Shown piece by piece: positions 1-64,000 of a stretch of 64,000 nucleotides of DNA. The first letter of the stretch is position 1, and each line of letters begins with the position of its first letter. A program made the translations under genes and the position numbers. This DNA is from Candidatus Auribacter fodinae (GTDB lineage Bacteria; Auribacterota; Auribacteria; Auribacterales; Auribacteraceae): assembly GCA_003599815.1 (NCBI GenBank), contig QZJZ01000094.1:1-64000 (forward strand). The letters run 5' to 3'. The notes under the pieces were generated by a model, which worked only from the letters and a program-made list of their open reading frames with translations, did no database searches and had not been told where the DNA came from.

Positions 1-2099
1 GTTTTTGACAACGGAACTTTTTTCTGGTTGAGCTTAGCTATCTGGCGGTTGACTTCGTTTGTCAATGCATAACTGCAAACTTCCTTCAGAACATTAGGGA
101 GAGGGAGGTCATACTGTGTCAGAGTCGCTAAGAGGTCAACATTTTTACGATAAATGGTGTTAAAGGTTTTGTCAAGGCGCTGCATTTCGCTGTGCAATGC
201 CATTTCAATAAGTTTTTCACGATTGTATCCGATCAGGTTTTTAAGCCCATAAAAGCGGTAATGAGCCAGTTCGGCTATCCTCTCTTCGATTGTATCGAGC
301 GGTGATATGTTAAACTCCAGATTCACGTCGGGCGATAAAATATAACAGCGCATATCGCGGTATGAAGGTACAAAAAGATAGTATATAAAATCCTGTTTTT
401 TCTCGGTTTTTTTGTTGATGAGTTTTACCATCCCTTTATAGACCGGTTTGTCGGTATCTGTATTTTTTTCGCACAGCAATGGTTTAACGCTATAGAAGAA
501 GATTTCTCCATCAGCGGAGTTGTTAAGTATAAAATTCTCCATGGCATAGGTACCGATGATGACCTCCGGATAGCAAATATACGGTTTGACAAACGAGAGA
601 TATATATCTTTACCAGTACCGAATTCCTGAATGTTGCTTTTTGCTGTATCTAAAATATTAAGAAATTGAGTTTCAATATCCTCATCGGTGAATTCGGAAA
701 GAAGATCTATCACTTTAGCCGCGTACTTCATGTTCTGCACTGGTTCGATGCGGGAAATATCCGCGAAAAACCAAGCGCAGCTGGTAAACATAAGCTGGCT
801 GTTAAATTGTGCCTCAAGTAATTGAAAAATAACGGAAGTATCCTGAATTGAGCGGGCGGCTTTCAGGTGTTCTTTCAGGAAAGCCTCTTTTGTTTCAGGA
901 TTCAGCACCACATTTATATAGTCATTGCGCATTTTCATAAGATCATGCACGTGTTCTTTTAAAAGGTTGGCATAAATACGGTTGCATTCATTATGCAGAT
1001 AGTTGAACGCTTCACGCAACGGACCGCGCCATTTCTGGTTCCAGCCCCATCCTCCGCCATCTGAACAGGAACAGTCACGGATCCATCTCCCTATGCCGTG
1101 CGCGCAACTCCACGCGGTGCCTTCATTGTTGTTGCCGGTTTTGAGTATTACCTCAAATTGAGGCGGATACATTTCATGGAAATGACCGAAGTTCGTCATT
1201 TTAAAGTGCCTGTTTTTTATTTCTCTTGTCGCCAGTGCGCCGAAACACATATCTCCATGGCGTTCATGGTGTCCGTAGGATTCTCCGTCTGTTGCCACGA
1301 TAGCGGCCTGCCCTTCGTCTGACCAATGATCAAATACTGATTGGATTCGGTCAGCGAAACGTACTGAGTCGGTGAGAAGATGCTCAAATCCGACAGCGGA
1401 CGATATTCTCGGCTCGTAAAAAAAGACATCGATAAATTTATTGTCGAGACGGTTTCCTGATGGATCATATGCGAAAATACGATAAGGCACGCGGGTATCG
1501 ATATTTCCGGTACCGACATTAATCCATGTTTTGCTGTTGAACGCACGGATTTTATCTGCCTGATAGGGCGATAGGATAATATATTTAAGGTTGTATTCCA
1601 TAAGGATTTCAGCAGTGCGGTAATTAATAGCGGTTTCCGCCAGCCATATCGCTTCAGGATAGCGATTGAAACGATGGACGAAATCCTTGATACCCCATTC
1701 TATCTGTGTACGTTTGTCATCGTCGTCAGCAAGCGGCATGATTACGTGGTTATACACCTGAGCCACGGCGTTGCCATGCCCGTTGTGCAGTTTGACGCTT
1801 TCTTTGTCCGCTTCGATAATTTTATTATATGCTTCAGGGTATTTTCGTTCAAACCACTGCAGTAAAGTGGGGCCGAAGTTGAAACTCATATGTAAGAAAT
1901 TATTGGTTATATCATTGATTAATCCGGTTTCATTTAAAATGCGGGATGATGTATTTGGCGTATAGCATTCCGCGGCAATGCGGTCGTTCCAGTCATGAAA
2001 TGGGTGTGCTGATGGTTGGCGTTCTATTTCACCTGTCCATGGATTTTCGCGAGGAGGCTGGTAAAAATGTCCGTGAATGATTGCATATTTGTTTTGCAT
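1..2099 (-). CDS. Glycoside hydrolase family 57 / DUF3536-type protein (3' end truncated by window edge)
   Basis: Manual minus-strand translation from ATG at 2099: MQNKYAIIHGHFYQPPRENPWTGEIERQPSAHPFHDWNDRIAAECY..., open to position 1. The 'HGHFYQPPRENPW' N-terminus is typical of GH57/DUF3536 proteins. Absent from the ORF track because it runs off the window. Confidence 0.88.
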   Translation of the reverse strand, partial: MQNKYAIIHGHFYQPPRENPWTGEIERQPSAHPFHDWNDRIAAECYTPNTSSRILNETGLINDITNNFLHMSFNFGPTLLQWFERKYPEAYNKIIEADKESVKLHNGHGNAVAQVYNHVIMPLADDDDKRTQIEWGIKDFVHRFNRYPEAIWLAETAINYRTAEILMEYNLKYIILSPYQADKIRAFNSKTWINVGTGNIDTRVPYRIFAYDPSGNRLDNKFIDVFFYEPRISSAVGFEHLLTDSVRFADRIQSVFDHWSDEGQAAIVATDGESYGHHERHGDMCFGALATREIKNRHFKMTNFGHFHEMYPPQFEVILKTGNNNEGTAWSCAHGIGRWIRDCSCSDGGGWGWNQKWRGPLREAFNYLHNECNRIYANLLKEHVHDLMKMRNDYINVVLNPETKEAFLKEHLKAARSIQDTSVIFQLLEAQFNSQLMFTSCAWFFADISRIEPVQNMKYAAKVIDLLSEFTDEDIETQFLNILDTAKSNIQEFGTGKDIYLSFVKPYICYPEVIIGTYAMENFILNNSADGEIFFYSVKPLLCEKNTDTDKPVYKGMVKLINKKTEKKQDFIYYLFVPSYRDMRCYILSPDVNLEFNISPLDTIEERIAELAHYRFYGLKNLIGYNREKLIEMALHSEMQRLDKTFNTIYRKNVDLLATLTQYDLPLPNVLKEVCSYALTNEVNRQIAKLNQKKVPLSK

Positions 2100-2394
2100 A
2101 ATACTTCTTCCGCTTTTGTTCTGTCAGTTCAATGATGCGCGGGACATTTTTAATACGTTAAGCATATCTTAATAGTATCGCGAGGGTATAGCAAGCGGAA
2201 AACAGGATAATTTTGAGAAAATCACGTACCAGTGTATTAATGTCTTTGCGCATTATCATTATTGCCATGGTATTAGGCAAAATAAAAGAAAACTCTATTT
2301 TATTGTTTGATTTTGTATGATACAGTATTAGCTTCATCAGATATTATCGGGAACATGAGAGAAAAGTTAACCTCAAAATAGTGTGGCATGAAAC

Positions 2395-3291
2395 ATGACG
2401 AAAAACAATTTCAGATCGGGTATTATCAGTATTGCCGGCAATCCTAATGTTGGTAAGTCAACTTTGCTCAACAGGTTGCTTGGACAGAAGATAGCCATAG
2501 TGTCTCCGCGTCCTCAGACGACACGCGGTGTTATCAGGGGCATATATACGGATGATAAAATGCAGATATTATTTGTGGATAATCCCGGATTTCTCTCACC
2601 GCGAGATAAACTTGATGAATTTATGTTCAAACAGGCGCATGCAAGCGTGAATTCGGCTGACCTTGTATATTTGGTTGTGGAACCCCGGATGCCGGATCAG
2701 GCTTTTCAGGAAAAAGTGCTGGCCCCGGTGATAGAGGCTCAGAAGCCAGTGTTTCTGTTGATTAACAAAGTTGATACTATTGCGAAAATCGAGCTTTTAC
2801 CTATAATTGATGCATTCAATAAACTCTATACTTTCAAACAGATTATACCGTTATCCGCGTTACAGGGAGATAATGTAGCTGATTTGCTTAAAGCGACTGT
2901 TGATTATTTGCCGGAAGGGCCGCCTCTGTTTCCCGATGATATGGTTTCGGATCAATACGAGCGTTTTTTTGTCAGCGAGCTTATACGCGAGAAGATTTTT
3001 TTGCTGACGCATCAGGAAATTCCTTATTCTGTGGCTGTGCGTATAGATGAATTTGCCCAGAGGGAAGAGGGCAAGTGGTTTATAAGAGCAACCATTGTAC
3101 TCGATAAGGAATCGCATAAAGGAATTGTGATCGGGAAAGGCGGGTTTCTTATAAAAAAAATAGGCAGTGCCGCGCGTCTTGATATTGAAGATATGCTGGG
3201 CGTGGAATGTTACCTTGAACTGTTCGTCAAAGTAATTAAAGATTGGAAAAAGAAAGATATTTATTTACGGGAGTTGGGATATAAAGAGTAA
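2395..3291 (+). CDS. era: GTPase Era
   Basis: G1 GNPNVGKST, DNPG, NKVD motifs and C-terminal KH domain (GIVIGKGGFLIKKIGSAAR). Confidence 0.96.
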   Translation: MTKNNFRSGIISIAGNPNVGKSTLLNRLLGQKIAIVSPRPQTTRGVIRGIYTDDKMQILFVDNPGFLSPRDKLDEFMFKQAHASVNSADLVYLVVEPRMPDQAFQEKVLAPVIEAQKPVFLLINKVDTIAKIELLPIIDAFNKLYTFKQIIPLSALQGDNVADLLKATVDYLPEGPPLFPDDMVSDQYERFFVSELIREKIFLLTHQEIPYSVAVRIDEFAQREEGKWFIRATIVLDKESHKGIVIGKGGFLIKKIGSAARLDIEDMLGVECYLELFVKVIKDWKKKDIYLRELGYKE

Positions 3292-3365
3292 TATCCTGCA
3301 ACCGGAACCATTGCGTTGTGTCTTATTCTTTGAGTATATAGCATTCTTTAGCGAGGTTGGATAAA

Positions 3366-4325
3366 ATGAAAAGAATGACTGCTGTTTCACTGATGTGTAT
3401 GATGTTTTTTACAACCATATCCATTTACGGGAGGCAGAATGTGAGAGAGTCAATACTTGCCGGGTCGTGGTATCCGGGATCCAAACAGGCATTGCATACC
3501 GAAGTCCAGTCGTTTCTTGATAAGGCTGATCCTGAAAATGTTACAGGGAGGATTTTTGCGATTATCTCTCCACACGCAGGGTACCGGTATTCCGGCAGGG
3601 CGGCGGCATATGGCTATAAATTACTGAAAGATAAAGATATTCAGCGAGTAATCGTTCTTGCTCCGAGCCATCAGTGGGGATTCAGGGGCGCCTCCATTCT
3701 GGATGTGGACGCCTATGAAACGCCGCTGGGAGTAGTGCCTGTCGACCAGGAAGCTGGGGATCAGCTCCGTACTCATCCGTTGATTGAGAACATACCGCAG
3801 GCGGATATGCGTGAACACTCTCTGGAAATCCAACTTCCGTTCTTGCAGGAAGTACTTGGCGAATTCAAACTTGTGCCGCTGGTAATCGGTCAGTTGCGGG
3901 GCAATGATTATAGCGATATTGCACAGGCGATAAAGCCGTTGCTTGATGATAAAACAGTAGTTGTCGTAAGTTCTGATTTTACTCATTACGGTTATAATTT
4001 TTCCTATATCCCGTTCCGTGATAATGTGAAAAACAATCTTGCAAAACTTGATGGCGGCGCAGTCGATACCATTCTTAATAAAAATTTTGATGGGTTCCGT
4101 TCTTATTTATCCGATACCGGTATTACGATTTGCGGTAAAGACCCGATCTGTGTATTGCTTCAGATGTTGCCCGAAAACGCTGACGGAACGAAATTGATCT
4201 ATTATACATCCGGCGACGTTACCGGCGATTTCGTGAGCTCTGTCAGTTATGTATCAATTGTGTTCACAGTGCCTGAACCGTCGCAACCTGAACAGTCACC
4301 AGCGGAAACAACGAATAGTCAGTGA
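3366..4325 (+). CDS. MEMO1 / AmmeMemoRadiSam system protein B family protein with N-terminal signal sequence
   Basis: LAGSWYPGSKQAL, SPHAGYRYSGRAAAYGY, APSHQWGFRGAS and SSDFTHYG motifs of the Memo family; hydrophobic N-terminus MKRMTAVSLMCMMFFTTISIYG. ORF track starts at TTG 3357; ATG 3366 preferred. Confidence 0.85.
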   Translation: MKRMTAVSLMCMMFFTTISIYGRQNVRESILAGSWYPGSKQALHTEVQSFLDKADPENVTGRIFAIISPHAGYRYSGRAAAYGYKLLKDKDIQRVIVLAPSHQWGFRGASILDVDAYETPLGVVPVDQEAGDQLRTHPLIENIPQADMREHSLEIQLPFLQEVLGEFKLVPLVIGQLRGNDYSDIAQAIKPLLDDKTVVVVSSDFTHYGYNFSYIPFRDNVKNNLAKLDGGAVDTILNKNFDGFRSYLSDTGITICGKDPICVLLQMLPENADGTKLIYYTSGDVTGDFVSSVSYVSIVFTVPEPSQPEQSPAETTNSQ

Positions 4326-4334
4326 TGTTGCTTA

Positions 4335-5900
4335 ATGCCGGCATATAGCAGATTTCTCATCAAAAACGCGAATATCATCACCGGTGATAATACACCTTGC
4401 TTTAAGGGAATGGCGGCTGTTGAAGGTTCGCGTATTATCTACGTTGGTGCGGATATCCCGTTTGAATGTGAATATGTTGTTGATGCGGAAGGATTAAATC
4501 TGAGCCCTGGATTTATCGATGTGCACGGGCATTCTGATTTTTCCATTTTGCTTTATCCTGAGGCAAGTTCCAAGCTTCTACAAGGAGTGACCACGGAAAT
4601 ATCAGGAAACTGCGGGTTGTCATCTTCGCCCTTGTATGAAACGGCATATAACAGGTGGGCTCCGCGCTGGGAACGAAACGGGCTCAATGTGACATGGCGA
4701 ACACCAAAAGACTATTTTTCCGTGCTTGAACACGCTGAACCAGCCATCAACTTTCTTCCCTTGTTGGGGCATACCAATGTCCGTACAGCGATAAAAGGCT
4801 ACCATTCAGGTACTTTGGATGCCAATGAACTTGCTCAGTTCAAAGAGGTATTAAATGAAGCGCTCATAAACGGTTTTTATGGAATATCGCTGGGTTTGGC
4901 TTATCCGCCGGGAATATTTGCCCATGAGACTGAACTGAGCGTGTTATTTGATGCCGCGGCACGGCATGTTATACCTGTTACCGTCCATATGCGTGATGAA
5001 GGGCCTGAAGTCGAGGAAGCCCTTGATGAAATGATCCGGCTGGCTGAAAAATCAGGCGCCGCGTTACAGGTATCGCATTTAAAAGCATACGGAACGAAAA
5101 ACTGGCATAAGGCGAAATTATTGTGTGAGACAATACAGGCGCATCACGACAAAGGTTTAAATATTCATTTCGACCGTTATCCGTATACCGCATTTAATAC
5201 TGATCTGGATATTATTCTTCCTCAGGCATTGTTTGACGGCGGGCATGAAAAGGCATTGAGCAGGTTACAGGAACGAAAAGATGAACTCGCCATATATCTT
5301 AGTACGAGGTTTTCATATGCAGACGCGGAAAAAATTATCATATCGGATTGTGTTGATGAGGATTGTATTGGTAAACCGTTACCTGCTATAATCGGGGCGG
5401 AACGAGGAGAAATATTCTGGAAACAGGTGATTGAGTTTATCTGTGCTGTCAAATTCGATGTGTTCGCGAATTTTTTTCTCATGAACGATGAAGAGCTTGT
5501 CACTATTACACGTCATCCTTTATGCATTATCGCTTCTGATAGTTCAGTGCGCCCCATGAACATTGGGCGTGAACGCCCGCACCCGCGGACATATGGTACA
5601 TTTCCGCGATTTTTGTGCATGGTTCTTGCTGATAATATTATATCCGCTGAAGAAGCTGTGTATAAGATGACCGGATTGCCCGCAAGGAAGTTTGGCATTC
5701 CTTTGCGCGGCTTGATTAAAGAGGGGTATTACGCCGATTTAGTTCTCTGGGATCAGCGGAAGATAGCTGATCGAGCCGCCTACAGCCAGCCTGCTCATGC
5801 TCCAGATGGCATACGCGCAGTATGGGTGAATGGGCGTCAGGCTGTTTCTGATGGGAAACAGACCGGAATCAGAGCAGGTAAGCTATTGCTGAAAAGGTAA
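4335..5900 (+). CDS. N-acyl-D-amino-acid deacylase / D-aminoacylase-like amidohydrolase
   Basis: PGFIDVHGHSD metal-binding motif, QGVTTEISGNCGLS, QVSHLKAYG, C-terminal YADLVLWD typical of D-aminoacylases. Confidence 0.88.
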   Translation: MPAYSRFLIKNANIITGDNTPCFKGMAAVEGSRIIYVGADIPFECEYVVDAEGLNLSPGFIDVHGHSDFSILLYPEASSKLLQGVTTEISGNCGLSSSPLYETAYNRWAPRWERNGLNVTWRTPKDYFSVLEHAEPAINFLPLLGHTNVRTAIKGYHSGTLDANELAQFKEVLNEALINGFYGISLGLAYPPGIFAHETELSVLFDAAARHVIPVTVHMRDEGPEVEEALDEMIRLAEKSGAALQVSHLKAYGTKNWHKAKLLCETIQAHHDKGLNIHFDRYPYTAFNTDLDIILPQALFDGGHEKALSRLQERKDELAIYLSTRFSYADAEKIIISDCVDEDCIGKPLPAIIGAERGEIFWKQVIEFICAVKFDVFANFFLMNDEELVTITRHPLCIIASDSSVRPMNIGRERPHPRTYGTFPRFLCMVLADNIISAEEAVYKMTGLPARKFGIPLRGLIKEGYYADLVLWDQRKIADRAAYSQPAHAPDGIRAVWVNGRQAVSDGKQTGIRAGKLLLKR

Positions 5901-5907
5901 TTAAGTA

Positions 5908-7488
5908 ATGTATAAAATTTTTTGCCGGTGGGTATGTTTTTTTCTGACGCTGGTTGCTGTTGCCGGCTGTGGGTTCAGGGAACGTTCATATGATACTGTG
6001 TACATCCGTTTGAAGGACGACATCACCACCCTTGATCCGGCATTAATAGTTGATGTTGATGGGGGAATGCTTGCCGCCTACTTGTATAACGGGCTGGTAA
6101 AACTCGATTTTTCCCTGAATGTGGTACCCGACATCGCACATAAGTGGGAAATACTGGATAATGATACCCGATATCGTTTTTATCTGAGAAAAAATATCCG
6201 GTTTAGTAATGGCGATGAGTTGACCGCTCGTGATGTAAAACATTCTTTTGAACGCCTGCTTGATCCATCTGTTAAATCGTCCCGGTCGTGGATTTTTGAG
6301 AATGTGGCTGGCTGTAACTCTTTTATGTCCGGGAACGCTGGCGGAATCGAAGGTTTTGTAGTTGTAAATGATTATACCCTTGATATTGTACTCAAGGAAC
6401 CATTTGCGCCATTTATTTCTTTATTGACGATGCCTAATGTAATGATTTCAAAAATCGTTTCTGATTCTGATGGAAATAGGCATGTTTATGGTACAGGCCC
6501 TTTTATCCTTAATGACTGGGTGCGGGGGGATAGTATACGTTTCATCCGTAATGAGAATTATTATGATAAAATGGCGAGTGTTGCTAAAGTCGTTTTCAAA
6601 ATTATACCTGAGGATTTCACTGCCATCACGGAGTTTGAAAATGGACGAATAGACATACTTGAAGTGCCCGGTTCGGAATTCGAGTATTTTGTCACTGATG
6701 CACGATGGAAGGATCGTGTATATCGTTCACCTTTGCTGAATACCTATTACGTTGGTTTTAATTGTCAGAAGGAACCCTTTAACAGTGTTGAAATGCGCCA
6801 TGCCGTAGGATATGCGGTTAATCGTGAGGGCATTATAGAAAAATTTCTTCACAACAGGGTTACACGCGCTGATTCGCCGGTACCGCCTGATTTGCTCGGA
6901 TCCAAGATTAGTATAGCTGAACACAAGTACGATCCGGGCAAGGCAATTGATATGATTTCCTCCTTGCCGGGCAGTACAAGGAAAGAGATATCTCTGTATT
7001 TCAGCAGTAACAAAGAGACGGAGGGTATTGCGGAACTGATACAATATGATCTCGCACAGGCAGGGTTGTCAGTTTCATTATGCCAACTGGAATGGAGCGT
7101 TTTTAAAGAAAAGGTTGCCAGCGGAGAAGCGGAAATGTTTATACTCTCATGGTGGGCTGATTATCCTGATATCGAGAATTTTCTCTATCCGGTTTTCTAT
7201 TCAGGTAACTGGGGTTCAGCCGGCAATCGGGTTAGATATAAGAATGAAGAATTTGACGAAGTGATTCTAAAAGCACGCAAGACCGCTGATGATATGCTTC
7301 GTACAGATTTATACCGTCAGGCATTATCAATCATAGAAAATGACGCGCCTTGGGTTTGCTTGTGGCATAGAGACAAATTCGTGGTGGTCCAGCCGTGGAT
7401 ACATAACTTTAAGCTTGCCGGCGTTCACTCGGTTGATAAAGGCACTGATATAACCATAGATGCAACAACCAAACTTCATGAGGACTAA
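5908..7488 (+). CDS. ABC transporter substrate-binding lipoprotein, family 5 (peptide/Opp-Dpp type)
   Basis: Lipobox VAGC; DDITTLDPALIVD, FYLRKNIRFSNGDELTARDVKHSFERL motifs of SBP_bac_5. Confidence 0.92.
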   Translation: MYKIFCRWVCFFLTLVAVAGCGFRERSYDTVYIRLKDDITTLDPALIVDVDGGMLAAYLYNGLVKLDFSLNVVPDIAHKWEILDNDTRYRFYLRKNIRFSNGDELTARDVKHSFERLLDPSVKSSRSWIFENVAGCNSFMSGNAGGIEGFVVVNDYTLDIVLKEPFAPFISLLTMPNVMISKIVSDSDGNRHVYGTGPFILNDWVRGDSIRFIRNENYYDKMASVAKVVFKIIPEDFTAITEFENGRIDILEVPGSEFEYFVTDARWKDRVYRSPLLNTYYVGFNCQKEPFNSVEMRHAVGYAVNREGIIEKFLHNRVTRADSPVPPDLLGSKISIAEHKYDPGKAIDMISSLPGSTRKEISLYFSSNKETEGIAELIQYDLAQAGLSVSLCQLEWSVFKEKVASGEAEMFILSWWADYPDIENFLYPVFYSGNWGSAGNRVRYKNEEFDEVILKARKTADDMLRTDLYRQALSIIENDAPWVCLWHRDKFVVVQPWIHNFKLAGVHSVDKGTDITIDATTKLHED

Positions 7489-8421
7489 ATGCCGTTTGTG
7501 TATGTTCTGAAACGATTAACGGAAAGTATCCCGACCTTGATAGGTGTAACTCTTATTACTTTTGTCCTTTTGAAGTGCGCGCCGGGCAATCCTATATATT
7601 CAATTGTGGGAGAACGGGTATCTCAGGATAGAATTGAAGAATTGAAAAAATCTTTGCAGGCCGGTGATACCAGATGGTGGAAACAGTATGGCGCGTATAT
7701 GGGAAATATTCTAAAAGGTGACTTTGGTGAATCATATATAACTAGAGAACCTGTATTAAAAGCGCTTTCCGTCCGGTTTCCCAACACATTGAAACTGGCG
7801 TTGTTCAGTATAGTTCTCGCTGTTGTGTCAGGATTGCTGTTGGGCATCATATCGGCATATGTTCGTTCGACATTCTGGAATCAGGTGTTTACGATACTGT
7901 CCACCTGCGGCATCTCTACACCGGTATTCTGGTTTGGTTTGCTGTTAATTTATGTTTTTTCCCGGTTATTGAATGTTTTGCCCGCTTCAGGGATGGGAAA
8001 TGGGGAACTGGCGTATCTGGTTCTTCCTGCAATTACTCTGGGAAGCCGGTCAGCGGCATATATAGCACGAATAACATGTACGAGCCTTGAAGAAGTGCGC
8101 AAATCGCGATTTGTGCTGTCAGCGTGGGCGAGGGGCATATCGCCGCTATCTGTTGTGTTTCGTCATACTTTGAAAAATGCATTAATACCGATTGTGACAG
8201 TTATAGGACTGGATATTGGCAGTTACCTGAACGGATCTGTTCTAACCGAAACCATTTTCGGCTGGAATGGAGTCGGGCGTTTACTGGTACAGGCCATTTA
8301 TCAGCGCGATTATCCGCTTATTATGGGCGGAATACTTATAGGTACGTTTATTTTTATAATGGTAAATATTATCATGGACATTGTTTACGCTTTTATAGAT
8401 CCAAGAATAGAGTTACGGTAA
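7489..8421 (+). CDS. ABC transporter permease, DppB/OppB-like
   Basis: VLKRLTESIPTLIGVTLITFVLLKCAPGNP N-terminus and EAA loop; immediately follows the SBP gene. Confidence 0.92.
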   Translation: MPFVYVLKRLTESIPTLIGVTLITFVLLKCAPGNPIYSIVGERVSQDRIEELKKSLQAGDTRWWKQYGAYMGNILKGDFGESYITREPVLKALSVRFPNTLKLALFSIVLAVVSGLLLGIISAYVRSTFWNQVFTILSTCGISTPVFWFGLLLIYVFSRLLNVLPASGMGNGELAYLVLPAITLGSRSAAYIARITCTSLEEVRKSRFVLSAWARGISPLSVVFRHTLKNALIPIVTVIGLDIGSYLNGSVLTETIFGWNGVGRLLVQAIYQRDYPLIMGGILIGTFIFIMVNIIMDIVYAFIDPRIELR

Positions 8422-9233
8422 TGTTGAGAAAAAGTATAATAGTAGTGTCACTGGTTATTGTCACTGGACTGATTATTGCGACGGTGTTTGCGCCCCTCAT
8501 TGCGCCATATGACCCGAATGTGCCTGATCTGGACAGTATAAAGGAAGCGCCTTCTCTGGTTCATTTGATGGGAACAGATGACCGAGGCCGTGACATTTTC
8601 AGCAGAGTGCTGTTTGCCGCTCGTTTTTCTCTGGTTATCGGGCTGGCATCTACAGCAATGGCTTTGGTAGTTGGGGTAGTGTTTGGATTTCTCAGCGGAT
8701 ACTATGGCGGTCTTATGGATTCAGTAATCGGATTGTTTACGAATATAACGCTGGCATTTCCATCATTACTGCTCGCCATAGGGTTATCTGCGGTAATGGA
8801 GCCGGGGTTCTGGTCTGTTTTTATTGCGATTGTGGCAATCAGCTGGGCTGGGTTCGCTCGTCTGGTCAGAGCGGAAACGCTTAAACTCAAGACAAGTGCT
8901 CATGTTGACGCGGCACGCAGTCTTGGGGCGGCACATATGTATATATTGATTCGCCACATATTGCCATTATGCACAGGATTAATTATAACCACAGCGACAT
9001 TACGCATCGGCACAGCGATGCTGACTGAAAGTTCGCTGAGTTTTCTTGGACTTGGGATACAGCCTCCTGAACCGACATTGGGAGGAATGGTAAGCCAAGG
9101 GAGGGATTATTTCAGGTCGGCACCGTGGATAACACTGTTCCCCGGTGCCGTTATCACCCTGATTATTATTGCATTAAACACTATTGGCGAAAATTACAGA
9201 ATACTTTTTCGCACGCGTTTTGAAAAGAACTAA
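8421..9233 (+). CDS. ABC transporter permease, DppC/OppC-like
   Basis: Start at ATG 8421 in a TAATG overlap with the previous gene; HLMGTDDRGRDIFSRVLFAARFSLVIGL motif. The ORF-track start at 8124 is a spurious extension. Confidence 0.9.
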   Translation: MLRKSIIVVSLVIVTGLIIATVFAPLIAPYDPNVPDLDSIKEAPSLVHLMGTDDRGRDIFSRVLFAARFSLVIGLASTAMALVVGVVFGFLSGYYGGLMDSVIGLFTNITLAFPSLLLAIGLSAVMEPGFWSVFIAIVAISWAGFARLVRAETLKLKTSAHVDAARSLGAAHMYILIRHILPLCTGLIITTATLRIGTAMLTESSLSFLGLGIQPPEPTLGGMVSQGRDYFRSAPWITLFPGAVITLIIIALNTIGENYRILFRTRFEKN

Positions 9234-9917
9234 TTACTCTTTCCGTACCGGGATAATCAAAATCTGTCCCGGACGTATGATGTCCGAAATACTTTCCATC
9301 TTATTGGCGTTGGCGATGTCTTCCATAGTTACCCCGTAATTTTGAGCGATAATCCACAGATTCTCACCGCTTTTTACGGAATGGCGGACATATTCGGATG
9401 CATCACCAGATGATTCCATTACATCAACACCAGACGACGTTGAACTCTGCTCTACGGTGGGTTGAGGAGCGGCTTCACCGTAGACATCTTTTTCCACAGA
9501 CCTGATTCGTTTAATAATACGCTGGTTTTCTTTGAGAACTTCATCAAGAAGAACTTTAAGGCGTTTGGTCGTCTGAGCGTCCATATCATCAAGTCTCTTC
9601 GCAAGCTGATTGTTAGCCGCCTGAAGTTCGCTTAGCTGAATATTCAGGGTTTTAAGCTCATCAAGTTTTGAATATATGTACTTGTTGTTTTCGTTGACAT
9701 TATCGTTCATTTTGATGAGCAGATTACTGATTTCTTCGAGCCGGTTTTCTGTAGTAAGAGTTCTGTCCTGAATACGGTTCATCTCAGAGTTGATGTTTTG
9801 TTCCTGCTGGATCATATCTTCACGCAGGTCTTGCGTACAACCAGTCAGCAATATGGGGGCAAAAAGTCCGCATATTAATGTATAAACGACTGATGGAACT
9901 ATTGTTTTCAACAACAA
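9234..9917 (-). CDS. Coiled-coil lipoprotein with C-terminal LysM domain, last gene of the tol-pal cluster
   Basis: Lipobox LTGC, long heptad-like coiled coil, C-terminal HSVKSGENLWIIAQNYGVTMEDIANANKMESISDIIRPGQILIIP (LysM). Confidence 0.88.
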   Translation of the reverse strand: MLLKTIVPSVVYTLICGLFAPILLTGCTQDLREDMIQQEQNINSEMNRIQDRTLTTENRLEEISNLLIKMNDNVNENNKYIYSKLDELKTLNIQLSELQAANNQLAKRLDDMDAQTTKRLKVLLDEVLKENQRIIKRIRSVEKDVYGEAAPQPTVEQSSTSSGVDVMESSGDASEYVRHSVKSGENLWIIAQNYGVTMEDIANANKMESISDIIRPGQILIIPVRKE

Positions 9918-9932
9918 GCCTCCTTATTTTGC

Positions 9933-10439
9933 TTACTGGGCAAGTTTGAATTCAGCGCGGCGGTTTTCAGCCCAGGCGATTTCAGTATGCTGTGTGTTGC
10001 GCGGCTGTTCTTCACCATAACTGATGGTGAATAAACGGTCGGCAGGCACGCCTTGTTCATTGAGATACCGGCGTACGCTCAATGCTCTGCGTTCACCGAG
10101 CGCTAAGTTGTACTGTTCTGTACCACGTTCATCACAATGCCCTTCAATCCTGACCAATACTTTCGGGTGTGTTTTCATCCATTCTGCAACCTGATTCAGG
10201 CCAGCCTGCATATCCGCGCGAACATCAGATTTATCATAATCAAACAGTATCGGCTGGAAAATGTATTTGAATTCTTCTGGCGGATCAATGAAAGTGCCGG
10301 CAGGTATAGCGCTCAACGGTATATCGCCTTTAACTTTACCTTTGTCCCTGCATTCCGGTGACAGCATGCAGCACCCATTGAGCATTGTTACAACTACTAG
10401 AACTGATGACGCGGTGATGATTGCATTTGATAGACGCAT
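9933..10439 (-). CDS. pal: Peptidoglycan-associated lipoprotein Pal (OmpA-family)
   Basis: Lipobox LNGC; FDYDKSDVR, IEGHCDERGTEQYNLALGERRALSVRRYL, GEEQPRNTQHTEIAWAENRRAEF. Start ATG 10439 preferred (AGGAGG RBS) over ORF-track start 10556. Confidence 0.94.
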   Translation of the reverse strand: MRLSNAIITASSVLVVVTMLNGCCMLSPECRDKGKVKGDIPLSAIPAGTFIDPPEEFKYIFQPILFDYDKSDVRADMQAGLNQVAEWMKTHPKVLVRIEGHCDERGTEQYNLALGERRALSVRRYLNEQGVPADRLFTISYGEEQPRNTQHTEIAWAENRRAEFKLAQ

Positions 10440-10473
10440 GTATTCCTCCTTTTTTTTGCTTGTTATGTTAATG

Positions 10474-11787
10474 TTACTGTAATGAAGGTCCCCAATCCGG
10501 CAAACTGGAATTATTACTATCCGTCGTAACCCTGACGGGTTTTTCTTCACGAACATCCATAAAATATATATCCGATCGGTAGTTTTGTGTCAATGTATAT
10601 GATACATGAATACCATCCGGAGCCCATGTTGGGTGGTCTTCTGATTCCATAGATGTGGTTAAACGGCGGAAGAAACCGCTTGATGCGTCGATAATGCATA
10701 GTTCTGAGTTGCGCCCGTACAAAGAAGAATAAACAATTATATTAGAACCCTTGATGGGTGACCAGTCTGGAGAAGCATTATAATTACCCTGAAAGGTGAT
10801 TCGTTTTGGTGTGCCGCCCCGGTAATCGACAACATAAATCTGAGGTGTTCCACTGCGATCCGATACAAATGCCAGTGTATTGCTGTCAGGCGCCCATGTT
10901 GGAGATGTATCTACTGCCGGGCTGAATGTTACCCGCTGAATAACATTTCCCGAAAAATCAATGACATATATTTCCGGATTTCCGTTAAAACTGAGGGTCA
11001 GGGCTATCTTTGTGCCGTCAGGGGAGACGTCAGGTACTGAGTTTAGCCCGGGCCGTTTTGAGATTATCTGCATACTTCTTGTTCGAAAATTCTGCAGGTA
11101 GATAAAAGGATAGTTTTCAAAATAGCTGGAATAGATAATTCCCTCGCCATTTGGAAGCCAGTTTGGGTCAAGATTAAGCGAAGTATTGGATGTAACTTGA
11201 CGGACGTTATGCCCGTCGTAGTCCATCATGAAAATGTTTTTAGCCTTTCCATTTTGTTGTACAAAAGCGATCTGCGTGGTGGTAATGGATGGGCGGCCTC
11301 CAGAAACTTTTTCTATGATTTTAGCTGTTGCCTTATGCATCAAAGCCCGGGTTTCAGAGATTGGCCCGTTGACGACTACTGAAGTAAACTCACTGCGTGT
11401 CGCCATGTCGTAACAGAAAAGTTCTATGGCAAGTTCGGTGCCGCTCATGGTATAAAGCCCTTTTATAATCATTTCCGTACCGTAATCAAGCCAGAAATCG
11501 TAATCAGCGGATTTATAATTTTTCCCTTTGTCGAGAGCGGAGTCAGGGAGAGGTTCCTGCGGCCATAACTCGAAATAGCCGGCATGCTTCAAATCAAATT
11601 CCGCAACGGAATACAATTCGCGGGAAGCAACCACATTATTTGTCTCACTGAAAAAGGGCAATATGGTCACGCGAATTTTACGGTCTATTTTTTTCTCGAT
11701 AGTAATCTCTATTTCTTTCGCCGGAACCAAACTGTTTTCGCATGCCGCGGCTAAGAAAAGTATCAACAGAAGAAATGTTTTTTTCAT
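10474..11787 (-). CDS. tolB: TolB beta-propeller protein
   Basis: N-terminal TolB domain followed by repeated SPDGTKIA/APDSNTLAF/NPEIYVID propeller motifs; position between tolA and pal. Confidence 0.92.
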   Translation of the reverse strand: MKKTFLLLILFLAAACENSLVPAKEIEITIEKKIDRKIRVTILPFFSETNNVVASRELYSVAEFDLKHAGYFELWPQEPLPDSALDKGKNYKSADYDFWLDYGTEMIIKGLYTMSGTELAIELFCYDMATRSEFTSVVVNGPISETRALMHKATAKIIEKVSGGRPSITTTQIAFVQQNGKAKNIFMMDYDGHNVRQVTSNTSLNLDPNWLPNGEGIIYSSYFENYPFIYLQNFRTRSMQIISKRPGLNSVPDVSPDGTKIALTLSFNGNPEIYVIDFSGNVIQRVTFSPAVDTSPTWAPDSNTLAFVSDRSGTPQIYVVDYRGGTPKRITFQGNYNASPDWSPIKGSNIIVYSSLYGRNSELCIIDASSGFFRRLTTSMESEDHPTWAPDGIHVSYTLTQNYRSDIYFMDVREEKPVRVTTDSNNSSLPDWGPSLQ

Positions 11788-11802
11788 ATCAAGTACCTTT
11801 CA

Positions 11803-12536
11803 CTATTGTTGAGTATCAAAATTAATAATAATATCCAGCGACTCTTCGTGCAGGTCTGATGGAAAAGGAGGAAAAGGTTTCGAGTTATCAATCGCGTCAA
11901 TGATCGATTTTTTTAATAAAACGTTATCCGTATCACTTACGAATTCCATCTCCGACACCGTACCTGTATTCAGGATTCTTATTTTAATAGTTACGATGTC
12001 AATTTGTTCCTGTCCCCGAAGCGTACCGGGTATAGCCCATTGAGCATAAACACGTTTTTTTACCAACCCTGCATAATATAAGAGAACCGTTTGCGGCGCT
12101 TGGGTTGATGTTTTTTTTATTTCTTGAGGTACAGGCTCTTCAGGACGGGTTACTTTTTTTTTTCCAGATCATCCCATTGCTTTAATATATTATTTTCCAA
12201 ATTGGAATTAAGAGGTTCAGGCGGCGGCCGTTTAATTACCTTTTGTTCCACAAGAGGTTTTTCCGGCTCCGGTTCCTTTTCAGCCGCCTTTTCCTGTGTT
12301 TGCGGCTCTTTCTTGTCTGCCGGTTTTTCCTGTTCCTGAGGCTGTGGTGTGAATAGTTCTACTTCCTGAATTTTAATCGGTTCGCTTTTTTTCTGTTTCC
12401 ATAAAGGAAGCATGATAACCACAGCAGTGATAATAATTATGTGACAGCTTATAGATATGACCAGAAATTTTCTTTGTTTAAAAAGCACTAGCAGTCGTTG
12501 TTTAAAAAGTAATAATAATGAATCTAATTTGCTCAT
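11803..12536 (-). CDS. tolA: TolA/TonB-like energy-transducing protein, split in two frames at an A10 tract (reconstructed about 244 aa)
   Basis: Zero-frame ORF 12150-12536 (TM helix, Pro/Lys/Glu-rich linker) ends DLEKKK* at A10-G-TAA. The -1 frame continues without a stop as VTRPEEPVPQEIKKTSTQAPQTVLLYYAGLVKKRVYAQWAIPG... into ORF 11803-12066, which has a TolA/TonB-like C-terminal domain. Located between tolR and tolB. Confidence 0.8.
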
Positions 12537-12949
12537 TTTACCCGTTCCACACTGGTTGCAAGCCCCAGTTTTGTTATGCCTGCCTTCTGAATAGTATCCA
12601 GAACTTTAACTATAAATTCGTAAGCGAGCCCTTTGTCCGCCCTGAGAACTACTGGTAAATTAGGCACGCTTTCACGCAAAGATATCAATCGCTCTTCAAG
12701 TTGCGGTAATGTAACCGCGGTATTACCTATAAAAATTTTTTTATCTTCAGACAGGCTGATAGTTACTGATTCCTCATGCGCCATTGTCCGCGCTGAGGTT
12801 TCCGGTAATTTTACGGTAATACCTTGTTCAATAACAGGCGCTATCAGAATAAATATAATGAGCATCACCATGGTCACATCTACCAAGGGGGTAATGTTTA
12901 TATCATTTAACGCCTGAGATTTATAGAATTCGTCCCGTTGAGACAACAT
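12533..12949 (-). CDS. tolR: Biopolymer transport protein TolR/ExbD
   Basis: DINITPLVDVTMVMLIIFILIAP signature; overlaps tolA start. Confidence 0.94.
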   Translation of the reverse strand: MLSQRDEFYKSQALNDINITPLVDVTMVMLIIFILIAPVIEQGITVKLPETSARTMAHEESVTISLSEDKKIFIGNTAVTLPQLEERLISLRESVPNLPVVLRADKGLAYEFIVKVLDTIQKAGITKLGLATSVERVK

Positions 12950-13624
12950 TTATTCGTTGTGCCCTCTTTCAACCAGTGAAAGAAATTCTGTAGCGAAATT
13001 TTCCATATCAATCATGAGGTTCCTGATGGAATTCAACAGATAATTATACCCGACACCTGACGGTATAGCTACAAATAAACCTATAACGGTTGTTATCAGC
13101 GCTTCTGATATACCCGGCGCCACAGCATCGATACTGGCTGAACCCATTCGCCCCATATCGTAAAAAGCTATTAGCAAGCCGTATACCGTTCCGAGCAACC
13201 CCAATAGCGGACTGATGTTGGCCGATGTCGCCAGAATAATCATATTTCTCTCTAAAGTTTGAGCCTTTTGGGACATTATACGTTTCAAAGAAAGTTCCAG
13301 ATCGTTTTGCTGTGATTTCGTCAGAGATGTATATCGTGTGTCTGAAGAGGTGATTTTTCGAAGCTCTTTTATTCCGGTAGAAAATACCGCACTTAATAAA
13401 GAGGCATTTGTTTGGTTACTGTTTTGAAACGCTTTTTCCAGAGAGTTCACTGAACCGCGAAAGAAATCGAGAAACTCGCGTCCTTCACGATTTAGTTTTC
13501 TGAAAAAAATGAGTTTTTCAATAATAACCGACCAAGCGGTTATCGAGAGTATCAGCAGAATAATCATGATACCCTGTCCAATAGGGCCTGAACTTGTAAA
13601 TGAAGTGATTAGTGGATGGCTCAT
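12950..13624 (-). CDS. tolQ: TolQ/ExbB/MotA proton channel protein
   Basis: LATSANISPLLGLLGTVYGLLIAF and ALITTVIGLFVAIPSGVGYNYL motifs; upstream of tolR. Confidence 0.94.
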   Translation of the reverse strand: MSHPLITSFTSSGPIGQGIMIILLILSITAWSVIIEKLIFFRKLNREGREFLDFFRGSVNSLEKAFQNSNQTNASLLSAVFSTGIKELRKITSSDTRYTSLTKSQQNDLELSLKRIMSQKAQTLERNMIILATSANISPLLGLLGTVYGLLIAFYDMGRMGSASIDAVAPGISEALITTVIGLFVAIPSGVGYNYLLNSIRNLMIDMENFATEFLSLVERGHNE

Positions 13625-13667
13625 GATAGTATTCTACCGGTTTCGTCCGATTCTATGTGCAGTTATA

Positions 13668-13728
13668 AATTGACACCTGTTAAATCCGTGACAATCAGCG
13701 TATCAAAACGGAAAAACAGGTGTCAATT
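13668..13728. repeat. Perfect 14-bp inverted repeat AATTGACACCTGTT ... AACAGGTGTCAATT with 33-bp spacer, between fusA and tolQ
   Basis: Arms 13668-13681 and 13715-13728 are exact reverse complements; no clear T-tract following either arm. Confidence 0.85.
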
Positions 13729-13756
13729 AAATCTATATTATAATTAATGAAAATAT

Positions 13757-15838
13757 TTATTTCTGCATGCGTTCCTGATAAATTTTCTGTCCCAGTTCAT
13801 ACGGTACTTCGGCGTACTGCTCAAAATGCATGGTATAGTTTGCACGGCCTTGTGTTAAGGAACGCATAGCAGTAGCATATCCGAACATTTCAGATAAAGG
13901 AGCTTCTGCTTCGACAACCTGAACGTTTCCGCGCATTTCCATGCCGAGTATTTTGCCGCGACGGGAGCATATGTCGCCCACTATATCACCGAGAAATTCT
14001 TCCGGTGTGGTGACTTCAATCGACATAATAGGTTCAAGAAGTACTGGATTCGCTTTCATGAAGGCTTGTTTGAACCCTTCAATGGCGGCGGTTTTAAAAG
14101 CCAGTTCAGAAGAGTCGACTGCATGGAAACTGCCGTCAAGGAGCCGTACTTTTACATCGACTACCGGGTATCGGGCGTATACTCCACGCCGCATTGCTTC
14201 AATAACACCTTTTTCTACAGCGGGAATATATTCACGAGGAATGCGTCCACCGACAATTTCGTTTGAAAATTCAAACCCTTGACCCGGATCAGCAGGTACG
14301 AGTTCCATGACAACATGCCCATACTGACCGCGCCCGCCGCTCTGTTTAGCGTGTTTGTAATCTACTTGTTTGGTAGTTGTAATAGTTTCACGGTACGCAA
14401 CCTGCGGCTGGCCGACTTCTGCTTTTACGCTATATTCATGAAGCAGTCGGTCAACAATGATTTCAAGGTGGAGCTCACCCATGCCGGAAATAACGGTGTC
14501 TTTCGTTTCTTCATCGGTTTGAACAGTAAAAGTAGGATCTTCCTCAGCAAGTTTTACCAGCGCTTTGGATAGCTTATCTTCAGCGGCTTTATTTTCAACA
14601 GTGACTTTAACAGACATCACAGGTGATGGGAACTCTATAGCTTCAAGGATAATAGGGTTGTCCTCATCACAGATGGTATCTCCGGTAATGGTGTTGCGTA
14701 ACCCGATACCCACAGCGATGTCGCCGGCGTAAATCATATCCTGGTTTTCCTGCTGGTTGGCATGCATCAACACGATGCGTCCGAGACGTTCTTTTGAATC
14801 GCGCGTGCTGTTATATACGTAACTTCCCGCGGCAATCTGTCCTGAATAAACTCGGAAATAAACCAGTTTTCCCATGTGTTTATCAGCCATAATTTTAAAC
14901 GCGAGGGCTGAAAACGGCTCGTTGTCGCCCGGTTTACGGGTGATTGTCTGTTCTGTGCCGGGAAGAAATCCTTCAACCGGAGGAAGATCAATTGGCGACG
15001 GAAGATAGAAACATACAGCGTCGAGCAGTCTCTGAACGCCTTTGTTTTTAAATGCTGAGCCGCAGAGTACGGGAATAATCTTATGAGACAATGTGCCGCG
15101 GCGAATCACAGAAATAATTTCTTTTTCCGTAATTTCTTCCTCAGCAAGATATTTTTCCATGATGGCGTCATCAAGGTCAGCGACTTTTTCCAGCATTTTA
15201 TGGCGGTATTCGTGGGCTAATTCCTTCATATCTTCAGGAATTTCTTCAATATGATAGTTTTTGCCCAGAGTTTCATCATCATAAATAACAGCGTGCATTT
15301 TAACAAGGTCAATAATTCCACGGAAATTGTCTTCACTGCCGATGGGAAGCTGGATAGGTGCAGGGTTGGTTTCAAGGCGTGTTTCCATCATTTTCAGCAC
15401 ACTGTAAAAATCCGCGCCGAAACGGTCCATTTTATTGATAAACGCCAGCTTGGGAACATTGTATTTGTCAGACTGGCGCCACACTGTTTCAGACTGAGGT
15501 TCCACGCCGCCGACCGCGCAGAATACCGCGATAGCTCCGTCAAGTACGCGCAGACTGCGTTCCACTTCAACAGTGAAATCAACGTGGCCGGGCGTATCAA
15601 TAATGTTAATACGGTTTTCATTCCACATACATGTTGTAGCGGCTGAAGTAATGGTAATGCCGCGTTCCTGTTCCTGCTTCATCCAGTCCATGGTTGCGGC
15701 ACCTTCGTGTACTTCGCCGATTTTATATGAACGCCCTGTGTAATAGAGTATTCGTTCGGTCAATGTTGTTTTTCCAGCGTCAATGTGTGCCATAATACCA
15801 ATATTTCTTACTTTGTCGATACTGATCATTCGAGGCAT
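13757..15838 (-). CDS. fusA: Translation elongation factor G
   Basis: [47 protein letters not shown], full-length five-domain EF-G. Confidence 0.95.
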
Positions 15839-16046
15839 GGGGTGTTTTTCCTTCCGTAATTTATGTTTACAGTTTAGTTTTATTTCAAAATATCGTATTA
15901 TTTGGTTAAATAAATCTGCCCAATTGAAACAAAGGGGATTATATTATCTACATTTTGCATTGAAAGTAAATATATTTTTTAGTTAAAAAATATTTATGTA
16001 TTACTTTATGAAATAAATTTTATCCTCTTTTGCCAAAAGAAGTTAT

Positions 16047-16325
16047 ATGCATGAAAAACAATTAAGCAAAAATGTCGAGTTATTGCGTGCAACGCTCAGG
16101 CGGGGACAAGTTGTTCCCGGGGAAGTATATTTACGCTTAACTGAACGGGAGGTACTTATAAAGGTGAAGGGCAAGATCATTAAAGCGTACACGAATCTGG
16201 CTTTTTCGCAGGGAGATAGTGTTTATTTGCTTATCGAGCAGGTACACCCTCAACTGCGTTTTAAGCTGTTAAGTAAGGATGACTATAACCGCATACTTAC
16301 CAGTGGGATCGACTATACTATTTAA
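16047..16325 (+). CDS. Small hypothetical protein (92 aa), weakly reminiscent of FliK-associated beta-domain
   Basis: Open frame with 'VLIKVKGKIIKAYTNLAFSQGDSVYLLIEQVHPQLRFKLL'; coding-like composition; no clear family assignment. Confidence 0.6.
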   Translation: MHEKQLSKNVELLRATLRRGQVVPGEVYLRLTEREVLIKVKGKIIKAYTNLAFSQGDSVYLLIEQVHPQLRFKLLSKDDYNRILTSGIDYTI

Positions 16326-17079
16326 TCTGTGACCGTAGGTCGGCGCTCATTTGCGGGTTTATAGATTCCAGCCGAGACGCAATTTCCTCAGTTTTCTTCG
16401 TATCATGCATATCATTATAACTGAGCCCCAGAGCAAATAAGCCTTTAGCGGATTGAGGGTTATCGGTTATAAGCGTATTGAGTGTGCCAATAGCGTTTTT
16501 CAAGTCGCCTGCGGCTCGATAAGTTTCTCCGAGAAAATACAGCGCATCATAATATACCGCTTTTTTTTCTGTGTCATCACGAGTTATTTTCGCCACAAAT
16601 TTTAGCTGGTGTTCGGCTTCCTGATATTGTTTTGTGTGAAACATACAGATTCCCAAAAGAAGGTGTGATTCCATAAAGTTTGGTTTAACAGCCAGTGAGT
16701 TGCGTGTCCATTGAAGGGCGTTTTCGTATTGGTGAAGATTTGCATAGCAGTCAGCGATGGCGAACAAAATAAAAAAATCCTTCGGAGTGATGTCTGCGGC
16801 ATACTTCAAATGGTTGATGGCGGAATCATAGTTTCCCATTTCCTTGTAGCTGCTGCCCAGAAAAAAACGCGCTTTGACGTTTTCCGGCTCAAGTTTAAGT
16901 CCCTTTGTGAAATGAACGCTGGCACGCTCATAGTTGCCGGCGTTGAAGTCACTCATCGCCTGTTCAAAATACTCCTGAGCGCTTTTGCCGCATCCGTTCA
17001 AAATACTAACCGCTATAATAAATAATGAAACTGCCGCTGAAATACGAATTTTATATGACATATTGTTCTCCTTTCTCAA
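16318..17079 (-). CDS. TPR-repeat lipoprotein
   Basis: Lipobox LNGC and multiple TPR units (YERASVHFTKGLKLEPENVKARFFLGSSYKEMGNYDSAINHLKYA...). Confidence 0.88.
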   Translation of the reverse strand: MRKENNMSYKIRISAAVSLFIIAVSILNGCGKSAQEYFEQAMSDFNAGNYERASVHFTKGLKLEPENVKARFFLGSSYKEMGNYDSAINHLKYAADITPKDFFILFAIADCYANLHQYENALQWTRNSLAVKPNFMESHLLLGICMFHTKQYQEAEHQLKFVAKITRDDTEKKAVYYDALYFLGETYRAAGDLKNAIGTLNTLITDNPQSAKGLFALGLSYNDMHDTKKTEEIASRLESINPQMSADLRSQIK

Positions 17080-17231
17080 ACCTTATAACAAATCATCGAC
17101 ATAAATGTCAATCATTGCAAAAGTAGGATGAAAAAAACCTTTTTGTTGCCACAAAAATATTTATAATGTATGATTCGGCACATAGATGAACCTAACTTGC
17201 ATTAAAGATAAAGATAAAAGAGGATACGAGA

Positions 17232-19145
17232 ATGGTTTATGATGAAAGAACAGGTTTTGAGATAGGTGATCCGGCTATTCAGTTGATACCTGCGGGCACA
17301 TCGTTATCAAAAGAAGATAAAGAAATCTTTTTGAAAAACACTATTCTTTCAGTATCTGGATGGCGGAGAGTTTTTGCTGTTGATGGGGATGAGGAAAGCA
17401 CAACTCCCGAAATAGGATTACCGGATAAGATTATGGTTGGATCCTGCGCCCGCCTGTTTACTGAATTTCTCTGTGCGGAACAGAAAAAGAAACGCCCAAC
17501 CATTGCAGTCGGGCTTGACGCCCGTCATACAGGCCCTGTCATTGGGATGATTCTGATCCGTGCTTTTCTTGCGTATGGATGCAATGTACAGTACCTTTTT
17601 ATCGCAGGCGCGCCTGAGATAATGGCATATGCCAAGACTAACCCTGATATCGATGGTTTTATGTATGTCACAGCCAGCCATAACCCAATAGGGCACAACG
17701 GATTGAAATTCGGGTTAAATGACGGGGCAGTTATTGGTAAAGCTCAGGCTCAGCCGCTTATTGACAAGTTCAAAGTTCAGTTTTTTAATGATAAATGGAT
17801 AGAAGAGCTTGTCCGCGATATTAATGCCGTTGACGTCATGGCGGTAAAAGATGTTTTTTCTAAGATTAACATGTATAAGAATGAAGCTTTACGGCAATAT
17901 CGTGAATTCACGGATGCGGTCATAACCGGCATCACGGATAAATCAGGACGCGAGGAGATGCTCGCAACAATCCGCCGGAAAATAAAAGCGATGAATGTCG
18001 GTGTTCTTGCGGAATTCAATGGGTCTGCACGCGCAGTTTCCATAGATGTGGATTATCTTAAGCAGATAGGTTTGCAGGTGACTGCTCTTAATGATAAACC
18101 CCGACAGATCGTACATCGTATAGTCCCTGAAGGGCAGTCACTCGACCTTGCACGTCAGGAACTAGAAAAGCTCAGCGCTTCAAATAAAGCGTACAGGTTT
18201 GCGTATGTACCTGATTGCGATGGCGACAGGGGTAACATTGTAACTCTGGACGCCCGAGGTAAATCATGGATTTTAGAAGCGCAGGAAGTGTTTGCGCTGA
18301 GCGTTGTTTCTGAACTGGCATATCTGGTTTATGCCGGAACATTAACATATGACAGTGCCGGCAACCCTCAGCAGAAAGTCGCGGTTGTTGTGAACGGGCC
18401 TACATCCGGGCGGATAGAAAAAATTGCCGAAGCGTTTGGCGCAGAGGTATTCAGGGCTGAGGTCGGTGAGGCGAATGTTGTCAGCCTTGCCGCGCTGAAA
18501 CAAAAACAGGGATATATCGTTCGTATTCTTGGAGAGGGAAGCAACGGCGGCAACATAACGTTACCTAGTACTGTTCGTGACCCTATCAACACCATTTTCG
18601 CTTTTATAAAGATGCTGGTGCTTCGTTCAGAAAACGGTAAACCGGGTTTGTTTGAAATATGGGCGAAACGCTCGGGCAATATGTCTGTCTATTGTGCTGA
18701 TTTCGAGTTGTACAGTGTTGTCGAGTCGTTGCCTGTATTTACCACCACCAGCGCTTTTGAGAACCGTGCCATAGTAAGAATCACCACAGAAGATCACGCC
18801 AAACTAAAAGCAGAGTATGAAAAAGTTTTTCTTGGTGAATGGGATAATAAAAAATCAATGCTTAAAGAGAAGCTTGGAATAGAAAAGTACAGAGTATTGA
18901 ATTACGAAGGGATTGAAACAAAGGAAGGGATCGGCTCAAAATTCCGGTCAGGCGCAGAACGCGGCGGTTTAAAAGTTCTCTTTGAGGATTGTAAAGGTTC
19001 TCAGGCGGCATTTATATGGATGCGCGGTTCAGGGACGGAACCGGTGTTTCGTGTACTTGCGGACGTGCGGGGCGATAATCCTGCCGCAGAAAAAATATTG
19101 CTTGACTGGCATGTATCGATGATTCAGCAAGCTGATAAAGCCTGA
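17232..19145 (+). CDS. Phosphoglucomutase/phosphomannomutase family protein
   Basis: TASHNPIGHNGLKFG active-site serine loop, PDCDGDRGN metal loop, EGSNGG, RGSGTEPVFRV phosphate-binding loop. Confidence 0.9.
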   Translation: MVYDERTGFEIGDPAIQLIPAGTSLSKEDKEIFLKNTILSVSGWRRVFAVDGDEESTTPEIGLPDKIMVGSCARLFTEFLCAEQKKKRPTIAVGLDARHTGPVIGMILIRAFLAYGCNVQYLFIAGAPEIMAYAKTNPDIDGFMYVTASHNPIGHNGLKFGLNDGAVIGKAQAQPLIDKFKVQFFNDKWIEELVRDINAVDVMAVKDVFSKINMYKNEALRQYREFTDAVITGITDKSGREEMLATIRRKIKAMNVGVLAEFNGSARAVSIDVDYLKQIGLQVTALNDKPRQIVHRIVPEGQSLDLARQELEKLSASNKAYRFAYVPDCDGDRGNIVTLDARGKSWILEAQEVFALSVVSELAYLVYAGTLTYDSAGNPQQKVAVVVNGPTSGRIEKIAEAFGAEVFRAEVGEANVVSLAALKQKQGYIVRILGEGSNGGNITLPSTVRDPINTIFAFIKMLVLRSENGKPGLFEIWAKRSGNMSVYCADFELYSVVESLPVFTTTSAFENRAIVRITTEDHAKLKAEYEKVFLGEWDNKKSMLKEKLGIEKYRVLNYEGIETKEGIGSKFRSGAERGGLKVLFEDCKGSQAAFIWMRGSGTEPVFRVLADVRGDNPAAEKILLDWHVSMIQQADKA

Positions 19146-19146
19146 A

Positions 19147-20307
19147 TTATAGCAGTTTTTTCCCTTTGAGAAAGACGGATTTGATCTGCAGTTCGTCATC
19201 AATAATTAATATGTCGGCGTCAAGGCCTTCTTTTATGGCGCCGATGTAATCCTGCAAGCCGAGCACTCGTGCAGGAGTGGTGCTGGTCATGTGGATTGCT
19301 TCTGAAAGCGAGACATCACCGAAACTGAGAATATTTCGAAAGGCGTCCAGCATGGTCATGCCTGTGCTGGCAAGATTGCCTTTTTCATCTTTGACAATGC
19401 CATTATGGTAATGGACTTTTTCGAAATTGCCGAGCATGTACTCACCGTCGGGCATGCCTGCGGCGCGCATGGCGTCAGTGACAAGGCACACGTTAAAGCA
19501 GGATTTGAGGCGCACAACCATTTTTACAATAAGCGGGTGAAGATGAATACCGTCACATATCAGTTGAACCGATAACCGGTCATCCATCAATGCCGCTCCG
19601 AGAGCTCCCGGATACCTGTGATGCAATGGTTCCATTGCATTGAAAATATGAGTAACATGCGAAGCGCCAAGTGTGATTGCTTTCATTACCAGTTCATAAT
19701 CCGCGCCTGTGTGTCCTAAAGCGGCAATGATTCCGTATTCATTACAGAATTGAATCATTTCCAGTGCGCCTTCAAGTTCAGGTGATAGCGTCAGCATGCG
19801 GACAGTGTCATACGATGCGTCTACCAGTTGTTCCAGTTCCTTGATATTTGGGATGCGTAATTTTTCAGGAGGAAGCATCCCTGCGTATTCAGGATTCAGA
19901 TACGGGCCTTCGAGATGTACTCCGACCACGGATTCGTGAGTATCCATAGCTTTTCCGAGTTGTTCAACATGATATGAGAGTTCTTTAATGGGTACACCTG
20001 ACATTGTTGTCAGCATTAATCCTGTTGTACCGTGGTTAAGATGAAAATTAATAAATGTCTCAATACTGTCGCTGGAAGCGTCAGTCACATCGGCGCCGCC
20101 TCCGCCATGAGAATGGAGGTCTATGAAGCCGGGAATGACACAACTGCGTTTTGCATTAATTACTGTATATGATTCCAGATTGTCTAAGGGAATGGGATCG
20201 CTGTCTGTAAGAATACGTTGTATGGTGTGTCCGCTGATCAGTATTTTTCCGTTATGGATAATGCCTGTCGGGGTGTATATATCTGCATGCTCAATGAGAT
20301 ACTTCAT
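19147..20307 (-). CDS. nagA: N-acetylglucosamine-6-phosphate deacetylase
   Basis: PGFIDLHSHGGGGADVTDAS, GVHLEGPYLNPEYAG, GHTGADY, HIFNAMEPLHHRYPGALGAAL, ICDGIHLHP, LVTDAMRAAG. Confidence 0.94.
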   Translation of the reverse strand: MKYLIEHADIYTPTGIIHNGKILISGHTIQRILTDSDPIPLDNLESYTVINAKRSCVIPGFIDLHSHGGGGADVTDASSDSIETFINFHLNHGTTGLMLTTMSGVPIKELSYHVEQLGKAMDTHESVVGVHLEGPYLNPEYAGMLPPEKLRIPNIKELEQLVDASYDTVRMLTLSPELEGALEMIQFCNEYGIIAALGHTGADYELVMKAITLGASHVTHIFNAMEPLHHRYPGALGAALMDDRLSVQLICDGIHLHPLIVKMVVRLKSCFNVCLVTDAMRAAGMPDGEYMLGNFEKVHYHNGIVKDEKGNLASTGMTMLDAFRNILSFGDVSLSEAIHMTSTTPARVLGLQDYIGAIKEGLDADILIIDDELQIKSVFLKGKKLL

Positions 20308-20497
20308 ACGTTTTTCTTGATGATATGGTAATTATCTCTGTATTGGTTATGTCGGTATGAAAATACGCCTGCTGTATAGGAGTATTATCTGTATCGCTGA
20401 TTGCGGCAAAGACTTCTTTTAGTTTGTGGTTTTCGCTCCATTGATTCACCTTAGCGATCAATAATAATAATATAAAAATAATAAGTATTTTGCTCAT
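20291..20497 (-). CDS. Small membrane-anchored hypothetical protein (68 aa)
   Basis: N-terminal TM helix MSKILIIFILLLLIAKV; AAGGA upstream; overlaps nagA start by 17 nt. Confidence 0.55.
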   Translation of the reverse strand: MSKILIIFILLLLIAKVNQWSENHKLKEVFAAISDTDNTPIQQAYFHTDITNTEIITISSRKTYEVSH

Positions 20498-20628
20498 TTT
20501 TTTTATCCTTTTTTTGATATTATATTCATCGGTACAAATTTTTTTTAAATAAGCAAAAAGTATGCGAGCCGCAGTTATTCTCTTTTGAACTTAAAAATAC
20601 AAATTTCATTCGGATCTGATGTGCGACT

Positions 20629-21555
20629 ATGTTTGGTGACGTTCGGTATAATAATTTTAACAGCTATTTGCAAAAGAAATTCGGATGCAGAGTATATAAG
20701 ATATCGCTTGATGCGGGGCTTGGCTGTCCTAACCGGGAACTCGGAACGCCCTGTGTTTATTGTGATGCGCAGGGTTCGGGTACCGGAGCGTCTTTAGAGC
20801 AGGCATCAATAGAAGATCAGATGACAAAGTGGATGCGCAGTTACCGCAAATATTATAGCGCGGAAAAGTTTATCGCTTATTTTCAGGCATATACCAATAC
20901 CCATGCAACTGTTTCCGAACTGAAACAGTTGTATATCCGGGCGTTGCATTTTGACGACGTTGTCGGGCTTGCTATCGGAACTCGCCCTGACTGTGTCGAC
21001 CATGAAAAGATCGATATGATCTCCTCATTTGCCGGTGATTATGAAGTATGGGTCGAATACGGTATGCAGACATCTCACGATAAGACACTTTCCCTGATTC
21101 AGCGAGGGCATACATACGCAGATCTGAAAAAGGCTGTGGCGATGACAAAGGGGAGCGGTGTGAAGATTTGTGTTCATGTTATCATCGGTCTGCCGGGTGA
21201 AAGCTATGATGATATAATGCAGACTGCTCATGAAGTCGCACAGCTCGGTATCGATGGGGTAAAGATTCATCTTCTCCACGTAATAAAAGGTTCTCAGCTT
21301 GAACAATGGTACCTGAATGGGGACATTCGGCTGTTGGATAAGGAAACCTACGTCCATTTTGTATGTGATTTTCTTGAAGTTCTGCCCCCGAATATACTGA
21401 TACAGCGTTTGACCGGAGAACGGCATCAGGATATGCTGACAGCTCCAAAATGGTGTCTGCAAAAAGCGGTGGTAATTCGGGATATACAGAGAGAATTAAA
21501 ACGAAGGAATTCCCGTCAGGGATTGAGATGGAAGGACAAAAACAGTGGATTATAA
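20629..21555 (+). CDS. Radical SAM protein, TIGR01212/YhcC-like
   Basis: KISLDAGLGCPNRELGTPCVYCDAQGSGTG cysteine cluster, YFQAYTNTHA, IGTRPDCV, HVIIGLPGE. Confidence 0.92.
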   Translation: MFGDVRYNNFNSYLQKKFGCRVYKISLDAGLGCPNRELGTPCVYCDAQGSGTGASLEQASIEDQMTKWMRSYRKYYSAEKFIAYFQAYTNTHATVSELKQLYIRALHFDDVVGLAIGTRPDCVDHEKIDMISSFAGDYEVWVEYGMQTSHDKTLSLIQRGHTYADLKKAVAMTKGSGVKICVHVIIGLPGESYDDIMQTAHEVAQLGIDGVKIHLLHVIKGSQLEQWYLNGDIRLLDKETYVHFVCDFLEVLPPNILIQRLTGERHQDMLTAPKWCLQKAVVIRDIQRELKRRNSRQGLRWKDKNSGL

Positions 21556-22246
21556 ATCATTTTTTTTGACGTATTTTACTTTACGCAGTGTTGCCCTGAT
21601 ATGCATTTCAGGATGTATACTTGGCGCGCTATTTATTATTAAAGTCTATTTAAAAGGACATCTCGGATATACCGGAAATGTTATTAGGAAACTGGTGCAT
21701 ATTTCTGTCGCGTTATGGTCATGCTGGGCATTTTATGTGTTTGATAACAAATACGCCGCATTGACACTGCCGCTGTTTTTCATCGCTGTCCATGTACGTC
21801 CGTTGAGAGTACGGCTTTACAGGATTGCTCATCTGGAAGGAGAATACCATGCCGGTACATTATATTTTCCTGTTGCAGTAGCATTGTTATTTTGGTTTTG
21901 CTGGGATTTTCCTGCACGCTGGGCGGCTTTGATCGGTTTGCTGAATATGGGCATAGGAGATCCTATGGCGGCGCTTATCGGTTCGCGCTACGGCAGGAGA
22001 CAGTTTTCTTTCGGAGCGGCAGTCAAGTCGTATGTCGGTTCTTCAGTCATGTTTATTACATGTTTTATTACTACAATGTGTATGTTGTGGCGTGCGGGAT
22101 ATCTGACGGATATTTCGTCGGTGATCGCTGTTTTTTGCATTGCGGCGTCTGCCGCAATACTTGAAGCGATAAGCGGGAACGGACTGGATAACCTGTCCGT
22201 CCCGCTGGGATCGGCTTTTATATACTCATTATTTTATCAAATATGA
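21545..22246 (+). CDS. Dolichol kinase / phosphatidate cytidylyltransferase-like membrane protein
   Basis: Multi-TM protein with RKLVHIS and NMGIGDPMAALIGSRYGRRQF motif of the SEC59/DGK1/CTP-transferase family. Confidence 0.78.
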   Translation: MDYKSFFLTYFTLRSVALICISGCILGALFIIKVYLKGHLGYTGNVIRKLVHISVALWSCWAFYVFDNKYAALTLPLFFIAVHVRPLRVRLYRIAHLEGEYHAGTLYFPVAVALLFWFCWDFPARWAALIGLLNMGIGDPMAALIGSRYGRRQFSFGAAVKSYVGSSVMFITCFITTMCMLWRAGYLTDISSVIAVFCIAASAAILEAISGNGLDNLSVPLGSAFIYSLFYQI

Positions 22247-22250
22247 GATA

Positions 22251-23579
22251 TCAGAACATGGTTTTGTTCTGGCGTCTCATTCTTTTCTGCATACTTTTCT
22301 CACGTTCGTGCTGGCGCCAATCGGCTTTATTTTTCCGTGACGGCTTCAACTCTTCATAATCATCCTCATCAGAGATTGTTTTTTTCTTTAGAGCACTACC
22401 ACTACTTTTTGAAAACTGCGCCGATTCAAATTTCTGTCTGAAGTCGAATTCTTTGTGTGTTAACTTCTTTTCCATTTCAGTGAGCTCCTGTAACTCAAGA
22501 CCTTTTTTGCTTTTCACCAAAGCTTCTGCCCGAGCTTTGATTTGATTCATGTTAACCAGCCCTTCAACCCACCGGCCGGGGATAGCAGAAAAACCCCGGT
22601 AAGACCCGGTGAGGGCTCCGACAAGAGAAGCGAGCGTATCCGTATCGCCTCCCATATTTACAGCTTCCACAACAGGATCGTAAAACGATGTATGTGAAAG
22701 AAAAAATATACGCATTGCAAGCGGCACCAGAGTAAGCGCATAGGGAACAGTCAGCTTATGAAGCGGCTGTGAGGCATACTGCCGGGCGTATTCTAAAATA
22801 AATAAATCTATCGCGGTACTGTCTGATGACTGCAATATTTTTGAGAACTGCGGAATCATATTGCTTACGGCATAAATGCCGTCAGGATGGCTGGCATACA
22901 GCAGATGGCTGTATTGTGAAGCGAGTAATTCTTCACCTTCTCTGCAAAACCCGGCGCAATATGACAGCAGGCCATCAATGTCCAAAGGCGCGTCAGGCGA
23001 TAAACGCAATAATTGTGCTATGAGTGATCCCTGCCATAAAGCGGCTGATATGCCGATGGGGTCTTTATGCGTAACAAGTGCGGCTTCAATAATTTTTAGC
23101 TTCATCTGAACAGGGTCGTCGATATAATAAATCGCAACAGGCGGTATGCGGACAGCCGCCATACATCCTGCGGTAGAGCCTTCTGCCTGATCCCATTCAG
23201 CGCCGTTCAAGTAGCTTTGCATGGTTTTACGGAAGCAGTATCCTGAACCTCGAAAAACACCACAGTCACCATACATAGTATGTTTGCTCATGGATATAAA
23301 TGTATCGCTTAATATATCAGGGGTAAGGCTGTTGTGGATGATGAGAGTGTCGCACACAGCAAGGACCTGTTGAGTGTCGTCGGTATACAACCCTTTCATG
23401 CGGAAATACTTGATGCCTTTTTTTTTGAATTGTTGAACGTCAACGAATGAATCCAGTCGTTTAAAGAGTGTTTTTATATGACCCGGTCTGAGTCCTTCAA
23501 CAGGGGCTCCCAGAGCGTCACCAATCGCTGACCCTATAATAGTTCCACAACTTTTATCGGTAAAAAAAGAATTTTGCAT
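22251..23579 (-). CDS. ADP-ribosylglycohydrolase (DraG/ARH) family protein with basic C-terminal tail
   Basis: GSAIGDALGAPVEGLRPGHI, LYTDDTQQ, VNMGGDTDTLASLVGALTG; about 100-residue Lys/Arg/Glu-rich tail. Confidence 0.88.
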   Translation of the reverse strand: MQNSFFTDKSCGTIIGSAIGDALGAPVEGLRPGHIKTLFKRLDSFVDVQQFKKKGIKYFRMKGLYTDDTQQVLAVCDTLIIHNSLTPDILSDTFISMSKHTMYGDCGVFRGSGYCFRKTMQSYLNGAEWDQAEGSTAGCMAAVRIPPVAIYYIDDPVQMKLKIIEAALVTHKDPIGISAALWQGSLIAQLLRLSPDAPLDIDGLLSYCAGFCREGEELLASQYSHLLYASHPDGIYAVSNMIPQFSKILQSSDSTAIDLFILEYARQYASQPLHKLTVPYALTLVPLAMRIFFLSHTSFYDPVVEAVNMGGDTDTLASLVGALTGSYRGFSAIPGRWVEGLVNMNQIKARAEALVKSKKGLELQELTEMEKKLTHKEFDFRQKFESAQFSKSSGSALKKKTISDEDDYEELKPSRKNKADWRQHEREKSMQKRMRRQNKTMF

Positions 23580-23660
23580 AATATATAATTGATTAGTAAA
23601 AAATACGAGCTTTATTTTCTATTAAATTTTATCATCATTCCGAACTCAAAGTAAAGCAAA

Positions 23661-26600
23661 TTATCGTGAAATAAGTTCGGATGTTATTTTATAAAAACGC
23701 ATTTCAAGCGAGGGGTCGCTTTGCGGCTTGCTCCCGGTGTTTCTGCCGTCGTCTGTCCATGTTATTGTTGCGCCTGTTCCTGCTCTATCCGGTCCTGCCT
23801 GCGTCCATGTTGAGGCTGAACCGAGCGTGTTCGAGTAATAAATTCTGTATTTGTATGCGTCTGATGTTGAAAACGATACCTTTGTCGCTGTCGAATCATG
23901 AGTAAAAACGACTTGTTCAGGGGAGAGCGGATTAGTGCCTTGCCGGAACTCATCGAAATTTATCACCGCGTCGCAGTCAGGGTCATGAAAACCGGCATAC
24001 TCCGTTATGTGTGAGAAATAAGTTGTTTCCCATGAATCCTCGATCCCATCATTATCCGAGTCGGTATATGTGAACTGACCGGTGTCTGAGATCGTTTCAT
24101 TTCCTGCGGGGTCGCGGGCTGTTACGTAAAATGAATATTCAATGCCGGGTTCTATCCCAGACAAAATAATGCGCGAATGCCGTGAGTACCATTTTGTGTA
24201 TCCTGAGTCCTGTACGTCATTCTGTGATGTAAAATATGTTACCGAGTGATCGGTTATTTCATCTGTATCCCATGTAATGGACATGGCGTTGTATCCCGCA
24301 GGGCTGGCTGAGACATTGCTGATAATGGGAGCGGTGGTGTCGTTATCAGGAGTGTTTGCATAAGGATTGAAAAGCGGGTCACCGAGCAAAATCATACGCC
24401 ACCTGAGCGTGTTTGAGGCGCACCAGTACGATTCAGCGAGGTTGAATCCCTTGTTCAGACGGTCATGCAAAATACCTCCAGCCGGAAACGCGAGGGTATA
24501 TGGTTCGCTGACTGAACCGTACACCGCTGTTGCGCCGCGAGTTATCAAATGGATACCCCAGTTGTTGTCTCCGGTATTATACAATGCCTGAAAACTGGCT
24601 GAATCAAGGTGCCCTGCTATTGACCCTGGCAAAAAAGCGTCCGCGAAAATGTCTTTGAAATTCCAGTATGAATACCAGCCGTAATAGAATTTGGGGTCAG
24701 TACAGCTATTATTGGCAAACAGCGCGGATGTTTTTTCCTTCACAATCACCGTATCTTTGGCAAATACAGCAGTGGTTTTTATAAAGCGTTCCGCCTGAGC
24801 GTAACCGCCGTCGTATGCATTCGGAGATATATTTCTTTCATCAAGGCACGTTGAACCGTAGTGAAAATACTGCGGGTATTTCTCCGCATACAATGATCGG
24901 TCTATAAGATCTTTGACCATCCCAATCGACGGTCCGTCCAACCGGGCTGTGAGTATCATATTGTAGTCGCCAGTGAACCTCTGTTGTGCCAGATAATACG
25001 GATGGACTGAAGCTGACATATCTTCCACATTGGGAATATATTCCTGATTGGAATTAAACAAATCCGCCAGAACCGCGTCTGTGCTCAGTCCTGCGGTTGT
25101 AACTTTTATCGGAATGCCTCGTGTAGTGGCTATAAACCGTATTTTTTCAGTAAGCCCATTCTGGGTTATATAGTTATAAACAGGCTGATAAATCTGTGGT
25201 ATGAACGATTCCGCCGATATGTTATATACGTCATATGTGTTCAGGGTAATCATGTTGCTTTCTGGTATGCCGCGTGCGTTCTGATAATATTCTCCTATTT
25301 CAAGTGATACCGGATTATGCATGTTCATCAAAACCAGTGTTCTTTCGGCATCTGTCCAGCCTGCTGTACCGGGGAGTTGTTTTGATGGCTGGCTTTCATT
25401 GCCGGCAGTGTCTACCGCTGTAATATAATAGGTATATGTCTGGTTGACGGTTCCGGTACTATCCGTGAATTGTGTTGATATCCCAGAATTTCCCAGCAGG
25501 GTAGTTGTACTGCCTGACTGCCTGTATATCTTGTATCCTGATATATCCGGTACAGCGACAGGTTCCCACCTGAGGCGGACAGAATCCTGTTCATTATAGA
25601 CGCGTAACCAGTCAGGAGCCGGAGGGATTGTTGCGTCTTTCGATGTACCTGACGCCGCTGTTGAAGTGCTCAGGTTTCCGTTCTCGTCAAATGCAGTTAC
25701 AGTATATGTATAGAGAGTGTCTTTGGAATTTGCTTCGTCAATGTATTCAGTTGTGTACGCAAGATTTGCAAGGGGATTGCCATTCCGGCTGATTATGTAC
25801 CCCGCTGTATCTGATGATGGACTGTGGTTCCATGTGATTACCATTCGGAGATAGTCCGATGGCGTAACAGTTATATTTGTGGGCGGTGAAGGAGTAGCAG
25901 AATCATCCGATGGTTGTGTTAAAATGGTTATGATATTTGAAAGATCAGATACGTTGCCCTGATCGTCGGACGACTGTATTGCGATATAGTACTGCGTGTT
26001 TGCCTTTAGATGCTCGAGTAACCGTGATTCAGCTGAGCCTGATATCAGCGGAACTGTTCCGTCTATGATTGATGGGTACTCCGTATCTGGTATGATTGGT
26101 TCTTCGGAGTATATAAAAGTATATTGATCTGCTTGTCCGCTTGTTCCGTCATCGCCCGGTGCGGAAAATGATAACTCTGCGGACTCAGATGTTACTGTTC
26201 CTGAAGAAAGATCAAGTATAGCGGACGGTGGCATCACATCTGTTTTTCCTTGCCAGCAGAGCCCTAACAGCAGGAGTTTATGTGATGAGTCGGTATGATA
26301 TGTTATGTCGCCTGTTCCGTCTGCGTTCTTATATACAATATGAAAATATTTTCTTGTCACGCTTTCAATAACAACAGTAACATCATAAATGAATGCCAGT
26401 TGTGTACCGTCCGGCGACCATGCAGGAAAATATTCATTGTGGTCGCCGGTAGACGTTATGGCAGTGAGGTTTGTCCCACTGGAAGATACAGTGTAAATAT
26501 CATATGTTCCGTTCTGGCTGTTGGATGCCTGAAACGCTATTTTTGTTCCGTCAGGGGAATAGCAGGGGTATTGTTCCGCCTGTGATGATGACGTGATTTG

Positions 26601-27497
26601 CGTTACTGATTTCGTAGTAATATTAATTGTGTATAGATCGTCTCTAACAACTTGTCGGGAGACAAACAATACATGTGTTCCGTCCGGGGAAAACACCGGA
26701 TACCGGTTGTTCTTTCCGTTTCGAAGCAGTTCCGTTTCATTTCCTCCGTCACTATCTATCATATACAAAGAACTTTTTCCGCTTGCCTGTTTGACATATA
26801 CAAGGCGATTACTATCCGGCGATAATGAAAATCCGTATTCGCTTTCAATAAGTGAGGATGTGACCTGAAATACCTCTCCATTGTGCATATTTTTTTTGTA
26901 AACAGTGTTTTGTGAGGCGTAATAGAGCCATTTACGATTTTTGCTCAGGCAAATTGAAGGGGACGCAACGGTTGCAGACTGCATTGAAACGGAAAAAGAC
27001 TCGCCTGCATCTTCCGTATATGCCGCTTCAGTGATGCTGGCTCGAGCGATAGTATTGATGACTGAGTTGTCGTTCATCAGCCATGGGTTGAAATAATAAA
27101 TATAGTCGCTCAGGCGGTAATACGCGAATGTTCCTTCGCTGTGCGGAGTCGCGGATAGTATCTGAGATGGGACGCTTTGCGAGTCATTGTCTTCGGCAAT
27201 AATGTAGTACTCGTATGTTGTATCAGTGAGAACATTTTCATCTCGGTAAGATGTTTCCGCCCGTGTAGCTTCGAGGGTAAATGAGGTATCTGAACCGGCT
27301 TTTTTGTATACTTCATATTCCATCGCACCGGGTACGGAACTCCAGTTCAGTTCGATGACCGCATTGCCGGCAGACGCAGAGACTTTGAAAGGCGGCTGAA
27401 TCGCGTAAGTGTCCGCAATCTGCAGAAAAATATAAAAGCATAATAATATTTTAAATAAATTCATGATTAAACACATCCGTGAGTTGAACACATTCAA
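23661..27497 (-). CDS. Large exported protein with TolB-like propeller, fibronectin type III repeats and TIGR03790-like region
   Basis: Signal peptide; repeated SPDGTHVLF/SPDGTKIAF/SPDGTQLAF propeller units; several Fn3-like units; 'LVLMNMHNPVSLEIGEYYQNARGIPESNMITL' and 'RFIATTRGIPIKV' typical of TIGR03790; C-terminal DSDNDGIEDSWE repeat-like linker. Confidence 0.82.
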   Translation of the reverse strand: MNVFNSRMCLIMNLFKILLCFYIFLQIADTYAIQPPFKVSASAGNAVIELNWSSVPGAMEYEVYKKAGSDTSFTLEATRAETSYRDENVLTDTTYEYYIIAEDNDSQSVPSQILSATPHSEGTFAYYRLSDYIYYFNPWLMNDNSVINTIARASITEAAYTEDAGESFSVSMQSATVASPSICLSKNRKWLYYASQNTVYKKNMHNGEVFQVTSSLIESEYGFSLSPDSNRLVYVKQASGKSSLYMIDSDGGNETELLRNGKNNRYPVFSPDGTHVLFVSRQVVRDDLYTINITTKSVTQITSSSQAEQYPCYSPDGTKIAFQASNSQNGTYDIYTVSSSGTNLTAITSTGDHNEYFPAWSPDGTQLAFIYDVTVVIESVTRKYFHIVYKNADGTGDITYHTDSSHKLLLLGLCWQGKTDVMPPSAILDLSSGTVTSESAELSFSAPGDDGTSGQADQYTFIYSEEPIIPDTEYPSIIDGTVPLISGSAESRLLEHLKANTQYYIAIQSSDDQGNVSDLSNIITILTQPSDDSATPSPPTNITVTPSDYLRMVITWNHSPSSDTAGYIISRNGNPLANLAYTTEYIDEANSKDTLYTYTVTAFDENGNLSTSTAASGTSKDATIPPAPDWLRVYNEQDSVRLRWEPVAVPDISGYKIYRQSGSTTTLLGNSGISTQFTDSTGTVNQTYTYYITAVDTAGNESQPSKQLPGTAGWTDAERTLVLMNMHNPVSLEIGEYYQNARGIPESNMITLNTYDVYNISAESFIPQIYQPVYNYITQNGLTEKIRFIATTRGIPIKVTTAGLSTDAVLADLFNSNQEYIPNVEDMSASVHPYYLAQQRFTGDYNMILTARLDGPSIGMVKDLIDRSLYAEKYPQYFHYGSTCLDERNISPNAYDGGYAQAERFIKTTAVFAKDTVIVKEKTSALFANNSCTDPKFYYGWYSYWNFKDIFADAFLPGSIAGHLDSASFQALYNTGDNNWGIHLITRGATAVYGSVSEPYTLAFPAGGILHDRLNKGFNLAESYWCASNTLRWRMILLGDPLFNPYANTPDNDTTAPIISNVSASPAGYNAMSITWDTDEITDHSVTYFTSQNDVQDSGYTKWYSRHSRIILSGIEPGIEYSFYVTARDPAGNETISDTGQFTYTDSDNDGIEDSWETTYFSHITEYAGFHDPDCDAVINFDEFRQGTNPLSPEQVVFTHDSTATKVSFSTSDAYKYRIYYSNTLGSASTWTQAGPDRAGTGATITWTDDGRNTGSKPQSDPSLEMRFYKITSELISR

Positions 27498-27653
27498 TTA
27501 TATATTACATAATCGACGCATTTATAACAGAACTTATATATTTAACTTCATGATGGTTATATAAATAAATCGGCAATAAAACATTAAATGAAAAGTTTTG
27601 CCCTGATCCGCCGACAAATAAGTTTGTGCGAGGGCTTAACAGACTGTGCTTAA

Positions 27654-27683
27654 TTGACTTCAAAACTGTAATTGTGGTATTAT
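27654..27683 (+). promoter_or_regulatory. Putative sigma70-type promoter of the giant-protein gene (TTGACT-N18-TATTAT)
   Basis: -35 TTGACT 27654-27659, -10 TATTAT 27678-27683, upstream of ATG 27745. Confidence 0.5.
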
Positions 27684-27744
27684 GTTAGTGTAAAGTTAGT
27701 TGATAAAACACAGCGTTTTAAAAACGAAAAGGCCCTTGTCTGTT

Positions 27745-30700
27745 ATGATCAAAAACAGGAATATTCTGAAATTTATTTCTATAGCGCTGATCGAACTTCT
27801 TTTCTGCCCTGATGGTATATTTGGCGCTGACCTGCCGGAGCGGTATTCCGTACCTGAAAAGTATGGTTCAGTAAAGATGATTCATACCGCACCGAACTCG
27901 GATAAATGGATCATTCATATTCAGGATGCCCATTGCAACAGTGATGCTCAGATGAATATTGCCGCGATTCTCCAGCGATTGAACAGAAATGAAGCTCTTG
28001 ACCTTGTGTTATTGGAAGGCTCAGAAGGCGTCATAGATCCCGCCCCTCTTCGTGATTATCCCGACCATAAAGCACGTAATACGGTATCAAAATATTTGGT
28101 TAATTCCGCTGATATATCAGGAGCTGAGTATTTTTCAATATTGAGTGATCTGGATGTGCCGCTTTATGGTATTGAGGAAGAAGATCTGTACACAAAAAAT
28201 CTTGAAGCCTTAGTCACTGTAATGAATTTGAAAAACAGGAATATGGCGTTGCTGGATATGTTAAACCAGTGTGTCAATGACTCGATTTTGAATCGTTGTT
28301 CCAAAGAAGTACAGGAATTCGTCTCATGGAAAACACGGTATGACCATCACCAGACAGATGTTTACGATTACGTGTCATATATAAAACAATATATTGATAT
28401 TGAGCATGATGCATATCCGAATATATCGTTCATATTGGATCTTACCGCGAAAAAGAACGCTGTTGATTTTGGCACGCTTGAAGAAGAGACCGCTGACCTG
28501 CTGAATTATTTTTCAGCGAATCTTGCGCGTGAGAAGCTGGCGGAACTGTTTAAGCTCAATCTTCGATTTAAAGTAGGTGAGTTATCTGCGAGCGCTTTTT
28601 TTCAGAAAATACGTTCATTTATGCAGGAAGAAGAGATCAATGAGGAACGCTATCCTCACATAGTGCAGTATTGCGGTATGATCGATCTGTACGCCTCGAT
28701 AGATCACAGGGTTCTGGCTGATGAGATAGCGGTATGTGAAGCGCAGGCGGTCAGTACATGTGTAAAATCTCAGTTCGAGATGGATTGCTATGATCTATGG
28801 TACAGGTTAGGCATACTCAGGAACTATATGAATCTTGAACTGACGAAAAACGAAAAGGCGTATTATTCTGCGAATACGGAGCTGTTTGCGTTGCCAGCCA
28901 TGCGCGGGTTACTGCAATCGGCGGCTCCTGATAAAGCAGGCAGTATGGAAAGCGCTTTGAATGAGCTGGATAGTAATAGGAACAATATATCTTCTTTTTA
29001 CGAATACGCTTATAAACGCGATGAGATTCTGGTGGAAAAAACGCTGGAATATATGGATTCAACCAATTCCTCCTCAGCGGCGCTGGTGGCTGGAGGCTTT
29101 CACACGGAAGGCATTACGCGAATACTCGCTGAGAGGGACGTCAATGTAGCGGTAGTGGTTCCGAAAATAAGCAAAATAACAGATCAGGATCATTATTTTT
29201 CAATAATTTCACATACCAGATCGCCGTATGAGCAATTTATAGAAACCGCTCTGAATTCTCTTGCGGATACATCGTTTCTGGCTCAGAACCAGATTGGCCC
29301 CGATCAGATGCGGCGTCAGATTAAACTGACAAAAGCAATATCATTATTTATGGGCGAATCTGCGGATAACCTCCATGCGCAGAACCGCGCTTTCGGCCCT
29401 CAGGAACTGATAAACAGCCTGAATAGCATGTTGCAGGGATATGATACTCATTCAGTCCGTTTTGAGGATATGACGTTCATTGATGGATACCGTTTTTATA
29501 TGCTGTCCATAAACGGCAGGAAAACAGTCTTCTATTTTGAGGATAAAGGTTCACCAGCCATATCAAAAATTATGGATTCCGTTGTTGATGACATAGCTTC
29601 GATTCTTGAGACAAAGATAGAGTTGGACGGCGAAAAAAATGTAACTGTGCTGCGCCCGGAAATCATGGCACGGCTGGAAGAACAGAGATCTGTGATAGAA
29701 GCCCGGTTACAGTCGCAGTTGTCCGGAGCAATACAGATGACCGCAGATTTAAAGAAACAGTTGAAAAATGCTATTGTCGATTTTGCATATCTGAACGATC
29801 AGGAATTTACGCTGGAAGAAGTAGTGAATATGCTTCGCCAGACTTACGGTATGGTATTTGACTACCGTGCCGACCTTCAGCCTGTAATTGAAGAAATGAT
29901 CCGCGAAAATTGGCTTAATGGAAATTTTGATATTCCTGAATTGCCTTTCACCCTTGATCTTGATGTCCGTCTGGCTTATTATCTGAGTATGATGGCTGAG
30001 GACGAAAATTATTTCCCGAAAACGTCCGAACTGTCGGAAATGTACAGGGCTCGTTTCCGTCCGTTCAATATAGAGAATATCATGATTGAACAGGGCGTGC
30101 CGATGGAAGCGGTTTTATCCATTGTGCGCCAAATGGATAGTTATGGCACATCAGGCAAGTTAGAGACGGTTTTCGGGTATACTCTCCCATCCGGAGATGC
30201 GTTCGAAGGGCGTATTATAACAAACGAAAACGGATTCAGTTATCTGAGCATTTCGTCGATAGGGCAGTCGGCGATAGATAATTTTGGGGCAGGCTTTGAT
30301 TTTGATATGCCCGCAGTACCCGATGTTGAACTTGTTCAGGAACAGACCGCTTTAACGGTGATGATTGAGAATAATCGCTATATTGTTTCTTTAGTGGAAA
30401 TGGGGGATGAAGAGAAACCCGCAAATATTCTTCTTCAGGAGGAGATACCGTTTTCAGAGACAGCCCGTGAATCGCTTATGAATATTCTTAATACTATTAT
30501 AGTTAACTATGTTCCATACACATCATTAAACAGTCTGGTGATTATGAATCAGGATCGAGTTCGTCTTTTTGATATTAGTGAAGGAATTGAACCGGAAGAT
30601 ATTCAAGGGCTTATTCCTGATGCTGAGTTTGGGAATATATTAATTTCCGAAATTAATGGTATCAATCAAGCTGTTGCCAATATCATCGACGGTGAGCCGC

Positions 30701-33700
30701 TGGACAGCCTGAGCCCGATTCTTGATGAACGCTCGGATGATTCTGACATTATACGTAAACTGAGCGCTTATAATCCGCACGCTCTGCTTGAAATTGCGCG
30801 CACATCACGGAATTCAGCGTATTTAAAAGTGCTCGCCGGACAGGATCTTTATTCTCAGCCTGATTCACCCGTAAGGCTCTCGGACTTTAATACGTTTCGC
30901 ATTAAAGAAGTACTTATTGACAACAAATTTACGCCTACGGATTCATTACGTGAACTTGCCATGGACAGTCACTTTTTTGAGTATCTTTTAAAAAGAAACC
31001 CTCAGAAACTGAAACGGCTTATCGATCATGAACAGTCTATACCTGAATTACTTGAACTTGTTGGCGATCAACTTGAAGAAATTGATGATACCATTGACTC
31101 TGCTGTGGCGGAAGACCTGAAAACCTATATTATTCAAAGCAAATTAGCTGATGATACTTTGTTGCTGAAATATTTAAATGATCCTTCGCTGAAAGTGCGC
31201 GTTGCTCTTGCCCGATCTCAATTATCAGATGTGATGGCGCATGATCCAGCCGAAGAAGTGCGCATTGAGGTCGCGAAGAATCCGAAAACAACATTGATTA
31301 TTTTGAAAACCTACCTTGATTCCGAAGGCACAGCGGTTAAGACTGCACTGGCGTCAAATACTATGATTGACCGTGAGATTGTTGATTCATTAATGGCTGA
31401 AACTGATGAAAACCTCAAAGCCGTGCTGGCGCGTACATTAAGCGCTGAATCGTTACCGTTGCTGGAACAGTTTCAAAAGGAAATATCAGCCTATTTGATA
31501 CGCCTTATGAATGAGCATGGTTCTCTGGTGGATGAGGCTATTGCCCGCAGTAAGGGCAAACTGGATGAGCAGGTGTTGCTGAAATTACTTGAACAAGGGC
31601 CCAAAGTGCAGGAACTTGTTGCCGCTCGTTCTGATATCACCCCGAAGGTGCTCAAGGAATTATATGACATAAAGGCAGATGCTATTCGCCACCAGCTGGT
31701 CATTAATAGTGTTGTCGATTTACCCACTAGCGAATATATCTCCATTATCAATAAGAGCAAAAATGAAAAGGATGGATGGAAAACACGGCGCGCTATCGCA
31801 TCGAAAAAGCATTTAAAAGAGTCCGTGATGGAAATTCTCGCGGAAGATGAAAACGTCTTGGTTCGCGCTCAGATAGCTCATCGGCATGACCTTAAATCAG
31901 ATCTGTTTGAGGTGCTTGCCGCTGATCCAGTCCCGTTAGTACGCTCTTTTATCGCCGCAAACAGTGAGGCGCCCATAGGGGTAATACTTGGTTTAAGGAA
32001 TGATGAAACGCTTTTAAGCGAAGGACTGGTCACGGAACGTGGATTACTTGAAGGAATAACGCCTGATATGGTAGACAGGCTGAACAATCAGAAAACAACT
32101 GTTCTGACAAGGCTGGCAAGCAACCCCAGAATGTTACAGAGCCACAAACTGACGGATCGCCTTATTCGCGATTATAAGTATCACATTATTGTACTTCGCA
32201 CGATTCGTGACCAGCGGCAGAAGGCCGTTGATCTCTACAATGCGGGTGATTTTCATGGCGCGAAAGATATTCTTAAAATGCTTGCCAATTCGCATTATGC
32301 TCCGTACGGAACACATTTTCAGTTGGCTAACGCCATGATCCATATTCGTGATTTCCACCGCGCTGAAGAGTATTACAAGCGTGCTGTTGAGGAAACGAAT
32401 AATGTCGCGGCTCAGATTGCCTTGACCTCATTGCAGGGGCAGGTTGAAGTTTCTCCGCACTTGTTATACCTTGAAACGCCGTTACTGACGATTTTGCAGA
32501 ATTTCCATAATGTTTTACCGATCAAACCGGCAGACCACAATGTCATTCTGGAGTTTATACAGGACGCGCAGTCCACTGTTTCCGGCGCGACGAGTATTGA
32601 AAATATACCCGACTATATTTCTCCGTCTTCCCGCTGGGTAGATCTCCTGAAAAACGAAAATGTCGAACAGTTAGTCGCATTGCAGGTATATGCGTTGCGT
32701 GACGTATTAAGCCAGAGACTGATAGATATTCCCGGCGTATTAAAAGTACTGCGGCATTCTTTGCCGACAATGCTTGATTACCGCAACGTGACTGCGAAAA
32801 TGGATGAGGTTCGCGGTCATTTCTGGAGCGAAGTTATTGATAATTCCAACTTATCTGCGGAATTAAAAGCTGAAATGAGAAAAACTTCACCGGAACTGGT
32901 GGAATTATTTATGCGAGGCGGCGTAAGAGCGCTGGCAAAACGTGAAGAATACAATGAGTTCCGCCAGTCCATCATTATGGATAATGTACCGTCGATGATA
33001 CGGGAAGACGTGGCCCGTTCCGTGTGGCTTGAATTTCTCGAAATGACTGAAGATATGTTATTTAGCGAGCCTGATTACTTCAGGCGACTGAACCTTGTGA
33101 AACAATACGGTACTTTCGGCGGGATAGACCAGACCCTGAAAATAAGCCTTTCCTTGAGCGGCGGCGATTTTTATTATGGAGTCGGCGATATAAATTCGGT
33201 AGTTCGGTCGGAGGGGGCGCATAGTATAACCAGCGGTATTTTCCGCAACCTTGGAGAGTATCGGTACGTTGACGAGCTTCAGGATCGGGCGGCGCATTTG
33301 TCTTTTCCGGCGGATCTTGATAATTCCATTGAAGGGCAAAGAGTTCTCGCTATTTATACTAATCATGACGCATTGGCAATGGATCTATATCATATGATTT
33401 CCACAAAGCTGTCTTCAACGCAAATTATAGAGACAATCAGGAATTTTAAAGGAAAGAATTTAGTAGAAGATTACACTGTGCGCAACGCCTTGACCGCCTT
33501 GAGCGAACTCGATGATACCACATTGGGAAAACGGCTTATTGGCGAAGCCTTGTTTTATTTGTACCGTGACGAGTCGAACCTTGAATTAATCGATGAGGAA
33601 TTGCCGCTTGTGATCCAACGGCTTGGACAGTTGAAGGATGATATAAAATCGTTGCGCTGGAATGTTCGTGCCTTTTTTGAGGGCGGTGCGTACCTTGAAA

Positions 33701-35847
33701 CGTATAACCAGCCTTTCCCAACACTTGCGCCGCCACTGGATTTACTGGTAGGCGTAGAGGCTCTTGATAAGCTTAACCAGCCGAATATTAACAATCATTA
33801 CACAGGAGAATGGCTCCATTATTTATTGCGTATGAGAGTTCGTGAGCTTCTTGTCGCGAACCAGTTGACTCAATATAACCTTCGCCGGTTTTATACTACT
33901 GCTGTCATTTACCTGTCCGCGGTGACGAAACATGGCGAGCTGTTTGGGCATCTTGCCAATATAAAAGCTAAGTTTGAACAAGCCGATCAGAATGTACTGC
34001 CTGATGTGGTTAATATGCTGAATAATAACCGTATAACCGGATTGTCAGCGGTGATGCAGGAGCATATGCTTGACCTTCGGGCACGGGCGTCATCGCTCAT
34101 AAAGTTTGATAAAATGCGATTGATGGCATTACTTCAAAAGAGCACATTGGATAGATTTGTCGATACGGCTCACCCTTCGTATCCGATGACTATGAGTTTG
34201 GCGAATCACATTATTGACCGCCTGAAAAAGGGACAGTATCCTGAAGCGGCATATTTAACCTCGAACCTGATGGAACGCCTGCGAAAACATCAGTACCTTG
34301 GATATGCTCAGGAAATTGAAAGAAGTATTTTACCGATGGATGAGGAAGCTCGTGCGTTTGTTCAGGGCTTCTTTTCTGAATTTGAGCGATATGATGATTT
34401 GCGCAAAACCGCCGCGACAACTTTGCCGCAGGTAACAGAGGTGATAAAATCATTAACGCCGGAAACGGTTTTTGGCGCTGTGGAGAACCGGCAGGTAGCG
34501 GCGGCGGAGCCTGAAAAAGTTATGCTCAAGGAAATAGGGTCGCAGTTGACTAAGCTTCTTCTTATGACAGGCGAAATCACGTTTTCACAGTTTATGAACC
34601 TTGCCACTGATTATTATACAGGCGCTTATCAGGCATTTAAGAAGTCAGGTCAATTTGTTCCTCAAGCCGCTTTCGTGCCAACGTCACCGGTATTCTGGTC
34701 AACGCTGAAAGATCAGCTTTTTGGTTTTCTGAAGAGATACAGTTTCATCAATATGGCATCCCTTCTTGAAAAGTTTAAAGAGGATTTTTCTATGAATGCC
34801 AAAACTGACCGCGGCGGCGCAAAGCTGTATACGCATTGGTCGTCAGTATTGCCTGTCTTCTATATTTTTGGAGGCGAAGCAGTACGGTCTGTCATGTCTA
34901 TGGTGGGAGGCGCCGCTTTTATTGCGCTTGGTATTTTCGGTATATTTAAAGCAGGACAATTATTAGCCCGTTATTTCGCCGAACAGAGAGAACGGAAATT
35001 TGCGGAATCCGGTACGGATACTCTTGTCCGTCCTGAGTTTTCTCAATGGGGTAATGGCTTACAGCCGTTGACGCCTGAACTGGATATTAAAGCAGTTGAC
35101 TTGATCAGGCCGTATATTGTATCCAGCGTGCCTGAAGGCAGAAAACGTACTACTCTGATTATGGATTTCGATTCTTTATCATCAAATTGGGATGTGGTGT
35201 CTGTGATTGAGTATTACCTGAAAAACGATTTAGCCGATGGCAGGCAAATCTTTTTTGTATCGGCAGAAAAGTCACAACGGCAAATGCGGCATATTCTTAA
35301 CAAAGCGGGCATAGTCCTGACACCGGCCATACGAACCATAGGTATTGATGATTTACGGGCGGGCCTTGAGCCGGGCGCTCAGCCTGAGGATGTATTTCGC
35401 TATTTACAGCGGAATTACAATATTTCAGTTCAGGAGTCCCTGTTGCTGGTCTCGTCATCATATGACTCATCTTTCACGCCATCCTTTATGAATCAAGGAG
35501 GTATTATATTTCAGCTTACGCCTGTTGAGAATATAGGGAGTATTTTTACCTTTTTTGATACAGCATTATCTTTCTCTGATGCTGATAAAATACCCTATAT
35601 GTTACCTTTGAATGACGTTTCTTCGCAAAGCCCATATTATGATTGGTTTATGCATAAGAAAGAGAACTATGGTACCGTCAGTGTTGATGATCTGATTCAG
35701 GAAATAGAACGGCGAGGAAAACAACCATCTCCGCAGGATATGGCGGGAATATCTTTTGGTATTCTTCCTGCAGGAGGTTATCTTGGTGTACCGAATTCAA
35801 AATTGAAACTCAATCCCCGATCTGATATAATCGAGTCTTCCTTGTAA
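27745..35847 (+). CDS. Giant (about 2700 aa) multidomain exported/membrane-associated protein: ChaN/TraB-Tiki-like N-terminus, HEAT/LRV-like repeats, TPR, TM segment, HAD-like C-terminus
   Basis: Single uninterrupted ORF (track start TTG 27700; ATG 27745 with signal-like MIKNRNILKFISIALIELLFCPDGIFGA preferred). Domain suggestions from motifs: 'WIIHIQDAHCNSDAQMNI', 'LVLLEGSEG', 'ALVAGGFHTEGI'; ...'VRVALARSQLSDVMAHDPAEEVRIEVAKNP'...; 'AVDLYNAGDFHGAKDILK'...; TM 'VGGAAFIALGIFGIFKAGQLLARYF'; 'LIMDFDSLSSNWD'. Confidence 0.85.
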   Translation: MIKNRNILKFISIALIELLFCPDGIFGADLPERYSVPEKYGSVKMIHTAPNSDKWIIHIQDAHCNSDAQMNIAAILQRLNRNEALDLVLLEGSEGVIDPAPLRDYPDHKARNTVSKYLVNSADISGAEYFSILSDLDVPLYGIEEEDLYTKNLEALVTVMNLKNRNMALLDMLNQCVNDSILNRCSKEVQEFVSWKTRYDHHQTDVYDYVSYIKQYIDIEHDAYPNISFILDLTAKKNAVDFGTLEEETADLLNYFSANLAREKLAELFKLNLRFKVGELSASAFFQKIRSFMQEEEINEERYPHIVQYCGMIDLYASIDHRVLADEIAVCEAQAVSTCVKSQFEMDCYDLWYRLGILRNYMNLELTKNEKAYYSANTELFALPAMRGLLQSAAPDKAGSMESALNELDSNRNNISSFYEYAYKRDEILVEKTLEYMDSTNSSSAALVAGGFHTEGITRILAERDVNVAVVVPKISKITDQDHYFSIISHTRSPYEQFIETALNSLADTSFLAQNQIGPDQMRRQIKLTKAISLFMGESADNLHAQNRAFGPQELINSLNSMLQGYDTHSVRFEDMTFIDGYRFYMLSINGRKTVFYFEDKGSPAISKIMDSVVDDIASILETKIELDGEKNVTVLRPEIMARLEEQRSVIEARLQSQLSGAIQMTADLKKQLKNAIVDFAYLNDQEFTLEEVVNMLRQTYGMVFDYRADLQPVIEEMIRENWLNGNFDIPELPFTLDLDVRLAYYLSMMAEDENYFPKTSELSEMYRARFRPFNIENIMIEQGVPMEAVLSIVRQMDSYGTSGKLETVFGYTLPSGDAFEGRIITNENGFSYLSISSIGQSAIDNFGAGFDFDMPAVPDVELVQEQTALTVMIENNRYIVSLVEMGDEEKPANILLQEEIPFSETARESLMNILNTIIVNYVPYTSLNSLVIMNQDRVRLFDISEGIEPEDIQGLIPDAEFGNILISEINGINQAVANIIDGEPLDSLSPILDERSDDSDIIRKLSAYNPHALLEIARTSRNSAYLKVLAGQDLYSQPDSPVRLSDFNTFRIKEVLIDNKFTPTDSLRELAMDSHFFEYLLKRNPQKLKRLIDHEQSIPELLELVGDQLEEIDDTIDSAVAEDLKTYIIQSKLADDTLLLKYLNDPSLKVRVALARSQLSDVMAHDPAEEVRIEVAKNPKTTLIILKTYLDSEGTAVKTALASNTMIDREIVDSLMAETDENLKAVLARTLSAESLPLLEQFQKEISAYLIRLMNEHGSLVDEAIARSKGKLDEQVLLKLLEQGPKVQELVAARSDITPKVLKELYDIKADAIRHQLVINSVVDLPTSEYISIINKSKNEKDGWKTRRAIASKKHLKESVMEILAEDENVLVRAQIAHRHDLKSDLFEVLAADPVPLVRSFIAANSEAPIGVILGLRNDETLLSEGLVTERGLLEGITPDMVDRLNNQKTTVLTRLASNPRMLQSHKLTDRLIRDYKYHIIVLRTIRDQRQKAVDLYNAGDFHGAKDILKMLANSHYAPYGTHFQLANAMIHIRDFHRAEEYYKRAVEETNNVAAQIALTSLQGQVEVSPHLLYLETPLLTILQNFHNVLPIKPADHNVILEFIQDAQSTVSGATSIENIPDYISPSSRWVDLLKNENVEQLVALQVYALRDVLSQRLIDIPGVLKVLRHSLPTMLDYRNVTAKMDEVRGHFWSEVIDNSNLSAELKAEMRKTSPELVELFMRGGVRALAKREEYNEFRQSIIMDNVPSMIREDVARSVWLEFLEMTEDMLFSEPDYFRRLNLVKQYGTFGGIDQTLKISLSLSGGDFYYGVGDINSVVRSEGAHSITSGIFRNLGEYRYVDELQDRAAHLSFPADLDNSIEGQRVLAIYTNHDALAMDLYHMISTKLSSTQIIETIRNFKGKNLVEDYTVRNALTALSELDDTTLGKRLIGEALFYLYRDESNLELIDEELPLVIQRLGQLKDDIKSLRWNVRAFFEGGAYLETYNQPFPTLAPPLDLLVGVEALDKLNQPNINNHYTGEWLHYLLRMRVRELLVANQLTQYNLRRFYTTAVIYLSAVTKHGELFGHLANIKAKFEQADQNVLPDVVNMLNNNRITGLSAVMQEHMLDLRARASSLIKFDKMRLMALLQKSTLDRFVDTAHPSYPMTMSLANHIIDRLKKGQYPEAAYLTSNLMERLRKHQYLGYAQEIERSILPMDEEARAFVQGFFSEFERYDDLRKTAATTLPQVTEVIKSLTPETVFGAVENRQVAAAEPEKVMLKEIGSQLTKLLLMTGEITFSQFMNLATDYYTGAYQAFKKSGQFVPQAAFVPTSPVFWSTLKDQLFGFLKRYSFINMASLLEKFKEDFSMNAKTDRGGAKLYTHWSSVLPVFYIFGGEAVRSVMSMVGGAAFIALGIFGIFKAGQLLARYFAEQRERKFAESGTDTLVRPEFSQWGNGLQPLTPELDIKAVDLIRPYIVSSVPEGRKRTTLIMDFDSLSSNWDVVSVIEYYLKNDLADGRQIFFVSAEKSQRQMRHILNKAGIVLTPAIRTIGIDDLRAGLEPGAQPEDVFRYLQRNYNISVQESLLLVSSSYDSSFTPSFMNQGGIIFQLTPVENIGSIFTFFDTALSFSDADKIPYMLPLNDVSSQSPYYDWFMHKKENYGTVSVDDLIQEIERRGKQPSPQDMAGISFGILPAGGYLGVPNSKLKLNPRSDIIESSL

Positions 35848-35896
35848 TACTATCATTTTTTCAATGAGGCATATTCTGTGATAACAGGATTACTAT

Positions 35897-36490
35897 ATGG
35901 TTAGAATTATTGCCGGTAAATGGCGCAGTAGAAAAATTGTCATACCGCAAGCATCTAGTATACGCCCTACTTCCGATAGGGTGAAAGAAGCCCTATTTTC
36001 TTCTCTTGGCGAGAAGGTTGTTGATGCGCGTGTCCTTGACTTGTTTTGCGGTGCTGGCAATCTGGGGCTGGAAGCGTTGAGCAGGGGAGCACGCTCATCC
36101 TGTTTCGTTGAGAATAATACAGTGTGCCTGAGATTTCTGGAGACCAATATACGGGCATTAGAATGCAGTGAATCCTCACGGGTGGTCAGGTCTGATGCGG
36201 TGAGGTTTATTGAATCATATAAATCTTCTGAAAACGGATTTGACATAGTTTTCGCCGATCCCCCGTACGATATTGTCACACAATTGTTTACACTGCATGG
36301 CAATAGAAATATATTGCAACTGATGGTGGAACATGGTATAGTTAGCGGCTTTACAACGATTGTCCTTGAGCATGGGGCTAAGTTTGCTATACCAGAGAGC
36401 CTGAATACCATCATGAGTGTCAAAACACGGCGATATGGTGATACGGCTGTTTCGTTTTTTCAATTGATAAATAAGGATTATACGCAATGA
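35897..36490 (+). CDS. rsmD: 16S rRNA (guanine966-N2)-methyltransferase RsmD
   Basis: MVRIIAGKWRSRKI, RPTSDRVKEALFSSL, LDLFCGAGNLGLEALSRGA, FADPPYD. Confidence 0.94.
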   Translation: MVRIIAGKWRSRKIVIPQASSIRPTSDRVKEALFSSLGEKVVDARVLDLFCGAGNLGLEALSRGARSSCFVENNTVCLRFLETNIRALECSESSRVVRSDAVRFIESYKSSENGFDIVFADPPYDIVTQLFTLHGNRNILQLMVEHGIVSGFTTIVLEHGAKFAIPESLNTIMSVKTRRYGDTAVSFFQLINKDYTQ

Positions 36491-36975
36491 ACAATACGCT
36501 TGCAGTATATCCCGGAAGTTTTGATCCTGTTACATTCGGGCATATTGATATAATTGAGCGTGCTTCCCGGTTATACCCCAACCTGATAGTTGCGGTTCTT
36601 GGAAATTCTGCGAAAAAATCCTGTTTTTCACTTGAGGAACGGACTGATATGTTGCGGGCGGTTCTGGGGAATAAAAAGGGCATTGAGGTCGACAGCTTTG
36701 ATGGATTGCTTGTTACATATATGCGCAACAAGCGGGCGAATATTCTGGTTCGCGGGTTGCGGGCTATATCGGATTTCGAGTATGAGTTTCAGATGGCTCT
36801 TTTTAATAAATCGTTGGATGATAATATAGAAACAGTATTTTTAATGTCTCGGGCGGAGTATTCGTATGTCAGTTCGCGGCTCATCAAAGAGATAGCCGTT
36901 CATGGCGGGGATATATCCTCTTTTGTTCCGCATATAGTTGTGGAAAAAGTACATGAAAAACTTCAATTCAATTAA
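36487..36975 (+). CDS. coaD: Phosphopantetheine adenylyltransferase
   Basis: AVYPGSFDPVTFGHIDIIERA, RGLRAISDFEYEFQMA, SSRLIKEIA. Confidence 0.96.
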   Translation: MNNTLAVYPGSFDPVTFGHIDIIERASRLYPNLIVAVLGNSAKKSCFSLEERTDMLRAVLGNKKGIEVDSFDGLLVTYMRNKRANILVRGLRAISDFEYEFQMALFNKSLDDNIETVFLMSRAEYSYVSSRLIKEIAVHGGDISSFVPHIVVEKVHEKLQFN

Positions 36976-36988
36976 TTGTAAGGTGGTG

Positions 36989-37501
36989 ATGGTCATGTCG
37001 CATTATCCTAACAGGTTTAAAATCAGAGTAGACAGCGTCACTTCAATGGGGATTGACATTGAAAGCGAGCTCTCTGTTCTTCTTCTTGACGAGGATACGC
37101 CGCTTGAATTCATAGATCCTATTACAGTGAAGGTGCATGCCAGCAAAGTGGAGAGGAGCATTGCCGTTAAAGGGACTATATCCGTTCGCGCGAAAGCTGC
37201 ATGTGCACGATGTCTTAACGAGCTTAACTATCTGGTGGAACGTGATAATTTTTTTGCATTTGTAAAAATTCCCCACGATGAGAATATAGACTTGACAGAG
37301 CAGTTGCGTGAAGATATTATTGTCTCTTTGCCTATCCGACTGCTTTGTAGCGATGATTGCAAAGGGTTATGCGATGTTTGCGGAACAAACCTGAATGAGA
37401 GAACGTGTGAGTGTACTCATACAGAGTTTATTAAGGAAAGCGCATTCGACGGTCTCGATAAATTAATGGACTTAAAAAATAAACAGGATAACGAAAATTA
37501 A
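36989..37501 (+). CDS. YceD/DUF177 family protein
   Basis: CxxC-type zinc ribbon (CSDDCKGLCDVCGTNLNERTCEC), C-terminal LDKLMDLK, directly upstream of rpmF. Start ATG 36989 preferred over track start 36938. Confidence 0.88.
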   Translation: MVMSHYPNRFKIRVDSVTSMGIDIESELSVLLLDEDTPLEFIDPITVKVHASKVERSIAVKGTISVRAKAACARCLNELNYLVERDNFFAFVKIPHDENIDLTEQLREDIIVSLPIRLLCSDDCKGLCDVCGTNLNERTCECTHTEFIKESAFDGLDKLMDLKNKQDNEN

Positions 37502-37531
37502 CGTTAATAGATAATATAAGGATGTTTAACA

Positions 37532-37717
37532 ATGGCTAATCCTAAGAAGAGAATGTCAAAGTGTCGTACTCACACCAGAAGATCGCATGACAGGCTTGAT
37601 ATGCCTGCAGTGGTGTCATGTGATAATTGCGGCCAGCCGAAACTGCCTCATCGTATTTGTCCTGAATGCGGTTATTATGGAAAAAAACAGATTGTTGAGG
37701 TAGAAGAAGGGGTCTGA
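37532..37717 (+). CDS. rpmF: 50S ribosomal protein L32
   Basis: MANPKKRMSKCRTHTRRSHDRL..., CDNCGQPKLPHRICPECGYYGKKQ. Confidence 0.96.
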   Translation: MANPKKRMSKCRTHTRRSHDRLDMPAVVSCDNCGQPKLPHRICPECGYYGKKQIVEVEEGV

Positions 37718-37725
37718 TTGCTCCA

Positions 37726-38754
37726 ATGAGAATAGCCATTGATGCTATGGGGGGTGATTACGCCCCTGAAGCAGTGGTGCTTGGTGTAATTGAGGCGCTC
37801 GACGTTGTAGGGGACAGGTGTAAACTGGTTCTTGTCGGCGATGAAGAACGCATCAAGCAGATACTGGATAAACATGGCGTAGGCCATGATAAAAGGCCGG
37901 AGATCGTTCATGCACCGGAAGTTGTTGGTATGGATGAGTCTCCAAGCATTAGTCTTAAACGTAAAAAGCGATCTTCAATCGCGGTATGCGCCAGCCTCGC
38001 TAAATCAGGTGAAGTCGATGCGCTGGTTAGTGCTGGAAACACAGGAGCTGTTGTTGCCGCCACTAAACTTCGGTTGCGTTTTTTACGCGGCGTGGAAAGA
38101 CCGGCTATCGCAACCCCTATACCTACTCCAAAAGGTATAACGGTGATGCTTGACGCAGGCGCGAATGTTGATTCCAAACCATATAATTTGCTTCAGTTTG
38201 CGGGCATGGGCGCCTGTTATTCCAAATTAATTTTCGGTATAGAAAACCCTAAAATCGGTATTCTCAGCATCGGCGAGGAAGAAGGTAAAGGAAACGAACT
38301 GACCAAAGAGACATTTAATCTGCTGAAAAATAGCGGGCTGAATTTTATCGGCAATGTGGAAGGCAGGGATATTTTTACTCATAAAGCTGATGTTGTTGTG
38401 ACCGATGGGTTTGTTGGAAATGTAGTTTTGAAAGTAACCGAAGGTGTGCATCGTACCTTTAAGACGATGTTGAAGGAAGCAATTTCTAAATCTATATTAA
38501 GTAAATTAGGGGGGCTTCTTATTGCTCCTGCCTTTAAAGATGTAACCCGTCGCGGCGATTATGAAGAATATGGCGGAGCTCCGTTGCTAGGTGTTGATGG
38601 TATTTCAATAATATGTCATGGGTCTTCCTCTCCAAAAGCTATCAAAAACGCTGTTAGAATTGCACATGAGCTCGGTCAAATTGAAGTCAATCGCCATATC
38701 GAAGATTTGATGGACCGCTTGAAGGTTCTAAAGAACAATAATAATACTTTTTAA
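37726..38754 (+). CDS. plsX: Phosphate acyltransferase PlsX
   Basis: MRIAIDAMGGDYAPEAVV, SAGNTGAVVAAT, YGGAPLLGVDG. Confidence 0.96.
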   Translation: MRIAIDAMGGDYAPEAVVLGVIEALDVVGDRCKLVLVGDEERIKQILDKHGVGHDKRPEIVHAPEVVGMDESPSISLKRKKRSSIAVCASLAKSGEVDALVSAGNTGAVVAATKLRLRFLRGVERPAIATPIPTPKGITVMLDAGANVDSKPYNLLQFAGMGACYSKLIFGIENPKIGILSIGEEEGKGNELTKETFNLLKNSGLNFIGNVEGRDIFTHKADVVVTDGFVGNVVLKVTEGVHRTFKTMLKEAISKSILSKLGGLLIAPAFKDVTRRGDYEEYGGAPLLGVDGISIICHGSSSPKAIKNAVRIAHELGQIEVNRHIEDLMDRLKVLKNNNNTF

Positions 38755-38765
38755 ACTATACCATA

Positions 38766-39770
38766 TTGAGGTGCGTAGTGGTCGAAGCAAAGAAAACCAT
38801 TAAAGTCATAGGGACTGGCTCGTTTCTTCCAGACAAGGTATTGACAAATTCCGACCTTGAAAAAATGGTGGAAACATCTGATGAATGGATCGTTACGCGA
38901 TCTGGTATAAAAGAAAGGCGACTGGTTGGATCCAATACTTCGACATCGGATATAGCCGCCGCCGCCGCCACAAGCGCTCTGAAAAACGCGAACCTTACGC
39001 CGGATAAGTTAGACTTAATTATTGTGGCTACTGTCACAGCAGATTATGTGTTCCCGTCAACGGCCTGTCTTGTGCAGGATAAGATAGGGGCTGTTAACGC
39101 CGCGGCTTTTGACATTTCTGCCGCATGTTCCGGCTTTCTGTACGGACTAATTACTGCCAGTTCGTTCCTGTGGTCAAAAGTACATCAAAGAGTTATGGTG
39201 ATCGGGGCTGAGACCTTATCTAAAATTACTGACTGGACTGACCGTTCAACATGTGTTCTGTTTGGCGACGGCGCTGGAGCGGTTATACTTGAACTGGGGA
39301 ATGGCGGTTTTGAAATGCTTGATTACTGCATGGGCGCTGATGGTTCGGGCTCTTCTCTGCTGGAAGTTCCCGCAGGTGGTTCTGTCTGCCCTGCATCGCC
39401 CGAGACAGTTGAAAATCATATGCACTTTATCAAAATGAAGGGCAATGAATTGTATCGTTGGGCGGTTAATAAAATGAAAAATCTGCTTGATGACGCCATA
39501 GAGCGTTCAGGCATTACTGTTGAGGACATTGCCTACATTATACCTCATCAGGTAAACATTCGGATCATTGACGCGGCTTTAAAAAGATTGGATTTATCGA
39601 GGGATAAAGTGATAATTAATCTTGATAAATATGGTAATACTTCGGCGGCGTCGATACCAATTGCGCTTGATGAATTGTCACGATCCAATGGTATTAAAAA
39701 GGGTGATGTAATTATATTTGTCGCTTTCGGTAGTGGACTTACCTGGGCATCATGCACGGTGCGCTGGTAA
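38766..39770 (+). CDS. fabH: 3-oxoacyl-ACP synthase III
   Basis: GTGSFLPDKVLTN, AACSGFLYGL, HQVNIRI, NLDKYGNTSAASIPIAL. A GTG a few codons downstream is an alternative start. Confidence 0.95.
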   Translation: MRCVVVEAKKTIKVIGTGSFLPDKVLTNSDLEKMVETSDEWIVTRSGIKERRLVGSNTSTSDIAAAAATSALKNANLTPDKLDLIIVATVTADYVFPSTACLVQDKIGAVNAAAFDISAACSGFLYGLITASSFLWSKVHQRVMVIGAETLSKITDWTDRSTCVLFGDGAGAVILELGNGGFEMLDYCMGADGSGSSLLEVPAGGSVCPASPETVENHMHFIKMKGNELYRWAVNKMKNLLDDAIERSGITVEDIAYIIPHQVNIRIIDAALKRLDLSRDKVIINLDKYGNTSAASIPIALDELSRSNGIKKGDVIIFVAFGSGLTWASCTVRW

Positions 39771-39793
39771 TTGCGAAATTGAGAGGTGATAGA

Positions 39794-40744
39794 ATGAAAA
39801 AAACTGCGATTGTATTTCCCGGACAGGGCGCGCAATATGTTGGTATGGGCGCTGAATTGCTGCAGGAGCCGTGTTGTCAGGAAACGGTAAAAACTGCTTC
39901 GGAGTGCCTTGGCTTTGATTTGGCTGGCCTTTGCCTTAATGGGCCGATTGAGGAATTGACCAAGACGAACAATAGTCAGGTTGCCTTATATACTTTTGGT
40001 TACTGCGGATATCAATTATTGAAGAAAAGTATGCCTGAAGGATGGAATCCGTCATTTGTTGCGGGTTTAAGTCTTGGAGAGTTAACTGCTCTTGCTGTTG
40101 CGGGTGTCTTTAGTTTCACTGACGGGTTGAAGCTGGTGCGCAAACGCGGCGAATTTATGATGAAGGCATGTGAGGATTATCCCGGAACAATGGCATCGAT
40201 CATGGGTGCCGGCAGAGAAGAGGTTCAGTCGGTTATAAACCGTACTGTTGCGGCAAACGAAGTGCTTACCATGGCTAACCTGAATTGTCCCGGACAGATT
40301 GTGATATCAGGAACACGGCGCGCTGTTGAGGCCGCGGCGGCTCAGGCTGAAGCGGATGGGTTTAAAGTTGTGGTATTGCAGGTAAGCGGTGCATTTCATT
40401 CTCATTTAATGGAATCCGCACGGGTAAGGCTTGCTGAGGAAGTTGCCCGCATGGCATTTAATGACCCTGAATTTCCTGTTATCGCCAACTGTGACGCCGG
40501 CATCAAAAAGTCCGGCTCTGCAATAAAAGAATCCATAGTGACTCAAATCGTCAGTTCTGTTCTTTGGGAAGATTCGGTTAATTTTATGATAGGTAATGGT
40601 GTTGAACTTTTTGTTGAACCCGGATGCGGTAAAGTACTCAAAGGATTAATCAAACGTATAAATCGTGCTACACCGTGTCTGACAGTAGAATCAAAACAGG
40701 ATGTTGAAGCTGTAGTATCTTCGCTCTGTCAGCACGTTGGATGA
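39794..40744 (+). CDS. fabD: Malonyl-CoA:ACP transacylase
   Basis: FPGQGAQYVGMG, GLSLGELTAL, SGAFHSHLM. Start ATG 39794 preferred over track 39752. Confidence 0.95.
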   Translation: MKKTAIVFPGQGAQYVGMGAELLQEPCCQETVKTASECLGFDLAGLCLNGPIEELTKTNNSQVALYTFGYCGYQLLKKSMPEGWNPSFVAGLSLGELTALAVAGVFSFTDGLKLVRKRGEFMMKACEDYPGTMASIMGAGREEVQSVINRTVAANEVLTMANLNCPGQIVISGTRRAVEAAAAQAEADGFKVVVLQVSGAFHSHLMESARVRLAEEVARMAFNDPEFPVIANCDAGIKKSGSAIKESIVTQIVSSVLWEDSVNFMIGNGVELFVEPGCGKVLKGLIKRINRATPCLTVESKQDVEAVVSSLCQHVG

Positions 40745-40763
40745 TCTAGGAGGAATAAGGTTT

Positions 40764-41510
40764 ATGGAAATCAGTCTCGCTGGCAAAACAGCATTGATTA
40801 CCGGTGGCGGGCGCGGTATTGGAAAACGGATCGCTGAAGTTATCGGGCAGGCAGGCGCCAAAGTAGTTATTTGTGATCTGGATGAAAAAGTCGGCGCTGA
40901 AGTAGTTAAAGAATTTGAGCAGAATAATATTTCCGCTGAGTTTTATAAGGTTAACGTGTCTTCCTTTGATGATGTGAATGATACCGTTTCGAAAATTCTT
41001 GACAAGAACAAGGTAATTGATATACTAATCAACAATGCAGGAATTACACGGGACCAACTGTTGTTGAAAATGACTGAATCTGATTGGGATGCAGTTATTT
41101 CCGTTAATTTAAAAGGGACTTTCAATTTTACGAAAGCCCTCTACAAACCCATGATGCGCCAGAAGAGCGGACGGATGATTAATATCGCATCAGTAATCGG
41201 GTTGATGGGAAATGCAGGCCAGGCAAATTATGCGGCTTCTAAGGCAGGTATAATTGGTTTTACCAAATCGGTTGCCCGTGAGCTCGGACAACGCGGAGTA
41301 ACGGTTAATGCAATCGCGCCTGGATTTATTCAAACAGCAATGACTGATGTTCTCAGTGATGAAATCAAATCAAAATTACTTGAGCAAATACCGCTTAAAG
41401 AGTTGGGAACCACCGACGATATTGCAAACGCAGTATTGTTCCTTGCCTCAGATATGGCGCGCTACATTACCGGCCATGTACTGAACGTAAGTGGTGGGAT
41501 GGTAATGTAA
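40764..41510 (+). CDS. fabG: 3-oxoacyl-ACP reductase
   Basis: ALITGGGRGIGKRIAE, NNAGITRD, YAASKAGIIGFTKSVARE; AGGAGG upstream of ATG 40764. Confidence 0.95.
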   Translation: MEISLAGKTALITGGGRGIGKRIAEVIGQAGAKVVICDLDEKVGAEVVKEFEQNNISAEFYKVNVSSFDDVNDTVSKILDKNKVIDILINNAGITRDQLLLKMTESDWDAVISVNLKGTFNFTKALYKPMMRQKSGRMINIASVIGLMGNAGQANYAASKAGIIGFTKSVARELGQRGVTVNAIAPGFIQTAMTDVLSDEIKSKLLEQIPLKELGTTDDIANAVLFLASDMARYITGHVLNVSGGMVM

Positions 41511-41570
41511 ATAATGAGAAGTATAAAGTTATAAAATAGCTACGACACTTAAATGCAAGGAGGAATGAGG

Positions 41571-41813
41571 ATGTCAGTTGAAGCAAAAGTGAAAGAAATT
41601 ATTGTGGAGCAGCTTGGCGTTAATGCAGACGAAGTAACTCCGGATGCTTCTTTTGTTGAAGATTTGGGCGCGGATTCACTTGATCAGGTTGAACTGGTTA
41701 TGGCGCTTGAAGAAGCTTTCAAAGCTGAAATTCCTGACGAAGCCGCTGAAAAATTGAAAACAGTTGGCGACGCGGTAAAGTACATTACGGATAACTGCCC
41801 TAACGCAGAATAA
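41571..41813 (+). CDS. acpP: Acyl carrier protein
   Basis: [29 protein letters not shown] upstream of ATG 41571. Confidence 0.96.
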
Positions 41814-41851
41814 GGTATTACTTACAATATAATCTTTTTCGGCAATTAACC

Positions 41852-41895
41852 AAAAAGGGACATTTAACGCAGTTGTACGGTTAATGTCCCTTTTT
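41852..41895 (+). terminator. Rho-independent terminator-like hairpin between acpP and fabF
   Basis: AAAAAGGGACATTTAAC ... GTTAATGTCCCTTTTT, near-perfect stem with T5 on the right arm. Confidence 0.8.
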
Positions 41896-41918
41896 GTTGA
41901 GAACATAGAGGTGAAGTA

Positions 41919-43169
41919 ATGAGAAAAAATATTTCCCCGCGAAGAGTGGTAGTTACGGGACTCGGTGTCGTTTCACCAGTTGGTAACACGATAGATGAAT
42001 ACTGGGATTCGCTTTGTAACGGCAAAAGCGGTGTTGATTATATAACTCATTTTGACGCCTCTGAGTTTACTACTCGATTTGCCGCTGAAGTAAAAAATTT
42101 CGATCCTGAAAAATATATTTCTAAAAAAGACGTAAAACGGATGGACGAGTTTGTCCAGTTTGCTGTCTGCGCTTCATATATGGCTGTTGAAGACGCCGGG
42201 CTGGATTTTTCCACTATGGATCCATATGCCGCCGGCGTGCTGATTGGTTCCGGTATCGGCGGAATGAATGTTATTGAAACACAACATAAAATCCTGCTTG
42301 AACGCGGACCTGCGCGTGTATCTCCGTTTCTTATACCGATGCTGATTACCAATATGGCTTCGGGGCAGGTATCGATTAACTTTGGTATTCGAGGCCCGAA
42401 TCTCTGTATTGCAACCGCATGTGCGTCCGGGTCGCATGCTATAGGCGAAGCCTACCGTCATATTGCGCTGGGCGAAGCTGATGTGATGATTACCGGGGGC
42501 ACGGAATCCGCGACAACGCCGCTTGGACTTGCAGGATTCTGTTCTATTAAAGCGCTTTCTCAACGCAACGATGAACCACAGCGCGCGAGTCGTCCTTTTG
42601 ATCGTGACCGTGATGGTTTTGTGATGGGAGAAGGTGCTGGTATCGTTATTCTTGAAGAATATGAAAGCGCGAAAAAGCGGAATGCAAAAATTTACTGTGA
42701 ATTGTTGGGTTATGGGTGTACGGGCGATGCGTATCACATGACCGCGCCGTCTCCGGGTGGTGAAGGCGCCGCGCGCTGTATTCAAATGGCTTTACTTAAC
42801 TCATCACTTAACCCTGAGCAGATTGACTACATTAACGCACATGGGACTTCTACTCCGTTAAATGACAAATTCGAGACACAATCAATTAAATCGGCTTTTG
42901 GCGATCATGCCTATAAGCTGGCAGTGAGTTCTACAAAGTCGATGACCGGGCATCTGCTGGGTGCCGCAGGCGGTATTGAATTGGTTGCGTGCGCGAAAGT
43001 AATTGAAACGGGTGTAATACCTCCGACAATAAATTATGAAAACCCCGATCCTGAATGTGATCTTGATTATGTACCGAACACTGCTCGTGAAGCGGATGTT
43101 AAGTACGTAATTTCAAACTCGCTTGGGTTTGGCGGACATAATGCTACTCTGGTTGTCGGAAAAATATAA
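41919..43169 (+). CDS. fabF: 3-oxoacyl-ACP synthase II
   Basis: VVVTGLGVVSPVGNT, CIATACASGSHAIGEAYRHI, NAHGTSTPLND, KSMTGHLLGAAGG. Confidence 0.96.
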   Translation: MRKNISPRRVVVTGLGVVSPVGNTIDEYWDSLCNGKSGVDYITHFDASEFTTRFAAEVKNFDPEKYISKKDVKRMDEFVQFAVCASYMAVEDAGLDFSTMDPYAAGVLIGSGIGGMNVIETQHKILLERGPARVSPFLIPMLITNMASGQVSINFGIRGPNLCIATACASGSHAIGEAYRHIALGEADVMITGGTESATTPLGLAGFCSIKALSQRNDEPQRASRPFDRDRDGFVMGEGAGIVILEEYESAKKRNAKIYCELLGYGCTGDAYHMTAPSPGGEGAARCIQMALLNSSLNPEQIDYINAHGTSTPLNDKFETQSIKSAFGDHAYKLAVSSTKSMTGHLLGAAGGIELVACAKVIETGVIPPTINYENPDPECDLDYVPNTAREADVKYVISNSLGFGGHNATLVVGKI

Positions 43170-43214
43170 CCATACTGCCAGTCTGACCAGTACGACTAGA
43201 ATGTACTGAATTAC

Positions 43215-44807
43215 ATGAATAATGCCAAACCGATATCTAAACATGAAGTGACTCGCAAGGCTGGAACATTCGGTGCTGTCACCATGCTCAGCCGTGTGCT
43301 CGGTTTAGTTCGTGACATGTTGTCTGCCAGTGTATTTGGAACATCAAGCGCATGGGACGCTTTTGTGATTGCGTTCACCATTCCGAACATGTTTCGTATG
43401 ATGTTGGGCGAAGGCGCTCTGGCGGGAGCGTTTGTCCCTTTGTTCAGTGAATATCTTCATAAAGACGGCGAAGAAAAGGCCTGGGATTTTACAAACAGGG
43501 TTATAACGCTTCAGTCGCTGGTATTGATTATACTAGTCATTCTTGCCTGTTTTGCGCTTGGCGGCGTATTACTATTTGACATTTCACCTCGGTTGCGCGA
43601 AGTTTTAATTCTTTCCATGCTTCTTTCACCATATCTGTTTTTTATTTGTAATGTAGGGCTTTTCATGGGCATTTTAAATGCCTTTTACCATTTTTTTCTA
43701 CCTGCTTTTGCCCCTGTTATATTAAACATAGTCCTGATTATTGTCATGATTTCCGTTGTGAGAGTAACGTCTATTTCCGTGGAGACGAAGGTCAGTTTTG
43801 TGGTAGTGGGTGTTCTTATCGGAGGGATGATACAGCTTATGTCGCATTTCAGGCTGGCAGTGAAGCATGGATTGCGTTTCAGAGTTATTTTTGACCTGAA
43901 GGATGAAGGTGTTCAAAAAATATGGCGATTGATGTTGCCCGCGGTGCTTGGATTGTCGATCACCCAGATTAATCTCATGATCGATCGTTTTCTCGCGTAC
44001 ATTATTGGTGAAGGCGCCGCATCGTCACTGTATTATGCGAACCGGATCATCCAGCTTCCTGTTGGCGTTTTTGGTGTTGCGCTGGCAACTACCTCATTTC
44101 CATTGCTTGCTCAATACGCGGCTCAGGAAAACAAAACTGATTATCGACAGACCTTGATACATGTTATCAAAATGATGATATTTATTGCCGCACCTGCTAC
44201 ATCCGGATTGCTGGTACTGAGTTATCCGATTATCAAGATGATTTTTCAGTATAACGAGTTTGACAGCAGTTCTACGCTTACAACTGCGCAGGTGCTTTTT
44301 TGCTACAGCATTGGACTGATAGCATATTGTGTCAGCAAAACGGTGATACGAGCTTTTTATTCATTGCAGGATACAAGGACACCGGTAAAAATCGGGCTGA
44401 TTACACTGGTGCTGAATGTGGTGCTAAACCTGATCCTTATGATCCCATTGAAACAAGCGGGATTGGCGTTGTCGACTTCCATCACGTCGTTTATCGGATT
44501 ATTTTTATTGTTTCACCAAATGGGAAAGCGAGTAGGCTCTCTAATGACTGCCGATCTTGTCTCTAACATAAGCAAGGCGGCGTTTTGTTCGGGTGTCATG
44601 ATGCTTGTGTCTTATATATTATATAAAGTTTTGGATAGAATAATTGTTGCCCCTTTATTCAATAAAATAATGACAGGTATTGTACCTGTCGCCGTTGGAG
44701 TACTCGTGTATTTAGCGGTCGCGCATTTCATGAATATGCCCCAGACACGTGAGTTACTCAAACTGGTGGGAATAAAAATACCGCCGAGAACCAACCGTGT
44801 CAGCTGA
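43215..44807 (+). CDS. murJ: Lipid II flippase MurJ/MviN
   Basis: FGAVTMLSRVLGLVRDMLSASVFGTSSAWDAFVIAFTIPNMFRMMLGEGALAGAFVPLFSEY. Confidence 0.95.
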   Translation: MNNAKPISKHEVTRKAGTFGAVTMLSRVLGLVRDMLSASVFGTSSAWDAFVIAFTIPNMFRMMLGEGALAGAFVPLFSEYLHKDGEEKAWDFTNRVITLQSLVLIILVILACFALGGVLLFDISPRLREVLILSMLLSPYLFFICNVGLFMGILNAFYHFFLPAFAPVILNIVLIIVMISVVRVTSISVETKVSFVVVGVLIGGMIQLMSHFRLAVKHGLRFRVIFDLKDEGVQKIWRLMLPAVLGLSITQINLMIDRFLAYIIGEGAASSLYYANRIIQLPVGVFGVALATTSFPLLAQYAAQENKTDYRQTLIHVIKMMIFIAAPATSGLLVLSYPIIKMIFQYNEFDSSSTLTTAQVLFCYSIGLIAYCVSKTVIRAFYSLQDTRTPVKIGLITLVLNVVLNLILMIPLKQAGLALSTSITSFIGLFLLFHQMGKRVGSLMTADLVSNISKAAFCSGVMMLVSYILYKVLDRIIVAPLFNKIMTGIVPVAVGVLVYLAVAHFMNMPQTRELLKLVGIKIPPRTNRVS

Positions 44808-44900
44808 TCAATAATACTAAAATCGACTTGAAGAGAATATGTAAAAGTGATAGGGTAAGATTCTATCGCAATTAAAATAAGGCTTAGAAAGGATTTGCAT

Positions 44901-47900
44901 ATGTTTAACTGGATTCTGAAAAAGATAATAGGAAGCCGGAATGAACGGCTGATAAAAAAAATAAAACCATTGGTTCAAAAGATAAATGAACTGGAAAAAT
45001 CCTATCAGTCTCTGACAGAAGAACAGTTAAAAGCGAAGACATCTGAATTCCGGGAACGTCTGTCGCGCGGTGAGGCCCTTGATGATATTTTACCTGAAGC
45101 TTTTGCTGTGGTGAAAAACGCTTGTCGCCGGTTATGCGGTACATCGTGGCTGGTATGCAATCATGAAGTGAAGTGGGAAATGGTGCCGTATGACGTACAG
45201 ATTATTGGCGGTATTGTTCTGCATCAGGGGAAAATTGCTGAAATGGCTACCGGTGAAGGAAAAACGCTTGTCGCGACCATGCCATTGTATCTCAATGCAC
45301 TGGAAGGTAAAGGGGCACATCTTATTACGGTAAACGATTACCTTGCTCGACGTGACAGCCAGTGGATGGGCGGTGTGTTTAAGTATCTGGGGCTGACCGT
45401 GGGATGCCTGCAGAACAGCATGGAGCCTCAGGAACGGCATGAACAGTACGCTTGTGATATTACCTATGGCACAAACTCCGAATTCGGGTTTGATTACCTG
45501 CGTGACAATACTGCACGCAATTTCGAAAATCAGGTACAGCGGTATCACCATTACGCAATTATAGATGAGGTTGATTCTGTCCTTATAGATGAAGCGAGGA
45601 CACCGTTGATTATTTCCGGGCCTGTTAGCGTATCAACACAGGAATACGATAAACAACGCCCGCTGGTTGAAAATCTTGTGCGCAACCAGCTCATGTACTG
45701 TAACCGACTCATAGCGGATGCGAAGACATTGATTGAATCAGATCCTGAAGCCGCGGGTATAAAACTGTTTCAGGTTTCCCGCGGTCTGCCGAAAAACAAA
45801 CAGTTCCTGAAGCTTCTGGAAGATCCCGCGATACGTAAACTTTACGATAAATCCGAGTTGGAAATGATGCGCGACGAAAATAAGGAATATGCGCACGATA
45901 TACTTGAAAGTCTTTTCTATGTAATTGATGAAAAAAGTAATAGCGTCGACTTGACAGAAAAAGGGCGTGAAACCATATCTCCGGGTGACCCTGACCGGTA
46001 CATAATTCCTGATTTTATTACCATATCTCAGGAAATAGATGAGGACGAGGGGGTGTCTGAATCGGAAAAGGAGCAGAAAAAACTTCAGCTCCAGCATGAT
46101 TACGAAAGGACAAACAGGATAATTCATAACTTGTCTCAGTTGCTTAGGGCATATTCATTGTTTGAAAAAGATGTTGATTATGTTGTGCAGGACAACAGGG
46201 TTATGATTGTCGACGAATACACCGGGCGTCTTATGCCTGGAAGACGGTTCGGCGATGGGCTTCATCAGGCGCTTGAAGCGAAAGAACGGGTCAAAATCGA
46301 ACGTGAAACCCAGACATTCGCTACTATTACCATTCAGAACTATTTTCGGCTATATAAAAAACTGGCAGGTATGACCGGTACCGCTGAGACAGAAGCGCAG
46401 GAATTCAGTCAGATTTATTCTCTGGAAGTAGTAGTCATCCCAACAAACGAACCTATTCGCCGACTTGACCTTGATGATGTTATCTACAAAACTAAGCGGG
46501 AAAAGCTCAACGCAATCATTGATGAGATTGTTGAATGTAACACCCGTAAACAGCCGGTGCTCGTTGGCACAATTTCAGTCGAGACTTCGGAACTGTTGAG
46601 CCGGATGCTGCGTATGCGCAAAATACCGCATCAGGTGCTCAATGCCAAATATCACGAGAAAGAAGCAGAAATTGTAGCGATGGCTGGTCAGCCCGGTGCG
46701 GTAACGATTGCTACTAACATGGCAGGGCGCGGTACGGACATTAAACTCGGACCCGGAGTCGTGAATGTTGACCCCCGCAAAGAGGAAAACGGCGTTTTTT
46801 CCATGAAGAAGTCTAAATGGCAGGAGTACATGAAGACATATGGAGGATTACATATTATTGGTACTGAACGCCATGAGAGCAGGCGTATCGACCGTCAGCT
46901 TCGCGGGCGCGCAGGACGGCAGGGTGACCCGGGGTCATCACGTTTTTATGTTTCTCTGGAAGACGATTTAATGCGTTTGTTCGGATCTGACCGGATCGCG
47001 TCGGTTATGGAAAGGATCGGTATCGAAGAAGGACAGGAACTGACTCACCCCTTATTGAACAGATCCATAGAAACAGCTCAGAAGCGAGTGGAACAGCGCA
47101 ATTTCAGCAGCCGCAAACACGTGCTGGAATACGATGATGTTATGAATAAACAGCGTGAGGTTATATATGGTTACCGGAATAAAATTCTTCGAAAAGACGG
47201 CTTAAAGGAAATGATTATTGGCATGATGGAGGATGAAATCGCTGAAAAAGTGGCTGGATTTATCCCTCTTGACCAGAAAAACGCAGACCTGAGTTATGAG
47301 GCTTTCGGGTTATGGTGGCTGGAAACATTCCTCTTTCCGATTGATATGAAATATATTCGGTCTCTCAAGACGGGTGAAGAAATCACTGCGTTTGCCTCGC
47401 AATGGATGAAGCGCCATTATGACTCGAAAGAAATGCTTGAACAGCCTGACCGGATGCGTGAGCTGGAAAAAATGATCGCGCTTCAGACTATTGATAAGCT
47501 CTGGATCGAACATCTTTATAATATGGATAATCTTCGCCATGATATCGGATACCGCAGTTATGGACAGAAAGATCCGTTGATTGAATACAAACAGGAATCT
47601 TATGTTCTCTTTTCACAATTGGTGGATGATATCAGGAAGGATATTGTCAACATCGTGTTTAAAGCGTCTCTTATTCAACCTCAGGAACAGCGGAACATCA
47701 TGGCAAATATGGTGGAACAGTTCGCGCCGCAGTCATCCGCATCGATTTTTGATCAGGTGTCCGCTGAACGTGAAATGTTTACCAATTCGCCTGAAGCTCC
47801 AGCCCGGCCCGATTTAAAACCTCTTACGCGCCAGTTGCCTAAGGTAGGGCGAAATGAACTCTGCCCATGCGGCAGCGGAAAAAAATTCAAGAAGTGTTGC

Positions 47901-47909
47901 GGCAACTGA
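44901..47909 (+). CDS. secA: Preprotein translocase subunit SecA
   Basis: MATGEGKTLVATMPLYLNAL, IDEVDSVLIDEARTPLIISG, ATNMAGRGTDIKLG, C-terminal GRNELCPCGSGKKFKKCCG. Confidence 0.97.
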   Translation: MFNWILKKIIGSRNERLIKKIKPLVQKINELEKSYQSLTEEQLKAKTSEFRERLSRGEALDDILPEAFAVVKNACRRLCGTSWLVCNHEVKWEMVPYDVQIIGGIVLHQGKIAEMATGEGKTLVATMPLYLNALEGKGAHLITVNDYLARRDSQWMGGVFKYLGLTVGCLQNSMEPQERHEQYACDITYGTNSEFGFDYLRDNTARNFENQVQRYHHYAIIDEVDSVLIDEARTPLIISGPVSVSTQEYDKQRPLVENLVRNQLMYCNRLIADAKTLIESDPEAAGIKLFQVSRGLPKNKQFLKLLEDPAIRKLYDKSELEMMRDENKEYAHDILESLFYVIDEKSNSVDLTEKGRETISPGDPDRYIIPDFITISQEIDEDEGVSESEKEQKKLQLQHDYERTNRIIHNLSQLLRAYSLFEKDVDYVVQDNRVMIVDEYTGRLMPGRRFGDGLHQALEAKERVKIERETQTFATITIQNYFRLYKKLAGMTGTAETEAQEFSQIYSLEVVVIPTNEPIRRLDLDDVIYKTKREKLNAIIDEIVECNTRKQPVLVGTISVETSELLSRMLRMRKIPHQVLNAKYHEKEAEIVAMAGQPGAVTIATNMAGRGTDIKLGPGVVNVDPRKEENGVFSMKKSKWQEYMKTYGGLHIIGTERHESRRIDRQLRGRAGRQGDPGSSRFYVSLEDDLMRLFGSDRIASVMERIGIEEGQELTHPLLNRSIETAQKRVEQRNFSSRKHVLEYDDVMNKQREVIYGYRNKILRKDGLKEMIIGMMEDEIAEKVAGFIPLDQKNADLSYEAFGLWWLETFLFPIDMKYIRSLKTGEEITAFASQWMKRHYDSKEMLEQPDRMRELEKMIALQTIDKLWIEHLYNMDNLRHDIGYRSYGQKDPLIEYKQESYVLFSQLVDDIRKDIVNIVFKASLIQPQEQRNIMANMVEQFAPQSSASIFDQVSAEREMFTNSPEAPARPDLKPLTRQLPKVGRNELCPCGSGKKFKKCCGN

Positions 47910-47920
47910 AATCGGAACTG

Positions 47921-49507
47921 ATGAATAAAGTAAAACGGTTTACTCTCATTCGATGTATTGGCGCCCTTATGACAGGGTTGTTAATGACACTGGTATTTCC
48001 GCCATATGGTATGTCAGCGTTGATATGGTTGCTGTTCATTCCATTATTTTTTGCGGTGGAAAATGTGTCATGGAGAGCGCGGTTTTTTATAAGTTATATT
48101 GCGGGGCTCTCGTTTTTTACCGGGCTGGTTTACTGGCTGATACATGTCACCAGTATTGGGGTGATATTGCTGATTGGGTATCTTGCGTTATATTTTCCGT
48201 TGTTTATCCTGTCAATTCATTGGTTGAGGAACTCGATACAACTGCCATTTATCATCAGTGCGCCGCTGGTATGGTGTTTTATAGAATATCTCCGGGCTAC
48301 GGTTATGACCGGTTTCCCGTGGGATAATCTGGGGTATGCCTTTTATGCATCAAAGCCATTAATGCAGGTAGTTGAGATTACCGGAGTGACAGGTTTATCG
48401 GCACTGGCAGTGCTTGGCAATGTTTTTGTGTTTAACTCATTACAGCGTATAATCAGGCAGAAGTCACGGTCTAGAATAATAACTGTTACGGTAATTAAAA
48501 TCTTGATTCCAGTTTTATCTTTCTTTGCATTTGTTGCTGTTTTGCATCAGTTGGGAACCGTTAGAATCATGCGGCTCGCATCAATGGAACCTGATAAGAA
48601 GGTACGTGTCGCTTTGATTCAGGGAAACATCCCGCAATATATTAAATGGGATCAGGCATATAAAGATCGGATCATGCGAACATATGATGGACTTACCCGT
48701 CAGGCGGCGGAATTTGAACCTGATCTAATTATCTGGCCTGAAAGCAGTTTGCCTGTTTTTTTTCAATACGATGATAAGGGAACATACCTTATATACTCTT
48801 TGGTGAAAGAGTTGCAAATACCATTGTTGTTTGGCGGCAACCGCTATGTATATAAGGAAAATAAGGATTATTATTTTAACAGCGCTTATTACGTTGTTCC
48901 CGGCGCTGAGATAGTCCAGACGTATGATAAAATGCATCTTGTGCCGTATGGCGAGTATATCCCAAACAAAAAAATGCTGAAGAAAATTATTCCCAAGCTT
49001 GAGTCGATTGTTCCATTTGAGGATTTTACGCCGGGCAGGGAAATGACAGTTTTTGAGGTGGATGGAACAAAATTTGGTGTGCTGGTGTGTTACGAGGATA
49101 TTTTTCCTGAACTGGCGCGCCTGATCCCTGCTCAGGGAGCGGATTTTATAGTGAATGTTACCAATGACGCATGGTATATGAAAACGAGTGCGCCGTACCA
49201 GCATTTCGCAATGGCTTCGTTCAGGGCGGTGGAAAACAGGGTGCCTTTTATCCGGTGTGCGAATACGGGGATTACCGGTTATGCGGGAATAGACGGTTCC
49301 ACGACTGTCTTTATTGGAAAAAATGGTTCGGCTATATTTGAAGAAGGGTATTTAATAGCGGATATACCGATTTACGATGTTCCTCCGACATTTTATACGC
49401 GACATGGCGAACTTATCCTATATTTAGCGAGTATTATTTCTGTTTTACTTTTATGCGTATCTTTTGTATATTCTTTGACTAAAAAACGACTGAGGAGAGA
49501 TAGATAA
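47921..49507 (+). CDS. lnt: Apolipoprotein N-acyltransferase
   Basis: Multi-TM N-terminus and nitrilase domain (VALIQGNIPQYIKWD, WPESSLPVFF, YDKMHLVPYGEYIP, VCYEDIFPELAR). Start ATG 47921 preferred; track start overlaps secA. Confidence 0.93.
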   Translation: MNKVKRFTLIRCIGALMTGLLMTLVFPPYGMSALIWLLFIPLFFAVENVSWRARFFISYIAGLSFFTGLVYWLIHVTSIGVILLIGYLALYFPLFILSIHWLRNSIQLPFIISAPLVWCFIEYLRATVMTGFPWDNLGYAFYASKPLMQVVEITGVTGLSALAVLGNVFVFNSLQRIIRQKSRSRIITVTVIKILIPVLSFFAFVAVLHQLGTVRIMRLASMEPDKKVRVALIQGNIPQYIKWDQAYKDRIMRTYDGLTRQAAEFEPDLIIWPESSLPVFFQYDDKGTYLIYSLVKELQIPLLFGGNRYVYKENKDYYFNSAYYVVPGAEIVQTYDKMHLVPYGEYIPNKKMLKKIIPKLESIVPFEDFTPGREMTVFEVDGTKFGVLVCYEDIFPELARLIPAQGADFIVNVTNDAWYMKTSAPYQHFAMASFRAVENRVPFIRCANTGITGYAGIDGSTTVFIGKNGSAIFEEGYLIADIPIYDVPPTFYTRHGELILYLASIISVLLLCVSFVYSLTKKRLRRDR

Positions 49508-49508
49508 T

Positions 49509-50637
49509 ATGATTGAAGAGTTGAGAGAACTGCTTAGAGATAAAACTGAGCGTTTAGACCAGCTATGGAGGTATCTTTGACCTCGCTAAAATGGAAAAAG
49601 AGCTTGCGGCGTTGGATGAAGTCATGGCAAAACACGATTTCTGGGACGATCAGCAGGCGGCCAGAACGGTAATTGATCAGGCAAAGGTACTGAGAGCATG
49701 GGTTGAACCGTGGAAACGGGCAAAAAAAGCGTGTGGCGAGGTTGGTTCTATTCTTGATCTGCTGGAAATGGAATATGATGAGGATATGGCGAATGAACTC
49801 AAAAAGGAGTTTGATGCCATCGAACACGACCTCCATAAACTTGAATTCAAGAAAATGCTCGGTGGCGAACATGATATTAATAACGCGATTTTTACCATTC
49901 ATTCGGGAGCTGGCGGAACAGAAGCCTGTGACTGGGTTTCGATGTTGAACCGCATGTATCAGCGGTGGGTAGAAAATCAAGGGTTTTCGATAAAAATAAC
50001 CGACCTGATACCCGGCGAAGAAGCAGGGATAAAAAGTATCACCTTTATTGTTGAAGGGGAATACGCGTTTGGGTATCTCAAGGCGGAAAAAGGGGTGCAC
50101 CGTCTTGTTCGCATATCCCCGTTTGACTCAAATAAGCGCCGTCATACGTCGTTCGCCTCTGTTGATGTAATTCCTGAAGTTGATGAAGAAGTTGATATAG
50201 AAATTGACGAAAAAGACTTGCGCATAGACACATACCGTTCGTCAGGCGCCGGCGGACAGCATGTTAACGTAACGGATTCCGCTGTAAGAATTACCCATTT
50301 GCCAACAAATATTGTTGTGCAATGCCAGAATGAGCGTTCTCAGTTTAAGAACCGCAGTTTCGCGATGAAAATTCTGAAGTCTCGCCTTTTTGAGCGTTAT
50401 GAAAAAGAGCGTGAGGCTCAGTTAATGAAAGAATATGGCGCTAAGGATGATATTGCATGGGGGAGTCAGATCAGGTCATATGTCATGCATCCGTATTCAA
50501 TGGTAAAGGATCACCGTACAAAGGTTGAGACCAGTAATGTTTCCGCAGTGATGGATGGGGATATCGACGAGTTTATAGAAGCGTATCTGAAGATGAGCAA
50601 GATGCGTGACAAGGACGTACCAAAAAACAAACCGTAA
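49509..50637 (+). CDS. prfB: Peptide chain release factor 2, expressed through +1 programmed frameshift
   Basis: Short upstream frame MIEELRELLRDKTERLDQLWRYL ending CTT TGA (49575-49580), continuing in +1 frame DLAKMEKELAALDEVMAKHDFWDDQ...; GGQ motif SSGAGGQHVNVTDSAVRITH. Confidence 0.95.
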
Positions 50638-52106
50638 TGATTAATGATAAAAAAGAGATGGCAGTAATGGATGAGAGATGTGAGCATTTTCAACAGAAGC
50701 TGGGCCAGTTGAATGAATTAAGACAGGCTGGCATAAATCCGTACGGAAGCAGGTTTGAGCCCCAGTCAATACAAGCGGTCAAAGATGCGTTTGAAGAAGG
50801 CAAAAATGCTGTAATCGCGGGTCGCATTATGGCGTATCGCGCTCATGGAAAAAGTATTTTTGTTGACCTGAAAGACAGCTCAGGCAAAATGCAGATTTAT
50901 GTTCAGAAAAACGCAGTGGGTGACAGTCAGTTTGAAATTTTTGAAAAACTTGCTGTTGGCGATATAATTGGTGTTGAAGGACAAACCTTTATGACTCGTA
51001 TGGGCGAGCCGACTGTCAAAGTAGATGCTTTTATTGTGCTGAGCAAGTCGCTGTTGCCGTTGCCGGAAAAATGGCACGGGCTGAAAGATGTTGAGACACG
51101 CTACCGTCAGCGGTATGTTGACCTGATCGTGAATGATGAAGTACGCGATGTATTTCAGTCGCGAAGCAGGATAATCCGGGAAATTCGTCGTTTTCTTGAT
51201 GATAAACATTTTCTGGAAGTGGAAACACCGATGATGCAGCATCTTGCCGGTGGTGCGACCGCTCGTCCGTTTGAAACGTTTCACAATGCTCTTGGGATTC
51301 CTCTTTTTCTGCGCATAGCTCCAGAATTATATTTAAAGCGCTTGCTTGTCGGCGGTTTTGAACGGGTATATGAACTGAACAGGAATTTTCGTAATGAGGG
51401 AATATCTCGCCGGCATAATCCTGAGTTTACCATGTTGGAAGTGTATCAGGCGTATGCGGATTATCAGGTTATGATGGATCTGACCGAAGAACTGATATCT
51501 TCTCTTGCGCAAATAGTCTGGGGTGATACGAAACGGCAGATGAACGACGGGAATACGCTGGACTTTACCCGCCCCTGGAAACGAATTACCCTTCGTGACG
51601 CAGTTAAAGATGCGTCCGGCATTGATTTTATGACCGTTGAGGATCCGGTTGGGGAGGCTCGTAACTTAAAAATCGATATACCGGTGACACTAACTCGTGA
51701 TGAAGTGCTGTGCGAAGTGTTTGAGGCGTTGGTTGAACCGAATCTTTATCAGCCTACCTTTATCACAGAATACCCGGCCAGCTTATGTCCGTTGGCTAAG
51801 ACACTGGACACTGACCCGTCATTAACCGCGCGGTTTGAATTAATCGTCAGAGGACAGGAAATGGCGAATGCCTACTCGGAGCTGAATGATCCATTGGAAC
51901 AGAAAATACGTTTTGAAAAACAGCTTGCGGCATCTGATGAGGAAAATAAGGAAATGGATGAGGATTTCGTGCGGGCGCTGGAATATGGCATGCCGCCTGC
52001 CGGCGGCTTGGGTATAGGTATTGACCGACTCGTTATGGCATTGACTGATTCTGATTCCATACGTGATGTGATCTTGTTTCCGCAGTTGAAACCGGAGAGC
52101 CGTTAA
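50637..52106 (+). CDS. lysS: Lysyl-tRNA synthetase (class II)
   Basis: RYRQRYVDLI, FLEVETPMMQ, GGFERVYELNRNFRNEGISRRHNPEFTMLE, GLGIGIDRLVMALT. Confidence 0.95.
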   Translation: MINDKKEMAVMDERCEHFQQKLGQLNELRQAGINPYGSRFEPQSIQAVKDAFEEGKNAVIAGRIMAYRAHGKSIFVDLKDSSGKMQIYVQKNAVGDSQFEIFEKLAVGDIIGVEGQTFMTRMGEPTVKVDAFIVLSKSLLPLPEKWHGLKDVETRYRQRYVDLIVNDEVRDVFQSRSRIIREIRRFLDDKHFLEVETPMMQHLAGGATARPFETFHNALGIPLFLRIAPELYLKRLLVGGFERVYELNRNFRNEGISRRHNPEFTMLEVYQAYADYQVMMDLTEELISSLAQIVWGDTKRQMNDGNTLDFTRPWKRITLRDAVKDASGIDFMTVEDPVGEARNLKIDIPVTLTRDEVLCEVFEALVEPNLYQPTFITEYPASLCPLAKTLDTDPSLTARFELIVRGQEMANAYSELNDPLEQKIRFEKQLAASDEENKEMDEDFVRALEYGMPPAGGLGIGIDRLVMALTDSDSIRDVILFPQLKPESR

Positions 52107-52138
52107 CTCTTACAGAACAACAATCAGGTGAATTAGTT

Positions 52139-53383
52139 ATGCTGTATCCCAGTTATGAACTTCTGATTACGCTTCGTTATCTCAATTCAAAACGGCGAGA
52201 AAAATTTGTTCCTTTCATAACGATGTGTTCTCTTATCGGTATCGCTATTTCCGTGATGACATTGATTGTGGTCATCGGGGTTATGGCAGGGTTTGAGAGA
52301 GACCTGAAAAGCAAAATGATCAGCATGAATGCCCATATTACCATAGAAAATCAGGTAGGGCAGGGCATAGATAATCCGCAACAAGCTATTCAGGCTTTAG
52401 CTAAGGTGGCGCACATAGAATATACTGCTCCCTTCCTGATGGGTGAGGCTTTGATTCGTACGCGTGCGGGCGGCAGGGGAGTTGTTCTGAAAGGTATTAA
52501 TCCAGAACAGGAAAATTATGTATCTGAACTTGCGAAATATGTATCGATCGGTGAATATAGGGTTACCGGCAAGGAAGTTCTGGTCGGTTCCGAGCTTGCC
52601 CGCTATTTCAGCATAACGGTTGGCGATGTAATTGTGCTGAATCTTCCAACCCGGTCGGCAACATCGTTCGGTATGATACCGCGTGAACTGAAGTGCAGGG
52701 TGAAAGGGATTTTTGTATCGGGGCTTTACGAGTTTGACATGAATTTTGTCTATATGCCGCTTGATACCTACCAACAGTTTCTTGGTGTCGGTGAGATGGT
52801 CTCCGGCATAAATGTGCGCGTAGATAATTTTGATCGGTCGTTTACGGTCAAAAGGGATATTATGAATGTTCTGGGATTTCCTTATTTAGCACGGACGTGG
52901 CTTGAGCGGAACCAGAATTTGTTTCGTGCAATTCATACTGAAAAAGTAGTTATGTTTATTATTCTGGTCATAGCTATCGTGATAGCGGCGTTTAATATTT
53001 CCAGTACACTGGTTATGACAGTGATGGAGAAAACACGCGATATAGGCGTGATTAAATCGCTAGGGGCTACCAGTGGCAGTATAATGAAGATATTTCTCTA
53101 TCAGGGTTTGTTTGTAGGCGTTATTGGAACAATTAGCGGTGTGCTTATCGGACGATTGATTATCAGCCGGATTGATACGATTGCTGATCTGGTATCACGC
53201 CTGTTCGGTTTTGAGGTTTTTCCGAAAGATATCTATTTATTTGACAAAATTCCGGCATATATTTCAGGTTTTGATACAGCTATAATTGCCTGTGCGGCTG
53301 TGCTCGTAAGTGTTGCCGCCGCAGTATATCCTGCATGGAAAGCGTCTATTCTCAAACCAGTTGAAGCGTTGCGATACGAGTGA
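52139..53383 (+). CDS. Lipoprotein-releasing system permease LolC/LolE family
   Basis: ITLRYLNSKRREKFVPFITMCSLIGIAISVMTLIVVIGVMAGFERDLKSK; FtsX domain; followed by lolD. Confidence 0.92.
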   Translation: MLYPSYELLITLRYLNSKRREKFVPFITMCSLIGIAISVMTLIVVIGVMAGFERDLKSKMISMNAHITIENQVGQGIDNPQQAIQALAKVAHIEYTAPFLMGEALIRTRAGGRGVVLKGINPEQENYVSELAKYVSIGEYRVTGKEVLVGSELARYFSITVGDVIVLNLPTRSATSFGMIPRELKCRVKGIFVSGLYEFDMNFVYMPLDTYQQFLGVGEMVSGINVRVDNFDRSFTVKRDIMNVLGFPYLARTWLERNQNLFRAIHTEKVVMFIILVIAIVIAAFNISSTLVMTVMEKTRDIGVIKSLGATSGSIMKIFLYQGLFVGVIGTISGVLIGRLIISRIDTIADLVSRLFGFEVFPKDIYLFDKIPAYISGFDTAIIACAAVLVSVAAAVYPAWKASILKPVEALRYE

Positions 53384-53386
53384 GGC

Positions 53387-54094
53387 ATGATGACTGAAAA
53401 AATAAAAAAACAAATTATTATACAAGCGACGGGTATTGGGCGTGAGTACCGGATTGGAAAACAGGTTGTGTCCGTACTTAAAAATATTGATCTTACTATA
53501 TATAAACATGATTTTATGACTATTTCAGGCGCATCAGGGGTGGGAAAAAGCACATTGCTCCACATTCTTGGTTTGCTTGATGAGCCAAGTGAAGGAAAAA
53601 TAGCGTTTCAGGGTATAGAAATTCAATCTTTGTCAAACGCTAGAAAAGCGGAAATACGCAATAAGTCTATTGGATTTATTTTTCAGTTTTTTCATCTGTT
53701 GCCGGAATTCAGCGCTATGGAGAATGTATTGCTTCCTGCCCTGATGAGGCGTAATACTACACCGGTGAAAGAACTTAAAGAACGGTCAAAAGCTTTGCTT
53801 GATAAAGTCGGGCTTAGTCACAGAATGAAGCATAAACCCTCTGAATTATCAGGGGGAGAACAGCAAAGAGTTGCTATCGCTCGTGCAATAATGAATAAAC
53901 CGGATGTGATTTTTGCCGATGAACCTACTGGTAACCTTGATAGCAAAGCAAGTCTCGAAATACAAAACCTCCTGTATGAATTGAATGACCAGACGAATCA
54001 AACAATCGTAATTGTGACTCATAATACGGAATTAGCGGCGATTGGCAGACGAAAAATGCATATGAGTGACGGTTCTATCCATGAACTGGAATGA
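53387..54094 (+). CDS. lolD: Lipoprotein-releasing system ATP-binding protein
   Basis: Walker [40 protein letters not shown]. Confidence 0.93.
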
Positions 54095-54235
54095 AACTTG
54101 TTTATTCAGATTTGTCTAACATTATGTTGTGGGTAATTTGATTCTGTTTATTACATTGTACCGGGATTCAACACTCGGTGAGATAATAGCTCAACACAGT
54201 ATGTCTAGCCTGTATAGAAAAGTCACAGTTGACAC

Positions 54236-54763
54236 ATGAGGATAACTAAAATGGTGTGTGATATTTGCGGTAAGAAGGAAGCGACTGTCCATTATACGGA
54301 GATTGTCCATAACCAGATGATCAAAATGGATATTTGTGAAGATTGTGCTCATGCCAAAGGGGTGGGAATACAGTCACCTTTTTCCATATCTGACTTATTA
54401 TCAGGACTTGCGGAACTGGATTCAGAAGTATCTGCCTATGCTGACCCTGTATGTTCATGTTGCGGTTTGAGCTTCAAGGAATTCCGCAAACGAGGCAGGC
54501 TTGGATGCAGTGAATGCTACGAGACATTTAAAGCTCCTTTGGAATCTTTGCTTCAGACCATTCACAAAAATACCCGGCACAAAGGCAAAAAATTCCGCGA
54601 ACAGCCGGATAAAAATATATCCGATACTGATATGAAAACGAAACTGAAAGAACTGAAAAATGAGCTGAAACAGGCTATTGAGAAAGAAGAATACGAATAC
54701 GCCGCAGATCTTCGTGACAGGATAAAAGATATAGAAAATGCATTGAAAACAGGGAAAAAATAA
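54236..54763 (+). CDS. mcsA: McsA-like protein (zinc-finger, UVR domain), activator of protein arginine kinase
   Basis: CDICGKKEATVHYTEIV, CEDCA, CSCCG, LGCSECY; UVR motif KEEYEYAADLRDRIKDIE; directly precedes mcsB. Confidence 0.9.
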   Translation: MRITKMVCDICGKKEATVHYTEIVHNQMIKMDICEDCAHAKGVGIQSPFSISDLLSGLAELDSEVSAYADPVCSCCGLSFKEFRKRGRLGCSECYETFKAPLESLLQTIHKNTRHKGKKFREQPDKNISDTDMKTKLKELKNELKQAIEKEEYEYAADLRDRIKDIENALKTGKK

Positions 54764-55830
54764 TGGATTTTAACAAAATTTCCGCAACGCAGGCAGAATG
54801 GCTGCTTGGAAAGGGACCGAACAGCGATATCGTGATGAGCTCACGTATTCGCCTTGCCCGTAACCTGAAAGGGGTACCATTCCCGCAACAAAATTCTCCC
54901 GCCAATAATGAGAAAGTCATTGATGTGGTTTTCGATGCGCTCAAGAAAACCAAGTTTTTTAAAAATGGCATTATTGCCAGGATGCAGGACATCCCTGATA
55001 TTGATAAACAAATTCTTTTTGAAACGCATCTTATAAGTAAAGAGCTGATTACACATAATCATGCCAGCGCCATTGCAATCAGCGCGGCTCAGGATTTGGT
55101 TATAATGGTCAATGAAGAAGATCACCTTCGTATACAGGTACTTAAATCAGGATTTAATATAGATGCCTGCTGGGAGTTGATAAATAAAGTCGATAGCGCG
55201 CTTGAAAAAGTGCTTGATTTCGCGTATTCTCCCTCGCTTGGATATCTTACTGCGTGTCCGACCAACGTGGGAACTGGGATGAGGGCATCTGTTATGCTTC
55301 ATTTGCCGGGACTCATGTTGATGGAGCTGATCAATAAGGTAATGCAGGCGGTTATTAAACTTGGGCTTGCTGTACGTGGTTTTTATGGAGAAGGTTCCGA
55401 AGTACTCGGCAACCTTTTTCAAATATCGAATCAGACAACGCTAGGTAAAAGCGAGAAAGAAATAATCGCGAACATCAGCAAGGTTATTGATCTGATGATT
55501 GAGCATGAGCGTAATGCGCGTGCGATGCTCAATAATAAAAGCGCTGAAAAAATTAAAGATACGGTTGGGCGTTCATATGGAATTCTGTGTAATGCCCACA
55601 TTATAAGTTCAAAAGAAACTATCAGCCTTTTATCTGCGCTTCGAATGGGAATGGATATGGGATATATAACCGGTCTGGATACATCGGCTATAAACGAGTT
55701 ATTTATCCAGATTCAGCCTGCGCATTTACAAAAAATTTCCGGTGAACTGCTTGATCCCGGCATGCGCGATGTGCGCCGTGCTCAGCTCATTCGGGAACGA
55801 TTACGGCAAAATAATGATAAACAATCATGA
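54763..55830 (+). CDS. mcsB: Protein-arginine kinase McsB
   Basis: IVMSSRIRLARNLKGVPFP phosphagen-kinase motif; TACPTNVGTGMRASVMLHLP; RDVRRA motif near the C-terminus. Confidence 0.95.
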   Translation: MDFNKISATQAEWLLGKGPNSDIVMSSRIRLARNLKGVPFPQQNSPANNEKVIDVVFDALKKTKFFKNGIIARMQDIPDIDKQILFETHLISKELITHNHASAIAISAAQDLVIMVNEEDHLRIQVLKSGFNIDACWELINKVDSALEKVLDFAYSPSLGYLTACPTNVGTGMRASVMLHLPGLMLMELINKVMQAVIKLGLAVRGFYGEGSEVLGNLFQISNQTTLGKSEKEIIANISKVIDLMIEHERNARAMLNNKSAEKIKDTVGRSYGILCNAHIISSKETISLLSALRMGMDMGYITGLDTSAINELFIQIQPAHLQKISGELLDPGMRDVRRAQLIRERLRQNNDKQS

Positions 55831-55847
55831 AATAGAGGGGTGAGAAC

Positions 55848-58298
55848 ATGTTTGACAGGTTTACCAACAGAGCAAAGCAGGTGATTATCCTTGCCCGAAA
55901 AGAAGCAGACCGGTTCAATCACAATTACATAGGAACCGAACATTTGCTTCTTGGTTTGATTAAACTGGGGCAGGGTGTCGCGGTAGATGTTTTGCGCTCT
56001 ATGGGGGTTGATTTTGAGACAATCCGCATGGAGGTAGAAAAGGCAGTTGGCACAGGGCCGGAAAACAAGGCGGTCGGCGATGTGCCGTTGACTCTTCGTG
56101 CCAAAAAGGTTATTGAACTGGCTGTCGAAGAGGCGAAAAACCTTAACCATACCTACATTGGTACGGAACACCTTCTGCTTGGTTTGCTTCAGGAAGGTGA
56201 AGGCGTTGCGGCGCGAATTCTTAAAAATCTTGATGTTGACATTGAAAAGGCACGTAACGAAATACGGCGTGAACTGGAATCCGGTCTGGCAAAACCGGTT
56301 GAAGAATCACCGATCAGCGGTACCGGAGAGAAAGCTGACAAAACTCCGGCTTTGACTGCTTTCGGACGCGACCTGACCGAACTCGCTCAGGAAGGGAAAC
56401 TCGATCCGATTATCGGAAGAAAAGACGAAATTGAACGCCTTATTCAGGTGCTATGCAGAAGGCGTAAAAATAATCCGGTTCTCCTTGGCGAGGCTGGTGT
56501 TGGCAAAACCGCTATTGTTGAAGGGCTTGCTCAGGAAATTATCGCGGGTAACGTACCTGAAATTTTGCGTGATAAAAAATTAATCACTCTTGACCTTGCA
56601 TTGATGGTTGCCGGCACGAAATACAGAGGCCAGTTCGAAGAACGTATTAAGGCGGTTATGGATGAGATTCGCAAATCAAAGAACATTCTGTTGTTTATTG
56701 ACGAACTGCATACCATAGTCGGCGCCGGCGCCGCGGAAGGCGCTATTGATGCTTCCAACATATTAAAGCCGGCGTTGTCACGCGGTGAAGTGCAGTGTGT
56801 TGGAGCGACCACACTTGATGAGTACCGCAAATATATTGAAAAAGATGCGGCGCTCGAACGACGTTTTCAAACCATTATGGTTGATGCGCCGAACGTTGAG
56901 GAAACCATCCTGATTTTGCGAGGGTTGCAGAGCAAATACGAAGAACATCACAAAGTGCATTATACTGATGATGCCATTGAAGCGGCTACGACATTATCAG
57001 ACCGCTATATCAGCGGACGGTTCTTACCTGATAAAGCGATAGACCTGATGGACGAAGCCGGCGCCAAAGCCCGCATATCCGCTATGACGGTGCCTGTTGA
57101 CGTGAAAGCTATTGAAAAAGAATGTGATCGCCTGCGGTCACAAAAAGAAGCGGCAATAAAAGAACAGAATTATGAAAAAGCCGCTCAGCTCCGTGACAAA
57201 GAACGCGAAGCGCGCGAACGGCTGGAAAAGGTTGTATCCGGCTGGAAAGAAACGAGAGAAGAATCTGAAGTTGTTGTTAATGCTGAAGATATCGCGCAAA
57301 TTATATCAAAATGGACAGGAGTTCCCGTGTCTACATTGGAGGAGCCTGAAGCGAAACGACTGCTCAGCATGGAAGAAGATGTTCATAAGATCGTTATAGG
57401 GCAGGACGAAGCCGTTAAGGCGGTATCCAGAGCAATCAGGCGTTCACGCGCTGACCTGAAAGACCCGCGCCGTCCGATCGGATCATTTTTGTTTCTTGGC
57501 CCAACCGGCGTTGGAAAAACGTTGCTCGTGAAAGCGCTGGCGAAAGTTATGTTTGCGGATGAAGACGCGGTTATTCAGATTGATATGTCTGAATATATGG
57601 AAAAATTTGCCATATCCCGTTTGACTGGTTCTCCTCCGGGTTACGTCGGGTATGAAGAGGGTGGACAGTTGACCGAACAGGTACGTCGTCGCCCGTACTC
57701 GGTGGTGTTGTTTGACGAAGTCGAAAAAGCGCACCCTGATGTTACGCATATTCTTCTTCAAGTACTCGAAGAGGGTAAACTGACAGATAGTCTCGGGCGT
57801 ACTGTTGATTTTCGTAATACCCTGATTATCATGACTTCAAACGCGGGCGCTGATTTGATTAAGAAAGAAACTACAGTCGGGTTTAAAACAGGTGATAGCC
57901 CTGCTACCGATTATGAAACAATGAAATCGAAAATCGTAGCTGAAGTGAAGAAAATTTTTAAACCGGAATTCCTGAACCGCATTGATGATTTGATCGTATT
58001 TCACGCGCTTTCACGTGATGATATTAAGAAGGTCGTCGAACTTGAACTTGAAAAAGTTCGTAAACGCCTTGAACAGAAAAATATCCACCTGACAGTCGAT
58101 GCAAAAGCGAAAAATTTTCTCTGTGATAACGGCTACGATCAGAAATTTGGCGCGCGACCTTTGAAACGCGCTATTGAGCGGTTTGTGGAAAACCCGATGT
58201 CTGAAGAAATTTTACGCGGCAATATCATTAAGGGGCAGAAGGTTAAAGTGACAGCCACTAAAGATGGGCTGAAGTTTAAACCTGAGGATCCTGAATAA
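55848..58298 (+). CDS. clpC: ATP-dependent Clp protease ATP-binding subunit ClpC
   Basis: [37 protein letters not shown], two AAA modules ([30 protein letters not shown]), UVR-like motif [16 protein letters not shown]. Confidence 0.96.
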
Positions 58299-58304
58299 AT
58301 TATC

Positions 58305-58334
58305 TTGACAGTATGCGTGGATATATCGTAAAAG
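58305..58334 (+). promoter_or_regulatory. Possible tRNA-Leu promoter (TTGACA-N18-TAAAAG)
   Basis: Consensus -35 TTGACA 58305-58310 with weaker -10 TAAAAG 58329-58334, 37 bp upstream of the tRNA. Confidence 0.4.
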
Positions 58335-58370
58335 ATTATTCGATTTTTCGTGATAACCGCATTTTAGTGT

Positions 58371-58457
58371 GCCGGAGTGGTGAAACTGGTAGACGCAGAG
58401 GACTCAAAATCCTCCGGGGGCAACTCCATGCCGGTTCGATTCCGGCCTCCGGCACCA
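58371..58457 (+). tRNA. tRNA-Leu (anticodon CAA)
   Basis: GCCGGAG acceptor pairs CTCCGGC; anticodon stem GAGGA-CTCAAAA-TCCTC; long variable arm; GGTTCGATTCC T-arm; encoded ACCA 3' end. Confidence 0.95.
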
Positions 58458-58512
58458 ATTTTAAAATGGATGTTTCAAACTATTGCATTTAAGAGTGATA
58501 GTTAAAAAGATA

Positions 58513-58540
58513 TTGACTTTTTTTGATTATGCGATAGAAT
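58513..58540 (+). promoter_or_regulatory. Putative sigma70-type promoter of ilv leader (TTGACT-N16-TAGAAT)
   Basis: -35 TTGACT 58513-58518, -10 TAGAAT 58535-58540, about 25 bp before the leader-peptide ATG. Confidence 0.6.
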
Positions 58541-58565
58541 GAAAAAAATTAAAGGTGTGAAAACT

Positions 58566-58661
58566 ATGGATTTACGCACAAACTACCTCAATTTTTTGGT
58601 TTCCCTTGTCGCAGTAGTAGCTGTGGTAGTAGTGGTGCGTGTAGTCCGGTTTTCACCGTGA
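58566..58661 (+). CDS. ilv operon leader peptide (31 aa, 11 Val and 4 Leu)
   Basis: MDLRTNYLNFLVSLVAVVAVVVVVRVVRFSP*, followed by a strong terminator hairpin and ilvB. Below the ORF-track length cutoff. Confidence 0.85.
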   Translation: MDLRTNYLNFLVSLVAVVAVVVVVRVVRFSP

Positions 58662-58684
58662 GGGTAACCTGATAGAGATTTCAG

Positions 58685-58722
58685 CCCCTGCTGGTGAGCG
58701 AAGCCGGCAGGGGTTTTTTTTT
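58685..58722 (+). terminator. Rho-independent terminator/attenuator upstream of ilvB
   Basis: CCCCTGCTGG-TGAGCGAAG-CCGGCAGGGG stem (one G-U) followed by T9. Confidence 0.9.
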
Positions 58723-58907
58723 GTCCTGAATACGTGCTTCGCCAACCGGCTGGCCAACAGAAGGTTGGTTAGTAGTAATGAAATGCGCTGGATGCATTAT
58801 AGAGCAAAGAAAAATTGTGGCGCAGAGCATGCCGCCATAGGGAACTTATTTAAGTGACGGATATTAATTTTTGTACTGGAACAATAACATAGCATGGAGA
58901 AAAAACA

Positions 58908-60581
58908 ATGAAAATGAATGGAGCGGAAATCACGATCTCTTTCCTTGAGTCTCGGGGAATAGAGTGTATTGCCGGTATACCCGGTGGGGCGAATTTGCCT
59001 TTGTATGATGCACTGCATAAGAGTTCAATCAGGCATATTCTGGCTCGTCATGAACAGGGGGCTGGTTTTATTGCGCAAGGTATGGCGCGATCTACGGGTA
59101 AACCCGCTGTTTGTTTCGCGACCTCCGGGCCTGGAGCAACTAACCTTATCACAGCTATTGCTGATGCTAAACTGGATTCTATACCGGTTATTGGTATCAC
59201 CGGACAGGTTCCCACTTCCCTGATAGGTACTGATGCGTTTCAGGAAGTTGATACCTATGGTATGACATTACCCATAACAAAACATAATTTTCTGGTTCGA
59301 TCAGCAGAAGAGTTGATTACAGTGTTACCTGAGGCGTTTCGTATTGCGGCGTCCGGACGTCCTGGCCCGGTTATAGTTGACATACCGAAAAATGTTCAGT
59401 GTGAGCACATTGAATTTGCAGGATGGCAGAAAGAAAAAACGAAACCAGCGGCTGAACATAAGATAAATGATCTTCCTGAAGCAGATATAAAACACATAGC
59501 GGAAATGATCAATAAATCAAAGAAGCCTGTTTTATATGTTGGCGGCGGTATCATCCATTCCGATGCGGAATCGGTTCTGATTGATCTGGCGCGGCGTAGT
59601 TCGATACCGGTTGCAACAACATTGATGGGACTTGGATGTTTTCCCGCTGATGACCCTTTGTATATCGGAATGCTTGGAATGCATGGCGCACGATATACAA
59701 ATTATATTTTGAGCGAAGCGGATCTGCTATTGGCTTTTGGTGTCCGATTTGATGACCGAGCTACAGGTAAAGTTGAGGAATTTTGTCCGAATGCTTCGAT
59801 CATTCATATAGATATTGACCGTTCGGAAATAGATAAGATAAAGAAGTCCAATATAGCTCTTGAAAGTGACATAGCCGACGCTATGACAGCAATGCTACCG
59901 CATATCAAAAATAACGCACGTGAAGCATGGATAGCGCGTGTAGAGCAGTTGCGAGATGAGTATGGTTTTAAAATGCCGTTCTCAGCTGACCCATTGAATC
60001 CTTTAAATCTCGTTAAGCATATTGCCGAACTATCACCAAAAAATTCCATTATAACAACCGATGTCGGCCAACACCAGATGTGGGTGGCACAGATATACCC
60101 GTTCAGTTTACCGCGCACTTTGTTAACTTCAGGCGGGCTTGGCACTATGGGATTCGGCTTGCCTGCCGCTATCGGAGCCGCTCTCGCAAATCCTGATAAG
60201 CGGGTGGTCTGCGTGAGTGGCGATGGTTCGTTTCTGATGAATATACAGGAACTGGCTACTCTGGCTGATTTAGGGCTTAATGTTACGGTAATAATCATGA
60301 ATAATGGGCATCTGGGCTTGGTACGCCAGCAACAGGAACTGTTTTATAAGGAAAACTATATTGCCTCGCGATTTCAGTCGAACCCTGACTTTGCTGCGAT
60401 CAGTAGAAACTTTGGCATTCGCAGTTATGATCTGGGCGATGAATCCGAACCGCTGGCGGCATTGGGCTCTGCTTTGTGTGTGGAAGGCCCTTGTGTGGTT
60501 AACGCGCCGATTCACTTCGCTGAGAATGTTCTGCCGATGGTCCCGCCGGGTAAAGCTAATCATGAAATGATAGGAGGGTAA
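58908..60581 (+). CDS. ilvB: Acetolactate synthase large subunit
   Basis: FLESRGIECIAGIPGGANLPLYDAL, ARHEQGAGFIAQGMAR, ATSGPGATNLITAIADAKLDSIPVIGITGQVP, thiamine-PP motif GDGSFLMNIQELATL...NN. Confidence 0.96.
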   Translation: MKMNGAEITISFLESRGIECIAGIPGGANLPLYDALHKSSIRHILARHEQGAGFIAQGMARSTGKPAVCFATSGPGATNLITAIADAKLDSIPVIGITGQVPTSLIGTDAFQEVDTYGMTLPITKHNFLVRSAEELITVLPEAFRIAASGRPGPVIVDIPKNVQCEHIEFAGWQKEKTKPAAEHKINDLPEADIKHIAEMINKSKKPVLYVGGGIIHSDAESVLIDLARRSSIPVATTLMGLGCFPADDPLYIGMLGMHGARYTNYILSEADLLLAFGVRFDDRATGKVEEFCPNASIIHIDIDRSEIDKIKKSNIALESDIADAMTAMLPHIKNNAREAWIARVEQLRDEYGFKMPFSADPLNPLNLVKHIAELSPKNSIITTDVGQHQMWVAQIYPFSLPRTLLTSGGLGTMGFGLPAAIGAALANPDKRVVCVSGDGSFLMNIQELATLADLGLNVTVIIMNNGHLGLVRQQQELFYKENYIASRFQSNPDFAAISRNFGIRSYDLGDESEPLAALGSALCVEGPCVVNAPIHFAENVLPMVPPGKANHEMIGG

Positions 60582-60584
60582 TCG

Positions 60585-60878
60585 ATGACTACCATTACAC
60601 ATAGAATTATTGAGTTAACGGTGAATAATCATCCGGGTGTTATGTCGCACGTAACAGGTTTGTTTTCACGCAGGGGGTTTAATCTTGAAGGCATATTGTG
60701 TTCGCCAATCGGTGACGGTGCTAGAAGCCGGATGTACTTGCTTGTGAAAAGAGAAGAACGTATCGACCAGATCACAAAACAACTGGAAAAATTATATGAT
60801 GTGGAAAATGTCTCACTTCGCGATGACTACGACCATACTCTGTTTGATCGCTTGCACGACCTTGTAAAAGGCATTTAG
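60585..60878 (+). CDS. ilvN: Acetolactate synthase small (regulatory) subunit, ACT domain
   Basis: IELTVNNHPGVMSHVTGLFSRRGFNLEGILCSPIGDG; directly follows ilvB. Confidence 0.92.
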   Translation: MTTITHRIIELTVNNHPGVMSHVTGLFSRRGFNLEGILCSPIGDGARSRMYLLVKREERIDQITKQLEKLYDVENVSLRDDYDHTLFDRLHDLVKGI

Positions 60879-60880
60879 TA

Positions 60881-60932
60881 AAAAAAAGCGGGATATGACT
60901 GCTCGTAATGGTCATATCCCGCAAAAAAAAAT
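60881..60932. terminator. Bidirectional rho-independent terminator after ilvN
   Basis: A-tract, GCGGGATATGAC-tgctcgtaatg-GTCATATCCCGC 12-bp perfect stem, A-tract (T-tract for the minus strand). Confidence 0.75.
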
Positions 60933-61075
60933 TATCTGTTTTGATTCTGAACTACTGATCCCTGCCCTTTATCGCCTTTATGGCGAATCTTGTTCTGATC
61001 TCCGCCAGCATACGCAGAAACCGCTGAAAAGATGAAAATTGCTGTTAAAACATAGACCAGATGTTTGCTTTTCAT
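60932..61075 (-). CDS. Small exported peptide (47 aa precursor)
   Basis: MKSKHLVYVLTAIFIFSAVSAYAGGDQNKIRHKGDKGQGSVVQNQNR*; predicted AYA-type signal cleavage; AGGGGG RBS upstream; terminates into the bidirectional hairpin. Confidence 0.6.
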   Translation of the reverse strand: MKSKHLVYVLTAIFIFSAVSAYAGGDQNKIRHKGDKGQGSVVQNQNR

Positions 61076-61321
61076 AACATACCCCCTAAAGGTTAAATAA
61101 TAAAAGCTCCCTTTAATTATAACGTAAAAACATTCAAGCGTAAAACAAAAAAATAATAATCACAAAAAAATCTAATGAAATCATACTGAAATACTATGAT
61201 ATAGTTGGTGTTGGTCGACTGGCTTGAATGTTAAATTGTAATATAAAAAGAATGCATAATTTTTTATTTTTTAATCGTGCTGAATCTGCTATTTTTAATG
61301 ATGTGTTATTATGATTAAACA

Positions 61322-62932
61322 GTGCGCATGTGTATAATGAGTGATGTTATGATGAAAAATTTTTTTAATTTACGTGTATCGACTCAGCTGGCAATTCAGT
61401 TGTTCCTGATTATCATTATGATATGCAGTGTTGTCGGGATAGTGTTTTATGCAAAACGGAATGTGAATTACTATTATGAATCCACTATTGAAGCAGTTAC
61501 TCATAATCAGAGGCTTGCCAATCATATTAAAAAATTGATTTATCAGATGTCCGAACAGCTTGGCGAATATATTGCCGCTTCTGATCCCGCACAGCAGGAA
61601 GCACTTAAAGAGGAAATACATCAGACAGATTCTTTAATAGCAGAGTATGAGCAAAAGCTTTTTGCTGATGAGGATCAGCTTACGCTTTTTGCGCATGTGC
61701 GTAGCGAGTTCGCGAAGTGGCATGGTTTAAAAGAGGAAATATTTCTTTTAAAAAGGAGCAACGATGTCCAGAAAGCAATGTACGTACTGAATACATCAGG
61801 CAAAGATATTTGCGCTCGCTTCGAGATATTGATTCAGGTTTTATTGCTTCATGACAATGCGTTGCTGAACCATATGCATGAATACATCGCGAGTGGTTTT
61901 TATAAACTACTCTATTACATAGCCGTGATTGTTATTGTGATGTTTATTGTGTTGTTGTTTATGATGATTGTGATTTATAACAGTATAGTAACTCCTCTTG
62001 CCCATATCAAAAAAGTGGCGGAAAAAGTAAAGGCTGGCGATTATTCCTCACGAGTGCAGGTCGGGAATGATAAGAGTGAACTTGGTCATGTCGCCGCTGT
62101 GATAAATAATATGCTTGATCAGATAGAACATAACAAACAAGGCTCGGATGGCATAATCAGCTCGCTTGATAACCTGAATTGCAGACTGCAGTTAAAAAAT
62201 TCTGAGATGGAAGATTTTGTAAAAGTCATTGCGCATGATATAAAGTCTCCTCTCAGTACAATAGAGATGTATGGAGACCTGCTTCAGCGGGAAATTGGCC
62301 ATTCTCCAGAGCGTGTTCTGCACGACATCGAACGAATTCAGGCAAATACCCGGCGACTGCGTGTTCTTGTGGACGATTTGACAGAGTATTCACTCGTTGG
62401 GAGCGTTGAACTGGATAAAAAAAACATTCCTGTTCAGTCAATCATCGAAGATGTGCTGGGATTAATGGGTAAAAAAGAATCCATTAATCAATATGATGTG
62501 ATTATTGAGAATAATACTATTAAAATGACCTTTCTTATTGGGAAAACTGAAAAAGCAATGTTGTGCCTAGACAAATCTCTTCCCGATTTGTATGCTGTTC
62601 CTTCGCAGATCAGCCAGGTATTCATGAATTTTTTCAGCAACGCCATAAAATATAGGAGCGAGAAACCTCTTGAAATACACGTTTCCGGCACGCTGGGAAA
62701 TGGGGAAACGCATCTTGTATTTACGGATAACGGGCGCGGCATTAATCCTCAGTATACGAAAAAGATATTCGATATGTGCTGTCGGCTGGTTGCTCTGAGT
62801 GAAGTGGAAGGAACGGGCATCGGATTGGCAATGGTTAAGAAAATCATTGAGCGCCATAACGGGCGTGTGTGGGCTGAATCTAAGGGAGAAGGACATGGGG
62901 CATCGTTCCATATCATATTACCAGCGCAGTAA
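61322..62932 (+). CDS. Membrane sensor histidine kinase with HAMP domain
   Basis: Two TM segments around a periplasmic helical region, HAMP (PLAHIKKVAEKVKAGDYSSRV), H-box VIAHDIKSPLSTIEMYGDLL, GTGIGLAMVKKIIERHNGRVW. Confidence 0.9.
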   Translation: MRMCIMSDVMMKNFFNLRVSTQLAIQLFLIIIMICSVVGIVFYAKRNVNYYYESTIEAVTHNQRLANHIKKLIYQMSEQLGEYIAASDPAQQEALKEEIHQTDSLIAEYEQKLFADEDQLTLFAHVRSEFAKWHGLKEEIFLLKRSNDVQKAMYVLNTSGKDICARFEILIQVLLLHDNALLNHMHEYIASGFYKLLYYIAVIVIVMFIVLLFMMIVIYNSIVTPLAHIKKVAEKVKAGDYSSRVQVGNDKSELGHVAAVINNMLDQIEHNKQGSDGIISSLDNLNCRLQLKNSEMEDFVKVIAHDIKSPLSTIEMYGDLLQREIGHSPERVLHDIERIQANTRRLRVLVDDLTEYSLVGSVELDKKNIPVQSIIEDVLGLMGKKESINQYDVIIENNTIKMTFLIGKTEKAMLCLDKSLPDLYAVPSQISQVFMNFFSNAIKYRSEKPLEIHVSGTLGNGETHLVFTDNGRGINPQYTKKIFDMCCRLVALSEVEGTGIGLAMVKKIIERHNGRVWAESKGEGHGASFHIILPAQ

Positions 62933-64000
62933 GATATTGTGCTGTATCTTTCTTTGTTTCTCTTTGTTGGTCGGGGTATACGTTGTTTTTGCTCAGACAG
63001 ATGAGCGTGTTGTGTTTCATAAAGCATACCTGATACCCATGCATGGCGAAGTTGATTTTGCTCTTTCGCGGTTTATTTCACGAAGTGCAGAGTCTGCTGT
63101 GAGCGATGGTGCGGACGTTATTGTTTTTGATATCGATACCTTTGGAGGCAGGGTCGATTCCGCGTTGGAAATCTCGCATACAATCACTAATCTCCAGAAT
63201 GTGCATACGGTCGGTTATATATCAGTGAAAGCAATATCAGCCGGAGCGCTGATAGCGTTGTCGTGCAATGAAATAATAATGAAGGAAAACACCACTATCG
63301 GGGACTGCGCGCCAATATCAATGACAAATGAAGGCCCGACCATGCTTGGTGAAAAGTTTCAGTCCCCATTGAGGGCGGAATTCAGAAAACTGGCTGATCG
63401 TAACGGGTATCCCGTTGTTCTTGCCGAAGCGATGGTAAGCGCGGATAGCGAGGTCTTAAAAGTTTTTGATACTCAGGGCGGTTATGTGTATATGACGCGT
63501 ACTTCTTACGATAACCTGACTGACACTGAAAAGGCGAATATCTATAAAACTGAAGTGGTTATTGAAAAAGATAAATTGCTCACCATGCATGATAAAGAAG
63601 CGTTGGAATATGGTTTCGCGGCTCTTGTTGTTAAGGGTATGGATGATGTTAATGAATACCTTGGTCTTAATAAAGATATGATAACCTCAACAGAGTTCTT
63701 ATGGTCTGAGAAGCTGGTACGGTTTATCGATTCTATCGCGCCGATCCTGATGCTGCTCGGACTACTCGGACTGTATACGGAGTTTAAAGTACCCGGATTC
63801 GGGTTGCCCGGCATATTCGGCATTACCTGCTTTGCTTTGGTTTTCGGCAGTAAATTTCTTGTCGGGCTGGCGACATATACTGAGGTTCTGCTGTTTCTGA
63901 TCGGGCTGATACTCTTATTTCTGGAGATATTTGTTATTCCCGGTTTCGGAATTACAGGTGTGACAGGGATTTTCTGCGTCATCATAAGTTTGTATCTTGC
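62895..64000 (+). CDS. NfeD-family membrane-bound serine protease homolog (ClpP-class N-terminus), 3' truncated by window
   Basis: Manual translation MGHRSISYYQRSKILCCIFLCFSLLVGVYVVFAQTDERVVFHKAYLIPMHGEVDFALSRFISRS...IVFDIDTFGGRVDSALEISHTI...ISAGALIALSCNEIIM...; C-terminal TM helices with GLPGIFG/PGFGITGVTG. Confidence 0.88.
   Translation, partial: MGHRSISYYQRSKILCCIFLCFSLLVGVYVVFAQTDERVVFHKAYLIPMHGEVDFALSRFISRSAESAVSDGADVIVFDIDTFGGRVDSALEISHTITNLQNVHTVGYISVKAISAGALIALSCNEIIMKENTTIGDCAPISMTNEGPTMLGEKFQSPLRAEFRKLADRNGYPVVLAEAMVSADSEVLKVFDTQGGYVYMTRTSYDNLTDTEKANIYKTEVVIEKDKLLTMHDKEALEYGFAALVVKGMDDVNEYLGLNKDMITSTEFLWSEKLVRFIDSIAPILMLLGLLGLYTEFKVPGFGLPGIFGITCFALVFGSKFLVGLATYTEVLLFLIGLILLFLEIFVIPGFGITGVTGIFCVIISLYL

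Follow-up and report, generated by a model that had tools for sequence, protein, structure and literature searches.

The DNA analysed here (hereafter the window) is a stretch of 64,000 nucleotides from Candidatus Auribacter fodinae, and it carries a tol-pal cluster in which one gene is divided between two reading frames. Our sample of the family consisted of three genomes, one per genus: the genome of the window (G000; 3.54 Mb) and two relatives (G001 and G002). The genes of the cluster and the features of the frame break are listed below.

12950 to 13624, minus strand: tolQ, MotA/TolQ/ExbB (PF01618)
12533 to 12949, minus strand: tolR, ExbD/TolR (PF02472)
12150 to 12536, minus strand: zero-frame open reading frame of tolA, 128 aa, inner-membrane anchor and charged/proline linker
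12169 to 12171, minus strand: -1 frame TGA, whose first base lies 8 nt ahead of the tolA tract
12154 to 12163, minus strand: A10, the putative slippage tract of tolA, likewise A10 in G001 and G002
12153 to 12159, minus strand: zero-frame A_AAA_AAG, a heptamer of the dnaX type; G001 and G002 have A_AAA_AAC instead
12150 to 12152, minus strand: zero-frame TAA, 1 nt past the tolA tract
11803 to 12153, minus strand: -1 part of tolA, 116 codons and a stop, encoding linker and TonB_2/TolA-like C-terminal domain
10474 to 11787, minus strand: tolB, TolB_N and beta propeller (TIGR02800, E 4e-97)
9933 to 10439, minus strand: pal (TIGR02802, above cut-off), start inferred at the ATG of a lipoprotein signal (MRLSNAI...LNGC)

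The order of the genes, tolQ-tolR-tolA-tolB-pal followed by the gene of a LysM protein, identifies the split gene as tolA. Its architecture consists of a single N-terminal transmembrane segment with an S-x3-H motif and a C-terminal domain of the TonB/TolA fold, which is encoded by the -1 part. The motif reads SISCH in the N-terminal part and SxxxH is kept in the three genera (read by eye); we take S-x3-H to be the motif of TolA/TonB anchors. The C-terminal part matches TonB_2 (PF13103) with an E-value of 8e-12, above the cut-off, and the Pfam search gave no match for the N-terminal part. Against the model TIGR02794 (tolA_full), residues 154-241 of the fused TolA score 39.9 bits, which is under the curated cut-off of 59.45. 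The TolA of the window is a divergent TolA, named from its position and its architecture. As regards the neighbouring genes, the longest open reading frame of pal (9933-10556) overlaps tolB, and the lipoprotein signal points to the ATG near 10439 as the true start. The cluster ends with a gene (9234-9917) for a coiled-coil-like protein that has a LysM domain at its C-terminus; many bacteria carry cpoB/ybgF at this position.

The ATG of tolA overlaps the stop codon of tolR. At the junction, the minus strand reads ...CAA TGG GAT GAT CTG GAA AAA AAA AAG TAA CCC..., with the G at 12153 directly 3' of the A10. The -1 frame is open from the TGA at 12171-12169 to the stop at 11805-11803, and the zero frame contains many stops beyond the tract. 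Since the -1 TGA lies before the A10 and the zero-frame TAA just after it, the shift of frame is confined to a short interval. Joining both frames gives a fused product of 244 aa. The only matches to this fused TolA in the genome of the window were the two split halves, and no second copy was detected. The frame transition at the A-tract is real.

We then searched the two relatives with the fused TolA, and in both genomes the halves lie in different frames. The junction reads GAA AAA AAA AAC CTT CAG AAC CAG TAG in G001 and GAA AAA AAA AAC CTT CAA AAC CAA TAA in G002, where the contig ends within the C-terminal domain and another small contig carries the final residues. In the three genera, tolA is thus split at the same codon and at a tract of exactly A10, the C-terminal domain always continues in the -1 frame, and 1 or 13 nt separate the tract from the zero-frame stop. 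Both halves are constrained between the genera (dN 0.37-0.60, dS from 1.4 to saturated), and the most changeable codon positions are the third ones, as read in the zero frame before the tract and in the -1 frame after it. Synonymous sites near or at saturation, the dN values and the third-position changes in both halves indicate that tolA has long been translated in both frames, and such constraint across genera makes an assembly error or a recent pseudogene very unlikely. In the other families of the phylum, the aligned genomes have an uninterrupted tolA without a tract at this place. Searches of the whole phylum (44 genomes) revealed no further split tolA or recF, and a search of genome contigs for relatives with TolQ returned only G001, G002 and one unrelated Bacteroidota.

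These results bear on an earlier note made from the window sequence. Its description of tolA as interrupted at the A-tract, with an immediate TAA and the C-terminal domain in the -1 frame, agrees with the sequence, the open reading frames and the PF13103 match. The two forms that it proposed, a short anchor of 128 aa and a full TolA of about 244 aa, would both follow from a frame transition that is now seen to be conserved in three genera. The note had named a homopolymer assembly error as the main alternative; two further genera, assembled independently, show the identical split, which leaves very little room for such an error. The note would have counted against its reading any relatives with an uninterrupted tolA and no A-rich tract; such genes occur in distant families but not in the closest two genera, which are split at A10.

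The same kind of break was found in a second gene, recF. In two genera, an A10 divides recF, and the rest of the gene lies in the -1 frame (G000:C80:8141-8151, L052, L073, L087; G001:C14:95352-95362, L048), and the end of a dnaN-like reading frame precedes it in both genomes. The fused RecF products score about 325 bits, for an equivalog cut-off of 172. In the genome of the window, the split halves are the sole RecF matches and no second copy was detected. Read without slippage, the split recF encodes an N-terminal fragment that contains Walker A and lacks Walker B. In contrast, recF of G002 (L074) is a single open reading frame, and its tract at the same codons is an A9 in frame. The RecF tree joins G000 and G001 as sisters with moderate support (86/85), so the frame break may have been a single event. 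In addition, recF of G022, which belongs to another family, contains an in-frame A10 at the homologous position (L084:1022-1031), where slippage would instead yield a truncated product; this indicates that the lysine-rich site acquires A-runs repeatedly.

To place these tracts in their genomic context, we counted long A-runs. A pattern search for runs of at least ten A found 4 in G000 (3.54 Mb) and 6 in G001; G002, which is richer in A, has 49. The exact counts of A8, A9 and runs of at least ten were 569:63:4 in G000 and 746:87:6 in G001. From A4 to A8 in the window, each added base keeps about 0.3-0.5 of the runs, and the later fall of this ratio to 0.11 and then 0.06 indicates that long A-runs are avoided, as described for many bacteria (PMC1088944). 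The four runs of at least ten in G000 comprise one intergenic run, one spacer between GGGAG and ATG, and the tracts of tolA and recF; the two A10s that lie within coding frames thus both break the frame. The spacer run (G000:C67:384-394, L049) is an A10 placed exactly between a GGGAG Shine-Dalgarno sequence and the ATG that starts a small protein of secreted appearance, and its length would set the initiation spacing. We also surveyed A9 and A10 runs for frame breaks, on retrieved stretches of sequence. Among the runs of at least nine checked in G000, breaks were found only at tolA, at recF and at the boundary of dxs and tlyA. We read the latter as an ordinary gene junction or a chance overlap rather than a split gene, and the apparent breaks at L050, L069 and L090 in the relatives likewise. 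Many genes of G000 carry in-frame A9 tracts without visible consequence, and G001 and G002 retain runs of 11-14. At one place near a contig end (G000:C1:233-284; L089, L091, L093), three A9 runs occur within 52 nt on one strand, all inside one open frame of 285 codons. Lysine is encoded by AAA at about 85% in these genes; an A-run at a Lys-Lys-Lys site alone is therefore not evidence of selection, and we set aside the synonymous retention of A's as an argument. That the two coding A10s are both frame-breaking, lie in conserved genes and are common to another genus is more than chance would produce. The tract, the change of frame, its conservation, the purifying constraint on both halves and the lack of any other detectable copy are all direct observations.

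Taken together, the sequences indicate that full TolA in three genera and full RecF in two very probably rely on a polymerase or a ribosome slipping at A10. We consider it fairly probable that tolA of this family (three genera) is a slippage gene of the transcriptional kind, with RNA polymerase slipping at the A10, and that recF of two genera works by the same device. RNA polymerase would stutter at the tolA A10 and produce mRNAs of mixed tract length. An unslipped mRNA would encode the 128-aa membrane anchor and linker, ending at the stop beside the tract, and an mRNA with the downstream part in the -1 register (typically with one extra A) would encode the full 244-aa TolA, which carries the periplasmic TonB_2-like domain. 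We infer that slippage occurs, that it does so at transcription rather than at translation, and that the cell makes both products. Throughout the five split genes (tolA in three genera and recF in two), the tract is A10 and the remainder is in the -1 frame. The tract of ten, the uniform -1 polarity, which equals one added base, and a recF tract that is kept while the frame changes all favour transcriptional slippage; one-base insertions predominate among transcription errors in A/T runs (PMC5574713). Moreover, no ATG, GTG or TTG was found in the C-terminal frame of the five genes for at least about 25 codons past the tract, and the C-terminal part of TolA is without an anchor.

The main rival is programmed -1 ribosomal frameshifting of the dnaX type at A_AAA_AAG or A_AAA_AAC, which would produce full TolA from an unaltered mRNA and to which we give a clearly lesser, though real, chance. 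An in-frame slippery heptamer is present in all five split genes, A_AAA_AAG, A_AAA_AAA and A_AAA_AAC are ribosomal slip sites too, the direction is -1 throughout, and the zero-frame stop of tolA lies 1 or 13 nt past the tract. However, the 70 nt downstream of the five sites, in which we sought a hairpin, fold no better than shuffled sequences (z from -0.4 to +1.5), and Shine-Dalgarno-like AGGAG or GGAG is absent from the 20 nt upstream of the five tracts (read by eye). The earlier note had seen no strong stimulator of either kind at tolA, and this extends to all five sites. The heptamer ends with AAG in one genus but with AAC in the other two, so that A_AAA_AAG is not conserved. Frameshifting in E. 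coli dnaX depends on a sole tRNA-Lys (PMC5009743), whereas both tRNA-Lys(CUU) and tRNA-Lys(UUU) are present in G000, and tRNA-Lys(CUU) in G001; for Thermus, it has been suggested that the possession of two lysine tRNAs matters for its use of transcriptional slippage (PMC5009743). Thus, tolA of the window shares the heptamer and the -1 direction with E. coli dnaX, but it differs by the lack of a detected Shine-Dalgarno stimulator or hairpin, by an unconserved heptamer and by the presence of tRNA-Lys(CUU). The emphasis that the note had placed on the dnaX-type heptamer is not borne out for these reasons; of the two mechanisms that it had put forward, polymerase slippage on A10 fits better and dnaX-type frameshifting is less favoured.

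Explanations that dispense with slippage during expression were also considered. Reversible replication slippage (phase variation), in which tract length would switch tolA on and off and the assemblies would represent the off state, seems unlikely to us: an A10 is long enough for mutation by replication slippage and the recF tract differs among the genera (A10, A10, A9), but tolA has exactly A10 in all three genera despite saturated synonymous sites, an always-off consensus is improbable for a cell-envelope gene, and recF is not a typical contingency gene. Even less probable is a pseudogene, or a pair of separate proteins with an independently started C-terminal domain. Two open reading frames are indeed visible in tolA, and a C-terminal piece of 87 aa could begin at a TTG that lies about 30 codons inside the -1 part. 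Against this, both halves are under constraint, the genera share no start codon, the C-terminal piece would have no anchor, and the Walker A and Walker B halves of RecF would likewise be separated. The least credible cause is an error of assembly or homopolymer sequencing. All three genomes are fragmented drafts, but one would have to assume the same error at the same codon in three assemblies for tolA and in two for recF, no such break exists elsewhere among the A/T runs of at least nine checked in G000, and runs of 11-14 are intact in the assemblies of G001 and G002.

Poly-A slippage in bacterial genes is already known from dnaX, tssM, IS elements and endosymbiont genes. In dnaX of Thermus thermophilus (A9) and in the split dnaX of the Chlorobi type (A10), transcriptional slippage occurs at a tract within a conserved gene, which resembles tolA and recF (PMC1088944, PMC3711429), and two products are expected from mixed mRNAs, as we propose for tolA. 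The Chlorobi-type gene also consists of two open reading frames, like tolA (PMC3711429). The unslipped mRNA of Thermus dnaX encodes the long form, whereas that of tolA would encode the short one. A likeness in protein design exists with tssM1 of Citrobacter rodentium (A11) and tssM3 of Yersinia, where an inner-membrane protein obtains its periplasmic C-terminal domain only through slippage; as in tolA, the poly-A tract is without stimulators, and as in recF here, a relative has a similar tract in frame (PMC4256274). For tssM1 (A11), the frameshifting amounts to 20-25%, both forms are needed and their ratio matters (PMC4256274). However, tssM is a type VI secretion (T6SS) gene of cultivated enterobacteria with experimental proof, while tolA is a core cell-envelope gene and here a putative case. 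In Buchnera and Blochmannia, poly-A frameshifts in needed genes are rescued by slippage and constraint is retained, as in tolA (PMC3017870). These endosymbionts have reduced, AT-rich genomes whose genes contain >100 long A-tracts, whereas the genome of the window has 3.5 Mb, a GC content of 43.5% in the window, and only four A10 runs, of which two lie in genes with a broken frame. Our search of open-licence papers found no case of slippage or ribosomal frameshifting in tolA or recF, and tolA is not mentioned in the GeneTack survey or in the consulted part of a recoding review. The tolA and recF genes of this family thus appear to be new instances of A-tract slippage recoding.

A TolA that is anchored but lacks the C-terminal domain could occupy TolQR without reaching TolB/Pal, and the ratio of the two forms could tune the Tol-Pal machine, as for tssM1 (PMC4256274). 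It is conceivable, though on present indications doubtful, that slippage is programmed throughout the family, with selection keeping the A10s of tolA and recF and thereby setting the ratios of anchor-only to full TolA and of N-terminal fragment to full RecF; in that case, slippage would tune both the Tol-Pal machine and DNA repair. The break in tolA may just as well be tolerated, with slippage supplying enough product; the tolerance of frame breaks through slippage has been argued for Blochmannia (PMC3017870). Since the recF A10 is out of frame in two genera whereas the A9 is in frame in the third, selection on the tract and selection on the frame can be tested against each other. Automatic annotation will call tolA and recF broken or absent in this lineage. 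So far, dependence on slippage is best documented for IS elements, dnaX, genes of secretion systems and endosymbionts of insects. If our reading is right, one core gene of the cell envelope and one gene of DNA repair in a genome of ordinary size would depend on slippage for their full products.
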